37,429 nucleotides of DNA from Candidatus Omnitrophota bacterium (lineage in GTDB: Bacteria; Omnitrophota; Gorgyraeia; Gorgyraeales; Gorgyraeaceae). Made by a program: the position numbers and the translations under genes. The notes below the pieces were generated by a model. It was not told the origin of the DNA, did no database searches, and worked only from the letters and a program-made list of their open reading frames with translations. How positions within the stretch are numbered: the first letter of the stretch is position 1; each line of letters opens with the position of its first letter. Location of the stretch: assembly GCA_030691625.1 (NCBI GenBank), contig JAUYDX010000051.1:1-37429 (forward strand), read 5' to 3'. Positions 1 to 37,429 of the stretch are shown here, piece by piece.

Positions 1-338
1 CCCTTTGCATAAGAGCCATATATGAAAGCAAGCTCTATCCCCGCGTATTCAGAAACTAACTGCCTCAAACTCCCCTCTATCCCCTCTGTTTTAAATATTA
101 TATTTTTAAGATCGTTAAATGCAGGGTACTTTTTGTCTAGAGAATAAAACTTACTCGGTCCTTTGGTAGAGGATATAAATATACCTTCTTGTTCGAGCTT
201 ACGCAACTCTCTTGAAAGGTTGCCTGGGTCTTCATTGAGAATGATACCAAGTTCTCGAACGTAAAAAGACTTTTCCGGATTGGTAAAGAAATAGGAAAGT
301 AGCTTTGATTTTAATTTTGAGCCGGTAAAAGGTGTCAT
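1..338 (-). CDS. HTH regulator fused to a nucleotidyltransferase domain (truncated by window edge)
   Basis: The minus-strand frame opens with ATG at 338 and is still open at base 1, giving 112 residues. Residues 5-75 read as a winged helix-turn-helix (segments FTNPEKSFYVRELG and DPGNLSRELRKLEQEGIF) of the ArsR/MarR-like kind. The frame then reaches LAFIYGSYAKG, the GS-x-A-x-G signature that opens the minimal nucleotidyltransferase (MNT/KNT) fold. The catalytic Asp pair and the C-terminus lie beyond the window. Proteins with this order are usually annotated as transcriptional regulators with an NTase domain. A strong promoter with two operator-like palindromes lies just upstream, so autoregulation is likely but inferred. 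No Shine-Dalgarno is obvious before the ATG. Confidence 0.72.
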   Translation of the reverse strand, partial: MTPFTGSKLKSKLLSYFFTNPEKSFYVRELGIILNEDPGNLSRELRKLEQEGIFISSTKGPSKFYSLDKKYPAFNDLKNIIFKTEGIEGSLRQLVSEYAGIELAFIYGSYAK

Positions 339-355
339 AGGATTATTTTGACTGT

Positions 356-389
356 TGTAATAATTACATCGACTGATGTAAATTATACA
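356..389. promoter_or_regulatory. Two tandem TGTA-N5-TACA operator-like sites
   Basis: Positions 356-368 are a perfect odd palindrome, TGTAATAATTACA. Positions 377-389 are TGTAAATTATACA, with the same outer half-sites. Their centres (362 and 383) are 21 bases apart, two helical turns. One site covers the -10 hexamer and the other lies just past the predicted transcription start, a layout typical of repression by cooperative dimers. The two sites are joined by a further inverted repeat, TTACATC-GACT-GATGTAA (364-381). Confidence 0.6.
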
Positions 390-410
390 ACTCCTTATGT
401 TTCGAGTCAA
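382..410 (-). promoter_or_regulatory. Sigma70-type promoter of the HTH-nucleotidyltransferase gene
   Basis: On the minus strand, TTGACT (405-410) is followed by a 17-base spacer and a perfect TATAAT (382-387). The predicted start of transcription is near 375, about 37 bases before the ATG at 338. Confidence 0.75.
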
Positions 411-419
411 GTTTATTAA

Positions 420-656
420 TTAACAACGCCTTTTACCAAAACATGGCGGACTCGACTGCAACCAATTCGTACCGCATCCGAGATCCACGCTAAGATTATA
501 ACCCAACCTTTAGAACGTATACCATTATATCAAAAGTTATCTCAAAAAGTAAAGGAACTACGTTTATTAGGCATGACTTACGAAAAAATATCCAAAATAC
601 TAAACATTAACAAGAAAACAGCTGTGAGAGCCTGTCTTCATAAGCTTATCAATTGA
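420..656 (+). pseudogene. Remnant reading frame ending in a helix-turn-helix (recombinase/transposase-like tail)
   Basis: The plus-strand frame is open from after a TAA at 417-419 to TGA at 654-656 (79 codons). It has no ATG until late in the frame. The translated end contains LRLLGMTYEKISKILNIN followed by KKTAVRAC, a good helix-turn-helix of the type found at the C-termini of recombinases and transposases. Its plus orientation, lack of a start signal and position against the operator region suggest the 3' end of a lost gene. The parent family is not certain. Confidence 0.4.
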
Positions 657-1243
657 TGATGCAGACCTAAATTGCCGAATCGAATCGCGGTTGGATAATC
701 ACCTAAATTAAAATCTTCTGTCAACTGGGTTACAATTTTATATATTATCTTTTCATTAGTTTTAACTTTTTTTCGATCTATCTGCTCATAAATTTCTATA
801 GCTCTTTTCTTGAAAGCATCTGCTGGAAGCAATATCGCGCTCGCTAGATACTTAGCATTCCTATCCATCCTGTGATAATCTTCCGCACTAATATTCTCAT
901 AAATATTGTACATATCATCTATGTCGCTGCATTCAGCGTAGAGTTCTTTATGTAAAATTATATGAGAAAGCTCTTCGGCAAGCGTAAATCGATATTTTCT
1001 TTCTTTATAATCCATTAGATACTGGTCTACATAAATAGTTTTTCTTTTAGGCAATACAGCCGCCTCAATCCCATGAAATTCCGCAAGAGAGGAAAAAGGC
1101 AGTATCGTATATCTCAATTTGCCTTCCAATATATATTCAATATCAACTTCTAACTTTTTCTTATCATGGAATTGGCTTAAAAATTCTCCGGCTAGACTTT
1201 CTAAAGTAGGGATATCATAAAACTGGATTTTCGGTTTGCACAT
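638..1243 (-). CDS. ImmA/IrrE-type metallopeptidase, EExxH variant
   Basis: This 201-residue protein has the ImmA/IrrE layout: a small N-terminal region, then RFTLAEELSHIILH, where the zinc motif is normally HExxH. Here the first His is Glu (EELSH), a variant I believe also occurs in other family members. Family proteases cleave a partner XRE repressor, as ImmA does to ImmR in ICEBs1. The XRE gene lies 4 bases upstream, so the two form one transcription unit and probably a repressor/anti-repressor or toxin-antitoxin-like switch. The 3' end overlaps the recombinase remnant on the other strand by 19 bases. Confidence 0.72.
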   Translation of the reverse strand: MCKPKIQFYDIPTLESLAGEFLSQFHDKKKLEVDIEYILEGKLRYTILPFSSLAEFHGIEAAVLPKRKTIYVDQYLMDYKERKYRFTLAEELSHIILHKELYAECSDIDDMYNIYENISAEDYHRMDRNAKYLASAILLPADAFKKRAIEIYEQIDRKKVKTNEKIIYKIVTQLTEDFNLGDYPTAIRFGNLGLHHQLISL

Positions 1244-1247
1244 TTTC

Positions 1248-1616
1248 TTATATCTTTTTAATATCTTCTATTAATTTCTTAATCTGTCCCTTGGAAAGCT
1301 TTTTATTAGCCACTGTCCTTAACATCAAAGGCATCAGCTCAGATTCATTAACATATTTTACGATATCCGCTGGTGCCCTTTCTGGAGAATCCGCAGCCAA
1401 ATCAAAAAGTTTGGCCCATTCTTCACTATCTTTTCTTAACTGCAACGCCTCAGCAATGCTAAATAACATCTTAGTGTCACGAGGCGGGTTAATTTTGTCA
1501 TTTTCAAGATTGCTATAGTTAGAAGGTAACCAACCTATCTCCTTTGCAAAAGAACGCAAGCCATGGCATTTTTTTAACCTCAATTCCCTTAAATATGATC
1601 CAAATGTCTTTTCCAT
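1248..1616 (-). CDS. XRE-family helix-turn-helix regulator (ImmR-like partner)
   Basis: The N-terminal ~70 residues are a Cro/CI-type HTH (GSYLRELRLKKCHGLRSFAK, then LPSNYSNLENDKINPPRD). The C-terminal half carries no domain I recognise. The frame can be extended to a GTG at 1625, but the ATG at 1616 is preferred because a purine-rich Shine-Dalgarno (AGAGGGGGG) ends about 7 bases before it. The protein is co-transcribed with the downstream ImmA/IrrE protease. A perfect palindrome over its own -10 region suggests negative autoregulation, which is inferred. Confidence 0.78.
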   Translation of the reverse strand: MEKTFGSYLRELRLKKCHGLRSFAKEIGWLPSNYSNLENDKINPPRDTKMLFSIAEALQLRKDSEEWAKLFDLAADSPERAPADIVKYVNESELMPLMLRTVANKKLSKGQIKKLIEDIKKI

Positions 1617-1633
1617 TCTTATCACCCCCCTCT

Positions 1634-1652
1634 GTTATATAGTTTATATAAC
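1634..1652. promoter_or_regulatory. 19-bp operator palindrome over the -10 box
   Basis: GTTATATAGTTTATATAAC has perfect 8-base arms around a 3-base centre. It covers the -10 hexamer and the predicted transcription start of the XRE-ImmA unit, the expected place for a self-repressing XRE dimer. Confidence 0.6.
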
Positions 1653-1669
1653 ACTTTGGAGATTGTCAA
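1641..1669 (-). promoter_or_regulatory. Promoter of the XRE-ImmA pair
   Basis: On the minus strand, a perfect TTGACA (1664-1669), a 17-base spacer and TAAACT (1641-1646) form a sigma70-type promoter. The predicted transcript starts near 1634, just ahead of the Shine-Dalgarno. Confidence 0.65.
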
Positions 1670-1686
1670 GGGAATTGCGTTATTTT

Positions 1687-2055
1687 TTATTCATTCCACA
1701 TTTCACATTCATCTAACGCTATCTGGGCGAAAATCTCTAACCCTCTATCAGGCATAGCGCTGTATCTCTCGAGAATAGATAAAGCTACTTTTGAAGGAAT
1801 GTGCGCCAGGATTACCATAATAGCTTCTTTAGTCTTTGGGTTAGCCTTTTTATCAAATAAAAGCTCACCCATCTTGAGTACCTGTTCATCTGATATCCTC
1901 TCATAGCCATTTGGCAATAAAGCATGCCTACCTATATATTGCCCATGTGATTGCAATACAGGATCAGCGCTGTCTATTACCCCTGATACCTGTGGCACCC
2001 TGCCATGTTCCTTCCACTGCCTTTCTAAAAACTGCCAAAACTGTTTTTCTGTCAT
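1687..2055 (-). CDS. Small protein of unknown function, helical C-terminal half
   Basis: The frame can be extended to 2139, but the ATG at 2055 is chosen because AGGAGG stands 6 bases before it; the protein is then 122 residues. The N-terminus (TEKQFWQFLERQWKEHGRVP) is amphipathic helix. Residues 75-120 (PKTKEAIMVILAHIPSKVAL and ALSILERYSAMPDRGLEIFA) look like one or two HEAT-like helical pairs. I recognise no family. A 42-base element just upstream (2068-2109) recurs upstream of the DUF488 gene. Confidence 0.6.
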   Translation of the reverse strand: MTEKQFWQFLERQWKEHGRVPQVSGVIDSADPVLQSHGQYIGRHALLPNGYERISDEQVLKMGELLFDKKANPKTKEAIMVILAHIPSKVALSILERYSAMPDRGLEIFAQIALDECEMWNE

Positions 2056-2067
2056 GTTACGCCTCCT

Positions 2068-2109
2068 TTCTACTATATAAGACACATCTCGAGGCGATTT
2101 TCTTTCAAA
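2068..2109. repeat. 42-bp direct repeat, copy 1
   Basis: It matches 3739-3780 at 37 of 42 positions in the same orientation. It ends 13 bases before the ATG of the gene ending at 1687 and includes a TATATAGT stretch on the minus strand, so it may be a duplicated promoter or leader. Confidence 0.6.
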
Positions 2110-2126
2110 TATTTTAAAAAATAAAA

Positions 2127-2158
2127 AACCGTCCGCCAAAGCTCTATGGCGGACGGTT
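2127..2158 (-). terminator. Rho-independent terminator
   Basis: Perfect 12-base arms AACCGTCCGCCA (2127-2138) and TGGCGGACGGTT (2147-2158) enclose an 8-base loop. On the minus strand the stem runs into TTTTTTATTTTTT. It would end transcripts arriving from the 2466-5875 gene group. Confidence 0.75.
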
Positions 2159-2180
2159 AAAAAGTTCGAACTGGTATCAA

Positions 2181-2471
2181 TGGCGGTGTGTTTACCGCTT
2201 TGTTCGAACTCACTTTAATCCCCTCTCCCTAAGGGGAGAGGGTAAGGGTGAGGGGGAATAATTCTTCCCCGCAAATTTTCAACGAGGCTCAACAGGCATC
2301 TGGCGGTCGCCGCCGCCCGACCGCCAGATGCCTGCGTCCTCGCACATCTGTAGGTAATAGGGCTTGTCCGCTATCCCGCCTATCATCAATCTAAGACACA
2401 GTGACGGCGTGATGCCGAGCCAGCCTAAGTTCTCAAAATATATCAGGCGAAAAAATGCTTTAAAGTTAAAC
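2181..2471. repeat. Long inverted repeat, left arm (A)
   Basis: This 291-bp stretch returns in inverted orientation at 5973-6331. Most of the match is near-perfect, with one diverged patch near 2385-2400. It contains no gene. Its internal structures are CCCTCTCCC-TAAG-GGGAGAGGG (2221-2242) and a GC-rich stem with 17-base arms and an 8-base loop (2293-2334). The outer edge is TGGCGG (2181-2186). The inner edge supplies the stop codon of the gene at 2466-3245. Confidence 0.85.
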
Positions 2472-3245
2472 CTTGGCTGGCCAAAAAATTCCCAATACCA
2501 TAAAGCTTTCATGATATAAACTATGAGATCCAACAAAAAAATAAGTATCTCTTTTTGGGCCCATTACTTGTTCGCCAAATTTCTTCTTCATTTTCTTTAT
2601 TATGTCTTCAGGAGATTCACCGTTATCACGTAAGTTTCTATATAATTGCCCTGCTTCCCAGTCTACAACTACCTGATTATGACCTTTACATCCTACTGAA
2701 TTGCAAATATAAGAATACTTAAAATTGCAGGGAATTTTTTCTAAACTGGTTTTCTTTTGCGAGAATAAATCTCTCTGATCTGCTACAGTTTGCTTCTTCC
2801 CTTTCCATTCTTCTTCGCCCAAAGTCACATCAAAACTAATGATCTCTTTTGGTTTAAAGATTCCTAATGACTTTTTGTTCAGACTTGCTTCTTCTATAAT
2901 CTCACACATAGAACCGCTTACTAAAGGCATGACATATTTTTTTCGTTTTGACCATGTTGGATCCTTATCGGTGCCAATAATTTCGCCTGGCTGAATATTC
3001 TCTAAATCTGGCCTATAACTTTCTGGGCGATTATCTTGTGTATGTTTTTGCACTCTTAATTTTATCCATTGATATTTATGAAACCATTTATCGAATGGCA
3101 TATCTCTAAATCGTACAGGATATAGCCTTATAAATTTATTATCTTCTGTAATCCCTGCGACGCAAACGGTTTCTCCATATTTTGTGCTTAGGCTTGGGTA
3201 TGCCTTTACTACAACTAAGATATTTTTCGTCTCCCAGTTATTCAT
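2466..3245 (-). CDS. Conserved hypothetical protein paired with DUF488
   Basis: This 259-residue protein opens with ILVVVKAYPSLSTKYGETVC and continues with FIRLYPVRFRDM, a pattern I recall from an uncharacterised family encoded beside DUF488 genes. Mid-protein, YICNSVGCKGHNQVVVDWE holds Cys and His residues that could bind a metal. The end, TYFFVGSHSLYHESFMVLGI, is also family-like. The ATG overlaps the DUF488 stop by 4 bases (ATGA), indicating translational coupling. The last two codons and the stop lie in the edge of repeat arm A, so the natural C-terminus may have been slightly altered. Its function is unknown. Confidence 0.7.
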   Translation of the reverse strand: MNNWETKNILVVVKAYPSLSTKYGETVCVAGITEDNKFIRLYPVRFRDMPFDKWFHKYQWIKLRVQKHTQDNRPESYRPDLENIQPGEIIGTDKDPTWSKRKKYVMPLVSGSMCEIIEEASLNKKSLGIFKPKEIISFDVTLGEEEWKGKKQTVADQRDLFSQKKTSLEKIPCNFKYSYICNSVGCKGHNQVVVDWEAGQLYRNLRDNGESPEDIIKKMKKKFGEQVMGPKRDTYFFVGSHSLYHESFMVLGIFWPAKV

Positions 3246-3688
3246 ATTATATGCCTTACTTCTATATTATCATTAAACATCTCCTCTATTGTAGAAGAGA
3301 TAGCCTGGCGATGGCATTCCTGATAATCTTTTTCAAAACACATAAGGCAGCAATTCAGTTCTTCTACTAAGTTTTTTAATCTCTGCAAGCTTTCTTCTTG
3401 TGTTCCTAAATAGGCCTGATATTTTTCTAAAAAAGCTTCAAAATCCTGATTATCTTTTAGATCCTGACGCAATTCGCGCGGAGTGCCTAATCTTTGGAGA
3501 TGCACATAATCTATATCGTTCTCCTGTAGCAATGTTTCTAATCGTGTTTTTGAAAACCCTGGCTTTCGGCTAATAGGATTTTGGCGAACATCTACTAACA
3601 AGGAAACATTGTTTTCTTTAAGCTTCCCCAGAAAATCTTCTGGCTTAAGACCCTGATAGCCAATTGTCATTAAAAGTCTATTATCCAT
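3242..3688 (-). CDS. DUF488 family protein
   Basis: This 148-residue protein matches the DUF488 pattern: LMTIGYQGLKPEDFLGKL near the start, LLVDVRQNPISRKPGFSK with the conserved DVR-NP-SR signature, LGTPRELR, and the late CFEKDYQECHRQ with conserved Cys and His. Family members are small soluble proteins with no settled function. It is the first gene of a tightly coupled pair with the gene at 2466-3245. A 42-base element shared with another gene's upstream region ends about 50 bases before the start. Confidence 0.82.
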   Translation of the reverse strand: MDNRLLMTIGYQGLKPEDFLGKLKENNVSLLVDVRQNPISRKPGFSKTRLETLLQENDIDYVHLQRLGTPRELRQDLKDNQDFEAFLEKYQAYLGTQEESLQRLKNLVEELNCCLMCFEKDYQECHRQAISSTIEEMFNDNIEVRHII

Positions 3689-3738
3689 ATGGATTATAAA
3701 TAGTTTACACTATAAATTTAGCTTTTGCAATTTACTGC

Positions 3739-3780
3739 TTCTATAATATAAGACACATCTACAGGCAATTTTCTTTCAAA
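3739..3780. repeat. 42-bp direct repeat, copy 2
   Basis: It matches 2068-2109 at 37 of 42 positions, same orientation. It lies in the 115-base gap between the cyclase-fold gene and the DUF488 gene, so it may carry the promoter for the DUF488 pair. Confidence 0.6.
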
Positions 3781-3803
3781 AAAATTCTTTGAGAGTACAA
3801 AAT

Positions 3804-4562
3804 TTAAGCTCTTGGTTTTACTTTTTCTACATATTTAAAAAAGTCTTGTGTATTTCTGAGTTTTATTATTGCATCTTTGTTTAAAAATAGTGATTCTTTT
3901 TTGTTAATACCTTTATTTATAAAAATATTCTCTATAAATCTTTCTTGTGTTATCGGCATATTTTTAGTTTCTTGCCCCCATAACCTAGAAAAAGATTCTA
4001 TATTAACGACATACATTTTTCTAGTTTGTTTTCCAAAAAATAAAAACCGATTAGTTTTAAAAGGTACGTCGTAGTTAACCAAAACCTTATTATCTTTAAA
4101 CCAATTAAAACTTTTGTCCGCCCCTTTCTTAGCTGCTTCATAACAAGAGTCTGATAAACAACACCCCATCCACTCCTGTTGTTTTTCAAGAGAACATGCT
4201 TCTCTTAATGCATCGCCTATAATTATATTTTTTTCTTTATCAAACAAAAAGTCTCCAAAAGCCATTGCTCCTCGAACAGGTAAATAAGGCGATTTCCTAA
4301 TGCTTAACAATAGCATTAACAATAGTGAACTCTTTATTATGCCCTCGAATAAAGTATCAGAAATTCCTGGTTCATGAGAATAAAGAATAAAAGTATCAGA
4401 AAAGTTAATCACATTAATATTGCTATTTTTTGTAATAACTTCGAGATCTTCTAAAACTTTGTTTTGTATTTTATATTCTTCATCTATGAAAATATTCTCT
4501 ACACGCTTGCCATAACCCAGAACATCAAAATACGCAACGAATCTTTTGTAGCTTTTATCCAA
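3804..4562 (-). CDS. Class III nucleotidyl cyclase-fold protein, function unknown
   Basis: The 252-residue protein has the core of the class III cyclase fold. Residues 8-16 (FVAYFDVLG) give beta-1 with Asp13, and residues 51-61 (VINFSDTFILY) give the beta-2/beta-3 hairpin with Asp56. These are the two metal-binding Asp positions of active cyclases. LPVRGAMAFGDF and IIGDALREACSLE follow, echoing the GDAVN-AARLE region. This single-domain family is widespread and largely unstudied; Pycsar cyclases share the fold, but no Pycsar effector is visible next door. It lies 26 bases downstream of the lipoprotein gene, probably in the same operon. Cyclase activity is a hypothesis. Confidence 0.62.
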   Translation of the reverse strand: MDKSYKRFVAYFDVLGYGKRVENIFIDEEYKIQNKVLEDLEVITKNSNINVINFSDTFILYSHEPGISDTLFEGIIKSSLLLMLLLSIRKSPYLPVRGAMAFGDFLFDKEKNIIIGDALREACSLEKQQEWMGCCLSDSCYEAAKKGADKSFNWFKDNKVLVNYDVPFKTNRFLFFGKQTRKMYVVNIESFSRLWGQETKNMPITQERFIENIFINKGINKKESLFLNKDAIIKLRNTQDFFKYVEKVKPRA

Positions 4563-4588
4563 GATTTAACTCCAATCTTAATTTACTG

Positions 4589-5671
4589 CTATTTTGGAAT
4601 TTTTATCCTTTGCACATACCCTTGTTCATTGAAAGTTACTGTTTCCTTCCAGTTATTTTTTGCCACTTCTTCATCTTCAGCTATAAGATTAACGTCAAGC
4701 AGCTTGCCGTCTCTTTGGACAGTAGTAACTATCAGAGATTCCCCTTTGCCTTTGTTCATTGCGTCTATTAGTTGAGAAAAGGACCAATTTAAAGTCTCTT
4801 GCTTATCCATTTTCACTATAAATTCTCCTGGTTTCAAATTTTGCTTGTAAGCAGGAGAATTAACTGCAATACCAAAAATATAAGGATAAAAATTATTTCC
4901 GTCTAATGTGCAAGGATGAGACAACCAGATACCAAAAGCTCCATCTTTTGTATCGTCTTTTTTTATTGCATCCCTATTAACTGGAAAGTTAGGGTTTCTC
5001 TTTCCAAATAAATACTTTAGCACAGCTTGCCCAGAAAGACGAATATCTGAAGTTGAAGTCGCCCCTACTACAGAACCAGACCATATAAGTTTCTTTAAAT
5101 TTTTATCAAATACATAAACAATGAAACAGGGATAATATGAACCAGTATAACCACCTGGCTTTGTAACTGTTATAGGTACGTACTGCCCTGGTGTCGTGGT
5201 AGTAGCCGTTCCCGACCCAGAACCAGTCCCATGAAAATAAGTAGAACCTATATTACCAGAAACATTATTATAACTATTAATAAATGTTGTTTGAGTCTGC
5301 CCAGGAACATACCAAGGAATAGTATATGAAGATGGTGGAATATACTGCGTTTTATATTCATTAGAATAAGAAATTAGTACCAAAAAATCTGCTTCTTTGA
5401 CATCATTAACATAGCTGTATCCTAACGATTCAAAGTGATTCCTTAGTATAAATAATATTTGCTTTTCTTCGATAGGATTTATTTTGTTTTCTTTATCTAG
5501 TCCCGCTTGTGGAAGTACAGAAAAATTTTTATACACATCGAAGCTAACCTCGGGATCTTTTTCGTACTTTACTGAGGGCGGAGTATTCATCCAAATCATA
5601 CCAGGCTTTAATGTAGTTGCGCATCCGCTAGATACTAATACGAAAAATATTAAACATATTAATTTCTTCAT
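4589..5671 (-). CDS. Lipoprotein with DUF4136-like and PDZ domains
   Basis: The N-terminus is a lipoprotein signal (LICLIFFVLVSSGC, acylated Cys at residue 19 counted from the ATG at 5677). The ATG at 5671 is preferred because AGGAG stands 8 bases before it. After the Cys comes a DUF4136-like segment (NFSVLPQ, LFILRNHFESLGY, ADFLVLISYSNEY). A Gly/Ser/Thr-rich stretch follows (residues ~125-170), then CFIVYVFDKNLKKLIWSG. The C-terminal ~100 residues form a PDZ-like domain (GIAVNSPAYKQNLKPGEFIV with VTTVQRDGKLLDVNL). It probably sits in the outer membrane facing the periplasm. The HTH gene lies 12 bases upstream in the same orientation. Confidence 0.72.
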   Translation of the reverse strand: MKKLICLIFFVLVSSGCATTLKPGMIWMNTPPSVKYEKDPEVSFDVYKNFSVLPQAGLDKENKINPIEEKQILFILRNHFESLGYSYVNDVKEADFLVLISYSNEYKTQYIPPSSYTIPWYVPGQTQTTFINSYNNVSGNIGSTYFHGTGSGSGTATTTTPGQYVPITVTKPGGYTGSYYPCFIVYVFDKNLKKLIWSGSVVGATSTSDIRLSGQAVLKYLFGKRNPNFPVNRDAIKKDDTKDGAFGIWLSHPCTLDGNNFYPYIFGIAVNSPAYKQNLKPGEFIVKMDKQETLNWSFSQLIDAMNKGKGESLIVTTVQRDGKLLDVNLIAEDEEVAKNNWKETVTFNEQGYVQRIKIPK

Positions 5672-5683
5672 ATTCATATTCTC

Positions 5684-5875
5684 CTATTTGATCAGCTCGT
5701 CGACAGAAACATTTAAAGCCTTTGCTATTTTAGCAACTGTAGTAATAGTTGGCTCTTTGGCAACTCCAGCTTCGATTTTTACAACTGTGGCTGTTGAAAT
5801 ATCAGCTAATCGTGCAAGTTTCTCTTGTGCCAATCCTTTTTTAGTCCTTAGTTTTTTTATATTCTCTGCGAGCAT
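5684..5875 (-). CDS. Small XRE-family HTH regulator
   Basis: This 63-residue protein is essentially one Cro/CI HTH: ENIKKLRTKKGLAQEKLARL, then ISTATVVKIEAG and PTITTVAKIAKALNV. AGGAG lies 5 bases before the ATG. It heads the minus-strand group running through the lipoprotein and cyclase-fold genes. AT-rich inverted and direct repeats immediately upstream are likely its own binding sites, which is inferred. Being only a DNA-binding domain, it may need a ligand-sensing partner or may act as a simple repressor. Confidence 0.8.
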   Translation of the reverse strand: MLAENIKKLRTKKGLAQEKLARLADISTATVVKIEAGVAKEPTITTVAKIAKALNVSVDELIK

Positions 5876-5894
5876 CTTTTCTCCTTGACAATAT

Positions 5895-5933
5895 AGTATA
5901 AATATATTAGTATAATAATATTGATATTATTAT
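5895..5933. promoter_or_regulatory. Operator-like repeats upstream of the small HTH gene
   Basis: A perfect inverted repeat with 10-base arms and a 2-base centre spans 5912-5933 (ATAATAATAT-TG-ATATTATTAT). Beside it, AGTATAA occurs twice, at 5895-5901 and 5909-5915. I see no convincing -35/-10 pair, although TATACT hexamers are present on the minus strand. Confidence 0.45.
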
Positions 5934-5972
5934 TTAATGCCTTATATCCTTAACTAATTATATAACAAAAAT

Positions 5973-6331
5973 GTTTAATTTTAAAGCACTTTTTCGCCTG
6001 ATATATTTTGAGAACTTGGATTTTTCTTTCTTCCGCTCAGGGCAGACTTTGGGTGCAGGCAAAATCTGCCCTGAGCGGAAAACTTAGGCTGGCTCGGCAT
6101 CACGCCGTCATGAGTGTTTTCACAGAAGTTAGGCGGGATAGCGGACGAGCCCTATTGCTCAGAGATGTGCGAGGACGCAGGCATCTGGCGGTCGGGCGGC
6201 GGCGACCGCCAGATGCCTGCTGAGCCTCGTTGAAAATTTGCGGGGAAGAATTATTCCCCCTCACCCTTACCCTCTCCCCTTAGGGAGAGGGGATTAAAGT
6301 GAGTTCGAACAAAGCGGTAAACACACCGCCA
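5973..6331. repeat. Long inverted repeat, right arm (B)
   Basis: This is the inverted counterpart of 2181-2471, longer by a 68-bp insertion (6018-6085). It carries the same GC-rich stem-loop (6178-6219) and the same CCCTCTCCC-type stem. It supplies the last ~24 codons of the serine recombinase frame. Otherwise it is non-coding; a 71-codon plus-strand frame here is only the repeat read through. Together with a short AT-rich stretch it fills the gap between the HTH gene and the recombinase. Confidence 0.85.
6018..6085. mobile_element. 68-bp hairpin insertion inside arm B (miniature element)
   Basis: Compared with arm A, arm B has extra DNA built from a hairpin with perfect 16-base arms (6031-6046 and 6065-6080, 18-base loop) plus a short tail. 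On the minus strand the extra DNA is flanked by AAGTT on both sides, while arm A has AAGTT once. This is what insertion with a 5-bp target duplication leaves. The exact boundary is uncertain by a few bases. Confidence 0.5.
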
Positions 6332-7759
6332 GTTAGGATAGGGAGCGTCTTGTAAGAAGGGACGGAAGGTACCTTCCGTCGAAAAAACGAGGCGCCGCTC
6401 TTTTAAAATAAAGTTCGAACCAATCTTTTCCAGAAATTCTTTCTGGGATTCTAAATTTCCCTCACGAACTACGCAATCTATTCTATTTAAGGTAGTTACG
6501 AAATCTTTCGCCTGTTCGAACCAATTATCGCCCCCATCAGCAAAATCTTTCAATGACTCTTGCAAGGTTTTCTTCTCGTTAATGAGCTTCTCTTTAGCCT
6601 TCTGATATTCTTCAAGAGATAAACTATTCTCAAGGTACATATCTATAAGCTTATTTATCTTATTATCAACGTTAATTATTGTATCGCGTAGATTTTGCTG
6701 ATGGGGGCGTGATGATTGGACAGCCTCAAGCTTATCTTTTTCTAATTCTTTTAATATATTAGCCGTCCAATCATCACACAAAGAAACTTTTTGAAGAATA
6801 GACCTAACCTGCTTAGATAATTCTTCTTCTCTGATATACTTCTGGCTGCAATTCGTGTATCTCTTAGTACATCTATAATATGTATGGCCTTTCTGGATTT
6901 CTGCAGTAATCATACGTCCACACTCGCCGCATTTCATAAGCCCGCGTAATATGAAATGTTTCTCAGATTTCTTAGGCTTACCGCGAGCCTTCATAACCTC
7001 CTGGCACTTATCAAAAAGTTTCTTTGTGATAATTGGTTCGTGCGTCCCCTCATAAATCTCGCCCTTATATCTAAATACACCATAGTATATTGGATTTTTA
7101 AGCGTATGCTGATATTGGCTGATACTCATAGGCTTATTCTTACATCCAGTAAGGCCTAATGAATTTATCTTATCTCGCAACTCTTTGAGGGCATAATTAC
7201 CCGTAGCATATAGGGCGAAAGATTTCGTAATGAAAGGAGCTTTGCCCTCATCGATGATAATAGTCCTTGTTTTGCGGTCATTGATATAGCCTATCGGTGC
7301 CCACTGAGGCCATATGCCCTTACTAAGTTTCAAGCGTATACCTCGCTTAATGTTTTCCGACAGGGCATCGATATAATATTTACTCTGCCCAAATGCGATA
7401 GATAGCATAAACTTACCCTGCGCATTATCATCGAAGCGATATGTAGGGAATCGTAAGTCCTTGATAATGCCCTGATCCACTAGGTAAATAATCTTACCGC
7501 CATCAACGCTATTACGCGCAAGTCTATCAGGATGCCAGGCTAATATACCATCAGCATGACCACGCTCTATCTGTAACAGCATATCATTAAATATAGGTCT
7601 ACCTGGTTTCTTGGCGGTCTTAGCCTCAATAAGCTCCTTAACTATAGATAAGTTCTCTCTTGTAGCATATTCTCTGAGTTCTTTGATCTGCGCTTCGATA
7701 GAGAGTATCTGCCTATCCTCATCATCAGTGGACTTACGGGCATATATAAAGTATCTCAT
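6251..7759 (-). CDS. Large serine recombinase (resolvase/invertase superfamily)
   Basis: The catalytic N-terminus is MRYFIYARKSTDDEDRQ with Ser10 as nucleophile, followed by ILAWHPDRLARN carrying the conserved Arg. A Recombinase domain follows (KRGIRLKLSKGIWPQWAPIG), then a zinc ribbon (MKCGECGRMIT ... YYRCTKRYTNCSQKYI), then a coiled-coil region. The ATG at 7759 is preferred over upstream ones (up to 7807) because it starts the catalytic fold and AAAGGAG precedes it. The last third of the 3' end lies in an inverted repeat (6326-6429) duplicated at 7851-7956, and the final ~24 codons run into arm B, giving an unusual RTHFNPLSLRGEGKGEGE tail. It probably drove integration or inversion here; activity is inferred. 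Confidence 0.9.
   Translation of the reverse strand: MRYFIYARKSTDDEDRQILSIEAQIKELREYATRENLSIVKELIEAKTAKKPGRPIFNDMLLQIERGHADGILAWHPDRLARNSVDGGKIIYLVDQGIIKDLRFPTYRFDDNAQGKFMLSIAFGQSKYYIDALSENIKRGIRLKLSKGIWPQWAPIGYINDRKTRTIIIDEGKAPFITKSFALYATGNYALKELRDKINSLGLTGCKNKPMSISQYQHTLKNPIYYGVFRYKGEIYEGTHEPIITKKLFDKCQEVMKARGKPKKSEKHFILRGLMKCGECGRMITAEIQKGHTYYRCTKRYTNCSQKYIREEELSKQVRSILQKVSLCDDWTANILKELEKDKLEAVQSSRPHQQNLRDTIINVDNKINKLIDMYLENSLSLEEYQKAKEKLINEKKTLQESLKDFADGGDNWFEQAKDFVTTLNRIDCVVREGNLESQKEFLEKIGSNFILKERRLVFSTEGTFRPFLQDAPYPNWRCVYRFVRTHFNPLSLRGEGKGEGE
6326..6429. repeat. Inverted repeat flanking the recombinase, left copy (C)
   Basis: It is the reverse complement of 7851-7956: 91 bases (6326-6416) are identical, followed by one C/TAA difference and 12 more matching bases. 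It encodes about 35 residues of the recombinase C-terminus (ILKERRLVFSTEGTFRPFLQ). It includes the perfect 20-base palindrome GACGGAAGGTACCTTCCGTC (6361-6380). CCGCCA at its outer edge (6326-6331) is shared with arm B. Confidence 0.9.
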
Positions 7760-7811
7760 AAAGGGCAAAGCTCCTTTCATTCGTGAGGGAAATTTAGAAT
7801 CAGTCATTTTG

Positions 7812-7839
7812 CTTTTGAGATAAATATAGATCTCAAAAG
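7812..7839. promoter_or_regulatory. Stem-loop ahead of the recombinase gene
   Basis: CTTTTGAGAT and ATCTCAAAAG form perfect 10-base arms with an 8-base loop, between the right inverted repeat and the recombinase start. It may be an operator or an mRNA leader structure; no T-run follows it on the minus strand. Confidence 0.4.
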
Positions 7840-7850
7840 TAGAAATGACT

Positions 7851-7956
7851 AAAAGATTGGTTTAAGAACTTTATTTTAAAAGAGCGGCGCCTCGTTTTTT
7901 CGACGGAAGGTACCTTCCGTCCCTTCTTACAAGACGCTCCCTATCCTAACTGGCGG
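7851..7956. repeat. Inverted repeat flanking the recombinase, right copy (D)
   Basis: It is the inverted counterpart of 6326-6429. On the plus strand it encodes the same recombinase C-terminal peptide (NFILKERRLVFSTEG...), which here would end as NWRRR and a TAG at 7963-7965 inside the tRNA. Its outer edge TGGCGG (7951-7956) is the 3' end of tRNA-Ser(UGA). It carries a second copy of the 20-base palindrome at 7902-7921. Confidence 0.9.
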
Positions 7957-8040
7957 AGGAGGTAGGATTCGAACCCACGAGGCCCTTGCGAGCCTAACGG
8001 TTTTCAAGACCGCCGCATTCGACCGCTCTGCCACTCCTCC
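7951..8040 (-). tRNA. tRNA-Ser(UGA)
   Basis: Acceptor arms GGAGGAG (8034-8040) and CTCCTCC pair, with discriminator G and encoded CCA at the 3' end. The anticodon loop CTTGAAA reads UGA. The long variable arm is that of a type II tRNA, and the T loop is GGTTCGAATCC. Its last six bases, CCGCCA, coincide with the edge of the recombinase inverted repeat, marking a likely attachment core. Confidence 0.95.
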
Positions 8041-8043
8041 GAT

Positions 8044-9501
8044 TTAGATAAGCTTAAATATTACGCCAAACTGGTCTTCTGCCAGTATTGTGAAACGGGG
8101 ATCTTTTCTGACCTGTTCTACAAGATCGTTGAAATAGTTTTTGCCTGCATAGCCATATTTGACGTTAAAAACGTTTTTAAACACAGTGTATGGATCCTGC
8201 ATCTTGCCAAAAGAAACATCCCTGTAAATCCTGTAAAGTTCAGGGTTTTTATTATACATATAAACCGGGTCGAGTGTTACAAAATAATCATCCTTCGGAT
8301 TCAGGCCTATGAAATACTGGGAATCAGACCAGTTTGCGTGGAATATGAGTTCCCCTTCAGGGATATTCTGCTCCATCCATTTTCCCATTGCCTCATAGTG
8401 GCCGTTTATGACCCTGGCTACAAAGGCGTTATAGCGTATGCCATTGAAAGAATTAACAGCCAGTATGATAAATAATGCGGCAAGGCCTGCCAGGGCTATC
8501 CTGGTTATCTTCTTGCCTCCCTCAAAATAATCCGAGAAATAACACGAGAACGCCATGAGCATTATCAGGTAACCGTGGCTGAGATATCTTTTGCATGTAA
8601 ATGAAAGCACGAAAAATAACGCCGCAAGGGCCAGGAATACCTTTGTCTCAAACCTGGGCTTCGGCATCCTAATGACTGCGAGATACAAAACCGCGATAAC
8701 ACCGATAATGACAACAGGGTACTGCAGCATGTATTCCCTGGTATTCAGCGGAAAAAACTCAGCCCCGAGCTCAAGAACGCCTGTCTTCATCGTATAGATC
8801 GGGACAAGTATTGAGTTCAGGTAGAAAACAATTATGTTATTCGGAAAATTCGGATGCGCGATAAATCCCGCCAACACCCCGATAGACGCGAATAAGATAT
8901 TCTTCGCGCAGAATTCTTTTTTATCAAAATGCCTGATGATTTCAATGATGCAGGCGTACAATATTATTAAAGGGCTTGTCACGTGAATAAACGTGTAAAA
9001 AATAGCTGTGAACAATACCCAGAGGTACTTCTTTTGTATTAAAAGATGGATCGCCAGAAGGTTTATCAATATCACTATGGTCATGGGCCTGGGGCTGGAA
9101 ACCGTTTCCATAAACAGGCTGGATAAAAGAAAACTGGCCAAAAAAATTGGCAGGATAATTTTATTAGAATATTTTTTCAGGATCAGATAAAACCCCAGGA
9201 ACAGAATGCTTGTAAAGATAAACGCGGCGATTTTCACGCCGAAAAATATGTTCTTAAAAAACGTGAATGGGATCAGGAGAGCGTGATAGAGAAAATCCTT
9301 GTCCCCGAAATTCCCGTTAAACGTGGAAAACCTGGCCCAGTGGAAATTATACCTGGGCCCCAGGTCCCTTAAGAATTCCGCCATCCTTATGTGGAGGTAG
9401 CCGTCCGCATCGTAAAGTGTGGGCGTGGAAAACTGCGTGTAAAAGATAACGCCTATGCCGATTATTAGAATAAAAATTGTGGGTAGGCTGTGTCTTGCCA
9501 T
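8044..9501 (-). CDS. Polytopic GT-C-fold glycosyltransferase-like membrane protein
   Basis: This 485-residue protein has about ten hydrophobic segments after a short cytoplasmic N-terminus. The first loop reads LYDADGYLHIRMAEFLRDLG, resembling the acidic first-loop motif of STT3/AglB/PglB oligosaccharyltransferases. A second acidic motif, GNFGDKDFLYHALL, follows. The soluble C-terminal part (WMEQNIPEGELIFHANWSDS) resembles the start of the periplasmic domain of such enzymes. A lipid-linked sugar transferase is likely, but a role in protein glycosylation is only suggested. It follows pilT by 4 bases, so pilin or surface-protein glycosylation is a reasonable guess. Confidence 0.62.
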   Translation of the reverse strand: MARHSLPTIFILIIGIGVIFYTQFSTPTLYDADGYLHIRMAEFLRDLGPRYNFHWARFSTFNGNFGDKDFLYHALLIPFTFFKNIFFGVKIAAFIFTSILFLGFYLILKKYSNKIILPIFLASFLLSSLFMETVSSPRPMTIVILINLLAIHLLIQKKYLWVLFTAIFYTFIHVTSPLIILYACIIEIIRHFDKKEFCAKNILFASIGVLAGFIAHPNFPNNIIVFYLNSILVPIYTMKTGVLELGAEFFPLNTREYMLQYPVVIIGVIAVLYLAVIRMPKPRFETKVFLALAALFFVLSFTCKRYLSHGYLIMLMAFSCYFSDYFEGGKKITRIALAGLAALFIILAVNSFNGIRYNAFVARVINGHYEAMGKWMEQNIPEGELIFHANWSDSQYFIGLNPKDDYFVTLDPVYMYNKNPELYRIYRDVSFGKMQDPYTVFKNVFNVKYGYAGKNYFNDLVEQVRKDPRFTILAEDQFGVIFKLI

Positions 9502-9505
9502 ATCT

Positions 9506-10567
9506 TTAGCGCAACTCCTTAAGGCCCATTGTTAATTCATCTTTTTTATCAGCAAAATTCAATGCCGTTTCTTTTGTTATCTTTCCTTGCCTGTATAGAT
9601 CCAGAAATACCTGGTTAAAGGTCTGCATGCCGTACATAGAACCGTCTTTCATGTAATATTCTATTTCGTGAACCTTGCCCTCTCTGATTAATTCCTGTAT
9701 CGTAGGCGTAGGGATAAGCACCTCGCATGCCGGTATCCTGCTGCTTCCGTCTTTTAAAGGTAAAAGCCTCATGGACACTATGCCTTTTAGCAACAGAGAC
9801 AGCTGCATCCTGATTTCCGCGTGCTGGTGAGGCTGAAAAAAATTCACAATCCTTTCAATGGTGTGGGCGGAGTTTATCGTGTGGATATTAGCTATTACCA
9901 GCTGGCCTGTTTCAGCTGCTGTCATGGCTATTGACATAATATCAGCTGTCCTTATATCGCCTATAAATATAACATCAGGAGTCTGGAGCATGGCGTACTC
10001 CAGCGCAGAGTGAAAACTATCTGTATCTATCTTAATTTCCCTCTGGCTGACAGTAGCCCTTTTATCCTGGAACAAAAATTCTATGGGGTCTTCAAGGGTT
10101 ATGATATGCTTTGGCAAGTTTTTATTTATATATTCTACCATACTGGCAACTGTGGTGGATTTGCCGCTGCCTGTGGTACCTGTTATAAGGATAAGCCCGC
10201 GTTTTTCATTGCATAGATTTTCAAACACCTTTAAAGGAAGGTTCAATTCCTCAAATGTCAGAATCTGCGTAGTGATGGCTCGTATCGCGATTACAGGCGT
10301 CCCCCTCTGCTGGAATATAGTGGCCCTGAAACGGCCAAGGTCTTTTATCCCGAAACATATTACGCCTTCTTTTTGGCCCTTATAAAGATGTTTCTGGCCT
10401 TTCGTAACCACATCTCCTACAAGCGCGTCCAAATCATGCTCATCCAGAGGGGTGCCATCTTTAAAAAGCTCGCCGTTTATCCTCATGCACACAGGGCTGC
10501 CTGCCTTAAGAAGCAGGTCAGAGGCCTTTTTATCCATCATCTCTTTTAATATATTAACAAGGTCCAT
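9506..10567 (-). CDS. pilT: Type IV pilus retraction ATPase, PilT/PilU family
   Basis: The protein is 353 residues from the ATG at 10567, chosen because AGGAGG lies 7 bases before it; a longer frame to 10636 only reads through the neighbouring tRNA. Motifs in order are GTTGSGKST (Walker A), ITLEDPIEF (Asp box), PDVIFIGDIRTADIM (Walker B region) and ANIHTINSAHT (His box). The usual Walker B Glu (GE-RD) is Asp (GDIRT), which could lower ATPase activity or mark a divergent clade. Near the end is MQTFNQVFLDLY. It powers pilus retraction at the inner membrane. No other pilus genes are in the window. Confidence 0.9.
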   Translation of the reverse strand: MDLVNILKEMMDKKASDLLLKAGSPVCMRINGELFKDGTPLDEHDLDALVGDVVTKGQKHLYKGQKEGVICFGIKDLGRFRATIFQQRGTPVIAIRAITTQILTFEELNLPLKVFENLCNEKRGLILITGTTGSGKSTTVASMVEYINKNLPKHIITLEDPIEFLFQDKRATVSQREIKIDTDSFHSALEYAMLQTPDVIFIGDIRTADIMSIAMTAAETGQLVIANIHTINSAHTIERIVNFFQPHQHAEIRMQLSLLLKGIVSMRLLPLKDGSSRIPACEVLIPTPTIQELIREGKVHEIEYYMKDGSMYGMQTFNQVFLDLYRQGKITKETALNFADKKDELTMGLKELR

Positions 10568-10589
10568 ATCATGGCCTCCTACTCTGACT

Positions 10590-10679
<90 letters not shown>

Positions 10680-10707
10680 GTTTATTAACCCTCACCCAAA
10701 CCATCCC

Positions 10708-10745
10708 AACCTCGTAGGTTGCGGTAAACCGCAACCTACGAGGTT
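10708..10745. repeat. Palindromic repeat family 1, copy a
   Basis: Arms of 18 bases (AACCTCGTAGGTTGCGGT and its complement) close on a 2-base loop. The same arm sequence recurs at 33382-33432 and, in altered form, at 30857-30891. It lies between the tRNA-Ser(GGA) gene and the protease gene end; no clear T-run on the minus strand. Confidence 0.8.
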
Positions 10746-10751
10746 CTTTAT

Positions 10752-11408
10752 TTACAAAAACAATTGTTTCCAGAACGACCAGTAGAAAAATTTTGTTTTT
10801 TCGTAAATACTGGAAATAAAATCTGTGAAAGACACATCCCTGAAAAAAAGGCTCATTATGAGAAATACCACCGCGAGATTCACGATATAAATAAAGGATA
10901 TTGAAGAAAGATACCCTGTCTTTATAAGGTCTGACTGCTTCTCTTTGATGCTTTCAGCTGTATAAGCCAGATGGAACATCAGGGTAAAACCCACCAGGAA
11001 TATAAATGCCCCGTAATATTGTGTTATATCAATAAAAAAGGTTAGGATAAAATAAATTATAGCCACCACTACTGTATAAACAGGCAAAAGATACGGGGCC
11101 AGCATCACGAAAAAATTAGGCGTGGTGGTTTTCACGCTGCCGCCTTTACTGGACACCTTCATATTGCTGGCCTTGCCGCCTGAAAATACCGTGGCAAGCG
11201 CGTGCATGGATTCGTGGCCGAATACGTATAAAAAATCCAGCCTGAATAATAACAGATGCATGACAGAATACATGAGCGCGCCCAGAAGAAAATACAGCGC
11301 TGATTTAGAGACATCCTGTATTGAGATTATGCCGTCATAAAAACTTACGGTGGTTATTATGCAGACAGGTATAAGCAGTATGCTGATTATAAAACGCAAT
11401 GCGCTCAT
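10752..11408 (-). CDS. Membrane metalloprotease-like protein (M50-type HExxH)
   Basis: This 218-residue protein has about six hydrophobic segments. Residues near 70 read [20 protein letters not shown], an HExxH zinc motif inside a membrane segment followed by a GG-containing loop, as in site-2/M50 proteases and their relatives. The third ligand is not obvious. The ATG overlaps the serS stop by 4 bases (ATGA), so it is translated from the serS message. The substrate is unknown. Confidence 0.65.
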
Positions 11409-12652
11409 TTGGTTATCCTTTCTCTATCTCCCATATACGGCCTCAGGACTTCAGGGATAACAACGCTTCCGTCCTTTTGCTGGTAATTTTCAAGTATGGC
11501 TACTACGGTCCTCGCCATTGCAATGCCTGAACCATTGAGCGTGTGCACATATTCCAGTTTTTTATCCTTTGTCCTGTATTTTATATTGGCGCGTCTCGCC
11601 TGGAAATCAGTAAAATTACTACAGCTGGACACCTCCAGATTTTTCTCTATGCCTGGAGCCCACGCCTCTATGTCATAACACTTACTGGCAGCAAAGCTGA
11701 TATCGCCTGTGGCGAGCATGAGCACCCTGTAAGGAAGGCCTAATTTCTGGAGCACTGTTTCAGCATTGGCCAGTAATTTCTCCAGCTCGTCAAAGGACGT
11801 TTCCGGCTTTACAAACTTCACAAGCTCTACCTTGTCAAACTGGTGCACCCTCATAAGGCCTTTTGTGTCTTTTCCATAAGAACCTGCCTCGCGCCTGAAA
11901 CACGCTGTATAAGCAGTGTAATATACTGGCAGGTCTTTTTCATCCAGGACATCATCCCTGTGGATATTAGTAACAGGCACCTCTGCTGTAGGTATTAGAA
12001 ACAGGTCGTCATCCTTTAATCTATACATATCTTCTTCGAGTTTTGGAAGCTGGCCTGTGCCTGTCATACTTGCCCTATTCACTAGAAATGGCGGGAATAT
12101 CTCTTTATAGCCATGCTCTGTGGTATGAAGATCCAGCATGAAGTTTATAAGCGCTCTTTCTAAAAGCGCTCCTAATCCTTTAAAGAGACAGAACCCTGAG
12201 CCTGATATCTTAGAAGATCTCGGGAAATCCAGTATGTCAAGCTCTTCACCCAGCTCAATATGCGTTTTTGGCTTAAAATCAAACTTCCTTTGCTCTCCCC
12301 ATTTCCTTATTTCCTTATTGTTCTCAGGACTGCCTATAGGTATTGAATTATGGGGTATATTTGGGATATAGTACATCAAATTGCCTAATTTATTATCAAT
12401 TCCCTCCACTTTTATGTCTAAATCATCGACTTTTTGGGACAATACCTTCATTTTGTCTAAAATGACCTTATCTGGCTTGCCTTTCTTGGAAATAGCGTTT
12501 CTTTCTGCCTTTAATGACTCTACCTCAACCAGGATCTTTCTTCTTTCAGTATCCAGGTCTAGAACCTCCTGGATGTCCAGTTTCATGTTTCTATTCTTTA
12601 TGGCAGTCTTTACTATATCTGGATTCTCTCGTATAAATTTAATATCTAGCAT
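11405..12652 (-). CDS. serS: Seryl-tRNA synthetase
   Basis: The protein is 415 residues from the ATG at 12652 (AGGAG upstream; the longer frame to 12700 is less likely), normal for bacterial SerRS. It has the N-terminal coiled-coil tRNA-binding arm ([20 protein letters not shown]...). The class II core shows [28 protein letters not shown] (motif 2) and [20 protein letters not shown] (motif 3). It charges the two tRNA-Ser genes found just downstream (10590-10679 and 7951-8040). Confidence 0.97.
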
Positions 12653-12681
12653 ACATTCTCCTATTTGTATATACCATCCCC

Positions 12682-12726
12682 AAACAACTTGACACTTCAA
12701 ACATTGTCACAAGTGTAAAGTTGTTT
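12682..12726. repeat. Palindromic repeat family 2, copy a
   Basis: Arms AAACAACTTGACACTT and AAGTGTAAAGTTGTTT pair except for one G/A position; the loop is 13 bases containing AACATTGTC. It fills the space between the rtcB stop (which lies in the arm) and serS. Related copies are at 30139-30181 and 32756-32798. Confidence 0.8.
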
Positions 12727-15715
12727 AGCCCTTGATGACTCCAAGCGGACGCATGCGGCAGACCTTTGTTGAAAGCCCGGCTCCATGCACCACATCCACT
12801 ACCTCGTTCACATCCTTGTAAGCCTCTGGCGCTTCTTCTGCCAGAGTGCCCCTGGATTTAGCTCTGACTATTATACCACTTTTTTGAAAAAGTTCTCTAT
12901 CAATTTGTCTTCCGTGGCATGCCTTGATAGCGCCTGAGCGGGAAAGCCGTCTGCCTGCGCCGTGGCATGTAGAACAAAATGTCTCGCTGGCTCCTTTGGC
13001 GCCTGCCAATAGAAACGAGTTCCTTCCCATGTCTCCAGGTATTATAACAGGCTGCCCTGTTTCTTTATACGCCTTGGGCAAATCAGGATGCCCTGGCGGA
13101 AATGCCCGTGTTGCGCCTTTTCTGTGAACGCAAAGGAGTTTTTCCCTGCTGTCCACAATATGCCTTTCCATCTTAGCGATATTATGCGCCACGTCGTAAA
13201 CAAGCCTTAACCCAAGAGAACTCCAGCTTTTATTAAACACCTTTTCAAAGACATTCCTCGCCAGATGCATAAGGCACTGCCTGTTTGTCCAAGCGTAATT
13301 CGCGGCGCATTTCATTGCTGCAAGGTAAGCCTTCCCTTCCGGAGAATTAAGAGGCGCGCACGCCAACTGCCTGTCAGGCACATTGATATTATATTTATCC
13401 AGACAGCTCATCATGCCCTTTACGTAATCATCGCATATCTGATATCCCAGGCCGCGCGAGCCGGAATGTATCATCATTGTAACCTGGCCCTTGAACAAAT
13501 CGAAGATGCCGGCGTTTTTCTCGTCATAGATCTCATCCACCACCTGTATCTCTAAAAAATGATTTCCTGAACCCAGTGTGCCTGATTGGTCCTTTCCTCT
13601 TTCATATGCCCTTTTTGAAACACCTTGTGGGTTGGCGCCTTCCATGCATCCATTATCTTCTGTGAATTCTAAATCCTCTTTTACGCCATAGCCTTTTTTT
13701 ACTGCCCATTCAGCGCCTTTTAAAAAAATCTCGTCTTCGTCCCTGGCGTTTGCCCTGATATCGCCGCTTGACCCAATGCCTGAAGGGATATTATTAAAAA
13801 GAGAATTAACCAGTTGCTCTAATCTGGGTTTTACATCCTGCAGGACTAAATCGCTCCTTAACAATCTCACCCCGCAATTTGATACGACAAAATTATTGGC
13901 AATAAAATTATGATGCGGATGAGCTACTGTAAAATCATAAACCCAATCACCATACTCTGCATTACAGATATGCTCTATTCTTTCCCAGACCATGCCTGAT
14001 TTGCCTAATCCATAGGTGGCCTTTTCAATATAATCTTCAAACGTAGGATCTTTACCCCACATCCTGGGTTCCCTCTCTATTAACCCATAAAGAGAGCGTT
14101 CAATAAATCTCTTAGATATGCGTTCTGATGAAAAGGCATTATAAATAGCCTCTGGACTCCATTTGCTGTTTAATTTTAACTTTGGCGCCATAGTTACAAC
14201 TTCTCTTCTTTGAGCTGTTATCCTGTCTTTTGATCTCAAATACCCGGCGGCTGCATTAGCTAAAAATTTACGTTTTTCATTATATTCAAAACCGATTCTG
14301 CTATAGAGTTTGAGCAAATTCTGCGTCTCGCTTGATATCATCAGGCGTAAACGATACGAAACAATACCTTCTTTATTGACATATTCTTTTCTCTGGCTTA
14401 TTTGATGAGTGCGCACACCAAAATCTGAAAGTAAAATGCCTATATCTTCCAGAAATTTCCTTCCATTTTCTATATCCCCATAAGTTTTGTTCATGGAAAC
14501 TGTAGGGCAATAAAAATTATACCCATGACCTGTCAAAGTTTTTGGAGAAGACATCTCTGCCCCAAAGAAACCTGCCAGAAATAACCTCTTCTGCCAAAGA
14601 GGAGCGCTAAATAACCATTTTGGAAATTCGTACGGTTGGCGGCATTTATTACCTATCGGCATGCCTAATGACGCCAGAAGTACGGCGAAACTTGACGAAG
14701 CTACCTTAAGCCATGTTTCCTTTCTGTCAAACTCATAAGTCGAATAACTGGTATCTATATGATGGCGTTTATTCCTTGAATATATCCCAGTTTTAAAACC
14801 TATTTTTTCTATATCAGATTTTATTTTTATTAAATCTTCTTCTTCGCCGTAGAAACAGGTATTCCCTTTCTCTTTTTTGTTTACAAAATAAATCAGGCCA
14901 TCTCCAAAACAATAACCCATAATCTTAAGTAAGCAGGGAAACTGGGAGGAATCGTATCTTAACGGCAGTAAATTTCTTTTTTCAAGCTGATTCAATATCT
15001 GCTCAATAGCATTTCCTTTGGAGCTTTTCCCTAAGTTAAGTAAAAGTTTTTTGATGCCTTCTTTGTCAGCAATTATATCTGAACTTGGCGCTTCATACTT
15101 AACTCCCTCAAAAGGATAGACAGCAACTTCTTCATATAGCTTTAATCTGCTTACAGGCTTCATCCCGTCCTTGGTATAAAACGGGTGATCTTCTGTTGCT
15201 GTTATGCGCCTAAGCGTTTCAGTAACAATATCAAGCACTGTATGTTTTGGCTTTTGCTTTAAAAATCCTATGATCTCTGTGGGCTCTTCTTTTTCTGTGG
15301 TAAAATTCAAACATTTTATCTGCGTTTTCTGGAAATTATTTTTAAAATCTTTAATCTTAATACTATACCCTAATTCATTTAGAATTAAGGCATCCTCTGA
15401 AAGGCAACAAATATCATACCCAATTGCGCCTGGCGCAACTACTCCACTTTTATCAGGATCAACTGCTGCTACACCACCGATTGCCATACCATAACCCCAA
15501 TGGATATCAGGCATGGCAAGGGAATATTTCACTATGCCTGGCAGGAACGCCACATTTGCCACCTGTTCAGGGGCTTTGTCATTGATTATTTCCGGGAAGA
15601 GCTTGTCGTTTGCGTAGATGATGCCGGGGACTTTCATCCCTGGTTTATAGGATTGGGGGATTTTCCAGCGGAACTCGTCGAGTTTTTCTAATTTACCCTC
15701 AAATGCCTGGGCCAT
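12725..15715 (-). CDS. rtcB: RNA-splicing ligase RtcB, interrupted by an intein
   Basis: This 3'-phosphate RNA ligase joins 2',3'-cyclic phosphate and 5'-OH ends. The frame opens at a GTG (15721), but the ATG at 15715 is the more usual start. The 488 extein residues match the ~480 of intein-free RtcB. Active-site segments are CGVRLLRSD (metal-binding Cys), GTLGSGNHFLEIQ, MIHSGSRGLGYQ, YDVAHNIAKMERH and VHRKGATRAFPPGH (guanylated His region). The intein (13877-15406) lies immediately before the active-site Cys, so the ligase is inactive until splicing. Archease, its activator, is encoded directly upstream with touching ends. Confidence 0.95.
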   Translation of the reverse strand: MAQAFEGKLEKLDEFRWKIPQSYKPGMKVPGIIYANDKLFPEIINDKAPEQVANVAFLPGIVKYSLAMPDIHWGYGMAIGGVAAVDPDKSGVVAPGAIGYDICCLSEDALILNELGYSIKIKDFKNNFQKTQIKCLNFTTEKEEPTEIIGFLKQKPKHTVLDIVTETLRRITATEDHPFYTKDGMKPVSRLKLYEEVAVYPFEGVKYEAPSSDIIADKEGIKKLLLNLGKSSKGNAIEQILNQLEKRNLLPLRYDSSQFPCLLKIMGYCFGDGLIYFVNKKEKGNTCFYGEEEDLIKIKSDIEKIGFKTGIYSRNKRHHIDTSYSTYEFDRKETWLKVASSSFAVLLASLGMPIGNKCRQPYEFPKWLFSAPLWQKRLFLAGFFGAEMSSPKTLTGHGYNFYCPTVSMNKTYGDIENGRKFLEDIGILLSDFGVRTHQISQRKEYVNKEGIVSYRLRLMISSETQNLLKLYSRIGFEYNEKRKFLANAAAGYLRSKDRITAQRREVVTMAPKLKLNSKWSPEAIYNAFSSERISKRFIERSLYGLIEREPRMWGKDPTFEDYIEKATYGLGKSGMVWERIEHICNAEYGDWVYDFTVAHPHHNFIANNFVVSNCGVRLLRSDLVLQDVKPRLEQLVNSLFNNIPSGIGSSGDIRANARDEDEIFLKGAEWAVKKGYGVKEDLEFTEDNGCMEGANPQGVSKRAYERGKDQSGTLGSGNHFLEIQVVDEIYDEKNAGIFDLFKGQVTMMIHSGSRGLGYQICDDYVKGMMSCLDKYNINVPDRQLACAPLNSPEGKAYLAAMKCAANYAWTNRQCLMHLARNVFEKVFNKSWSSLGLRLVYDVAHNIAKMERHIVDSREKLLCVHRKGATRAFPPGHPDLPKAYKETGQPVIIPGDMGRNSFLLAGAKGASETFCSTCHGAGRRLSRSGAIKACHGRQIDRELFQKSGIIVRAKSRGTLAEEAPEAYKDVNEVVDVVHGAGLSTKVCRMRPLGVIKG
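13877..15406 (-). mobile_element. Intein with LAGLIDADG homing endonuclease in RtcB
   Basis: The 510-residue insertion begins CLSEDALI (Cys106 of the long frame, block A), has TATEDHPFYT (block B with its TxxH), and ends HPHHNFIANNFVVSN before extein Cys (blocks F and G). The residue before the final Asn is Ser rather than the usual His. Between these are two LAGLIDADG-like helices, IMGYCFGDGLIYF and LFLAGFFGAEMSS; in the second, the metal-binding acid is Glu. Length and motifs suggest a full-size intein with a possibly active endonuclease. The insertion point, just before the catalytic Cys, is the one I recall for archaeal RtcB inteins. Confidence 0.93.
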
Positions 15716-15717
15716 AA

Positions 15718-16146
15718 TCACACATCAAAAATAATAGCGCAGCTAAAACCCTCCACAGCTTCTTCAATCTTAAGGTTGTGAAAAGTCACTGCCTTTATCT
15801 CTGTGTAGCTGGAAGACTGGTAAAGATCTATGGTTGAACCCTCGATCTCCGCCGTGAGGCCTGAATTATTCAGTCCCAATATCCTGAAACTGTCTATACA
15901 TATCTTTTCTTTGCTGAAGATATAGAGGAGCTCTGAGAGCCAGTTTACCAGAAGGTCTTCCAGGACATCTGTGGTATTTTTTATTTCTAATTTCTTAGTT
16001 ACCCTTTCTCCTTTTAACGGGCCCTTGCCGCAGGAGATAATGTGAAACATGCCTTTTGCTGAATTTTCAAATAACTCGATGAGGGTAACACCCCGCGCTT
16101 TGATGCCGATATCTGCGGTGTGGTCAATAATCTCATAGGGTTTCAT
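15718..16146 (-). CDS. Archease, activator of RtcB
   Basis: This 142-residue protein begins KPYEIIDHTADIGIKARG, the archease signature with its metal-binding Asp/His, and ends with ITE-type beta strands (YTEIKAVTFHNLKIEE). Archease speeds RtcB guanylation and multiple turnover. Its stop codon overlaps the possible GTG start of rtcB, so the two are co-translated. tRNA-Lys lies 6 bases upstream of its start. Confidence 0.95.
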   Translation of the reverse strand: MKPYEIIDHTADIGIKARGVTLIELFENSAKGMFHIISCGKGPLKGERVTKKLEIKNTTDVLEDLLVNWLSELLYIFSKEKICIDSFRILGLNNSGLTAEIEGSTIDLYQSSSYTEIKAVTFHNLKIEEAVEGFSCAIIFDV

Positions 16147-16152
16147 GAATTA

Positions 16153-16228
16153 TGGTGAGCCGCCCGCGACTTGAACGCGGCACACCCACATTAAAAGTGT
16201 GGTGCTCTACCAGATGAGCTAGCGGCCC
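16153..16228 (-). tRNA. tRNA-Lys(UUU)
   Basis: Acceptor GGGCCGC (16222-16228) pairs with GCGGCTC with one G-U, discriminator A, encoded CCA. The anticodon loop CTTTTAA between CCACA and TGTGG reads UUU. It lies between frr and archease on the same strand and may be cut from their shared transcript. Confidence 0.95.
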
Positions 16229-16237
16229 AATTATCTA

Positions 16238-16795
16238 TTATACGAGTTCTTTTTCTTTGTTCACGAGGAGTTCGTCTATCTTTTTGGTGTATTTCTCAGT
16301 AAGTTTCTGGACATCGTCATGGCCTTTGAATTTCGCGTCTTCTGTAATCTGCTTGGATGATTCCATTTTATCTATAGCTGCCATAGCGTCTCTCCTTACA
16401 GTCCTTATGGAGACCCTGCCCTGTTCCGCGATCTTATGCAGTATCTTTTTTAATTCTTCTATCCTTTCCTTCGTAAGCGTCGGTATGGATATCCTTATGA
16501 TCTTACCGTCGTTCACAGGATTGATACCCAGCTCTGATTTAAGTATCGCTTTCTCAATCGCGGCGAGGTTCCCTGCGTCCCACGGATGTATGGATATGAG
16601 CCTGGGCTCAGGCACTGAAATCGTAGCCACCTGCTTTAACGGCATGTGGGTATCGTAACACTCCACCATGACGCCTTCCACAATAGCGGGATTCGCGCGG
16701 CCGGTCCTGATCTCTGAAAATTCCCTAAGCGTGGCGTCAACGGTCTTTTTAAGCTTTTCCTCTGTATCGTGCACCTGTTTTTGTAATGGTTCCAT
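16238..16795 (-). CDS. frr: Ribosome recycling factor
   Basis: This 185-residue protein of normal length has the family core: FSEIRTGRANPAIVEGVMVE, MPLKQVATISVPEPRLISIHPWD, and the C-terminal helix TEDAKFKGHDDVQKLTEKYT. With EF-G it splits post-termination ribosomes. A purine-rich Shine-Dalgarno (GGGGGGAG) precedes the ATG. It is the last protein gene of the rpsB-tsf-pyrH-frr unit. Confidence 0.97.
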   Translation of the reverse strand: MEPLQKQVHDTEEKLKKTVDATLREFSEIRTGRANPAIVEGVMVECYDTHMPLKQVATISVPEPRLISIHPWDAGNLAAIEKAILKSELGINPVNDGKIIRISIPTLTKERIEELKKILHKIAEQGRVSIRTVRRDAMAAIDKMESSKQITEDAKFKGHDDVQKLTEKYTKKIDELLVNKEKELV

Positions 16796-16815
16796 GCTCT
16801 CCCCCCTTTTTACAA

Positions 16816-17535
16816 TTAACAGACGATAGTGCCTATCTTTTCCCCGAGTAAAACCCTTTTTATGTTCCCTTTAGTAGTAAGGTCAAATACGATGATCGGA
16901 AGTTTATTATCCATGCAGAGGCTAACAGCAGTGGCATCCATAACCTTAAGGCCTTTTTTCAGGACCTGCAGGTATTTAAGAGACTTAAATTTCTTCGCTG
17001 ATTTATCTTTTTTCGGGTCTGCCGAATAAACGCCGTCCACCTTGGTAGCTTTTAGTATGACATCAGCGCCTATCTCAATGGCCCTGAGGCTCGCGGCTGT
17101 GTCTGTGGAAAAATACGGATTACCCGTGCCTGCCACAAAAATAACTACCCTGCCTTTTTCCAGATGCCTTATGGCCTTTCTCCTTATATACGGCTCAGCC
17201 AGCTCCTGCATATCTATGGCTGTCTGGACCCTGGTAAAAACCCCTGCCTTCTCGAGGCTATCTTGAAGGGCTAAGCCGTTTATTACAGTCGCGAGCATCC
17301 CCATATAATCAGCTGTGGTCCTGTCAACCCCCTGGCCTTCTGCAGTGGACCCCCTGTAGATATTGCCGCCGCCTATTACAATGGCGATCTCCACCCCAAG
17401 CTTTTTAACATCCTTCATCTCTTCCGCGATGGAGCGCGTCACTTCAGGGTCTATACCGTAGCCCTGTTTACCCTCAAGCACTTCACCGCTCATCTTAATA
17501 ACCACTCTTTTATACGCGGGTTTTTTCTGTGTCAT
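16816..17535 (-). CDS. pyrH: UMP kinase
   Basis: This 239-residue protein is a hexameric bacterial UMP kinase of the amino-acid kinase fold: [60 protein letters not shown] and [18 protein letters not shown]. It makes UDP from UMP. The ATG follows the tsf stop after one base. Confidence 0.97.
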
Positions 17536-17536
17536 A

Positions 17537-18133
17537 TTATTTTATGTCTTCGCCTACCTGAAATCTTACAAATCTTCGAATCAGGATATTTTCGCCCACC
17601 TTGCCGATAAGCGTATTCAGATAGTCTTTTATGGTTATCTTGTCGTCCTTTACAAAAGGCTGGTCCACGAGACATACCTCTGAATAAAATTTCTCCAGCT
17701 TTCCCTGTACTATCTTTTCCACCACATTCTCAGGTTTATTCTTTACGCTTTCTTTTAAGACGCTTTTTTCTCTTTCCAGGATATGCGCAGGCACCTCTTC
17801 CCGGGATATATAGCTAGGGGACGTGGCGGCTATCTGCATTGCGACGTCCTTTATGAACTGCCTGAAATCCTCGCTTCTCGCCACAAAATCTGTTTCAGAG
17901 TTCACTTCTACGAGCACGCCGATCTTACTGTTTGAATGGATATAGGAACCGACAGCTCCTTCCTTGGCGCATCTTCCCGCTTTTTTAAGCGCTACTACCT
18001 GGCCTCTCTTCCTCAATATATCAATAGCTGTCTCCATGTTTCCGTTGGACTCTTCCAGGGCCTTTTTACAGTCCATCATGGGCGCGTTTGTCTTTTCTCT
18101 CAGGGTCTTTACTAAATCTGCGCTTATTGCCAT
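17537..18133 (-). CDS. tsf: Elongation factor Ts (short form)
   Basis: At 198 residues it is the short Thermus-type EF-Ts lacking the long second core subdomain. It has the UBA-like start ([20 protein letters not shown]), then [20 protein letters not shown] and [12 protein letters not shown] with the TDFVAR motif that contacts EF-Tu. It recharges EF-Tu with GTP. It lies 26 bases after rpsB. Confidence 0.97.
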
Positions 18134-18159
18134 ATGAATACACCTCTTTCTATTGTTAA

Positions 18160-19038
18160 TTATTCGCTGGTTTTCGTTGTTGAGTGGGGCTTATAGCTTT
18201 TCTTTTTAACAGGCTTTATCCTCTTTTCCTCTTTATCCTTAAGGGTATTTTCCTTTATAACCTCGACAAGCTTTTCTGATTTTTCCTTGTCAATGGATTC
18301 TCTTGTCTCATCCTCTTCCTGCTGACGCGCCAGCTCAGCGATATTGGATTCCTCAAACTGTTTCTTGCCTTCCACGATGCTGTCTGTGATAAGCCCCGTC
18401 AGAAGTTTTATGGAACGCAGGGCATCGTCATTCGCGGGTATTGGATAGTCAATAAGGTCAGGATCCGCGTTTGTATCTATTATAGCGATTATGGGTATAC
18501 CCAGTTTCCTGGCCTCTTTAACCGCGATGTCTTCTTTTTTCGCGTCCACGATGAATACCGCGCCAGGCATCTTTTTCATGCTGACTATGCCCTGAAGATT
18601 TTTTTTCAGCTTATCCATTTCCTTTGTCAGTATGGCTTTTTCTTTCTTCTTAATAGCCTCAAAAGTCCCGTCTTTCTGCATGGTCTCTATGGATTCCAAC
18701 CGCTTTATACTGTTGCGTATGGTCTTGAAATTTGTCAGGGTGCCTCCCAGCCACCTGTCCTTTATATAATACATGCCTGAGCGCTGGGCCTCCTGGAATA
18801 TGATATCCTGGGACTGGCGTTTGGTGCCCACGAAAAGCACTGACTCGCCTTTTGAGGCAATGGATCTCGCGAATTCCCTCGCCTTATTCAGGTAATCCAC
18901 TGTCTTTTCAAGGTCTATTATATAAATATTGCTCCTCTCTCCGAATATGAATTTCTTCATCTTGGGGTTCCACCTGGAGACATGATGACCGAAATGAACC
19001 CCTGCTTCCAATAACTGCTTTATTAACTCCGTGTCCAC
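18160..19038 (-). CDS. rpsB: Ribosomal protein S2
   Basis: The 292 residues include the S2 signatures [48 protein letters not shown] and [21 protein letters not shown] ~60-residue charged Lys/Glu-rich extension follows the core (after [20 protein letters not shown]). The start is GTG, with AGGAGG 5 bases upstream. It heads the rpsB-tsf-pyrH-frr operon behind a strong promoter. Confidence 0.97.
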
Positions 19039-19077
19039 TTTTCCTCCTTATATATTTAGGGTTTAATTGGATTTGAT

Positions 19078-19106
19078 ATTATATAACATAACTTATGTGA
19101 TTTCAA
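19078..19106 (-). promoter_or_regulatory. Promoter of the rpsB operon
   Basis: On the minus strand, TTGAAA (19101-19106), a 17-base spacer and a perfect TATAAT (19078-19083). The spacer contains the palindrome ACATAA-C-TTATGT (19086-19098), a possible regulator site. The gap between the ABC gene and rpsB is only 79 bases. Confidence 0.8.
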
Positions 19107-19117
19107 GCACTTTTTTG

Positions 19118-20938
19118 CTATACTCTGGATCTGAACTGGAGCTCGTATAAGTGCTTGTAAAGGCCTGATTTTTGCAATAATTGGGAGTGATTTCCTGTCT
19201 CAACTATTCTTCCCGCGTCAAAAACCGCTATATTATCAGCGTGCTCTACAGTGGAGAGTCTATGGGCAATCACGAATACGGTCCTATTTGCCATGAGCCT
19301 GTTAATAGCCTCCTGCACCAGCTTTTCAGATTCTGTATCCAGCTGGCTCGTGGCTTCGTCCAGTATAAGAATGGGCGGGTCTTTAAAAAGCGCCCTGGCA
19401 ATGGCTATCCTCTGCTTTTCACCGCCTGAAAGCTTAATGCCCCTGTCGCCTATAATCGTGTCATATCCCTTAGGTATCTTCATTATGAAATTATGGGCAT
19501 TGGCTGCCTTTGACGCCTCTATTATATCTTCCAGTTTGGCCTTAGGTTTACCAAACGCGATGTTATTTTTTATGGTGTCATTGAAAAGTATGGTCTCCTG
19601 GGAAACAATGCCTATGTGATTCCTGAGCGAAGGCACGCTGAAACCCCTTATGTCTTTTCCGTCAATCAAAATTGAGCCCTTGCCAGGATCGTAAAACCTG
19701 GGTAAAAGATTTACTAGCGTGGTCTTGCCTGCTCCGCTCATGCCCACTATCGCGAGTATCTGGCCTTTAAGAAGTTTTATGTTCAATCCCTTTAATACAA
19801 CCTGGCCTTCATTATAAGAGAATTCTATATCCCTGAATTCTATGGAATCTTTGAAATCCTTAAGCTCCTGCGCGCCTGATGCGTCTTTAATTGTCACTTC
19901 CCTGTCCAATATGTCATAAACCCTGGTAATGGCTGCCATTGCCTGCAGGTTTATGCCGTAAAGCCTGGAAAGCCTTTTAAGCGGCTTAAGGAGCGATAGC
20001 AAAGCTGCCAGAAACGCTATAAACGCTCCTGCGCTCAAACGGCCCTCCACTACCTCTTTGCCTCCGCACCACAGCACAACGCCCATGCAGAGTATGCCCA
20101 CGAATTCTCCGAGCGGGCTTATTATGGCTACGCGCTTTACAGACTTTATCATCATGCTGTAATATCTATTGTTATGCGATCTGAATTTTTCCCTCTGGTA
20201 ATTCTCAGCTGAAAATGACTTCACTATGCCTATGCCGTATATGGTCTCGAAAAGAAGAGAGTTAATATCAGCCATGCTCTCCTGCGTAGAGGTGCTGATC
20301 TTTCTCAGCTTATTGCCTATTTTCAGGACAGGAAATGTTATAAGCGGGAAGATAAATATCGTCACCAGTATAAGCCACCAGGAGATTGAAAAATAAACCT
20401 TTATCCAGATAAGTATGACTATGTATACCAGAAGCTGTATGGGCTGCAGCAGAAGGTCTGTCAGGCCTTCTGTGATGGAGTTCACTATCACTCCCACGTC
20501 ATAAGTGACCCTTGAGACAAGCTCCCCTGTTTTCACGCTCGAATAAAAATCATTGGAGAGCGCGAGGAGTTTTTCGTATACAGCGTTGCGCACGTCCTTA
20601 AGCACTGACTGGCCCAGTTTATTCATGAAACACGTCTGAAAAAATAAAAACGCCTCTTTTACAAAAAATAAAATGGACACGAGAATGACAAGCCAGTTCA
20701 GAAGCAGGGCTTTCGGCATGCCATTTATCTTATCTATAATATGGAGTAAAAAACCAGGGGCATGCGTAGTCTGGGGTAATGTTATAGTCTTACCTGAAAG
20801 GATATTGTCCACCACGGGTATTATCATGCCGAGAGACACACCCCCCATGGCAGAGGTAAGGATCATGCACGCGATCGCAAAAATCATGACCCAGATGTGG
20901 GGCTTTACAAATTTTAAAAATCTTATATATTCTTTCAT
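19118..20938 (-). CDS. MsbA-like ABC lipid exporter (fused permease and ATPase)
   Basis: A half-transporter with six membrane segments (residues ~15-320) then an ATPase domain: GMSGAGKTTLVNLLPRFYDP (Walker A), KLSGGEKQRIAIARAL (signature), ILILDEATSQLDTESE (Walker B) and VFVIAHRLSTVEHADN (H loop). The ATG at 20938 is chosen over 20992 because it begins the conserved MKEYIRFLKFVKPH helix and lies just past a promoter; the protein is then 606 residues. MsbA homologues flip lipid A across the inner membrane, and lpxB is encoded divergently beside it, which supports that role. Confidence 0.88.
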   Translation of the reverse strand: MKEYIRFLKFVKPHIWVMIFAIACMILTSAMGGVSLGMIIPVVDNILSGKTITLPQTTHAPGFLLHIIDKINGMPKALLLNWLVILVSILFFVKEAFLFFQTCFMNKLGQSVLKDVRNAVYEKLLALSNDFYSSVKTGELVSRVTYDVGVIVNSITEGLTDLLLQPIQLLVYIVILIWIKVYFSISWWLILVTIFIFPLITFPVLKIGNKLRKISTSTQESMADINSLLFETIYGIGIVKSFSAENYQREKFRSHNNRYYSMMIKSVKRVAIISPLGEFVGILCMGVVLWCGGKEVVEGRLSAGAFIAFLAALLSLLKPLKRLSRLYGINLQAMAAITRVYDILDREVTIKDASGAQELKDFKDSIEFRDIEFSYNEGQVVLKGLNIKLLKGQILAIVGMSGAGKTTLVNLLPRFYDPGKGSILIDGKDIRGFSVPSLRNHIGIVSQETILFNDTIKNNIAFGKPKAKLEDIIEASKAANAHNFIMKIPKGYDTIIGDRGIKLSGGEKQRIAIARALFKDPPILILDEATSQLDTESEKLVQEAINRLMANRTVFVIAHRLSTVEHADNIAVFDAGRIVETGNHSQLLQKSGLYKHLYELQFRSRV

Positions 20939-20948
20939 ATTTCTGTTT

Positions 20949-20977
20949 ATTCTATCACTCTGATTGACTTTTAGCAA
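20949..20977 (-). promoter_or_regulatory. Promoter of the ABC exporter gene
   Basis: On the minus strand, TTGCTA (20972-20977), a 17-base spacer and TAGAAT (20949-20954). Transcription would begin near 20942, only about 4 bases before the ATG at 20938. No Shine-Dalgarno is present. Confidence 0.6.
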
Positions 20978-20992
20978 GGTATTTGCTACCAT
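20964..20992 (+). promoter_or_regulatory. Promoter of the oxidoreductase-lpxB unit
   Basis: On the plus strand, TTGACT (20964-20969), a 17-base spacer and TACCAT (20987-20992). Transcription would begin at or next to the ATG at 20999, predicting a leaderless mRNA. It overlaps the divergent ABC promoter. Confidence 0.6.
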
Positions 20993-20998
20993 TGGAAT

Positions 20999-21916
20999 AT
21001 GAGAAAAATACGGGTCGGGGTGGTGGGCCTGGGCAGATTAGGCGCCATACACGCTAAGATTTATTCGGCGCTGGATAGCGTAGAGCTTTCCAGTATCTGC
21101 GATATTGACGAAAATACGGCCAGGCCTATTGCTGAAGCGCTTAAAACAAGCTGGTCCTCTGATTATAAAAAGCTGCTGGATAATAAACTGGATGCCGTAA
21201 GCGTAGTAACCCCCACTATATATCATTACGAGATAGCGAAGTTCTTTCTCCAGAATAAAATCCCTGTACTCATTGAAAAACCCATAACAAAAACCCTGCG
21301 CGAAGCCGGTGAACTGATAAAGATAGCCGCTAAAAATAAAGTCATTATACAGGTAGGGCATGTGGAGAGATTTAATTCCGCTATCCAGGCAGTGGAAAAA
21401 CTTTCAAATAAGCCCAGATTTATTGAAGTGCACAGGCTTGGGCCTTTTACGCCCAGGGTAAAAGACGTAGGCGTGGTCCTGGATCTCATGATACACGATA
21501 TAGACATAGTTCTCGGCCTTACAAAATCAAAGGTTAAAACCATAGACGCCTTAGGCATGAAAATCCTCACAGACCACGAAGATATCGCAAACGCCAGGAT
21601 CCGTTTTAAAAACGGCACTGTGTGCGACCTGACAGCCAGCCGCGTGACAAGCGACAGTATGCGCAAGATCCGCATATTCCAGGACGACTGCTACATCTCC
21701 ATAGACTACATGGCGCAGGCAGCTGTTATCCACAGAAAGATAAATAACCAGATAGTGTCTGAGGAGATAGATATCAAAAAAGAGGCGCCTCTTACCAAGG
21801 AACTCGCGTCCTTTATAGACTGCGTTAGCAATAATAAAAACCCGCTCGTGTCAGGCAGAGAAGCTTATGAAGCATTAAAAGTCGCATTGGACATACTTAA
21901 AAAGATAAACAGGTAA
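20999..21916 (+). CDS. Gfo/Idh/MocA-family NAD(P)-dependent oxidoreductase
   Basis: 305 residues with an N-terminal Rossmann fold (RVGVVGLGRLGAIHAKIYSA), then PVLIEKPITKTLREAGEL with the EKP motif and QVGHVERFNSAIQ. DLMIHDIDIVLGL corresponds to the catalytic H-D region. Next to lpxB and an MsbA-like exporter, it could act like GnnA, which oxidises UDP-GlcNAc to make 3-amino lipid A precursors. That is inference; the partner aminotransferase gnnB is not in the window. The stop TAA lies in a 40-bp palindrome. Confidence 0.82.
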   Translation: MRKIRVGVVGLGRLGAIHAKIYSALDSVELSSICDIDENTARPIAEALKTSWSSDYKKLLDNKLDAVSVVTPTIYHYEIAKFFLQNKIPVLIEKPITKTLREAGELIKIAAKNKVIIQVGHVERFNSAIQAVEKLSNKPRFIEVHRLGPFTPRVKDVGVVLDLMIHDIDIVLGLTKSKVKTIDALGMKILTDHEDIANARIRFKNGTVCDLTASRVTSDSMRKIRIFQDDCYISIDYMAQAAVIHRKINNQIVSEEIDIKKEAPLTKELASFIDCVSNNKNPLVSGREAYEALKVALDILKKINR

Positions 21917-21950
21917 AGTAGGGGAGGTTTAAACCTCCCCTACTTTACCT
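21911..21950. repeat. Perfect 40-bp palindrome without spacer
   Basis: Arms AGGTAAAGTAGGGGAGGTTT and its exact complement meet at position 21930/21931. It contains the oxidoreductase stop codon (21914-21916) and ends 11 bases before lpxB. No U-run follows, so it is not a classical terminator. Confidence 0.9.
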
Positions 21951-21961
21951 CAAATGGTTAA

Positions 21962-23101
21962 ATGAAAAAAATAAGATTAATGATCCTTGCCGGCGAGGCA
22001 TCCGGCGACCTCCAGGCAGCAAACCTCATAAAATCCCTGAAATCCATTGATCCGCGCATGGAATTCTTCGGCATGGGCGGGAAAAAGATGCAGGCCGAAG
22101 GCGCGGAGATCATATACGACATCACAGACCTTGCCATAGTGGGCTTCTTCGAGGTGGTGAAACACCTGGTTAAGTTTAAAAAAATATTCGAGAACCTGTC
22201 AGGGCTACTGGAAACAAGAAAACCAGACGCTGCAATACTCGTGGATTACCCTGGGTTTAACCTGAGATTCGCAAAGACTGCCAAAGAAAAAAATATCCCT
22301 GTCATCTACTACATAAGCCCGCAGATCTGGGCGTGGGGAGAACAAAGAATCCATGAGATTAAGAAATACGTGGATAAGATGGTGGTGATTTTCGGATTTG
22401 AGGAAACTCTTTACAAAGAGGCCGGGGTAAAAGTGAGTTTCGTAGGGCATCCGTTCTTAGACATAGTGAAACCCGTCTGGAAAAAAGAAGAGACCATTAA
22501 AACATGCCACATGAAGCACGATTCAATAAAAATAGCCCTTATGCCGGGCTCCAGAAAAAAAGAGATAGAGAAGCACTTGCCAGCCATGCTAAAGGCTTGC
22601 GAGATTATCAAAAATAAAATCCCAAACGCGGAATTCATAATCTCAAAGATCAAGGAATTAGACCAGGAACTTTATCATAAAATCATAAACAGGTCTAAGA
22701 TAAAACCTCATTCCCTGGACAATAAACCTTACGAGGTCATGGATATAGCGGACATGGTGATAGTTTCATCAGGAAGCGCGACGCTGGAAGTCGCTATCAT
22801 GGAAAAACCAATGGTGATTATCTACAAAACCTCGTTCCTAACCTGGCTACTCGCGCGAAATCTTGTCAAGATACCTGACATAGGCCTGGTAAATATAGTG
22901 GCGGGCGAAAGAATCGTGCCTGAACTTGTGCAGTTCGACGTGACTGCAAAAAATATCGCTAAAGCCGCTCTCGACATCCTGACTGACCACAAAAAAATCC
23001 ACGGGATTAAAGAAAACCTTAGAAAGGTAAAATCCAAACTCGGCGAGACAGGCGCCTCTTCCCGCGCAGCCCACGCCATCCATAAATTCCTGAATCCTTA
23101 G
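21962..23101 (+). CDS. lpxB: Lipid A disaccharide synthase
   Basis: This 379-residue GT19 enzyme joins UDP-diacylglucosamine and lipid X at the inner membrane. Signatures are LMILAGEASGDLQAANLIKS, FGMGGKKMQAEG, YYISPQIWAWGEQRI, SFVGHPFLD, ALMPGSRKKEIEKHLP and VSSGSATLEVAIMEKPMVII. Its stop (TAG, 23099-23101) overlaps the stop of the convergent gene, so no terminator fits between them. Confidence 0.97.
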   Translation: MKKIRLMILAGEASGDLQAANLIKSLKSIDPRMEFFGMGGKKMQAEGAEIIYDITDLAIVGFFEVVKHLVKFKKIFENLSGLLETRKPDAAILVDYPGFNLRFAKTAKEKNIPVIYYISPQIWAWGEQRIHEIKKYVDKMVVIFGFEETLYKEAGVKVSFVGHPFLDIVKPVWKKEETIKTCHMKHDSIKIALMPGSRKKEIEKHLPAMLKACEIIKNKIPNAEFIISKIKELDQELYHKIINRSKIKPHSLDNKPYEVMDIADMVIVSSGSATLEVAIMEKPMVIIYKTSFLTWLLARNLVKIPDIGLVNIVAGERIVPELVQFDVTAKNIAKAALDILTDHKKIHGIKENLRKVKSKLGETGASSRAAHAIHKFLNP

Positions 23102-24996
23102 ATAGAATTTCTGGTTACTGGTTTTTTTAGAAACTGGAAAAACCGTTTTATTGCAGAAGTCTCGCCTGTTATCTTTTCACTTTTTACTATAATTAATTCT
23201 CCGGGCCCATCGCTCGTCTCTATAGGAATATTATAATGCCTTATATTATTAAGCCCGCATCTCTTTAAAAACTTTTCATAATCCCTGGGCGTGAAGTCTT
23301 TGATCTTTCCTTCGGTTTCCGCATCGTAAACTATAACCAGATATCCTCCTTCTTTTAAAAATCCCGTGGCATTTAAAAGCGTGCTTTCTGTCTCTTCTTC
23401 AGTGAAAAAATGAAACGCATTTGAAATAACTATAATTTTAAACTTTTTTCTGGTTCCGTCGTTATTTTTTAATACGTCTCCGAGTCTTGGCACATATCGG
23501 AGGCCTTCAGGAAAAATACTGGCCTCTTTAAGCGAAATATCTACCTTATCCTTATAAGGCGCGAGTTTTTCTCTAGCTCCCTTGAGCATCTCTTCAGCTA
23601 AGTCTACGCCTACAACGCTCGCGGGAAAACTCCTGTCCTTAAGCGCTCCTATTTTAGTCAAAGAATCTATCTTTTCTAATAACAGCTCCAAAACAACGCC
23701 TCTGCCTGTCGCCAGATCCAGCACATCCTCTCCCCTCACTATCTCAAGCGGGACTGGATATGAATTATCTGGCCCAAAAATTCCGCTAATAGCTTCTCTC
23801 ACAGATTCTCTTTCATCAAAACTGTACACTACGCTCATATACGTCAATAATATCTGCAATTCCCTCAATGCCGGGTTTTTAATTTTTGCCCGCCTAAACT
23901 CTTCCGGGCTCTTTTTCTCTATGCTGCCTGTCCTGGATATCAAAGAACAGTTTATATTACCTCCCGCGTCTATATCATTCCAATCCCAGTAAACCAGCCA
24001 GGTATTTCCCCTGTCATCTTTGCCAGCGTGGGTTTCTGTATTATCGGTCATTGTCTCCTGCGAAGAAAGGGCCCTTCGTCCAGATGTCCTGGATTCTGTT
24101 CCCATAGGGTCTTCTAATGAGATATCTGCGACCCTGCGCCAATTTGAAGTGTTTCTCAATAATTTGAGAAGTATTTCGCTATCTGTTTCCCTTCCTGGCA
24201 AAAGGCAATATTCTACACCTGAAACCGGAAGTTCTCCTAACACCAAAACATGGCTGACCATTTTATTCGATCCTCTATAAACAGAAATTTTTCCACGCGC
24301 CCATGATATAAGGATAGCGTCTATAGAAATTCTGTAGATAGCCGGGGTTCTGATAAGTTTGTCTATAATAGCGGCTCCATAGTTTAGCTTAACGGAACGC
24401 AGCATGGATTCGGCTAATTCCAGACCGGTGATTTCTGTTTCATTCGTTGTAAAAGGGACGACTGTTGACTTCGGATCCGTATAATTATAAGCCCACTCTC
24501 GCATAATCAACATCGCATTAGTCGGCGCTTCTCTTTCCTCAAACCTGCCGGGATGCCCGACATCAGTCATTACCTTTTGACCTCTGCATAAATCTTCCAC
24601 TGCAACATGAAACTCTCCTCTAAGTATGCTACGCTCATCTGATATAAGATTATTCCTGGCCTTGCTGATAATCCCCAGCGTTAGATTATCCACATGATAC
24701 GCAAAAGGTTCTTTTCTGAGCCTCTCTATCACCCATGCTATATCCGGAAATCGCGCTTTGTCTCCAAGGTTTCTTTCTATTATCCGCCAAAGATTTTCTC
24801 TTATCTTATTTTTCTCGGTCTCCGGAGTTTCAGGATCCATAAGCCTATAATCCTCGTCAGAAACAAGCCCTGCGGCAACCTGATATCCTGGATAGGATTT
24901 AGCGCCTTTACCAAAATCCATAGGTTTTCTAAGGCCATAACTAACCCCGTCAAACAAAAATATAAAGGTTATGAGCAGCGTTATGATTTTTTTCAT
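23098..24996 (-). CDS. Exported protein with SAM-methyltransferase domain (paralogue 1)
   Basis: 632 residues. Residues 1-20 (KKIITLLITFIFLFDGVSY) form an export signal, followed directly by GLRKPMDFGKG. Residues ~30-300 match no family I know. A module with GNTWLVYWDWN (330-340) precedes a class I methyltransferase domain: motif I VLDLATGRGV (425-434), then VVGVDLAEEMLKGAREKL, IIVISNAFHFF and GGYLVIVYDAE. The module plus methyltransferase is shared with 25092-27011. Exporting a SAM-dependent enzyme is odd, since SAM is cytoplasmic. A short hairpin (24999-25014) abuts the ATG and there is no Shine-Dalgarno. Confidence 0.7.
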   Translation of the reverse strand: MKKIITLLITFIFLFDGVSYGLRKPMDFGKGAKSYPGYQVAAGLVSDEDYRLMDPETPETEKNKIRENLWRIIERNLGDKARFPDIAWVIERLRKEPFAYHVDNLTLGIISKARNNLISDERSILRGEFHVAVEDLCRGQKVMTDVGHPGRFEEREAPTNAMLIMREWAYNYTDPKSTVVPFTTNETEITGLELAESMLRSVKLNYGAAIIDKLIRTPAIYRISIDAILISWARGKISVYRGSNKMVSHVLVLGELPVSGVEYCLLPGRETDSEILLKLLRNTSNWRRVADISLEDPMGTESRTSGRRALSSQETMTDNTETHAGKDDRGNTWLVYWDWNDIDAGGNINCSLISRTGSIEKKSPEEFRRAKIKNPALRELQILLTYMSVVYSFDERESVREAISGIFGPDNSYPVPLEIVRGEDVLDLATGRGVVLELLLEKIDSLTKIGALKDRSFPASVVGVDLAEEMLKGAREKLAPYKDKVDISLKEASIFPEGLRYVPRLGDVLKNNDGTRKKFKIIVISNAFHFFTEEETESTLLNATGFLKEGGYLVIVYDAETEGKIKDFTPRDYEKFLKRCGLNNIRHYNIPIETSDGPGELIIVKSEKITGETSAIKRFFQFLKKPVTRNSI

Positions 24997-24998
24997 AA

Positions 24999-25083
24999 GG
25001 TATTTTGCAATACCCAGGGCCTATAATCCACAGGACAGCTTAACCTTAGGGAGGTATGCGCTATCCATGTGGATATACAGGCC
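24999..25083. promoter_or_regulatory. Structured intergenic DNA ahead of methyltransferase paralogue 1
   Basis: A small hairpin GGTATT-TTGC-AATACC (24999-25014) touches the start codon region. Next to it is a long imperfect hairpin (25018-25083): GGCCT/AGGCC, ATCCACA/TGTGGAT and GGACAGC/GCTATCC with one C-A mismatch, closing a ~20-base loop. It could be an RNA leader element of the downstream gene or a palindromic repeat. No clear promoter is seen. Confidence 0.45.
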
Positions 25084-25091
25084 TGAGTTAT

Positions 25092-27011
25092 CTAAATGTC
25101 AGAGGCACGGGGGAGGCCATCAAAAAGAGTTCTAACTTTCATCTTGGTTTCCAATAACTGCCGCAACGACACATGCCTGGCAGTATAATATTCTGCAGGC
25201 GGTATGGCATCTTCTTTAGCCATCCATTTGATTAAATCCTCTCTTATCCTGCCCTGTTCATCTACCGGGATTATTGGCAGGTCTCCCACAGCCATGCCTA
25301 AGATATTAATAGTCCCGAATAAAAGTTCTTTCCTCTCTTGGCCAATTCTTTTCCAAAAAAACCCGCCCTGAGCTGCCCATTCAAGAGGAGAATCGCCGCC
25401 TATATCTTTTCTTTCCTGGCCTTTTCCTTCTATCTCTATTTGTTCTACATGCGCATGCGGCCCAGCTCTTCCAGTAAGATAATCTACATAGTGATATTTA
25501 AATAACCTCCCAGATCTTTCTGTCCTTTCTTTCTTCTCGTCAAATTGCGTTTTAAGCTCATCCATCCATTTAATTAATTGCTGATAACCTTCGTGGTCTA
25601 CATTTCCGTAAAGCTTAATGGCATGTCTCAAAATATAACTTTGAACAAAGTGCAAATTCCTATTGCAGCCGTTTTGGCAAAATTCGATAAATCTCTTATA
25701 AGAACTGTTTATATCGAGCTCTTTAATGTTTACATCTGGATGCGGATAATCTAAAAAAAGTTTGCGCCTTTTTAACCATGTATTTATTAACAAGTTGCCT
25801 ATCCTGTCGTCATCTAAATTTTTTATTTTAAGCATTTTGACAACATCATCCAGTCTTATCTGCCTCCTTCCTGCAACTATTATGTGGGTATTTGTTACAG
25901 TCTCAAGTTCGCTTATTTCGTAATCCTCATCTGTTTCTACAGCTCCTATATAGTGCCTTACGTCTTCCAAGTTCAATTCTCTGAAAACGCGCTTGTAATC
26001 TTCCGGTTTATATCTTTTAAAACGCTCCTGATCTTCAGTTAAGGTATCATAAACGATAACCAGATATCCTCCTATTTCTAAAAATTGCAGGGCGTTTGAT
26101 AATAAACCTTCTGTTTCTTTTTCGTTAAAGAAGCAGATAGCGTTGGCGATAATAATGACATCGAACTTCATTAAAGCACCGTCTTTCTCTCTTAATAAAT
26201 CTTTTAGGCGGGGTATGTCCTGCTTTCCTTCTTCTAAAAAGCTTCCCTGCAAAAACTCGATGTCCACCTTTCCCTTATATTGTTCTAAGTTAGCTTTTGC
26301 TCTATTGAGCATCTCGGAAGAGATGTCCAGACATATAATCTTTTCAGGGAATTCCACATTCTCCCCTGCGTTCTTCTTCTTGGCAATCTCATCCAGTAAT
26401 GTTTTAGGTACTATACCCCTTCCTGTTGCCAGGTCTAATATTTTACGTTCGCTCGTTGCCTCTAACGACACTGCTGGTTTTGAATTCGGGCCATACGCTT
26501 CAGGAATAAAAATATGCCTTATAGCCAATCTTGCTTCCGGCCGCTCATCAATATTATAGTCATTTCTTTTCCCACGCAAATTATATAATTTTTCTATCTG
26601 CAATTCTTTTGAAACCTCATTATCGAAGACCGCGGATGAAAATCTATTGTCATTAGCATTAGTAATGTTTCCTGCGCGATCTATTAAAACATATTTTGTT
26701 TGGCCGTCTTGTTCATAAACTACCCATGCATTTCCCTGTATGTCCTGATCCCAATAAATGCCTTTTGACCTCATAGAATCCAGTTCTTCTTCGCCTAGGT
26801 ATTTTTCTGCTTCCTCTAAAGTATTCGCCTCTTTTATAAATCTAGCTGCTATGTTAATAAACATCATAGCCTTGTGCTCAGTTGAATCACTGCTGTTTCC
26901 AAAAGAAAGGCCGGGCCTTAAACCGTTTGCCTGCACAATGCGTTCAGAGGAATACGCGAGGTTTTGGCACATCAATATAGAAATTGTAACTGTAATTATA
27001 AGTTTTTTCAT
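25092..27011 (-). CDS. Exported protein with SAM-methyltransferase domain (paralogue 2)
   Basis: 639 residues from ATG at 27011 (a TTG at 27017 is also in frame). The signal KKLIITVTISILMCQNLAYS is followed by NGLRPGLSFGNS, matching the GLR-P-FG stretch of the neighbour. Residues ~85-125 (GNAWVVYEQDGQTKYVLIDR) match the neighbour's pre-methyltransferase module. Motif I ILDLATGRGI lies near 193, then ICLDISSEMLNRAKANLEQY, VIIIANAICFF and GGYLVIVYDT. A ~280-residue C-terminal region (residues ~360-640) is unique, rich in charged and aromatic residues, and unrecognised. No Shine-Dalgarno; a terminator-like hairpin lies in the leader. Confidence 0.7.
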   Translation of the reverse strand: MKKLIITVTISILMCQNLAYSSERIVQANGLRPGLSFGNSSDSTEHKAMMFINIAARFIKEANTLEEAEKYLGEEELDSMRSKGIYWDQDIQGNAWVVYEQDGQTKYVLIDRAGNITNANDNRFSSAVFDNEVSKELQIEKLYNLRGKRNDYNIDERPEARLAIRHIFIPEAYGPNSKPAVSLEATSERKILDLATGRGIVPKTLLDEIAKKKNAGENVEFPEKIICLDISSEMLNRAKANLEQYKGKVDIEFLQGSFLEEGKQDIPRLKDLLREKDGALMKFDVIIIANAICFFNEKETEGLLSNALQFLEIGGYLVIVYDTLTEDQERFKRYKPEDYKRVFRELNLEDVRHYIGAVETDEDYEISELETVTNTHIIVAGRRQIRLDDVVKMLKIKNLDDDRIGNLLINTWLKRRKLFLDYPHPDVNIKELDINSSYKRFIEFCQNGCNRNLHFVQSYILRHAIKLYGNVDHEGYQQLIKWMDELKTQFDEKKERTERSGRLFKYHYVDYLTGRAGPHAHVEQIEIEGKGQERKDIGGDSPLEWAAQGGFFWKRIGQERKELLFGTINILGMAVGDLPIIPVDEQGRIREDLIKWMAKEDAIPPAEYYTARHVSLRQLLETKMKVRTLFDGLPRASDI

Positions 27012-27019
27012 ATGCAAAT

Positions 27020-27074
27020 AAAAAACCAGGCATAACTTTAATGTTAATACCTGGTTATATAAAAATACCTGGTT
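27020..27074 (-). promoter_or_regulatory. Leader hairpin with U-run just before the start codon (attenuator-like)
   Basis: On the minus strand CCTGGTT pairs with upstream AACCAGG (27024-27030 with 27050-27056), extended by TAAC/GTTA (27033-27036 with 27043-27046), and is followed by T6 nine bases before the ATG. A second AACCAGGTATT copy (27064-27074) could compete for the same partner. This layout fits a conditional terminator. Confidence 0.45.
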
Positions 27075-27117
27075 TCCTCCCTAAGGTTATTTAAATACTT
27101 TTATAATTTACATAATT

Positions 27118-27146
27118 AGTATACCAGATAACATAACTTTTGTCAA
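27118..27146 (-). promoter_or_regulatory. Promoter of methyltransferase paralogue 2
   Basis: Consensus-like sigma70 promoter on the minus strand: TTGACA (27141-27146), 17-base spacer, TATACT (27118-27123). The transcript would carry a ~100-base leader before the ATG at 27011. Confidence 0.75.
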
Positions 27147-27155
27147 TATAATAGG

Positions 27156-28577
27156 TTAAATTTTATTAAGGAAGGATAACTGGTTTTCGAGGTTGAATTT
27201 ACCTATGCCCTGCTCAGGCAAAACCGGGTATTTCCCTGTAAAACAGGATACGCAGAATTTGTTCTTTGGAAGGGGCATTGCCTTGTAAAGGCCGGCTAAA
27301 CTCAGATACGCAAGGCTATCAAGTCCTATAAACCTGCGGATTTCTTCCACTGTATGAGAAGAGGCTATTAACTCTTCTTTTGTCGGGAAATCTATGCCAT
27401 AATAACACGGGGATATATGCTGTGGGCAGCTGACTCTCATATGGATCTCTTTTGCGCCTGCTTCTCTTAAGGTTCGGATCCTGGCCTTGGAAGTGGTACC
27501 GCGCACAATAGAATCCTCTATAACAACAAGTTTTTTGCCTTTTACAACCTCTTTTATAGGATTTAACTTCACCCTTACTGACAAATCCCTTATTTGCTGG
27601 CTAGGCTGGATAAAGGTCCTTCCGATATAATGGTTCCTTATCATACCCATATCCAAAGGTATGCCTGATTGTTCTGAATAACCAACAGCTGCTGAAGACC
27701 CTGAGTCTGGAATCGCTATTACCAGGTCTGCCTTACAAGGAGCTTCTTTTGCAAGCTCTGCGCCAAGCCGTTTTCTGGCAAGGTGAACGTTATGGCCGTA
27801 GATATTAGAGTCAGGCCTTGAAAAATAAATATATTCAAAAATACAGAAAGAGGACTTTGCAGCCTTTTCTGTTATACGCGCTGATTTCAGCCCTTTTTCA
27901 GTTATAAAAAGTATCTCGCCAGGCTCTATGTCTCTTATGAATTCAACGTGTATTAGATCAAACGCGCAGGTTTCAGAAGCAATGACATACGCCCCGTCTA
28001 ATTTACCCAGAGAAAGCGGCCTGAAACCTCTTTTATCTCTCACTGCTATAATCCCGTCTTCCACCAGAAGCGCCATTGAAAACGCGCCTTCCAGCTGGGA
28101 TATGCCATCCATGATCCTTTCCTTAAAATCTTTTTTCTTTGAGTGGGCTATCGCGTGGATAACGATCTCGCTGTCCATGCTGGACTGGAATATGGCTCCG
28201 TCTTTTTCCAGTTTCTTTCTTAGGGTCAGGGCGTTTACAAGATTTCCGTTATGCGCCACAGCCATGTGGCCTGACAGGGTTTCCACCAGAAACGGCTGGG
28301 CGTTTTTTATATTTGAAGATCCTGTGGTGGAATATCTGGTGTGGCCTACGGCGATATTGCCGGTGAGTTTCGCAATCTCTTCTTCGTTAAAAACCTCTGA
28401 CACAAGACCCATGCCCTTATGCTCTCTTACAAGCCTTCCGTCAGAAGTGATAATGCCTGCTGATTCCTGGCCTCTGTGCTGAAGCGCATAGAGCCCGAGA
28501 TATGTAAGCCTCGCAGCATCTTTGTGGCCGAATATTCCGAACACCCCGCACTTGTCTTTTAAATATTCATTGATCAT
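27156..28577 (-). CDS. purF: Amidophosphoribosyltransferase (active-type)
   Basis: 473 residues. First committed step of purine synthesis: PRPP and glutamine to phosphoribosylamine. A 9-residue propeptide precedes the nucleophile Cys10 (KDKCGVFGIFG). ALQHRGQESAG and VAHNGNLVNA belong to the glutaminase half, and VVIEDSIVRGTTS (351-363) is the PRPP loop. Cys245, Cys391, Cys442 and Cys445 match the four 4Fe-4S ligands of the Bacillus-type enzyme. It follows guaA after one base (TAA-A-ATG). Confidence 0.96.
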   Translation of the reverse strand: MINEYLKDKCGVFGIFGHKDAARLTYLGLYALQHRGQESAGIITSDGRLVREHKGMGLVSEVFNEEEIAKLTGNIAVGHTRYSTTGSSNIKNAQPFLVETLSGHMAVAHNGNLVNALTLRKKLEKDGAIFQSSMDSEIVIHAIAHSKKKDFKERIMDGISQLEGAFSMALLVEDGIIAVRDKRGFRPLSLGKLDGAYVIASETCAFDLIHVEFIRDIEPGEILFITEKGLKSARITEKAAKSSFCIFEYIYFSRPDSNIYGHNVHLARKRLGAELAKEAPCKADLVIAIPDSGSSAAVGYSEQSGIPLDMGMIRNHYIGRTFIQPSQQIRDLSVRVKLNPIKEVVKGKKLVVIEDSIVRGTTSKARIRTLREAGAKEIHMRVSCPQHISPCYYGIDFPTKEELIASSHTVEEIRRFIGLDSLAYLSLAGLYKAMPLPKNKFCVSCFTGKYPVLPEQGIGKFNLENQLSFLNKI

Positions 28578-28578
28578 T

Positions 28579-30120
28579 TTATTCCCATTCTATGGTAGCT
28601 GGAGGCTTGGAGCTGATGTCGTAGGCTACCCGGTTTACGCCTTTTACCTCGTTTATAATCCTGTTCGAGATCCTTCCTAAAATATCATACGGGACTTTTG
28701 CCCAGTCAGCTGTCATGGCATCCTGGCTGGTTACAATCCTTAAAGCCACAACATTCTCATACGTCCTTTCGTCTCCCATGACTCCCACGCTTTTTACAGG
28801 TAAAAGTACCGCGAACGACTGCCATATATTTCTGTATCCTTCGTATTTTTCCATCTCCTCTTGCACTATTAAATCCGCGTTTCTCAATATCTCAAGTCTT
28901 TCTTTTGTGACATCCCCTATTATCCTCACTGCCAGGCCTGGGCCTGGAAAAGGCTGTCTATGGATCATCCTTTCAGGAAGGCCTAGTTCTTCCCCAAGCA
29001 ACCTTACCTCATCTTTAAAAAGATCCCTCAATGGCTCCACGAGTTTCAGATTCATCTTCTTGGGAAGCCCGCCTACATTATGGTGTGTTTTTATTGTAGC
29101 AGACGGCCCGCCTTTAGCGGATACGCTTTCAATCACATCAGGATAGAGCGTGCCCTGCCCCAGGAATTTCACATTGCCTAATTTTTTTGAGCCTTCCTCA
29201 AAGACCTTTATGAATTCAGCGCCTATGATCTTACGTTTTTTTTCCGGGTCCACGACTCCGTTTAATTTTTTCAAAAATCTGTTTTCAGCCCTTGCCACGT
29301 GCAGATTCACGTGAAAATGCTTCTTGAACATCCTTTCAACATATTCTCTTTCGTATTTGCGCAATAAGCCGTTATCCACGAAAATACAGTGCAGATTCTC
29401 GCCTATTGCCCTGTGCAGAAGCACACCCGCAACGCTGGAATCTACCCCGCCGCTCAAGCCCAGTACTACCTTATTATTCCCTACCTTCTGTTTTATTTCA
29501 TTAATGGAGTTTTTTATAAACGAGTGCATTGTCCATGTGGGCTTTAATCCGCAGATATTATAAAGAAAATTCTTAAAGACCTGCATGCCCTTGGGTGTAT
29601 GTATAACTTCAGGGTGGAACTGGACCCCGTATATCTTTCTCTCAAGATGCGCCATGCTGGCAATGTGGCTATTCTTAGTGTGCGCCAGTATTCTAAAGCC
29701 TCTCGGCATTTCCTGGACCTTGTCGCCATGGCTCATCCAGACCCTTTCTCTATTACGGAAACCCGAGAAGAATTTCTCTTTTCTATTTAAGACCAGCTCA
29801 GCGTATCCGTATTCGCGCTTTTTGCTTCTCCCAACCTTGCCGCCAAGCGCGTAAGCTGTGAACTGCATACCGTAACAGATCCCAAGAATAGGCACGCCAA
29901 GTTTAAAGATCCTGGGGTCTGCTTTTGGAGAACCTTTTATTGCAACACTCGCAGGTCCGCCTGTCATTATTATTGCCTTTGGATTATATGACTTTATCTT
30001 TTCTATAGGCGTATTGTAAGGGATGAGGACAGAATACACCTTGCACTCTCTCACGCGTCTAGCAATGAGCTGGTTATACTGTGACCCAAAATCAAGTATT
30101 ACTACAGTGTCTTTTTTCAT
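28579..30120 (-). CDS. guaA: GMP synthase (glutamine-hydrolysing)
   Basis: 513 residues, normal length. The N-terminal glutaminase has ILGICYGMQ (Cys nucleophile) and [12 protein letters not shown] (His, Glu). The ATP pyrophosphatase shows [20 protein letters not shown]. The dimerisation domain ends in the family signature [13 protein letters not shown]. It converts XMP to GMP. It is immediately upstream of purF, making a purine pair. Confidence 0.98.
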
Positions 30121-30138
30121 ATCTCCTATCTTATTCCC

Positions 30139-30181
30139 AACAACTTTACACTTAAGACAATGTTACAAGTGTCAAGTTGTT
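30139..30181. repeat. Palindromic repeat family 2, copy b (inverted orientation)
   Basis: Arms AACAACTTTACACTT and AAGTGTCAAGTTGTT with one mismatch and a 13-base loop. Relative to 12682-12726 it is turned around: the mismatched base pair is swapped and the loop is the complement (ACAATGTT). It supplies the last codons and stop (TGA, 30172-30174) of the QueG-like gene. Confidence 0.8.
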
Positions 30182-30843
30182 TGGATTTTGCCTTTGCAGG
30201 CCTTGACGCAAACCCCGCAGATGAATTGGTCCACTAAGCGCTTGTCCCTGAATTCTTTTAATTTCTCAAAACACTTTATATGATCAAAATCCTCTTTTTT
30301 CTCTTTTATCGCTCCTGCCGGGCAGACAGTTATGCAAGCCCTGCATTTCCCGCAAGAACTTTTCAGTTTTTTATCAGGCTCTAACGGCATATTGGTAAGG
30401 ATAGTCACGAGCCTGAATCTGGACCCTATGTCAGGGTTTACTAAAAGATTATTTCTTCCTATAAAACCAAGGCCGGACAACTCTCCTATTTTCTTATGGG
30501 AAAGATGGGCTGTCTGCTTTTCCCAGTCAATTATCTGGGACGCAGGCGCTGGTAATGCCCTATAACCTTTATCTTGTATAAAATTTGAAACCTTAAAAGC
30601 GATCTGATCTAATAAAGCGTTTGCCTGCCTGTAATGATGAAAGTATATCTTGGTAGGAAAGGATGTTATGTCCTCTAATATACCATCAGAAAGCCTCAAG
30701 CCTAGGGATATAGTATAATCCAAATCCCTTAAAGTTTCATCAGAAAAAAGAAACTCTTTTTTTATGCCTCTAACCAATGCCACACCGAAAAGCGAGATGC
30801 CTAAATCCTGCGCAAACTGTTTTAATTCATCTCTCAACTGCAT
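30172..30843 (-). CDS. Short QueG-like iron-sulfur protein
   Basis: 223 residues from ATG at 30843 (AAGG upstream; a TTG at 30858 is the longer option). It has the epoxyqueuosine reductase layout: RALPAPASQIIDWEKQ and GELSGLGFIGRNNLLVNPDI (cobalamin-binding region), then CGKCRACITVCP and CGVCVKACKGKI with Cys sets for two 4Fe-4S clusters. It is far shorter than QueG (~380 residues) and lacks the C-terminal HEAT region. It may be a minimal reductase or a related Fe-S protein. It lies between mnmG and guaA. The C-terminal residues QTT come from a palindrome. Confidence 0.7.
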   Translation of the reverse strand: MQLRDELKQFAQDLGISLFGVALVRGIKKEFLFSDETLRDLDYTISLGLRLSDGILEDITSFPTKIYFHHYRQANALLDQIAFKVSNFIQDKGYRALPAPASQIIDWEKQTAHLSHKKIGELSGLGFIGRNNLLVNPDIGSRFRLVTILTNMPLEPDKKLKSSCGKCRACITVCPAGAIKEKKEDFDHIKCFEKLKEFRDKRLVDQFICGVCVKACKGKIQTT

Positions 30844-30856
30844 ATCTAACCTTGTC

Positions 30857-30891
30857 AACTTCGTAAGTTGCCTACGGCAACTTACGAAGTT
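30857..30891. repeat. Palindromic repeat family 1, diverged copy c
   Basis: Arms AACTTCGTAAGTTGCC and their complement around loop TAC. Relative to copies a and b, paired C/G changes to T/A keep the stem intact. On the plus strand it is followed by T6. It encodes the last residues (LRKLP) of MnmG, whose TAG stop is in the loop. Confidence 0.75.
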
Positions 30892-32746
30892 TTTTTAAAT
30901 ATACCATTAATATGGATATGGCTACCGGGGTCACGCCTGAAATCCTGGATGCCTGGCCAAGATTCACAGGCTTTATCCTGGAAAGCTTTTCTACTATTTC
31001 TCTTGAAAGGCCGGGGATACCTTTAAATTCAAATCCTTCGGGTATTTTTATATGCTCTATTTTTTTGAAATTCTCTATTTCCTTAAGCTGTCTGTCTATA
31101 AAACCCTTGTATTTCAGCTCTATTTCTACCCCCTGTATCTCGCTATTGGAAAGCGCTATTTTACCATCTTTATTGATTTTTTCCAGCATATTAAAACTTA
31201 CGCCCGGCCTCTTAAGAAGATCTGCCAGGCTGGTCACATTGCTTATTGGCGCTATTTTTAATTGCTTTAATCTGCTGTTTATCTTTGCGTTAGGGTAAAT
31301 TTTTACTCCGGCAATAGTTTTTAGAGCCTTACTTATATTTTCTTTCTTAGCGAGCATTTTTTTATACTGCTTTTTACTTATAAGGCCGAATTTCTTATGG
31401 CTGATTTCCATAAGACGCTGATCTGCGTTGTCCTCCCTCACTAAAAGCCTGTATTCCACGCGGGAAGTAAACATCCTGTACGGCTCAGTAGTGCCTCTAG
31501 TGACAAGGTCATCTATTAAAACGCCTATATAACTTTCAGAGCGGCCCAGCATAAGCTGTTCCCTGCCTTTTACCTTTAAACTGGCATTAATTCCTGCTAC
31601 CAACCCTTGAGCTCCTGCCTCTTCATATCCTGTGGTGCCGTTTATCTGGCCTGCAAGATAAAGATTCCGCACCAGCTTTGTCTCAAGCGTTGGTCTTAAC
31701 TGAGTGGGGTCTACAAAGTCATATTCAATGCCATATCCAGGAATAAATATCTCAGCCTTCTCAAGGCCTTTAATGCTCCTCACCATTTTTATCTGCGCGT
31801 CCACTGGTAAACTTGTGGATATGCCATTAGGGTAATACTGGCTTGTGTCAAGGCCTTCTGGTTCCAGGAATATCTGGTGGGCGTCTCTATCGCTGAATCT
31901 GGTTATCTTATCCTCAATAGAAGGGCAATATCTCACACCTGTAGACTGAATCTTACCGGTATAAAGCGGAGAGCGGTCCAGATTATCTTTTATAATCTTA
32001 TGAGTCCTTTCATTAGTATAAGTAATAAAACAGGGCTTTTGTTTACCATTTATTTTATCTGTGGAAAAAGAAAATGGGGATATAGGCGTGTCGCCAAGCT
32101 GTTTTTTAAGCCGAGAAAACTTTATTGTCTCCCCATCCAGCCTGGGAGTAGTGCCTGTCTTGAGCCGCGATACATTAAACCCCAATGATTTTAAATTTTC
32201 AGAAAGTCCGAGAGACGGCGAATCCCCTAATCTTCCGCCAGGCATATGGCTAAGCCCTATATGAATAAGGCCGTTTAGAAAAGTCCCAGGCGTTAGAACT
32301 ACTGTTTTAGACTTTATAGAAATCCCATCTTTAAGTTTAACGCCTTTTACGCTGCCATTTTGAACAATCAATTCTTTTACAGAGCCTTCTAATAAATCCA
32401 GATTCTTTGTTTTCTTGACAACATCCTGCATGTATTTTAAATACAGGCCTCTATCTATCTGAGCCCTTGAAGACCACACAGCAGGGCCTTTGCTTCTATT
32501 TAAAATACGGAATTGTATGCCGCAGTTATCAGCTGCCTTTGCCATTTCCCCGCCCAGGGCGTCTATCTCTTTAACAAGCTGGCCTTTTCCGATCCCTCCT
32601 ATGGCAGGATTACAGGACATGTAACCTATCTTCTTGAGATCCATTGTGATAAGCAATGTCCCGGAACCCATCCTCGCGCTAGCTAGACTTGCTTCTATCC
32701 CCGCATGCCCTGCGCCAATAACTATGACATCATATTTGTCTTTCAT
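30872..32746 (-). CDS. mnmG: tRNA U34 carboxymethylaminomethyl enzyme MnmG (GidA)
   Basis: 624 residues. With MnmE it modifies wobble U34 of tRNAs such as tRNA-Lys(UUU). FAD-binding start DVIVIGAGHAGIEASLASAR; family signatures GGIGKGQLVKEIDALGGEMA, TGTTPRLDGETIKFSRL, TGYEEAGAQGLVAGINA and MFTSRVEYRLLVREDNADQR. The C-terminal helical domain is complete, ending in a palindrome-encoded LRKLP. Confidence 0.97.
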   Translation of the reverse strand: MKDKYDVIVIGAGHAGIEASLASARMGSGTLLITMDLKKIGYMSCNPAIGGIGKGQLVKEIDALGGEMAKAADNCGIQFRILNRSKGPAVWSSRAQIDRGLYLKYMQDVVKKTKNLDLLEGSVKELIVQNGSVKGVKLKDGISIKSKTVVLTPGTFLNGLIHIGLSHMPGGRLGDSPSLGLSENLKSLGFNVSRLKTGTTPRLDGETIKFSRLKKQLGDTPISPFSFSTDKINGKQKPCFITYTNERTHKIIKDNLDRSPLYTGKIQSTGVRYCPSIEDKITRFSDRDAHQIFLEPEGLDTSQYYPNGISTSLPVDAQIKMVRSIKGLEKAEIFIPGYGIEYDFVDPTQLRPTLETKLVRNLYLAGQINGTTGYEEAGAQGLVAGINASLKVKGREQLMLGRSESYIGVLIDDLVTRGTTEPYRMFTSRVEYRLLVREDNADQRLMEISHKKFGLISKKQYKKMLAKKENISKALKTIAGVKIYPNAKINSRLKQLKIAPISNVTSLADLLKRPGVSFNMLEKINKDGKIALSNSEIQGVEIELKYKGFIDRQLKEIENFKKIEHIKIPEGFEFKGIPGLSREIVEKLSRIKPVNLGQASRISGVTPVAISILMVYLKKLRKLP

Positions 32747-32755
32747 AATAATACA

Positions 32756-32798
32756 AACAACTTGACACTACAAACATTGTCACAAGTGTAAAGTTGTT
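32756..32798. repeat. Palindromic repeat family 2, copy c
   Basis: Same arms and same single mismatch as 12682-12726, with loop core AACATTGTC. It occupies the gap between the TPR protein gene and mnmG. Confidence 0.8.
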
Positions 32799-32802
32799 GG
32801 CT

Positions 32803-33345
32803 TTATTGATTGATCTTGAGGAAAGGCTGGTTGTTTCTGTAGACCTCTATATTATCTGTGTGATACTTTATTTTGAAGATATTCTGGCCGTCGCTTTTGT
32901 ATGAGGTCTTTTTGTATTCAGAAAAAACAAGGAATAGGGGCTTTGAGAAAAAATCCTTTTTGATATCCTCAAAAATCCTCTTTTCTTCCCATGTAGGCTC
33001 TTTAATATCTTCTATGATTTTCAATAGATGCGCTTTCGCGAAAGTAACGGCTTTCGAGGCAGGATAGTTATTTATATATTCTGTAAAATTCTTTATAGCG
33101 TCATTATAAATCCCATGATCATAGCAATATTCCGCTATTGCGAATACGGATTTTCCGGCGTAGCCGCTTTTTGGGAACTCCCTTATAACGCTCCTGAACT
33201 CTATGAGCGCAAAATCATCCTGCTTTAACAGAATGCACCTGACAGCCTTTTCGTACCTGGCCCTGGCGTCGCCGCCGGCATAAGCCTTCTCGTTCAAAGA
33301 AAAAACCAGGAACATAATTAAAAATATGCCGCATATTTTTTTCAT
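32803..33345 (-). CDS. Exported TPR-like protein (BamD/YbgF-type repeats)
   Basis: 180 residues. Signal peptide KKICGIFLIMFLVFSLNEKAYA with an AYA-G cleavage site. Residues ~27-110 form TPR-like helix pairs (FALIEFRSVIREFPKSGYAG, YNDAIKNFTEYINNYPASKA) as in YfiO/BamD and CpoB. The C-terminal ~60 residues are not recognised. Probably periplasmic. With no Cys at the cleavage site it is not a lipoprotein. Confidence 0.72.
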   Translation of the reverse strand: MKKICGIFLIMFLVFSLNEKAYAGGDARARYEKAVRCILLKQDDFALIEFRSVIREFPKSGYAGKSVFAIAEYCYDHGIYNDAIKNFTEYINNYPASKAVTFAKAHLLKIIEDIKEPTWEEKRIFEDIKKDFFSKPLFLVFSEYKKTSYKSDGQNIFKIKYHTDNIEVYRNNQPFLKINQ

Positions 33346-33381
33346 ACACCTCTCCCTTACTCAATTAATATAGACCTGCTC

Positions 33382-33432
33382 AACCTCGTAGGTTGCGGCT
33401 TGCAGTATCATAAGGCCGCAACCTACGAGGTT
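33382..33432. repeat. Palindromic repeat family 1, copy b
   Basis: 18-base arms (AACCTCGTAGGTTGCGGC and complement) around a 15-base loop. The first 17 arm bases equal those of 10708-10745. It directly touches the stop codon of the PurF-like gene. Confidence 0.85.
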
Positions 33433-34854
33433 TTAGAGCAGATTGCCTTTGGCAAGGCATTCGCCGTTCCAGCAATAGGTGCAGAGTTTTTCGCGCTGGA
33501 TGCCGATTGCCTTTATCATGTCGCTAAGGGTCTGGTAACGAAGCGTTGTGACCCCTATGTCTTTACATATCCATTCTACCATCTTCTGGTATTTTTTGGT
33601 AGTGTGGTCTATATATTCTGATACATCTTCTATATCGTGGCCCTCTATGTCCTTTATGGCTTTTCTGGCGGCGAGTTCATGCGTGGACCTTGTAGAAAGG
33701 CAGAACTTGCACGGATACATAAGGGGCGGGCACGCAGGCCTTACGTGTATCTCTTTCGCGCCATTATCCCAGAGTTTCTGGACTGTGAAATTTTTAAGCT
33801 GGGTGCCGCGCACAATAGAGTCTTCGCACACAACTATGCTTTTACCTTCTATCACATCCTTTATAGGGATAAGTTTCATCTTTGCGATGCGGTCCCTGAT
33901 TTCCTGGATTGGAGGCGTATAGCTCCTTCCATAACCTGCTGTATACTTTACAAGAGGCCTTCGGTAAGGTTTTTTGGATTCCATGGCATAACCTATCGCG
34001 TGGCCTATGCCTGAATCAGGCACGCCTGAAACTAAGTCAACGTTTATATCCTTATCGTGTTTCGCTAGATACGCCCCGCATCTTTCCCTCACTACCTCCA
34101 CATTTATGTTTTCATAACTTGACGCGGGGAAACCAGTGTATATCCATAAGAACGAGCATATCTGATTAGCGCTCTTATGCCCCGGCCTTATATCTTTAAG
34201 CCCGTTTTCATTTATTAAAACTATCTCTCCTGGCAAAAGATATTTATATATCTGGAACCCTGTGTTCGGGAAAGAGCTGGATTCAGAGGCTACCGCGAAA
34301 TCCTCTCCGCGTTTTCCAATAACTAAAGGCGTATAACCAAATCTGTCTCTCGCCGCGTATATCCCGTCTTTAGAGATGACAAGAAGACTGCATGAACCTA
34401 TAATCTTTGTAAACATGTATTCTATGCCGCTTACGATATCATCTCCTGCGCTTATGAGTTTCGCTATAACCTCCACCGTATTAGGATAACCGTCTTCTGT
34501 CTCGCTGAATGAAAAACCTTTCTTATGAAGCTCTGAGATAAGCTGTTGCGTATTTTCTATAAGGCCTGTCATGCAAATGGCGAATGAGCCGAACTTTGTA
34601 TTGAGGAACATGGGCTGGGCATCTGAATCGCTTATAACGCCTATGCCGCATCTGCCCTCCGCTTTTTTATAGTCCTCGAAAAACTTTGATTTGAACTGGC
34701 TCTGGGATACGTCGTGTATCTGCCTGTAAATGCGTTTCCCGCATAATACAGCGATACCGCCGTACTGAGTGCCCAGATGAGACTGGTAATCGATCCCGTA
34801 AAATAAATCGCTCGCGCAGCTTTTCTCTGAAACTACCCCGAATATCCCGCTCAT
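33433..34854 (-). CDS. PurF-like amidophosphoribosyltransferase paralogue lacking the nucleophile Cys
   Basis: 473 residues from ATG at 34854 (AAGGAG upstream; the frame to 34911 only reads through a hairpin). It begins MSGIFGVVSEKSCASDLFYG: the residue that should be the catalytic Cys is Ser. SHLGTQYGGIAVL replaces LQHRGQESAG. The PRPP loop is VVCEDSIVRGTQLKN. Cys-rich PACPPLMYPCKFC and LCTYCWNGEC remain, so an Fe-S cluster is likely. I recall similar Cys-less PurF relatives in Bacteroidetes. It may use ammonia, or have another role; the canonical purF is at 27156-28577. It lies downstream of carB and the DUF1846 gene. Confidence 0.85.
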   Translation of the reverse strand: MSGIFGVVSEKSCASDLFYGIDYQSHLGTQYGGIAVLCGKRIYRQIHDVSQSQFKSKFFEDYKKAEGRCGIGVISDSDAQPMFLNTKFGSFAICMTGLIENTQQLISELHKKGFSFSETEDGYPNTVEVIAKLISAGDDIVSGIEYMFTKIIGSCSLLVISKDGIYAARDRFGYTPLVIGKRGEDFAVASESSSFPNTGFQIYKYLLPGEIVLINENGLKDIRPGHKSANQICSFLWIYTGFPASSYENINVEVVRERCGAYLAKHDKDINVDLVSGVPDSGIGHAIGYAMESKKPYRRPLVKYTAGYGRSYTPPIQEIRDRIAKMKLIPIKDVIEGKSIVVCEDSIVRGTQLKNFTVQKLWDNGAKEIHVRPACPPLMYPCKFCLSTRSTHELAARKAIKDIEGHDIEDVSEYIDHTTKKYQKMVEWICKDIGVTTLRYQTLSDMIKAIGIQREKLCTYCWNGECLAKGNLL

Positions 34855-34871
34855 TTGTAATCTCCTTCTTT

Positions 34872-34910
34872 TGGTGCCAGGCACCGTGCCAAGCACGGTG
34901 CCTGGCACCA
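34872..34910. repeat. Palindrome with 18-bp arms between DUF1846 and the PurF-like gene
   Basis: Arms TGGTGCCAGGCACCGTGC and complement, loop CAA. On the plus strand T5 follows, but the flanking genes run on the minus strand, so it is an intercistronic hairpin there. Each arm is itself made of GGTGCC/GGCACC sub-palindromes. Confidence 0.85.
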
Positions 34911-34913
34911 TTT

Positions 34914-36425
34914 TTAGATGTTAAAAAATAGACTGGAAGACGGTATCGCGTCTGTGGTAAAGTTTATTCCGAGTTTCCTGAGGCCTGCCTCGTCTCCTGG
35001 TGTGGGAAGATGCGTGGAATGAAGCTCACAGTTTCTTAATTCCTTGAGTTTTGAAAGCGCGTTCTTCGCGTTATGATCTGTATGCGCGCTGATAGATAGC
35101 GCCACAAGTATCTCATCCAGGTTCAGGCTTTCTGAAGACAAAGAAAGTATCTCTTTTTTTAAACGCGAAAGGTCGTTCATGATCTCGGGCTTTAAAATAT
35201 GGACAGCGTCATTGATACCAGCAAGATGTTTTATGGCGTTTATCATGGCGCTGGACGCCGCGTGCATGAGCGGGGAATTTTTTCCGGTGATAATTTTACC
35301 GTCCTTGAGTTCAAGGCTAGCCCCGCAAAAATAGCCCTTATTGCCTTTACCTGCTGCTTTACATTTTTCCGCGGCTTCTCTCGCAGGAAGGACCGCAGGC
35401 CTGTCTTCAGGCCTTACCCCTGCTGATTCCATGATAGTCTTTGCCCTGTCAAATTCCTCTTTTGTGCCGCTGCCAGTGGCAAATTCCAGGTTATGCCTGA
35501 AAAATCTCCTGATTATCTCCTGTTTGGCCGCAAGTTTCGCGCATTCGTCGTCTATGATCCCGAAACCAGCTCTATTAACTCCCATATCTGTGGGAGAATT
35601 ATAATAGCTTATCTTGGAGCCGGTGATTTTCATTATTATATTCTTTAAAATCGGGAACGCTTCTACATCCCGGTTATAATTTACAGATACCTGATTGTAC
35701 GTTTCCAGATGATGCGGATCTATAAGATTAAAATCCGCCAGGTCAACTGTAGCTGCCTCATAAGCGATATTCACAGGGTGTTTCAATGGAAGATTCCATA
35801 TGGGGAATGTCTCGAATTTCGCGTAACCTGAATTTATGCCCTTTTTATGGTCGTGGTAAAACTGCGAAAGGCACACTGAAAGCTTTCCGCTTCCAGGTCC
35901 AGGCGCAGTGACTATCACAACCGGTTTTTTTGTTTCTATATAATCGTTTTTGCCGTATCCTTCTGGGCTTACGATTTTCTCAACATCAAAAGGATACCCT
36001 TCGATCCTGTAATGCCTGTAAACCTTTATCCCCAGCCGCTCAAGCTTTCTCTGAAATCTGATCGCGCTGGGCTCATTCTCAAACCTCGTGAGCACCACGC
36101 TTGTCACGTCCAGATTCCATGCCCTCAGGTCGTCAATGAGCTTCAGAGTGGCGAGGTCATATGTGATGCCGAAATCTCCCCTGACCCTTCCCTGCTCAAT
36201 ATCCTTGGCGTACACGCTTATTATTATCTCAGCGTGGCCTTTTAATTTTTCCAGCAGGCGCATCTTTACATTGGGGTCATACCCAGGCAAAACCCTTGCG
36301 GCGTGATAGTCAAAGCAAATCTTGCCCCCGAATTCAAGGTAAAGCTTATTGTCAAACTTTTTGACCCTGGCAAGGATCTCTTTTGTCTGCTCTTCAAGGT
36401 ATTTATTATTGTCAAAACATATCAT
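34914..36425 (-). CDS. DUF1846 family protein
   Basis: 503 residues, normal for this family. Recognised from CFDNNKYLEEQTKEILARVK, LYLEFGGKICFDYHAARVLP, VVIVTAPGPGSGKLSVCLSQ and NYNRDVEAFPILKNII. GPGSGKLS resembles a phosphate-binding loop. Structures are known for relatives but, to my knowledge, no function. The ATG lies 3 bases after the carB stop, with AAAGGA inside the carB end, so translation is coupled. Its place between carB and a PurF-like gene hints at nucleotide or nitrogen metabolism; this is inferred. Confidence 0.88.
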   Translation of the reverse strand: MICFDNNKYLEEQTKEILARVKKFDNKLYLEFGGKICFDYHAARVLPGYDPNVKMRLLEKLKGHAEIIISVYAKDIEQGRVRGDFGITYDLATLKLIDDLRAWNLDVTSVVLTRFENEPSAIRFQRKLERLGIKVYRHYRIEGYPFDVEKIVSPEGYGKNDYIETKKPVVIVTAPGPGSGKLSVCLSQFYHDHKKGINSGYAKFETFPIWNLPLKHPVNIAYEAATVDLADFNLIDPHHLETYNQVSVNYNRDVEAFPILKNIIMKITGSKISYYNSPTDMGVNRAGFGIIDDECAKLAAKQEIIRRFFRHNLEFATGSGTKEEFDRAKTIMESAGVRPEDRPAVLPAREAAEKCKAAGKGNKGYFCGASLELKDGKIITGKNSPLMHAASSAMINAIKHLAGINDAVHILKPEIMNDLSRLKKEILSLSSESLNLDEILVALSISAHTDHNAKNALSKLKELRNCELHSTHLPTPGDEAGLRKLGINFTTDAIPSSSLFFNI

Positions 36426-36428
36426 ATT

Positions 36429-37429
36429 TTAAGATATTCCTTTATGGTATTCCTGGAGCGATTTCACGCCGGGTTTATTTTCCAGGAACGCCTTTATGCC
36501 CTCGCCTGCCGCAAGCGCGGCTGCTACTGTAGTAAGATACGGGATCTTGTATTTTATAGCTGCCTTTCTTATATAAGAATCATCTGTGGCAGCGCTTTTA
36601 CCTATAGGGGTATTTATTATCAGATTTATCTCTTTATTGTGTATCGCGTCTAAGATATTCGGCCTTCCTTCCTGCATCTTGTTTATAAGCTCTGCCTCTA
36701 TCCAGCTTTTTTCAAGAAATTTCTTTGTGCCGCTCGTGGCAACTATCTTAAACCCGAGGTCTTTAAAAATCTTCACTGCGTCAGCTGTTTTCTTTTTCTT
36801 GTCCTTTTCGCTGACTGTCACAAGCACTGTGCCTTTTACAGGGAGTTTCTGGCCCGCTGCTTCCTGGGCCTTGTAATACGCCAGGCCAAACGAATCAGCC
36901 ATTCCCAGAACCTCTCCTGTGGAACGCATCTCAGGCCCCAGAACAGGATCTGCCTCGTGAAACATATTAAAAGGAAACACAGCCTCTTTAACTCCCATGT
37001 GGCTGTATTTTTTCTGTTTCAGATTCAGGTCTTTTATTTTCTTGCCCATCATCACCTCAGTGGCGATCCTTGCCATTGAAACGCCTGTGACCTTTGAGAC
37101 AAGCGGCACTGTCCTGGACGCCCTAGGGTTTGCCTCTAACACATAGACCTTGTCATTCGCAATCGCGTATTGCATGTTCATTAAGCCTACAACCTTTAAT
37201 TCAAGGGCTATTTTTTTCGTGTATTCTTCTATTGTCTCTATATGTTTTTTAGGAATAGTCCTTGGGGGCAGGACGCAGGCGGAATCGCCCGAATGTATGC
37301 CTGCCTCTTCTATGTGTTCCATAATAGATGGTATAAAAACCTCTTCGCCGTCGCATATGGCATCAGCCTCTGTTTCCATGGCATCTTCCAGGAATTTATC
37401 TATGAGTATTGGCCTGTCAGGAGAAATCT
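36429..37429 (-). CDS. carB: Carbamoyl-phosphate synthase large subunit, C-terminal third (truncated by window edge)
   Basis: The frame is open through 37429 and gives 332 residues of the ~1070-residue enzyme. It starts in the second ATP-grasp domain (PDRPILIDKFLEDAMETEAD, IMEHIEEAGIHSGDSACVLP, VYVLEANPRASRTVPLVSKV). It then contains the C-terminal MGS-like allosteric domain (GTVLVTVSEKDKKKTADAVK with IVATSGTKKFLE and NLIINTPIGKSAATDD). It makes carbamoyl phosphate for pyrimidine and arginine synthesis. The N-terminal part lies beyond the window. Confidence 0.96.
   Translation of the reverse strand, partial: ISPDRPILIDKFLEDAMETEADAICDGEEVFIPSIMEHIEEAGIHSGDSACVLPPRTIPKKHIETIEEYTKKIALELKVVGLMNMQYAIANDKVYVLEANPRASRTVPLVSKVTGVSMARIATEVMMGKKIKDLNLKQKKYSHMGVKEAVFPFNMFHEADPVLGPEMRSTGEVLGMADSFGLAYYKAQEAAGQKLPVKGTVLVTVSEKDKKKKTADAVKIFKDLGFKIVATSGTKKFLEKSWIEAELINKMQEGRPNILDAIHNKEINLIINTPIGKSAATDDSYIRKAAIKYKIPYLTTVAAALAAGEGIKAFLENKPGVKSLQEYHKGIS

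What the first reader, a model, noticed from the sequence alone, without database searches (positions are those of the whole stretch)
6251..7965. Serine recombinase bracketed by inverted copies of its own 3' end: a self-preserving invertible gene?
Positions 6326-6416 and 7866-7956 are identical 91-bp inverted repeats, extended by 12 bp past one small indel. The left copy is the 3' coding end of the recombinase. The right copy encodes the same peptide on the opposite strand. Crossover inside the identical part would flip the gene body and still leave a full frame: the tail would change from the arm-B-encoded RTHFNPLSLRGEGKGEGE to NWRRR, stopping at 7963-7965 inside tRNA-Ser. The gene would then run convergent to the tRNA. 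The perfect identity suggests recent duplication or ongoing exchange.
Basis: partly seen in the sequence, partly recalled or inferred. Interest (0 to 1): 0.75.

Follow-up and report, generated by a model that had tools for sequence, protein, structure and literature searches.

The report
Recombinase gene built as folded junctions
A small mobile element inserted at the end of a transfer-RNA gene carries a recombinase gene whose own coding sequence is kept, across several bacterial phyla, as exactly matching complementary blocks that fit together into gap-free three- and four-way junctions, which suggests that the element passes through a folded single strand of DNA.

Summary
The 91-bp inverted repeat is real and exact, but it is the edge of something larger. 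A relative's empty site shows that about 5.8 kb (2187-7956) is an integrated element. It sits at the last six bases (CCGCCA) of tRNA-Ser(UGA) and encodes a large serine recombinase. The two 91-bp arms are the P' half of its attachment site: one in attL at the tRNA, one in an intact, inverted internal copy of attP. Crossover between them flips the gene and regenerates both sites. Among relatives 58 genes run convergent to the tRNA and 3, including the window, run with it. Active switching is not shown. The larger finding is that the recombinase gene holds further exact complementary blocks of 12-23 nt. They are conserved in Omnitrophota and Patescibacteria, covary, suppress synonymous change (92% vs 47% identical codons) and close into gapless junctions. 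Outgroup recombinases and a phage relative lack them. Mismatches show no G-T over A-C bias, which argues against RNA folding. My best reading is an integrative element maintained through a folded single-stranded DNA stage; its function is inferred.

The parts
2187..7956 (-). whole integrated element, about 5.77 kb, bounded by direct CCGCCA cores at the tRNA end (7951-7956) and at 2181-2186
   Evidence: empty site in same-genus genome G008 (L158): tRNA-Ser|CCGCCA|TTAATACCAGTTTGAACTTTTTTAACC..., matching window 2180 downwards
7951..8040 (-). target tRNA-Ser(UGA); its last 6 nt CCGCCA are the core
   Evidence: ARAGORN; Rfam
7866..7956 (-). ITR copy 1 = P' arm in attL (extension 7851-7862)
6326..6416 (+). 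ITR copy 2 = P' arm of the internal, inverted attP; also the 3' coding end of the recombinase (extension 6418-6429)
6303..6416 (+). intact internal attP (X-CCGCCA-ITR), identical to the attP deduced from attL and attR
5990..6331 (+). X arm (P half) next to the recombinase, inverted relative to 2181-2454
   Evidence: exact blocks of 111, 57, 17, 30 and 28 nt with 2181-2454; 93% over 254 nt
2181..2454 (-). X arm at the far end = attR side
2455..5989 (-). cargo: unknown 259-aa ORF, DUF488, unknown 252-aa ORF, DUF4136/PDZ, small HTH; all in the tRNA direction
6251..7807 (-). large serine recombinase; the conserved protein probably starts at 7759 (MRYFIYARKS) and conservation ends at the core (6326); the last 24 residues come from the X arm
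7780..7801 (-). helix H1 arm (leader), pairs exactly with 6447-6468
7762..7781 (-). helix H2 arm (leader with AAAGGAG), pairs exactly with 7229-7248
7214..7230 (-). helix H3 arm, pairs exactly with 6496-6512
7028..7040 (-). helix H4 of the four-way junction, pairs with 6517-6529
7011..7028 (-). helix H5, pairs with 6777-6794; near-invariant sequence across Omnitrophota and Patescibacteria
6765..6777 (-). helix H6, pairs with 6709-6721
6690..6709 (-). helix H7, pairs with 6529-6548; 13 of 20 pairs show compensatory change

Best explanation
This is an integrative mobile element of Omnitrophota, with a sister group in Patescibacteria. Its large serine recombinase inserts it exactly at the 3' end of tRNA genes. 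SHOWN: the inserted state is tRNA-core-ITR-[recombinase]-ITR'-core'-X'-[cargo]-X-core-chromosome. It therefore carries, besides attL and attR, a complete third site identical to the deduced attP (X-core-ITR), inverted relative to both, and the 91-bp repeat is the P' arm shared by attL and this internal attP. SHOWN: crossover at the core or in the arms would flip the recombinase segment and regenerate both sites, and both orientations occur among relatives. SHOWN: the coding sequence and leader contain further exactly complementary blocks that abut with no gap and close into three- and four-way junctions; these are conserved, covarying and specific to this clade. INFERRED: the blocks are kept because the element passes through a folded single-stranded DNA form. 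In that form X pairs with X' and ITR with ITR', so the two ends of the excised strand meet at the core across an internal splint and could be sealed, while the other helices compact and protect the strand. Repair of mismatches inside the fold would keep the arms identical. INFERRED: flipping is a by-product of this architecture (by homologous recombination or the recombinase), possibly also placing the gene under the tRNA promoter in the rare co-directional state.
For: Boundaries and empty site. Internal attP equals X+core+ITR. Same layout at many tRNA types in relatives. Orientation 58 convergent to 3 co-directional. Helices of 16 bp or more in the coding region: mean 1.97 per gene against 0.01 after codon shuffling. 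Junctions: 23 closed junctions counted against 0.15 for random placement, maximum 1; after removing one duplicate locus and three two-helix cases, 19 remain in 19 elements. Covariation on a homology-based alignment: 16 pairs and 40 cells changed on both sides against 6.9 and 10.6 in shuffles; slid controls 3-7 pairs and 5-9 cells. Synonymous identity 92% in junction helices against 47% in loops, p=2e-58. DNA folding of the junction region z=-7.9 and -7.6 on the two strands. DNA rather than RNA: single mismatches inside helices GT 28 against AC 25, first pair beyond helix ends GT 100 against AC 86, p=0.34, while tRNA stems in the same loci hold 5.9% G-U. Clade-specific: of 28 other recombinase loci tested, 27 have no exact inverted repeat of 16 nt or more in the gene, relatives on phage contigs (L165, L166) have none in the gene, and the tree makes the fold a trait of one clade with two apparent losses.
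Against: No excised circle or single-stranded form was seen. The attP stem (about 216 bp in Patescibacteria) is long relative to the 20- and 28-bp helices that would close the same ring, so not every helix need coexist. Some Patescibacteria splints cross the terminal stems (pseudoknot-like). A double-strand-cutting serine recombinase acting on a folded attP would leave hairpin-capped chromosome ends, so the folded form is probably not itself the integration substrate. RNA parameters also fold the gene strongly.
Confidence: 0.6

Rival explanations
1. Self-preserving invertible gene: the repeats exist to flip the recombinase gene, for example as an on/off switch with the tRNA promoter.
For: Flip-competent geometry with frame kept; both orientations exist among relatives; both arms stay exact.
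Against: 58:3 orientation bias; arms are att arms carrying the tRNA's own 6-nt end; does not explain the internal junction helices.
Confidence: 0.2
2. RNA-level fold: the mRNA, or the tRNA read-through antisense transcript, folds to control translation, termination or tRNA processing.
For: The leader with AAAGGAG (7762-7781) pairs exactly with 7229-7248; very stable RNA fold.
Against: No G-U excess on either strand inside helices or at their ends, against 5.9% G-U in tRNA stems of the same loci; terminal arms of 90-140 bp are exact and would be RNase III targets (general knowledge).
Confidence: 0.2
3. Replication or amplification device like the yeast 2-micron circle: two inverted attP sites in the excised circle let the recombinase (or recombination) flip one half and convert theta into rolling-circle replication.
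For: The deduced excised circle has two inverted attP copies, with the recombinase 3' end inside the repeat, as FLP lies in the 2-micron repeat (from memory); double rolling circle replication is recombinogenic (title and abstract of PMC3147054).
Against: No replication protein seen in the element; serine integrases normally do not join attP to attP (general knowledge); internal helices unexplained.
Confidence: 0.12
4. Assembly artefact: short-read assembly joined or flipped segments at inverted repeats.
For: The window is part of a fragmented draft genome (101 contigs); many relatives' contigs break in the X arms.
Against: Same architecture in dozens of independent assemblies from different sites, with element-specific sequences; 58:3 bias instead of 50:50; empty site matches; the internal helices are coding sequence. 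The orientation of a single locus, the window's included, could still be wrong.
Confidence: 0.05

Closest known systems
Large-serine-recombinase integrative elements and phages (CcrB/XisF-like recombinases)
   Same: Resolvase + Recombinase + Zn-ribbon protein; site-specific insertion with attL/attR; cargo.
   Different: tRNA 3'-end targets; internal inverted attP; gene-wide junction helices that distant recombinases and phage relatives lack.
CTX-phi phage: attP folded from two inverted sites in single-stranded DNA (PMC4246890)
   Same: Two inversely oriented att copies that pair within one strand into a double-stranded site.
   Different: Host tyrosine recombinases XerC/D there; here the element's own serine recombinase, arms of about 90-140 bp, and the recombinase gene itself is part of the fold.
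Integron gene cassettes (attC recombined as folded single strands)
   Same: Patescibacteria elements carry a short variable cargo, mostly one gene, between conserved ends; folded-DNA logic.
   Different: No IntI or attC; each element carries its own serine recombinase and inserts at tRNA genes.
Yeast 2-micron circle / invertible segments
   Same: Inverted recombination sites, recombinase end inside the repeat, both isomers.
   Different: Integrated element; strongly biased orientation; no evidence of regular switching.
Genome-scale conserved folding of small ssDNA viruses (from memory)
   Same: Coding sequence constrained by base pairing.
   Different: No capsid or Rep gene; here exact blocks close gap-free junctions.

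Membership tests
Large serine recombinase integrative element | Catalytic Resolvase domain plus Recombinase and Zn-ribbon domains | tested here: met
Large serine recombinase integrative element | Discrete insertion with attL/attR and an empty site in a relative | tested here: met
   (L158)
Large serine recombinase integrative element | Excised circle or integration activity | not testable with these tools
   no reads or bench work
Invertible DNA segment (inverton) | Inverted recombination sites flanking the segment | tested here: met
Invertible DNA segment (inverton) | Both orientations in one population | not testable with these tools
   no reads; across relatives 58:3
CTX-phi-like folded attP | Two inverted att copies able to pair in one strand | tested here: met
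CTX-phi-like folded attP | Xer tyrosine recombinase and dif target | tested here: not met
   serine recombinase, tRNA target
Integron cassette | IntI and attC sites | tested here: not met
   the only recombinase identified in the element is a serine recombinase; attC sites as such were not searched for
Structured RNA element | Match to a known RNA family | tested here: not met
   only tRNAs
Structured RNA element | One-strand G-U tolerance in conserved helices | tested here: not met

The most novel reading that the evidence does not exclude
A class of mobile elements in which the recombinase gene is itself a structural part of the element's DNA. The single strand folds through exact coding-sequence blocks into gapless three- and four-way junctions. 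Inverted attP arms form the terminal stem, and (in Patescibacteria) splint sequences at both ends of the cargo tie any cargo gene into the fold. This would be a natural single-strand DNA architecture used to move, protect or re-circularise genes.
Probability: 0.45. Interest if true: 0.95.

Novelty: new variant of a known kind. Interest (0 to 1): 0.83.

Why it matters
The fold is directly measurable as closed junctions, covariation and synonymous constraint, and it spans phyla that are almost entirely uncultured. If it reflects a folded single-stranded DNA stage, serine-recombinase elements join integrons and CTX-phi among systems that use DNA shape, and the constraint reaches into a protein-coding gene. 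It also offers a concrete, testable route by which Patescibacteria and Omnitrophota carry cargo genes between tRNA sites. In practice, annotation pipelines would see only a "recombinase family protein" and miss it.

Tried and rejected
Chance: rejected. A property of serine recombinases in general: rejected. RNA family: none. mRNA fold shown by G-U tolerance: not seen; an early tally (A-C 8, G-T 3) suggested the opposite strand, and more data removed that bias. CTX-like integration of the folded strand: set aside, because a double-strand-cutting recombinase would leave hairpin-capped chromosome ends. Internal helices as binding-site repeats for one protein: rejected, because different helices have unrelated sequences and only complementarity and junction closure are shared. 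Search for extrachromosomal or phage copies: no window-type relative in IMG/VR; Patescibacteria-type hits lacked the fold and terminal repeats; the best plasmid and phage hits were below 30% identity. A first pattern search had a wrong spacer and gave nothing useful. Literature searches found no description of such elements; only open-licence papers were searched.

Full report
Observation. The 91-bp exact inverted repeat at 6326-6416 / 7866-7956 and its 12-bp extension are real. The right arm ends with the last six bases of tRNA-Ser(UGA), CCGCCA. The ORF is a large serine recombinase. The conserved protein begins at MRYFIYARKS (about 7759) and its similarity to relatives ends at the core (residue 494). 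In the window the last 24 residues come from the next segment.

What it belongs to. A same-genus genome (G008, L158) has the empty site: tRNA-Ser|CCGCCA|TTAATACCAGTTTGAACTTTTTTAACC..., which matches window 2180 downwards including the downstream flank. The window therefore contains a precise insertion of about 5.77 kb between two direct CCGCCA cores (7951-7956 and 2181-2186). Read on the minus strand it runs tRNA-core-ITR-recombinase-ITR'-core'-X'-cargo-X-core-chromosome. The X arms (2181-2454 and 5990-6331) are a second, longer inverted repeat with exact blocks of 111 and 57 nt. attL is tRNA-core-ITR and attR is X-core-chromosome, so attP must be X-core-ITR. That sequence is present intact inside the element at about 6303-6416, inverted relative to both ends. 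Crossover between attL and this copy would flip the recombinase and regenerate both sites.

Relatives. About 70 relatives in Omnitrophota and Patescibacteria sit at tRNA 3' ends of many types. Of those with a called tRNA, 58 run convergent to it and 3 run with it: the window, L116 in the same genome, and L079. In Omnitrophota the arms differ in sequence between elements but are usually exact within each. In Patescibacteria the X arms enclose a short cargo, in nearly all cases an ORF on the strand of the tRNA and different in each element: DKNYY, methyltransferase, nucleoside deoxyribosyltransferase, Na/Ca exchanger and unknowns. The cargo is flanked by a conserved end of about 30 nt and another of about 75 nt, which are complementary to pieces of the recombinase gene. 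A genome of the same genus (G003, L159) has a remnant with the ITR start joined directly to an X arm, apparently lacking the recombinase.

The fold. Inside the window gene lie exact complementary blocks of 22, 20, 17, 13, 18, 13 and 20 nt. Four of them (H4-H7) abut exactly and close a four-way junction. Across relatives there are 1.97 helices of 16 bp or more per coding region against 0.01 in codon-shuffled genes (a few loci are duplicates of one element). Closed junctions: 23 counted against 0.15 for random placement. Removing one duplicate locus and three two-helix cases leaves nine four-way junctions in Omnitrophota and ten three-way junctions, mainly in Patescibacteria; the latter join the ITR stem to two splints. 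On an alignment not chosen for pairing, 15 Omnitrophota elements show 16 pairs with changes on both sides and 40 such cells, against 6.9 and 10.6 in shuffles and at most 7 and 9 in slid controls. Codons that keep their amino acid are identical 92% of the time in the junction helices and 47% in the loops between them. Recombinases outside the clade, the Elusimicrobia relative L087 and the phage-contig relatives lack the feature. The tree places it on one clade with two apparent losses.

DNA or RNA. In a folded RNA, G-U is tolerated and A-C is not. Here single mismatches inside helices are GT 28 and AC 25, and the first pair beyond each helix end is GT 100 and AC 86. tRNA stems in the same loci hold 162 G-U of 2,739 pairs (the tRNA caller may hide other mismatches, so only the G-U share is used). 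Both strands fold equally well with DNA parameters (z -7.9 and -7.6). This favours pairing at the DNA level, or copying between arms, over a selected RNA.

Mechanism. Shown: insertion, sites, orientations, fold and its constraint. Inferred: a folded single-stranded stage. In the excised strand the internal attP pairs with both ends, so the ends meet at the core as a splinted nick that ligase could seal; the remaining helices compact the strand, and mismatch repair in the fold would keep arms identical. The fold is probably not itself the integration substrate, since double-strand cutting of a folded site would leave hairpin-capped chromosome ends. I could not observe single strands, circles or flipping.

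Comparison. By protein and insertion this is a large-serine-recombinase integrative element. It works like CTX-phi in having two inverted att copies that can pair (PMC4246890), but it fails that family's enzyme and target tests. It resembles integron cassettes in its variable cargo, but no IntI was found. I found no description of it in the open literature searched.

The flip idea is partly supported: both orientations exist, and the predicted convergent one is the common one. But the repeats are attachment-site arms, the bias is strong, switching is not shown, and the internal junction architecture is the more important finding.

Noticed in passing
L159 (genome G003, same genus), just after tRNA-Ser(UGA): Apparent element remnant: tRNA|CCGCCA|GTTAGAATAGGG joined directly to an X-type arm, as if the recombinase segment were lost.
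   Followed up: partly
window 2293-2334 and 6177-6220: Strong hairpin (CAGGCATCTGGCGGTCG) inside both X arms; also found in L159.
   Followed up: partly
window 2213-2260 / 6255-6300: CCCTCTCCCTAAGGGGAGAGGG repeat inside the X arms is also scattered elsewhere in the genome (contigs C14, C94, C97, C98), like a REP-type repeat.
   Followed up: no
window 21911-21950: Perfect 40-nt palindrome (AGGTAAAGTAGGGGAGGTTTAAACCTCCCCTACTTTACCT) between two co-directional ORFs.
   Followed up: no
window 10708-10745, 30857-30891, 33382-33432: Related hairpins (AACCTCGTAGGTTGCGG and similar) between genes, repeated far apart in the window.
   Followed up: no
window 638-1625: ImmA/IrrE-type peptidase (M78) next to an HTH protein, a toxin-antitoxin-like pair near the element's far end.
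   Followed up: no
L163-L166 (IMG/VR contigs): Phage contigs encode members or relatives of this recombinase subfamily without the fold; L165 is 49% identical to a fold-bearing gene.
   Followed up: partly

What the first reader, a model, noticed from the sequence alone, without database searches (positions are those of the whole stretch)
23098..27011. Two exported proteins with methyltransferase domains and a shared GLR-P-FG start
Both proteins begin with an export signal, then GLRKPMDFG or GLRPGLSFG, then distinct regions around a shared module plus a class I SAM-methyltransferase. A SAM enzyme with a signal peptide is hard to explain unless SAM is exported, the signal is a membrane anchor facing inward, or the domain is repurposed. 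The matching post-signal motif may be a sorting or processing tag of a larger family. The LDLATGRG motif I is also non-standard.
Basis: partly seen in the sequence, partly recalled or inferred. Interest (0 to 1): 0.68.

Follow-up and report, generated by a model that had tools for sequence, protein, structure and literature searches.

The report
Tagged, exported "second set" of enzymes
Two neighbouring genes in an uncultured Omnitrophota bacterium belong to a large, apparently undescribed class of exported proteins that carry matching tags at both ends but are built like enzymes that normally work inside a cell, which suggests a dedicated delivery route, perhaps into the cells this lineage may prey on.

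Summary
Both proteins (A, 632 aa; B, 639 aa) start with a signal peptide and an LR(x)P tag, and share a ~275-residue module (39% identity) containing a class I SAM-methyltransferase.

They are part of something larger. A profile of the signal peptide alone, with no tag in it, finds 25 usable places in this genome; 19 have LR(x)P just downstream. Family-wide the consensus is [TS]-L-R-[VPKI]-P-[LMI].

Tagged proteins also end in L, I or V: 56 of 68, and 24 of 26 in a hold-out, against 47 of 216 control ORFs. They are poor in cysteine (0.42% against 1.35%), and leader charge predicts export.

Of 79 tagged proteins scanned, 43 match a Pfam family, nearly all cytoplasmic kinds: methyltransferases, histidine-kinase-type ATPases, a full FliA-type sigma factor, phosphofructokinase, triosephosphate isomerase, glutamate dehydrogenase. 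Ordinary signal-peptide proteins of the same genome are secretins, PBP, MreC. For the last three enzymes, canonical untagged copies coexist with divergent exported ones.

Most likely LR(x)P and the C-terminal end are sorting signals. Delivery into another cell's cytoplasm is my best guess, inferred, not shown. The "non-standard motif I" claim is not supported.

The parts
23098..24996 (-). protein A, 632 aa: signal peptide, LR(x)P tag, unique N-terminal half, shared module with SAM methyltransferase
   Evidence: Pfam
24937..24996 (-). signal peptide of A (residues 1-20)
   Evidence: sequence; profile hits (A was not in the profile)
24910..24936 (-). tag of A, GLRKPMDFG (residues 21-29)
   Evidence: sequence; consensus
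24022..24909 (-). unique half of A (residues 30-325), no Pfam match (0 families in the slice scanned)
23209..24021 (-). shared module of A (residues 326-596)
23311..23736 (-). class I SAM-methyltransferase domain of A (residues 421-562), motif I LDLATGRG
23101..23115 (-). C-terminal end of A, ...TRNSI, fits the C-terminal tag
25092..27011 (-). protein B, 639 aa from the ATG at 27011
   Evidence: Pfam
26949..27011 (-). signal peptide of B (residues 1-21)
   Evidence: sequence; profile hits (B was not in the profile)
26898..26924 (-). tag of B, GLRPGLSFG (residues 30-38)
   Evidence: sequence; consensus
25926..26747 (-). shared module of B (residues 89-362)
26043..26453 (-). class I SAM-methyltransferase domain of B (residues 187-323)
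   Evidence: structure of the whole shared module
25095..25847 (-). C-terminal module of B (residues 389-639), also found inside long ORFs of other Omnitrophota and as a separate tagged protein in a relative
25095..25106 (-). C-terminal end of B, ...ASDI

Best explanation
A and B are two of at least 18-19 exported proteins of this genome, and of a class spread over its whole taxonomic family. Each has a Sec-type signal peptide, then within about 0-17 residues of its hydrophobic core's end or likely cleavage site the tag [TS]LR(x)P[LMI], then a variable body of cytoplasmic enzyme type, then a hydrophobic C-terminal residue. I think they work like this. (1) Sec carries them across the inner membrane and signal peptidase cuts (predicted from sequence and composition). 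(2) LR(x)P at or near the new N-terminus, and the L/I/V end, are read by a sorting or second-step secretion machine (inferred from two independent terminal signatures on unrelated bodies). (3) The cargo ends in a compartment with SAM, ATP, NAD and possibly DNA and RNA polymerase. The most plausible such place is the cytoplasm of a cell to which the bacterium is attached, where A and B would methylate an unknown target (inferred). The arsenal turns over fast between species, like effectors, and overlaps in modules with the phylum's giant proteins.
For: N-tag, profile blind to it: 19 of 25 own-genome places. C-tag: last residue L/I/V in 56 of 68 tagged proteins against 47 of 216 control ORFs, p 2e-19; it was not part of any search, 67 of the 68 remain after removing similar C-termini, and conservation runs over the last ~7 residues. 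Hold-out fetched afterwards: 24 of 26, or 22 of 24 strict. True export: cysteine 0.42% against 1.35% in soluble control ORFs, p 5e-15; hold-out 0.48%; N-in/C-out charge in 66 of 69. Cargo: of 79 scanned, 43 have a Pfam family over its cut-off; 3 of these are repeats only, and of the 40 others just one (a glucoamylase) is a usually secreted kind. Ordinary signal-peptide proteins of the same genome: secretin x3, PBP, PilO, MreC, TPR, nuclease. Second copies: TIM 15 canonical plus 3 tagged; PFK 35 canonical plus 7 divergent, 6 with a readable start and all 6 with a signal peptide and an LR tag; GDH 11 canonical plus 5 divergent, all with signal peptides, 2 of them LR-tagged. TIM catalytic K/H/E kept in two copies. 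Full FliA-type sigma factor behind the leader, E 8e-50 to a solved sigma factor. Fast turnover: A has no full-length homologue in 18 other genomes of the family.
Against: Nothing shows localisation, cleavage or delivery. Not all active sites are intact: one tagged PFK lacks the usual TIDND motif, and the tagged glucosamine-6-phosphate deaminase has D to E in its catalytic stretch (active-site role recalled). 36 of 79 bodies have no Pfam match over cut-off. The exported sigma factor has no tagged orthologue in 18 other genomes. No receptor or translocon was identified. Housekeeping enzymes are odd effectors. No lifestyle evidence exists for this lineage; predation is described for other Omnitrophota.
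Confidence: 0.45

Rival explanations
1. Exported and repurposed: enzyme folds captured as building blocks of surface or extracellular proteins (adhesins, binding modules, decoys), with catalysis irrelevant. LR(x)P and the C-terminal end would then be surface-sorting tags only.
For: Modules are shared with long Omnitrophota ORFs, for which an adhesive or coat role has been proposed (PMC10066038, passages). Exported copies are strongly divergent (PFK 1e-27 to 1e-34 against 1e-102 to 1e-120), and some catalytic motifs look altered.
Against: Catalytic K/H/E in two TIMs, N/G1/G2-like boxes in all five HATPases checked, and the GSxAxG...DxD pattern in the nucleotidyltransferase are kept. Sigma factor, LuxR and ArsR HTH domains are complete enough for strong Pfam matches.
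Confidence: 0.27
2. An internal compartment: tagged proteins build a second metabolism in an extracytoplasmic or membrane-bounded space of the Omnitrophota cell itself, the LR(x)P tag acting like a bipartite organelle signal.
For: Cargo includes glycolysis, gluconeogenesis and glycogen enzymes as divergent second copies.
Against: Sigma factor, LuxR/ArsR HTH and histidine-kinase-type domains make little sense without DNA and RNA polymerase there. The repertoire varies strongly between species.
Confidence: 0.13
3. Inward-facing anchor: the N-terminus is an uncleaved membrane anchor and the enzyme stays in the cytoplasm.
For: It would explain SAM, ATP and NAD users without any export.
Against: Positive n-region and neutral post-region in 66 of 69, short hydrophobic core (mean 13 residues) and cysteine depletion all point outward.
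Confidence: 0.06
4. Ordinary: two paralogous methyltransferases with a chance similarity of leader.
For: Adjacent genes of one family often share leaders.
Against: At least 18-19 unrelated bodies in one genome share the tag, and a second, independent terminal signature goes with it.
Confidence: 0.01

Closest known systems
Lipoprotein export signal (LES) of Bacteroidetes (PMC5080379; passages read)
   Same: Short motif just after the signal-peptide cleavage site that routes proteins onward from the periplasm; shown there to be sufficient.
   Different: LES is K-(D/E)2 or Q-A-(D/E)2 next to a lipidated cysteine. Here the motif is LR(x)P at variable distance, with no lipobox consensus, and there is a C-terminal signature too.
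PEXEL (Plasmodium) and RxLR (oomycete) host-targeting motifs (PMC1464399; search listing only; details recalled)
   Same: Signal peptide, then a short motif a few dozen residues in, then unrelated and fast-evolving bodies.
   Different: Eukaryotic, different motif; here the cargo is mostly housekeeping-type enzymes and the last residue is constrained.
Giant proteins of Omnitrophota (PMC10066038, PMC12419801; passages read)
   Same: Same phylum. B's C-terminal module lies inside ORFs of about 2,700 to 35,000 aa. Methylases, kinase parts and sugar enzymes are reported in giants and seen here.
   Different: Most proteins here are 300-2,000 aa with complete enzymes. None of the passages I read mentions a post-signal tag, a C-terminal tag or second copies of central enzymes.
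Polymorphic toxins and CDI effectors (recalled)
   Same: Exported, modular, variable bodies.
   Different: No toxin or immunity pairing seen next to A and B; bodies are metabolic and regulatory enzymes. Not searched with a toxin library.

Membership tests
class I SAM-dependent methyltransferase | Pfam match over curated cut-off | tested here: met
class I SAM-dependent methyltransferase | Rossmann-type fold | tested here: met
   model confidence moderate
class I SAM-dependent methyltransferase | SAM binding and catalysis | not testable with these tools
   motif I D-x-A-x-G-x-G present by eye
Sec signal-peptide protein | positive n-region, hydrophobic core, small residue at cleavage | tested here: met
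   (charge and core only; cleavage judged by eye; no SignalP available)
Bacteroidetes LES lipoprotein | lipobox cysteine and acidic K-(D/E)2 motif | tested here: not met
   residue counts; motif definition
PEXEL or RxLR effector | RxLxE/Q/D or RxLR after the signal peptide | tested here: not met
   consensus is LR(x)P; motif definitions recalled
PEXEL or RxLR effector (works like) | delivery into another cell | not testable with these tools
   no experiment possible
Omnitrophota giant protein | shared modules | tested here: met
Omnitrophota giant protein | ORF longer than 20 kb | tested here: not met
   A and B are 632 and 639 aa
inner-membrane protein with cytoplasmic domain | N-out/C-in charge bias, cytosolic cysteine content | tested here: not met

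The most novel reading that the evidence does not exclude
A bacterial counterpart of PEXEL/RxLR host targeting. Omnitrophota use a two-ended address (signal peptide plus LR(x)P, and an L/I/V end) to ship a second, divergent set of central-metabolic enzymes, methyltransferases, kinase-type ATPases and even a sigma factor into the cytoplasm of attached prey or host cells, reprogramming them by protein delivery much as phages do with auxiliary genes.
Probability: 0.33. Interest if true: 0.97.

Novelty: categorically new. Interest (0 to 1): 0.85.

Why it matters
It gives a sequence signature with which the secretome of a large, almost uncultured phylum can be listed, and it links ordinary-sized proteins to the phylum's unexplained giant proteins. 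If the tag is a delivery address, it makes 'how do Omnitrophota act on other cells' directly testable. If it serves an internal compartment or a surface coat of enzymes, that would be as unexpected: I recall no bacterium that exports divergent second copies of PFK, TIM and GDH and a sigma factor. My literature searches (open-licence PMC papers only, no preprints) turned up no description of the tag. A more cautious filing would be 'new variant of a known kind' (a post-signal-peptide sorting motif); I chose the stronger one because of the cargo.

Tried and rejected
Considered and rejected: (a) that the tag is general to exported proteins; ordinary signal-peptide ORFs in random stretches lack it. 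(b) That LDLATGRG is odd; it is a normal motif I. (c) That A and B are a strain oddity; a same-genus genome has a locus with purF and lpxB orthologues and several tagged genes with other bodies between them. (d) Structure of B's C-terminal module: AlphaFold pLDDT 70, pTM 0.46, too weak to search with. (e) Viral contigs: no relative of B. (f) A first DNA-pattern search for GLRP after ATGAA was set too narrowly and missed both A and B; uninformative. (g) Counting genomes with any hit of the tag profile in the phylum (164 of 285 at E up to 0.01) is not a count of tagged genomes, because ordinary leaders match too. By eye, LR tags outside the family are clear in G139, G160, G057, G161 and G017; G279 and G021 have LR without the P; others show LAVPSRF, LIPPSIF or LAPSLRF. 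Of 12 complete proteins outside the family 6 end in A, 3 in L or I, so the L/I/V rule is a rule of this family.

Dropped before counts: from 71 fetched hits, 3 without LR and 1 with a broken frame or wrong start; 67 remain, plus A and B = 69; one open 3' end leaves 68. Hold-out: 29 hits, 3 with open 3' ends dropped; 3 of 28 places with ORFs under 65 aa not read. The tag profiles A1 and A3 contain the tag, so its frequency among their hits is inflated by selection; one search is the fair test (10 of its 40 rows are own-genome leaders, cut before the tag). Some hold-out proteins are relatives of training proteins.

Full report
WHAT IS THERE. The window is one contig of a 1.44 Mb assembly of 101 contigs. 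Contigs of two genomes of the same genus coincide in length, and one also in match coordinates, with named Candidatus Omnitrophota / Omnitrophica records (G211:C24 = JAPLMD010000019.1; G293:C26 = CAKKRB010000026.1), so I take the lineage to be Omnitrophota. A (23098-24996) and B (25092-27011) lie on the minus strand. In B, the ATG at 27011 is the better start. They share a 39% identical module with a class I SAM methyltransferase. A's first half has no Pfam match. B's C-terminal module matches parts of ORFs of 2,686 to 35,009 aa in other Omnitrophota (7 of the 12 genomes with hits) and stands alone as a tagged 276-aa protein in a relative. No other close copy of the module exists in the own genome.

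THE N-TERMINAL TAG. A profile of six leaders from A, B and relatives found 15 places in the own genome and at least one in all 19 genomes of the family. I fetched 71 of these. 60 have LR.?P after the leader, 7 a degenerate LR, 3 none, 1 has a broken frame. Position counts over the 67 with LR: T, S or A before L in 44; V, P, K or I after R in 55; P at +3 in 53; L, M, S, I or V at +4 in 65. Because that profile contains the tag, I repeated the search with leaders cut before it: 19 of 25 readable own-genome places have LR.?P within 30 residues, including A, B and six others that were not in the profile. Random stretches of the same genome show it in 1 of 11 signal-peptide-like ORFs, a second genome in 0 of 19 and E. 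coli in 0 of 10.

THE C-TERMINAL TAG. I did not search for this. The last residue is L, I or V in 56 of 68 tagged proteins and in 47 of 216 control ORFs (p 2e-19). Information above random interior positions runs from -1 to -7, with S/G/A at -2, T/S/N at -3 and R at -4 favoured. Removing proteins with similar C-terminal 40-mers leaves 67, of which 55 end in L/I/V. Twenty-nine more hits were then fetched as a test; 26 have LR and a complete end, and 24 of the 26 end in L/I/V. Outside this family the rule differs: of 12 complete proteins with related leaders, 6 end in A and 3 in L or I.

EXPORT. The n-region charge averages +2.7 and is never below +1; it exceeds the charge of the 15 residues after the core in 66 of 69 and equals it in 3; the core averages 13 residues. 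Cysteine is 0.42% against 1.35% in soluble control ORFs and 0.87% in ORFs with a hydrophobic segment. Hold-out: 0.48%. I read this as real export rather than an inward anchor.

CARGO. I scanned 79 LR-bearing proteins against Pfam; this is most, not all, of those found. 43 have a family over its curated cut-off; 3 of them are repeats only (HEAT, WD40, TPR). The other 40 include methyltransferases, HATPases, Pol-beta-type nucleotidyltransferase, sigma-70 (regions 2, 3 and 4), LuxR and ArsR HTH, PFK, TIM, FBPase, starch synthase, phosphorylase, glutamate, saccharopine, acyl-CoA and proline dehydrogenases, PRPP synthetase, ThiG, NAD epimerases, UDPGP, PP2C, LMW phosphatase, HAD, HIT, GNAT, APH and B12-binding. 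Only the glucoamylase is a usually secreted kind. Ten ordinary signal-peptide ORFs (10 of the 11 of the own-genome sample) gave secretin (3), PBP transpeptidase, PilO, MreC, TPR, SNase and two without match. Complete enzymes begin just after the leader: TIM at residue 57, sigma at 59.

SECOND COPIES. TIM: 15 canonical copies in ORFs of 205-270 aa, and 3 further copies in tagged ORFs. PFK: 35 canonical in 19 of 19 genomes, plus 7 divergent full- or part-length copies in ORFs of 664-4,101 aa; 6 starts are readable and all carry a leader and an LR tag (in one, G290:C54, LRVP lies some 90 residues in), while the seventh (own genome, C76) is open at both ends. A 64-aa fragment and two hits below the cut-off are left out. 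GDH: 11 canonical, 5 divergent in ORFs of 903-3,982 aa, all with leaders; 2 are LR-tagged and 3 have a different post-leader sequence, SKS-(I/L)-FKNKKV; seven hits of about 65-85 residues in ORFs near 320 aa, and two below the cut-off, are left out. The own genome also keeps an untagged RpoD-like and a FliA-like sigma factor. Active sites: TIM K, H and E kept in two copies; HATPase boxes kept in five of five; nucleotidyltransferase motif kept; one PFK altered; GDH lysines largely kept (by eye); NagB D to E (by eye).

MECHANISM. Shown by sequence statistics: leader, two terminal signatures, export-like composition, cytoplasm-type cargo. Inferred: that the tags are sorting signals, and that the destination is a cytoplasm. 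The argument for another cell's cytoplasm is the DNA-binding and sigma cargo, the fast turnover of bodies, and reports on a relative: a predatory Omnitrophota with open cytoplasmic contact to its prey (PMC13153191, passages), and giant proteins with methylases proposed to act on prey (PMC12419801, passages). I hold the complete chain at 0.45.

COMPARISON. It works somewhat like the Bacteroidetes LES (PMC5080379, passages) and like PEXEL/RxLR (recalled; listing), but belongs to neither by motif. It shares modules with giant Omnitrophota proteins but is not defined by size.

Noticed in passing
12725-15721 (-): RtcB (tRNA-splicing ligase) ORF of 998 aa appears to contain an intein (Intein_splicing 113-615).
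   Followed up: no
L095:968-5410 (own genome C66), L102:14365-16080, L320, L321, L322: A second leader class in the same genomes: signal peptide, then a sequence like SKS(I/L)FKNKKV(D/N)Y.KLS, mostly on long proteins, three of them with divergent glutamate dehydrogenase.
   Followed up: partly
G104:C9:33543-138569 (-), loci L030-L035: Single open frame of 35,009 aa in an Omnitrophota genome (record UBA6233); holds a copy of B's C-terminal module.
   Followed up: partly
L098:487-1731 (own genome C98): FliA-type sigma factor with regions 2-4 behind a signal peptide and LRKP; untagged RpoD-like and FliA-like factors also present.
   Followed up: yes
L348:1507-3081 (own genome C53): Protein with an export-type leader (tag read uncertain: IRVP, with LRPEF further on), a B12-binding domain and a sub-cut-off radical SAM match.
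   Followed up: no
L315 (own genome C76, whole contig): Open frame of 4,101 aa without a stop over the whole contig, holding a divergent PFK.
   Followed up: no
L023:1735-7070: Same-genus genome, between purF and lpxB orthologues: five tagged genes, two of them near-duplicate leaders (LRNPLVCG).
   Followed up: partly
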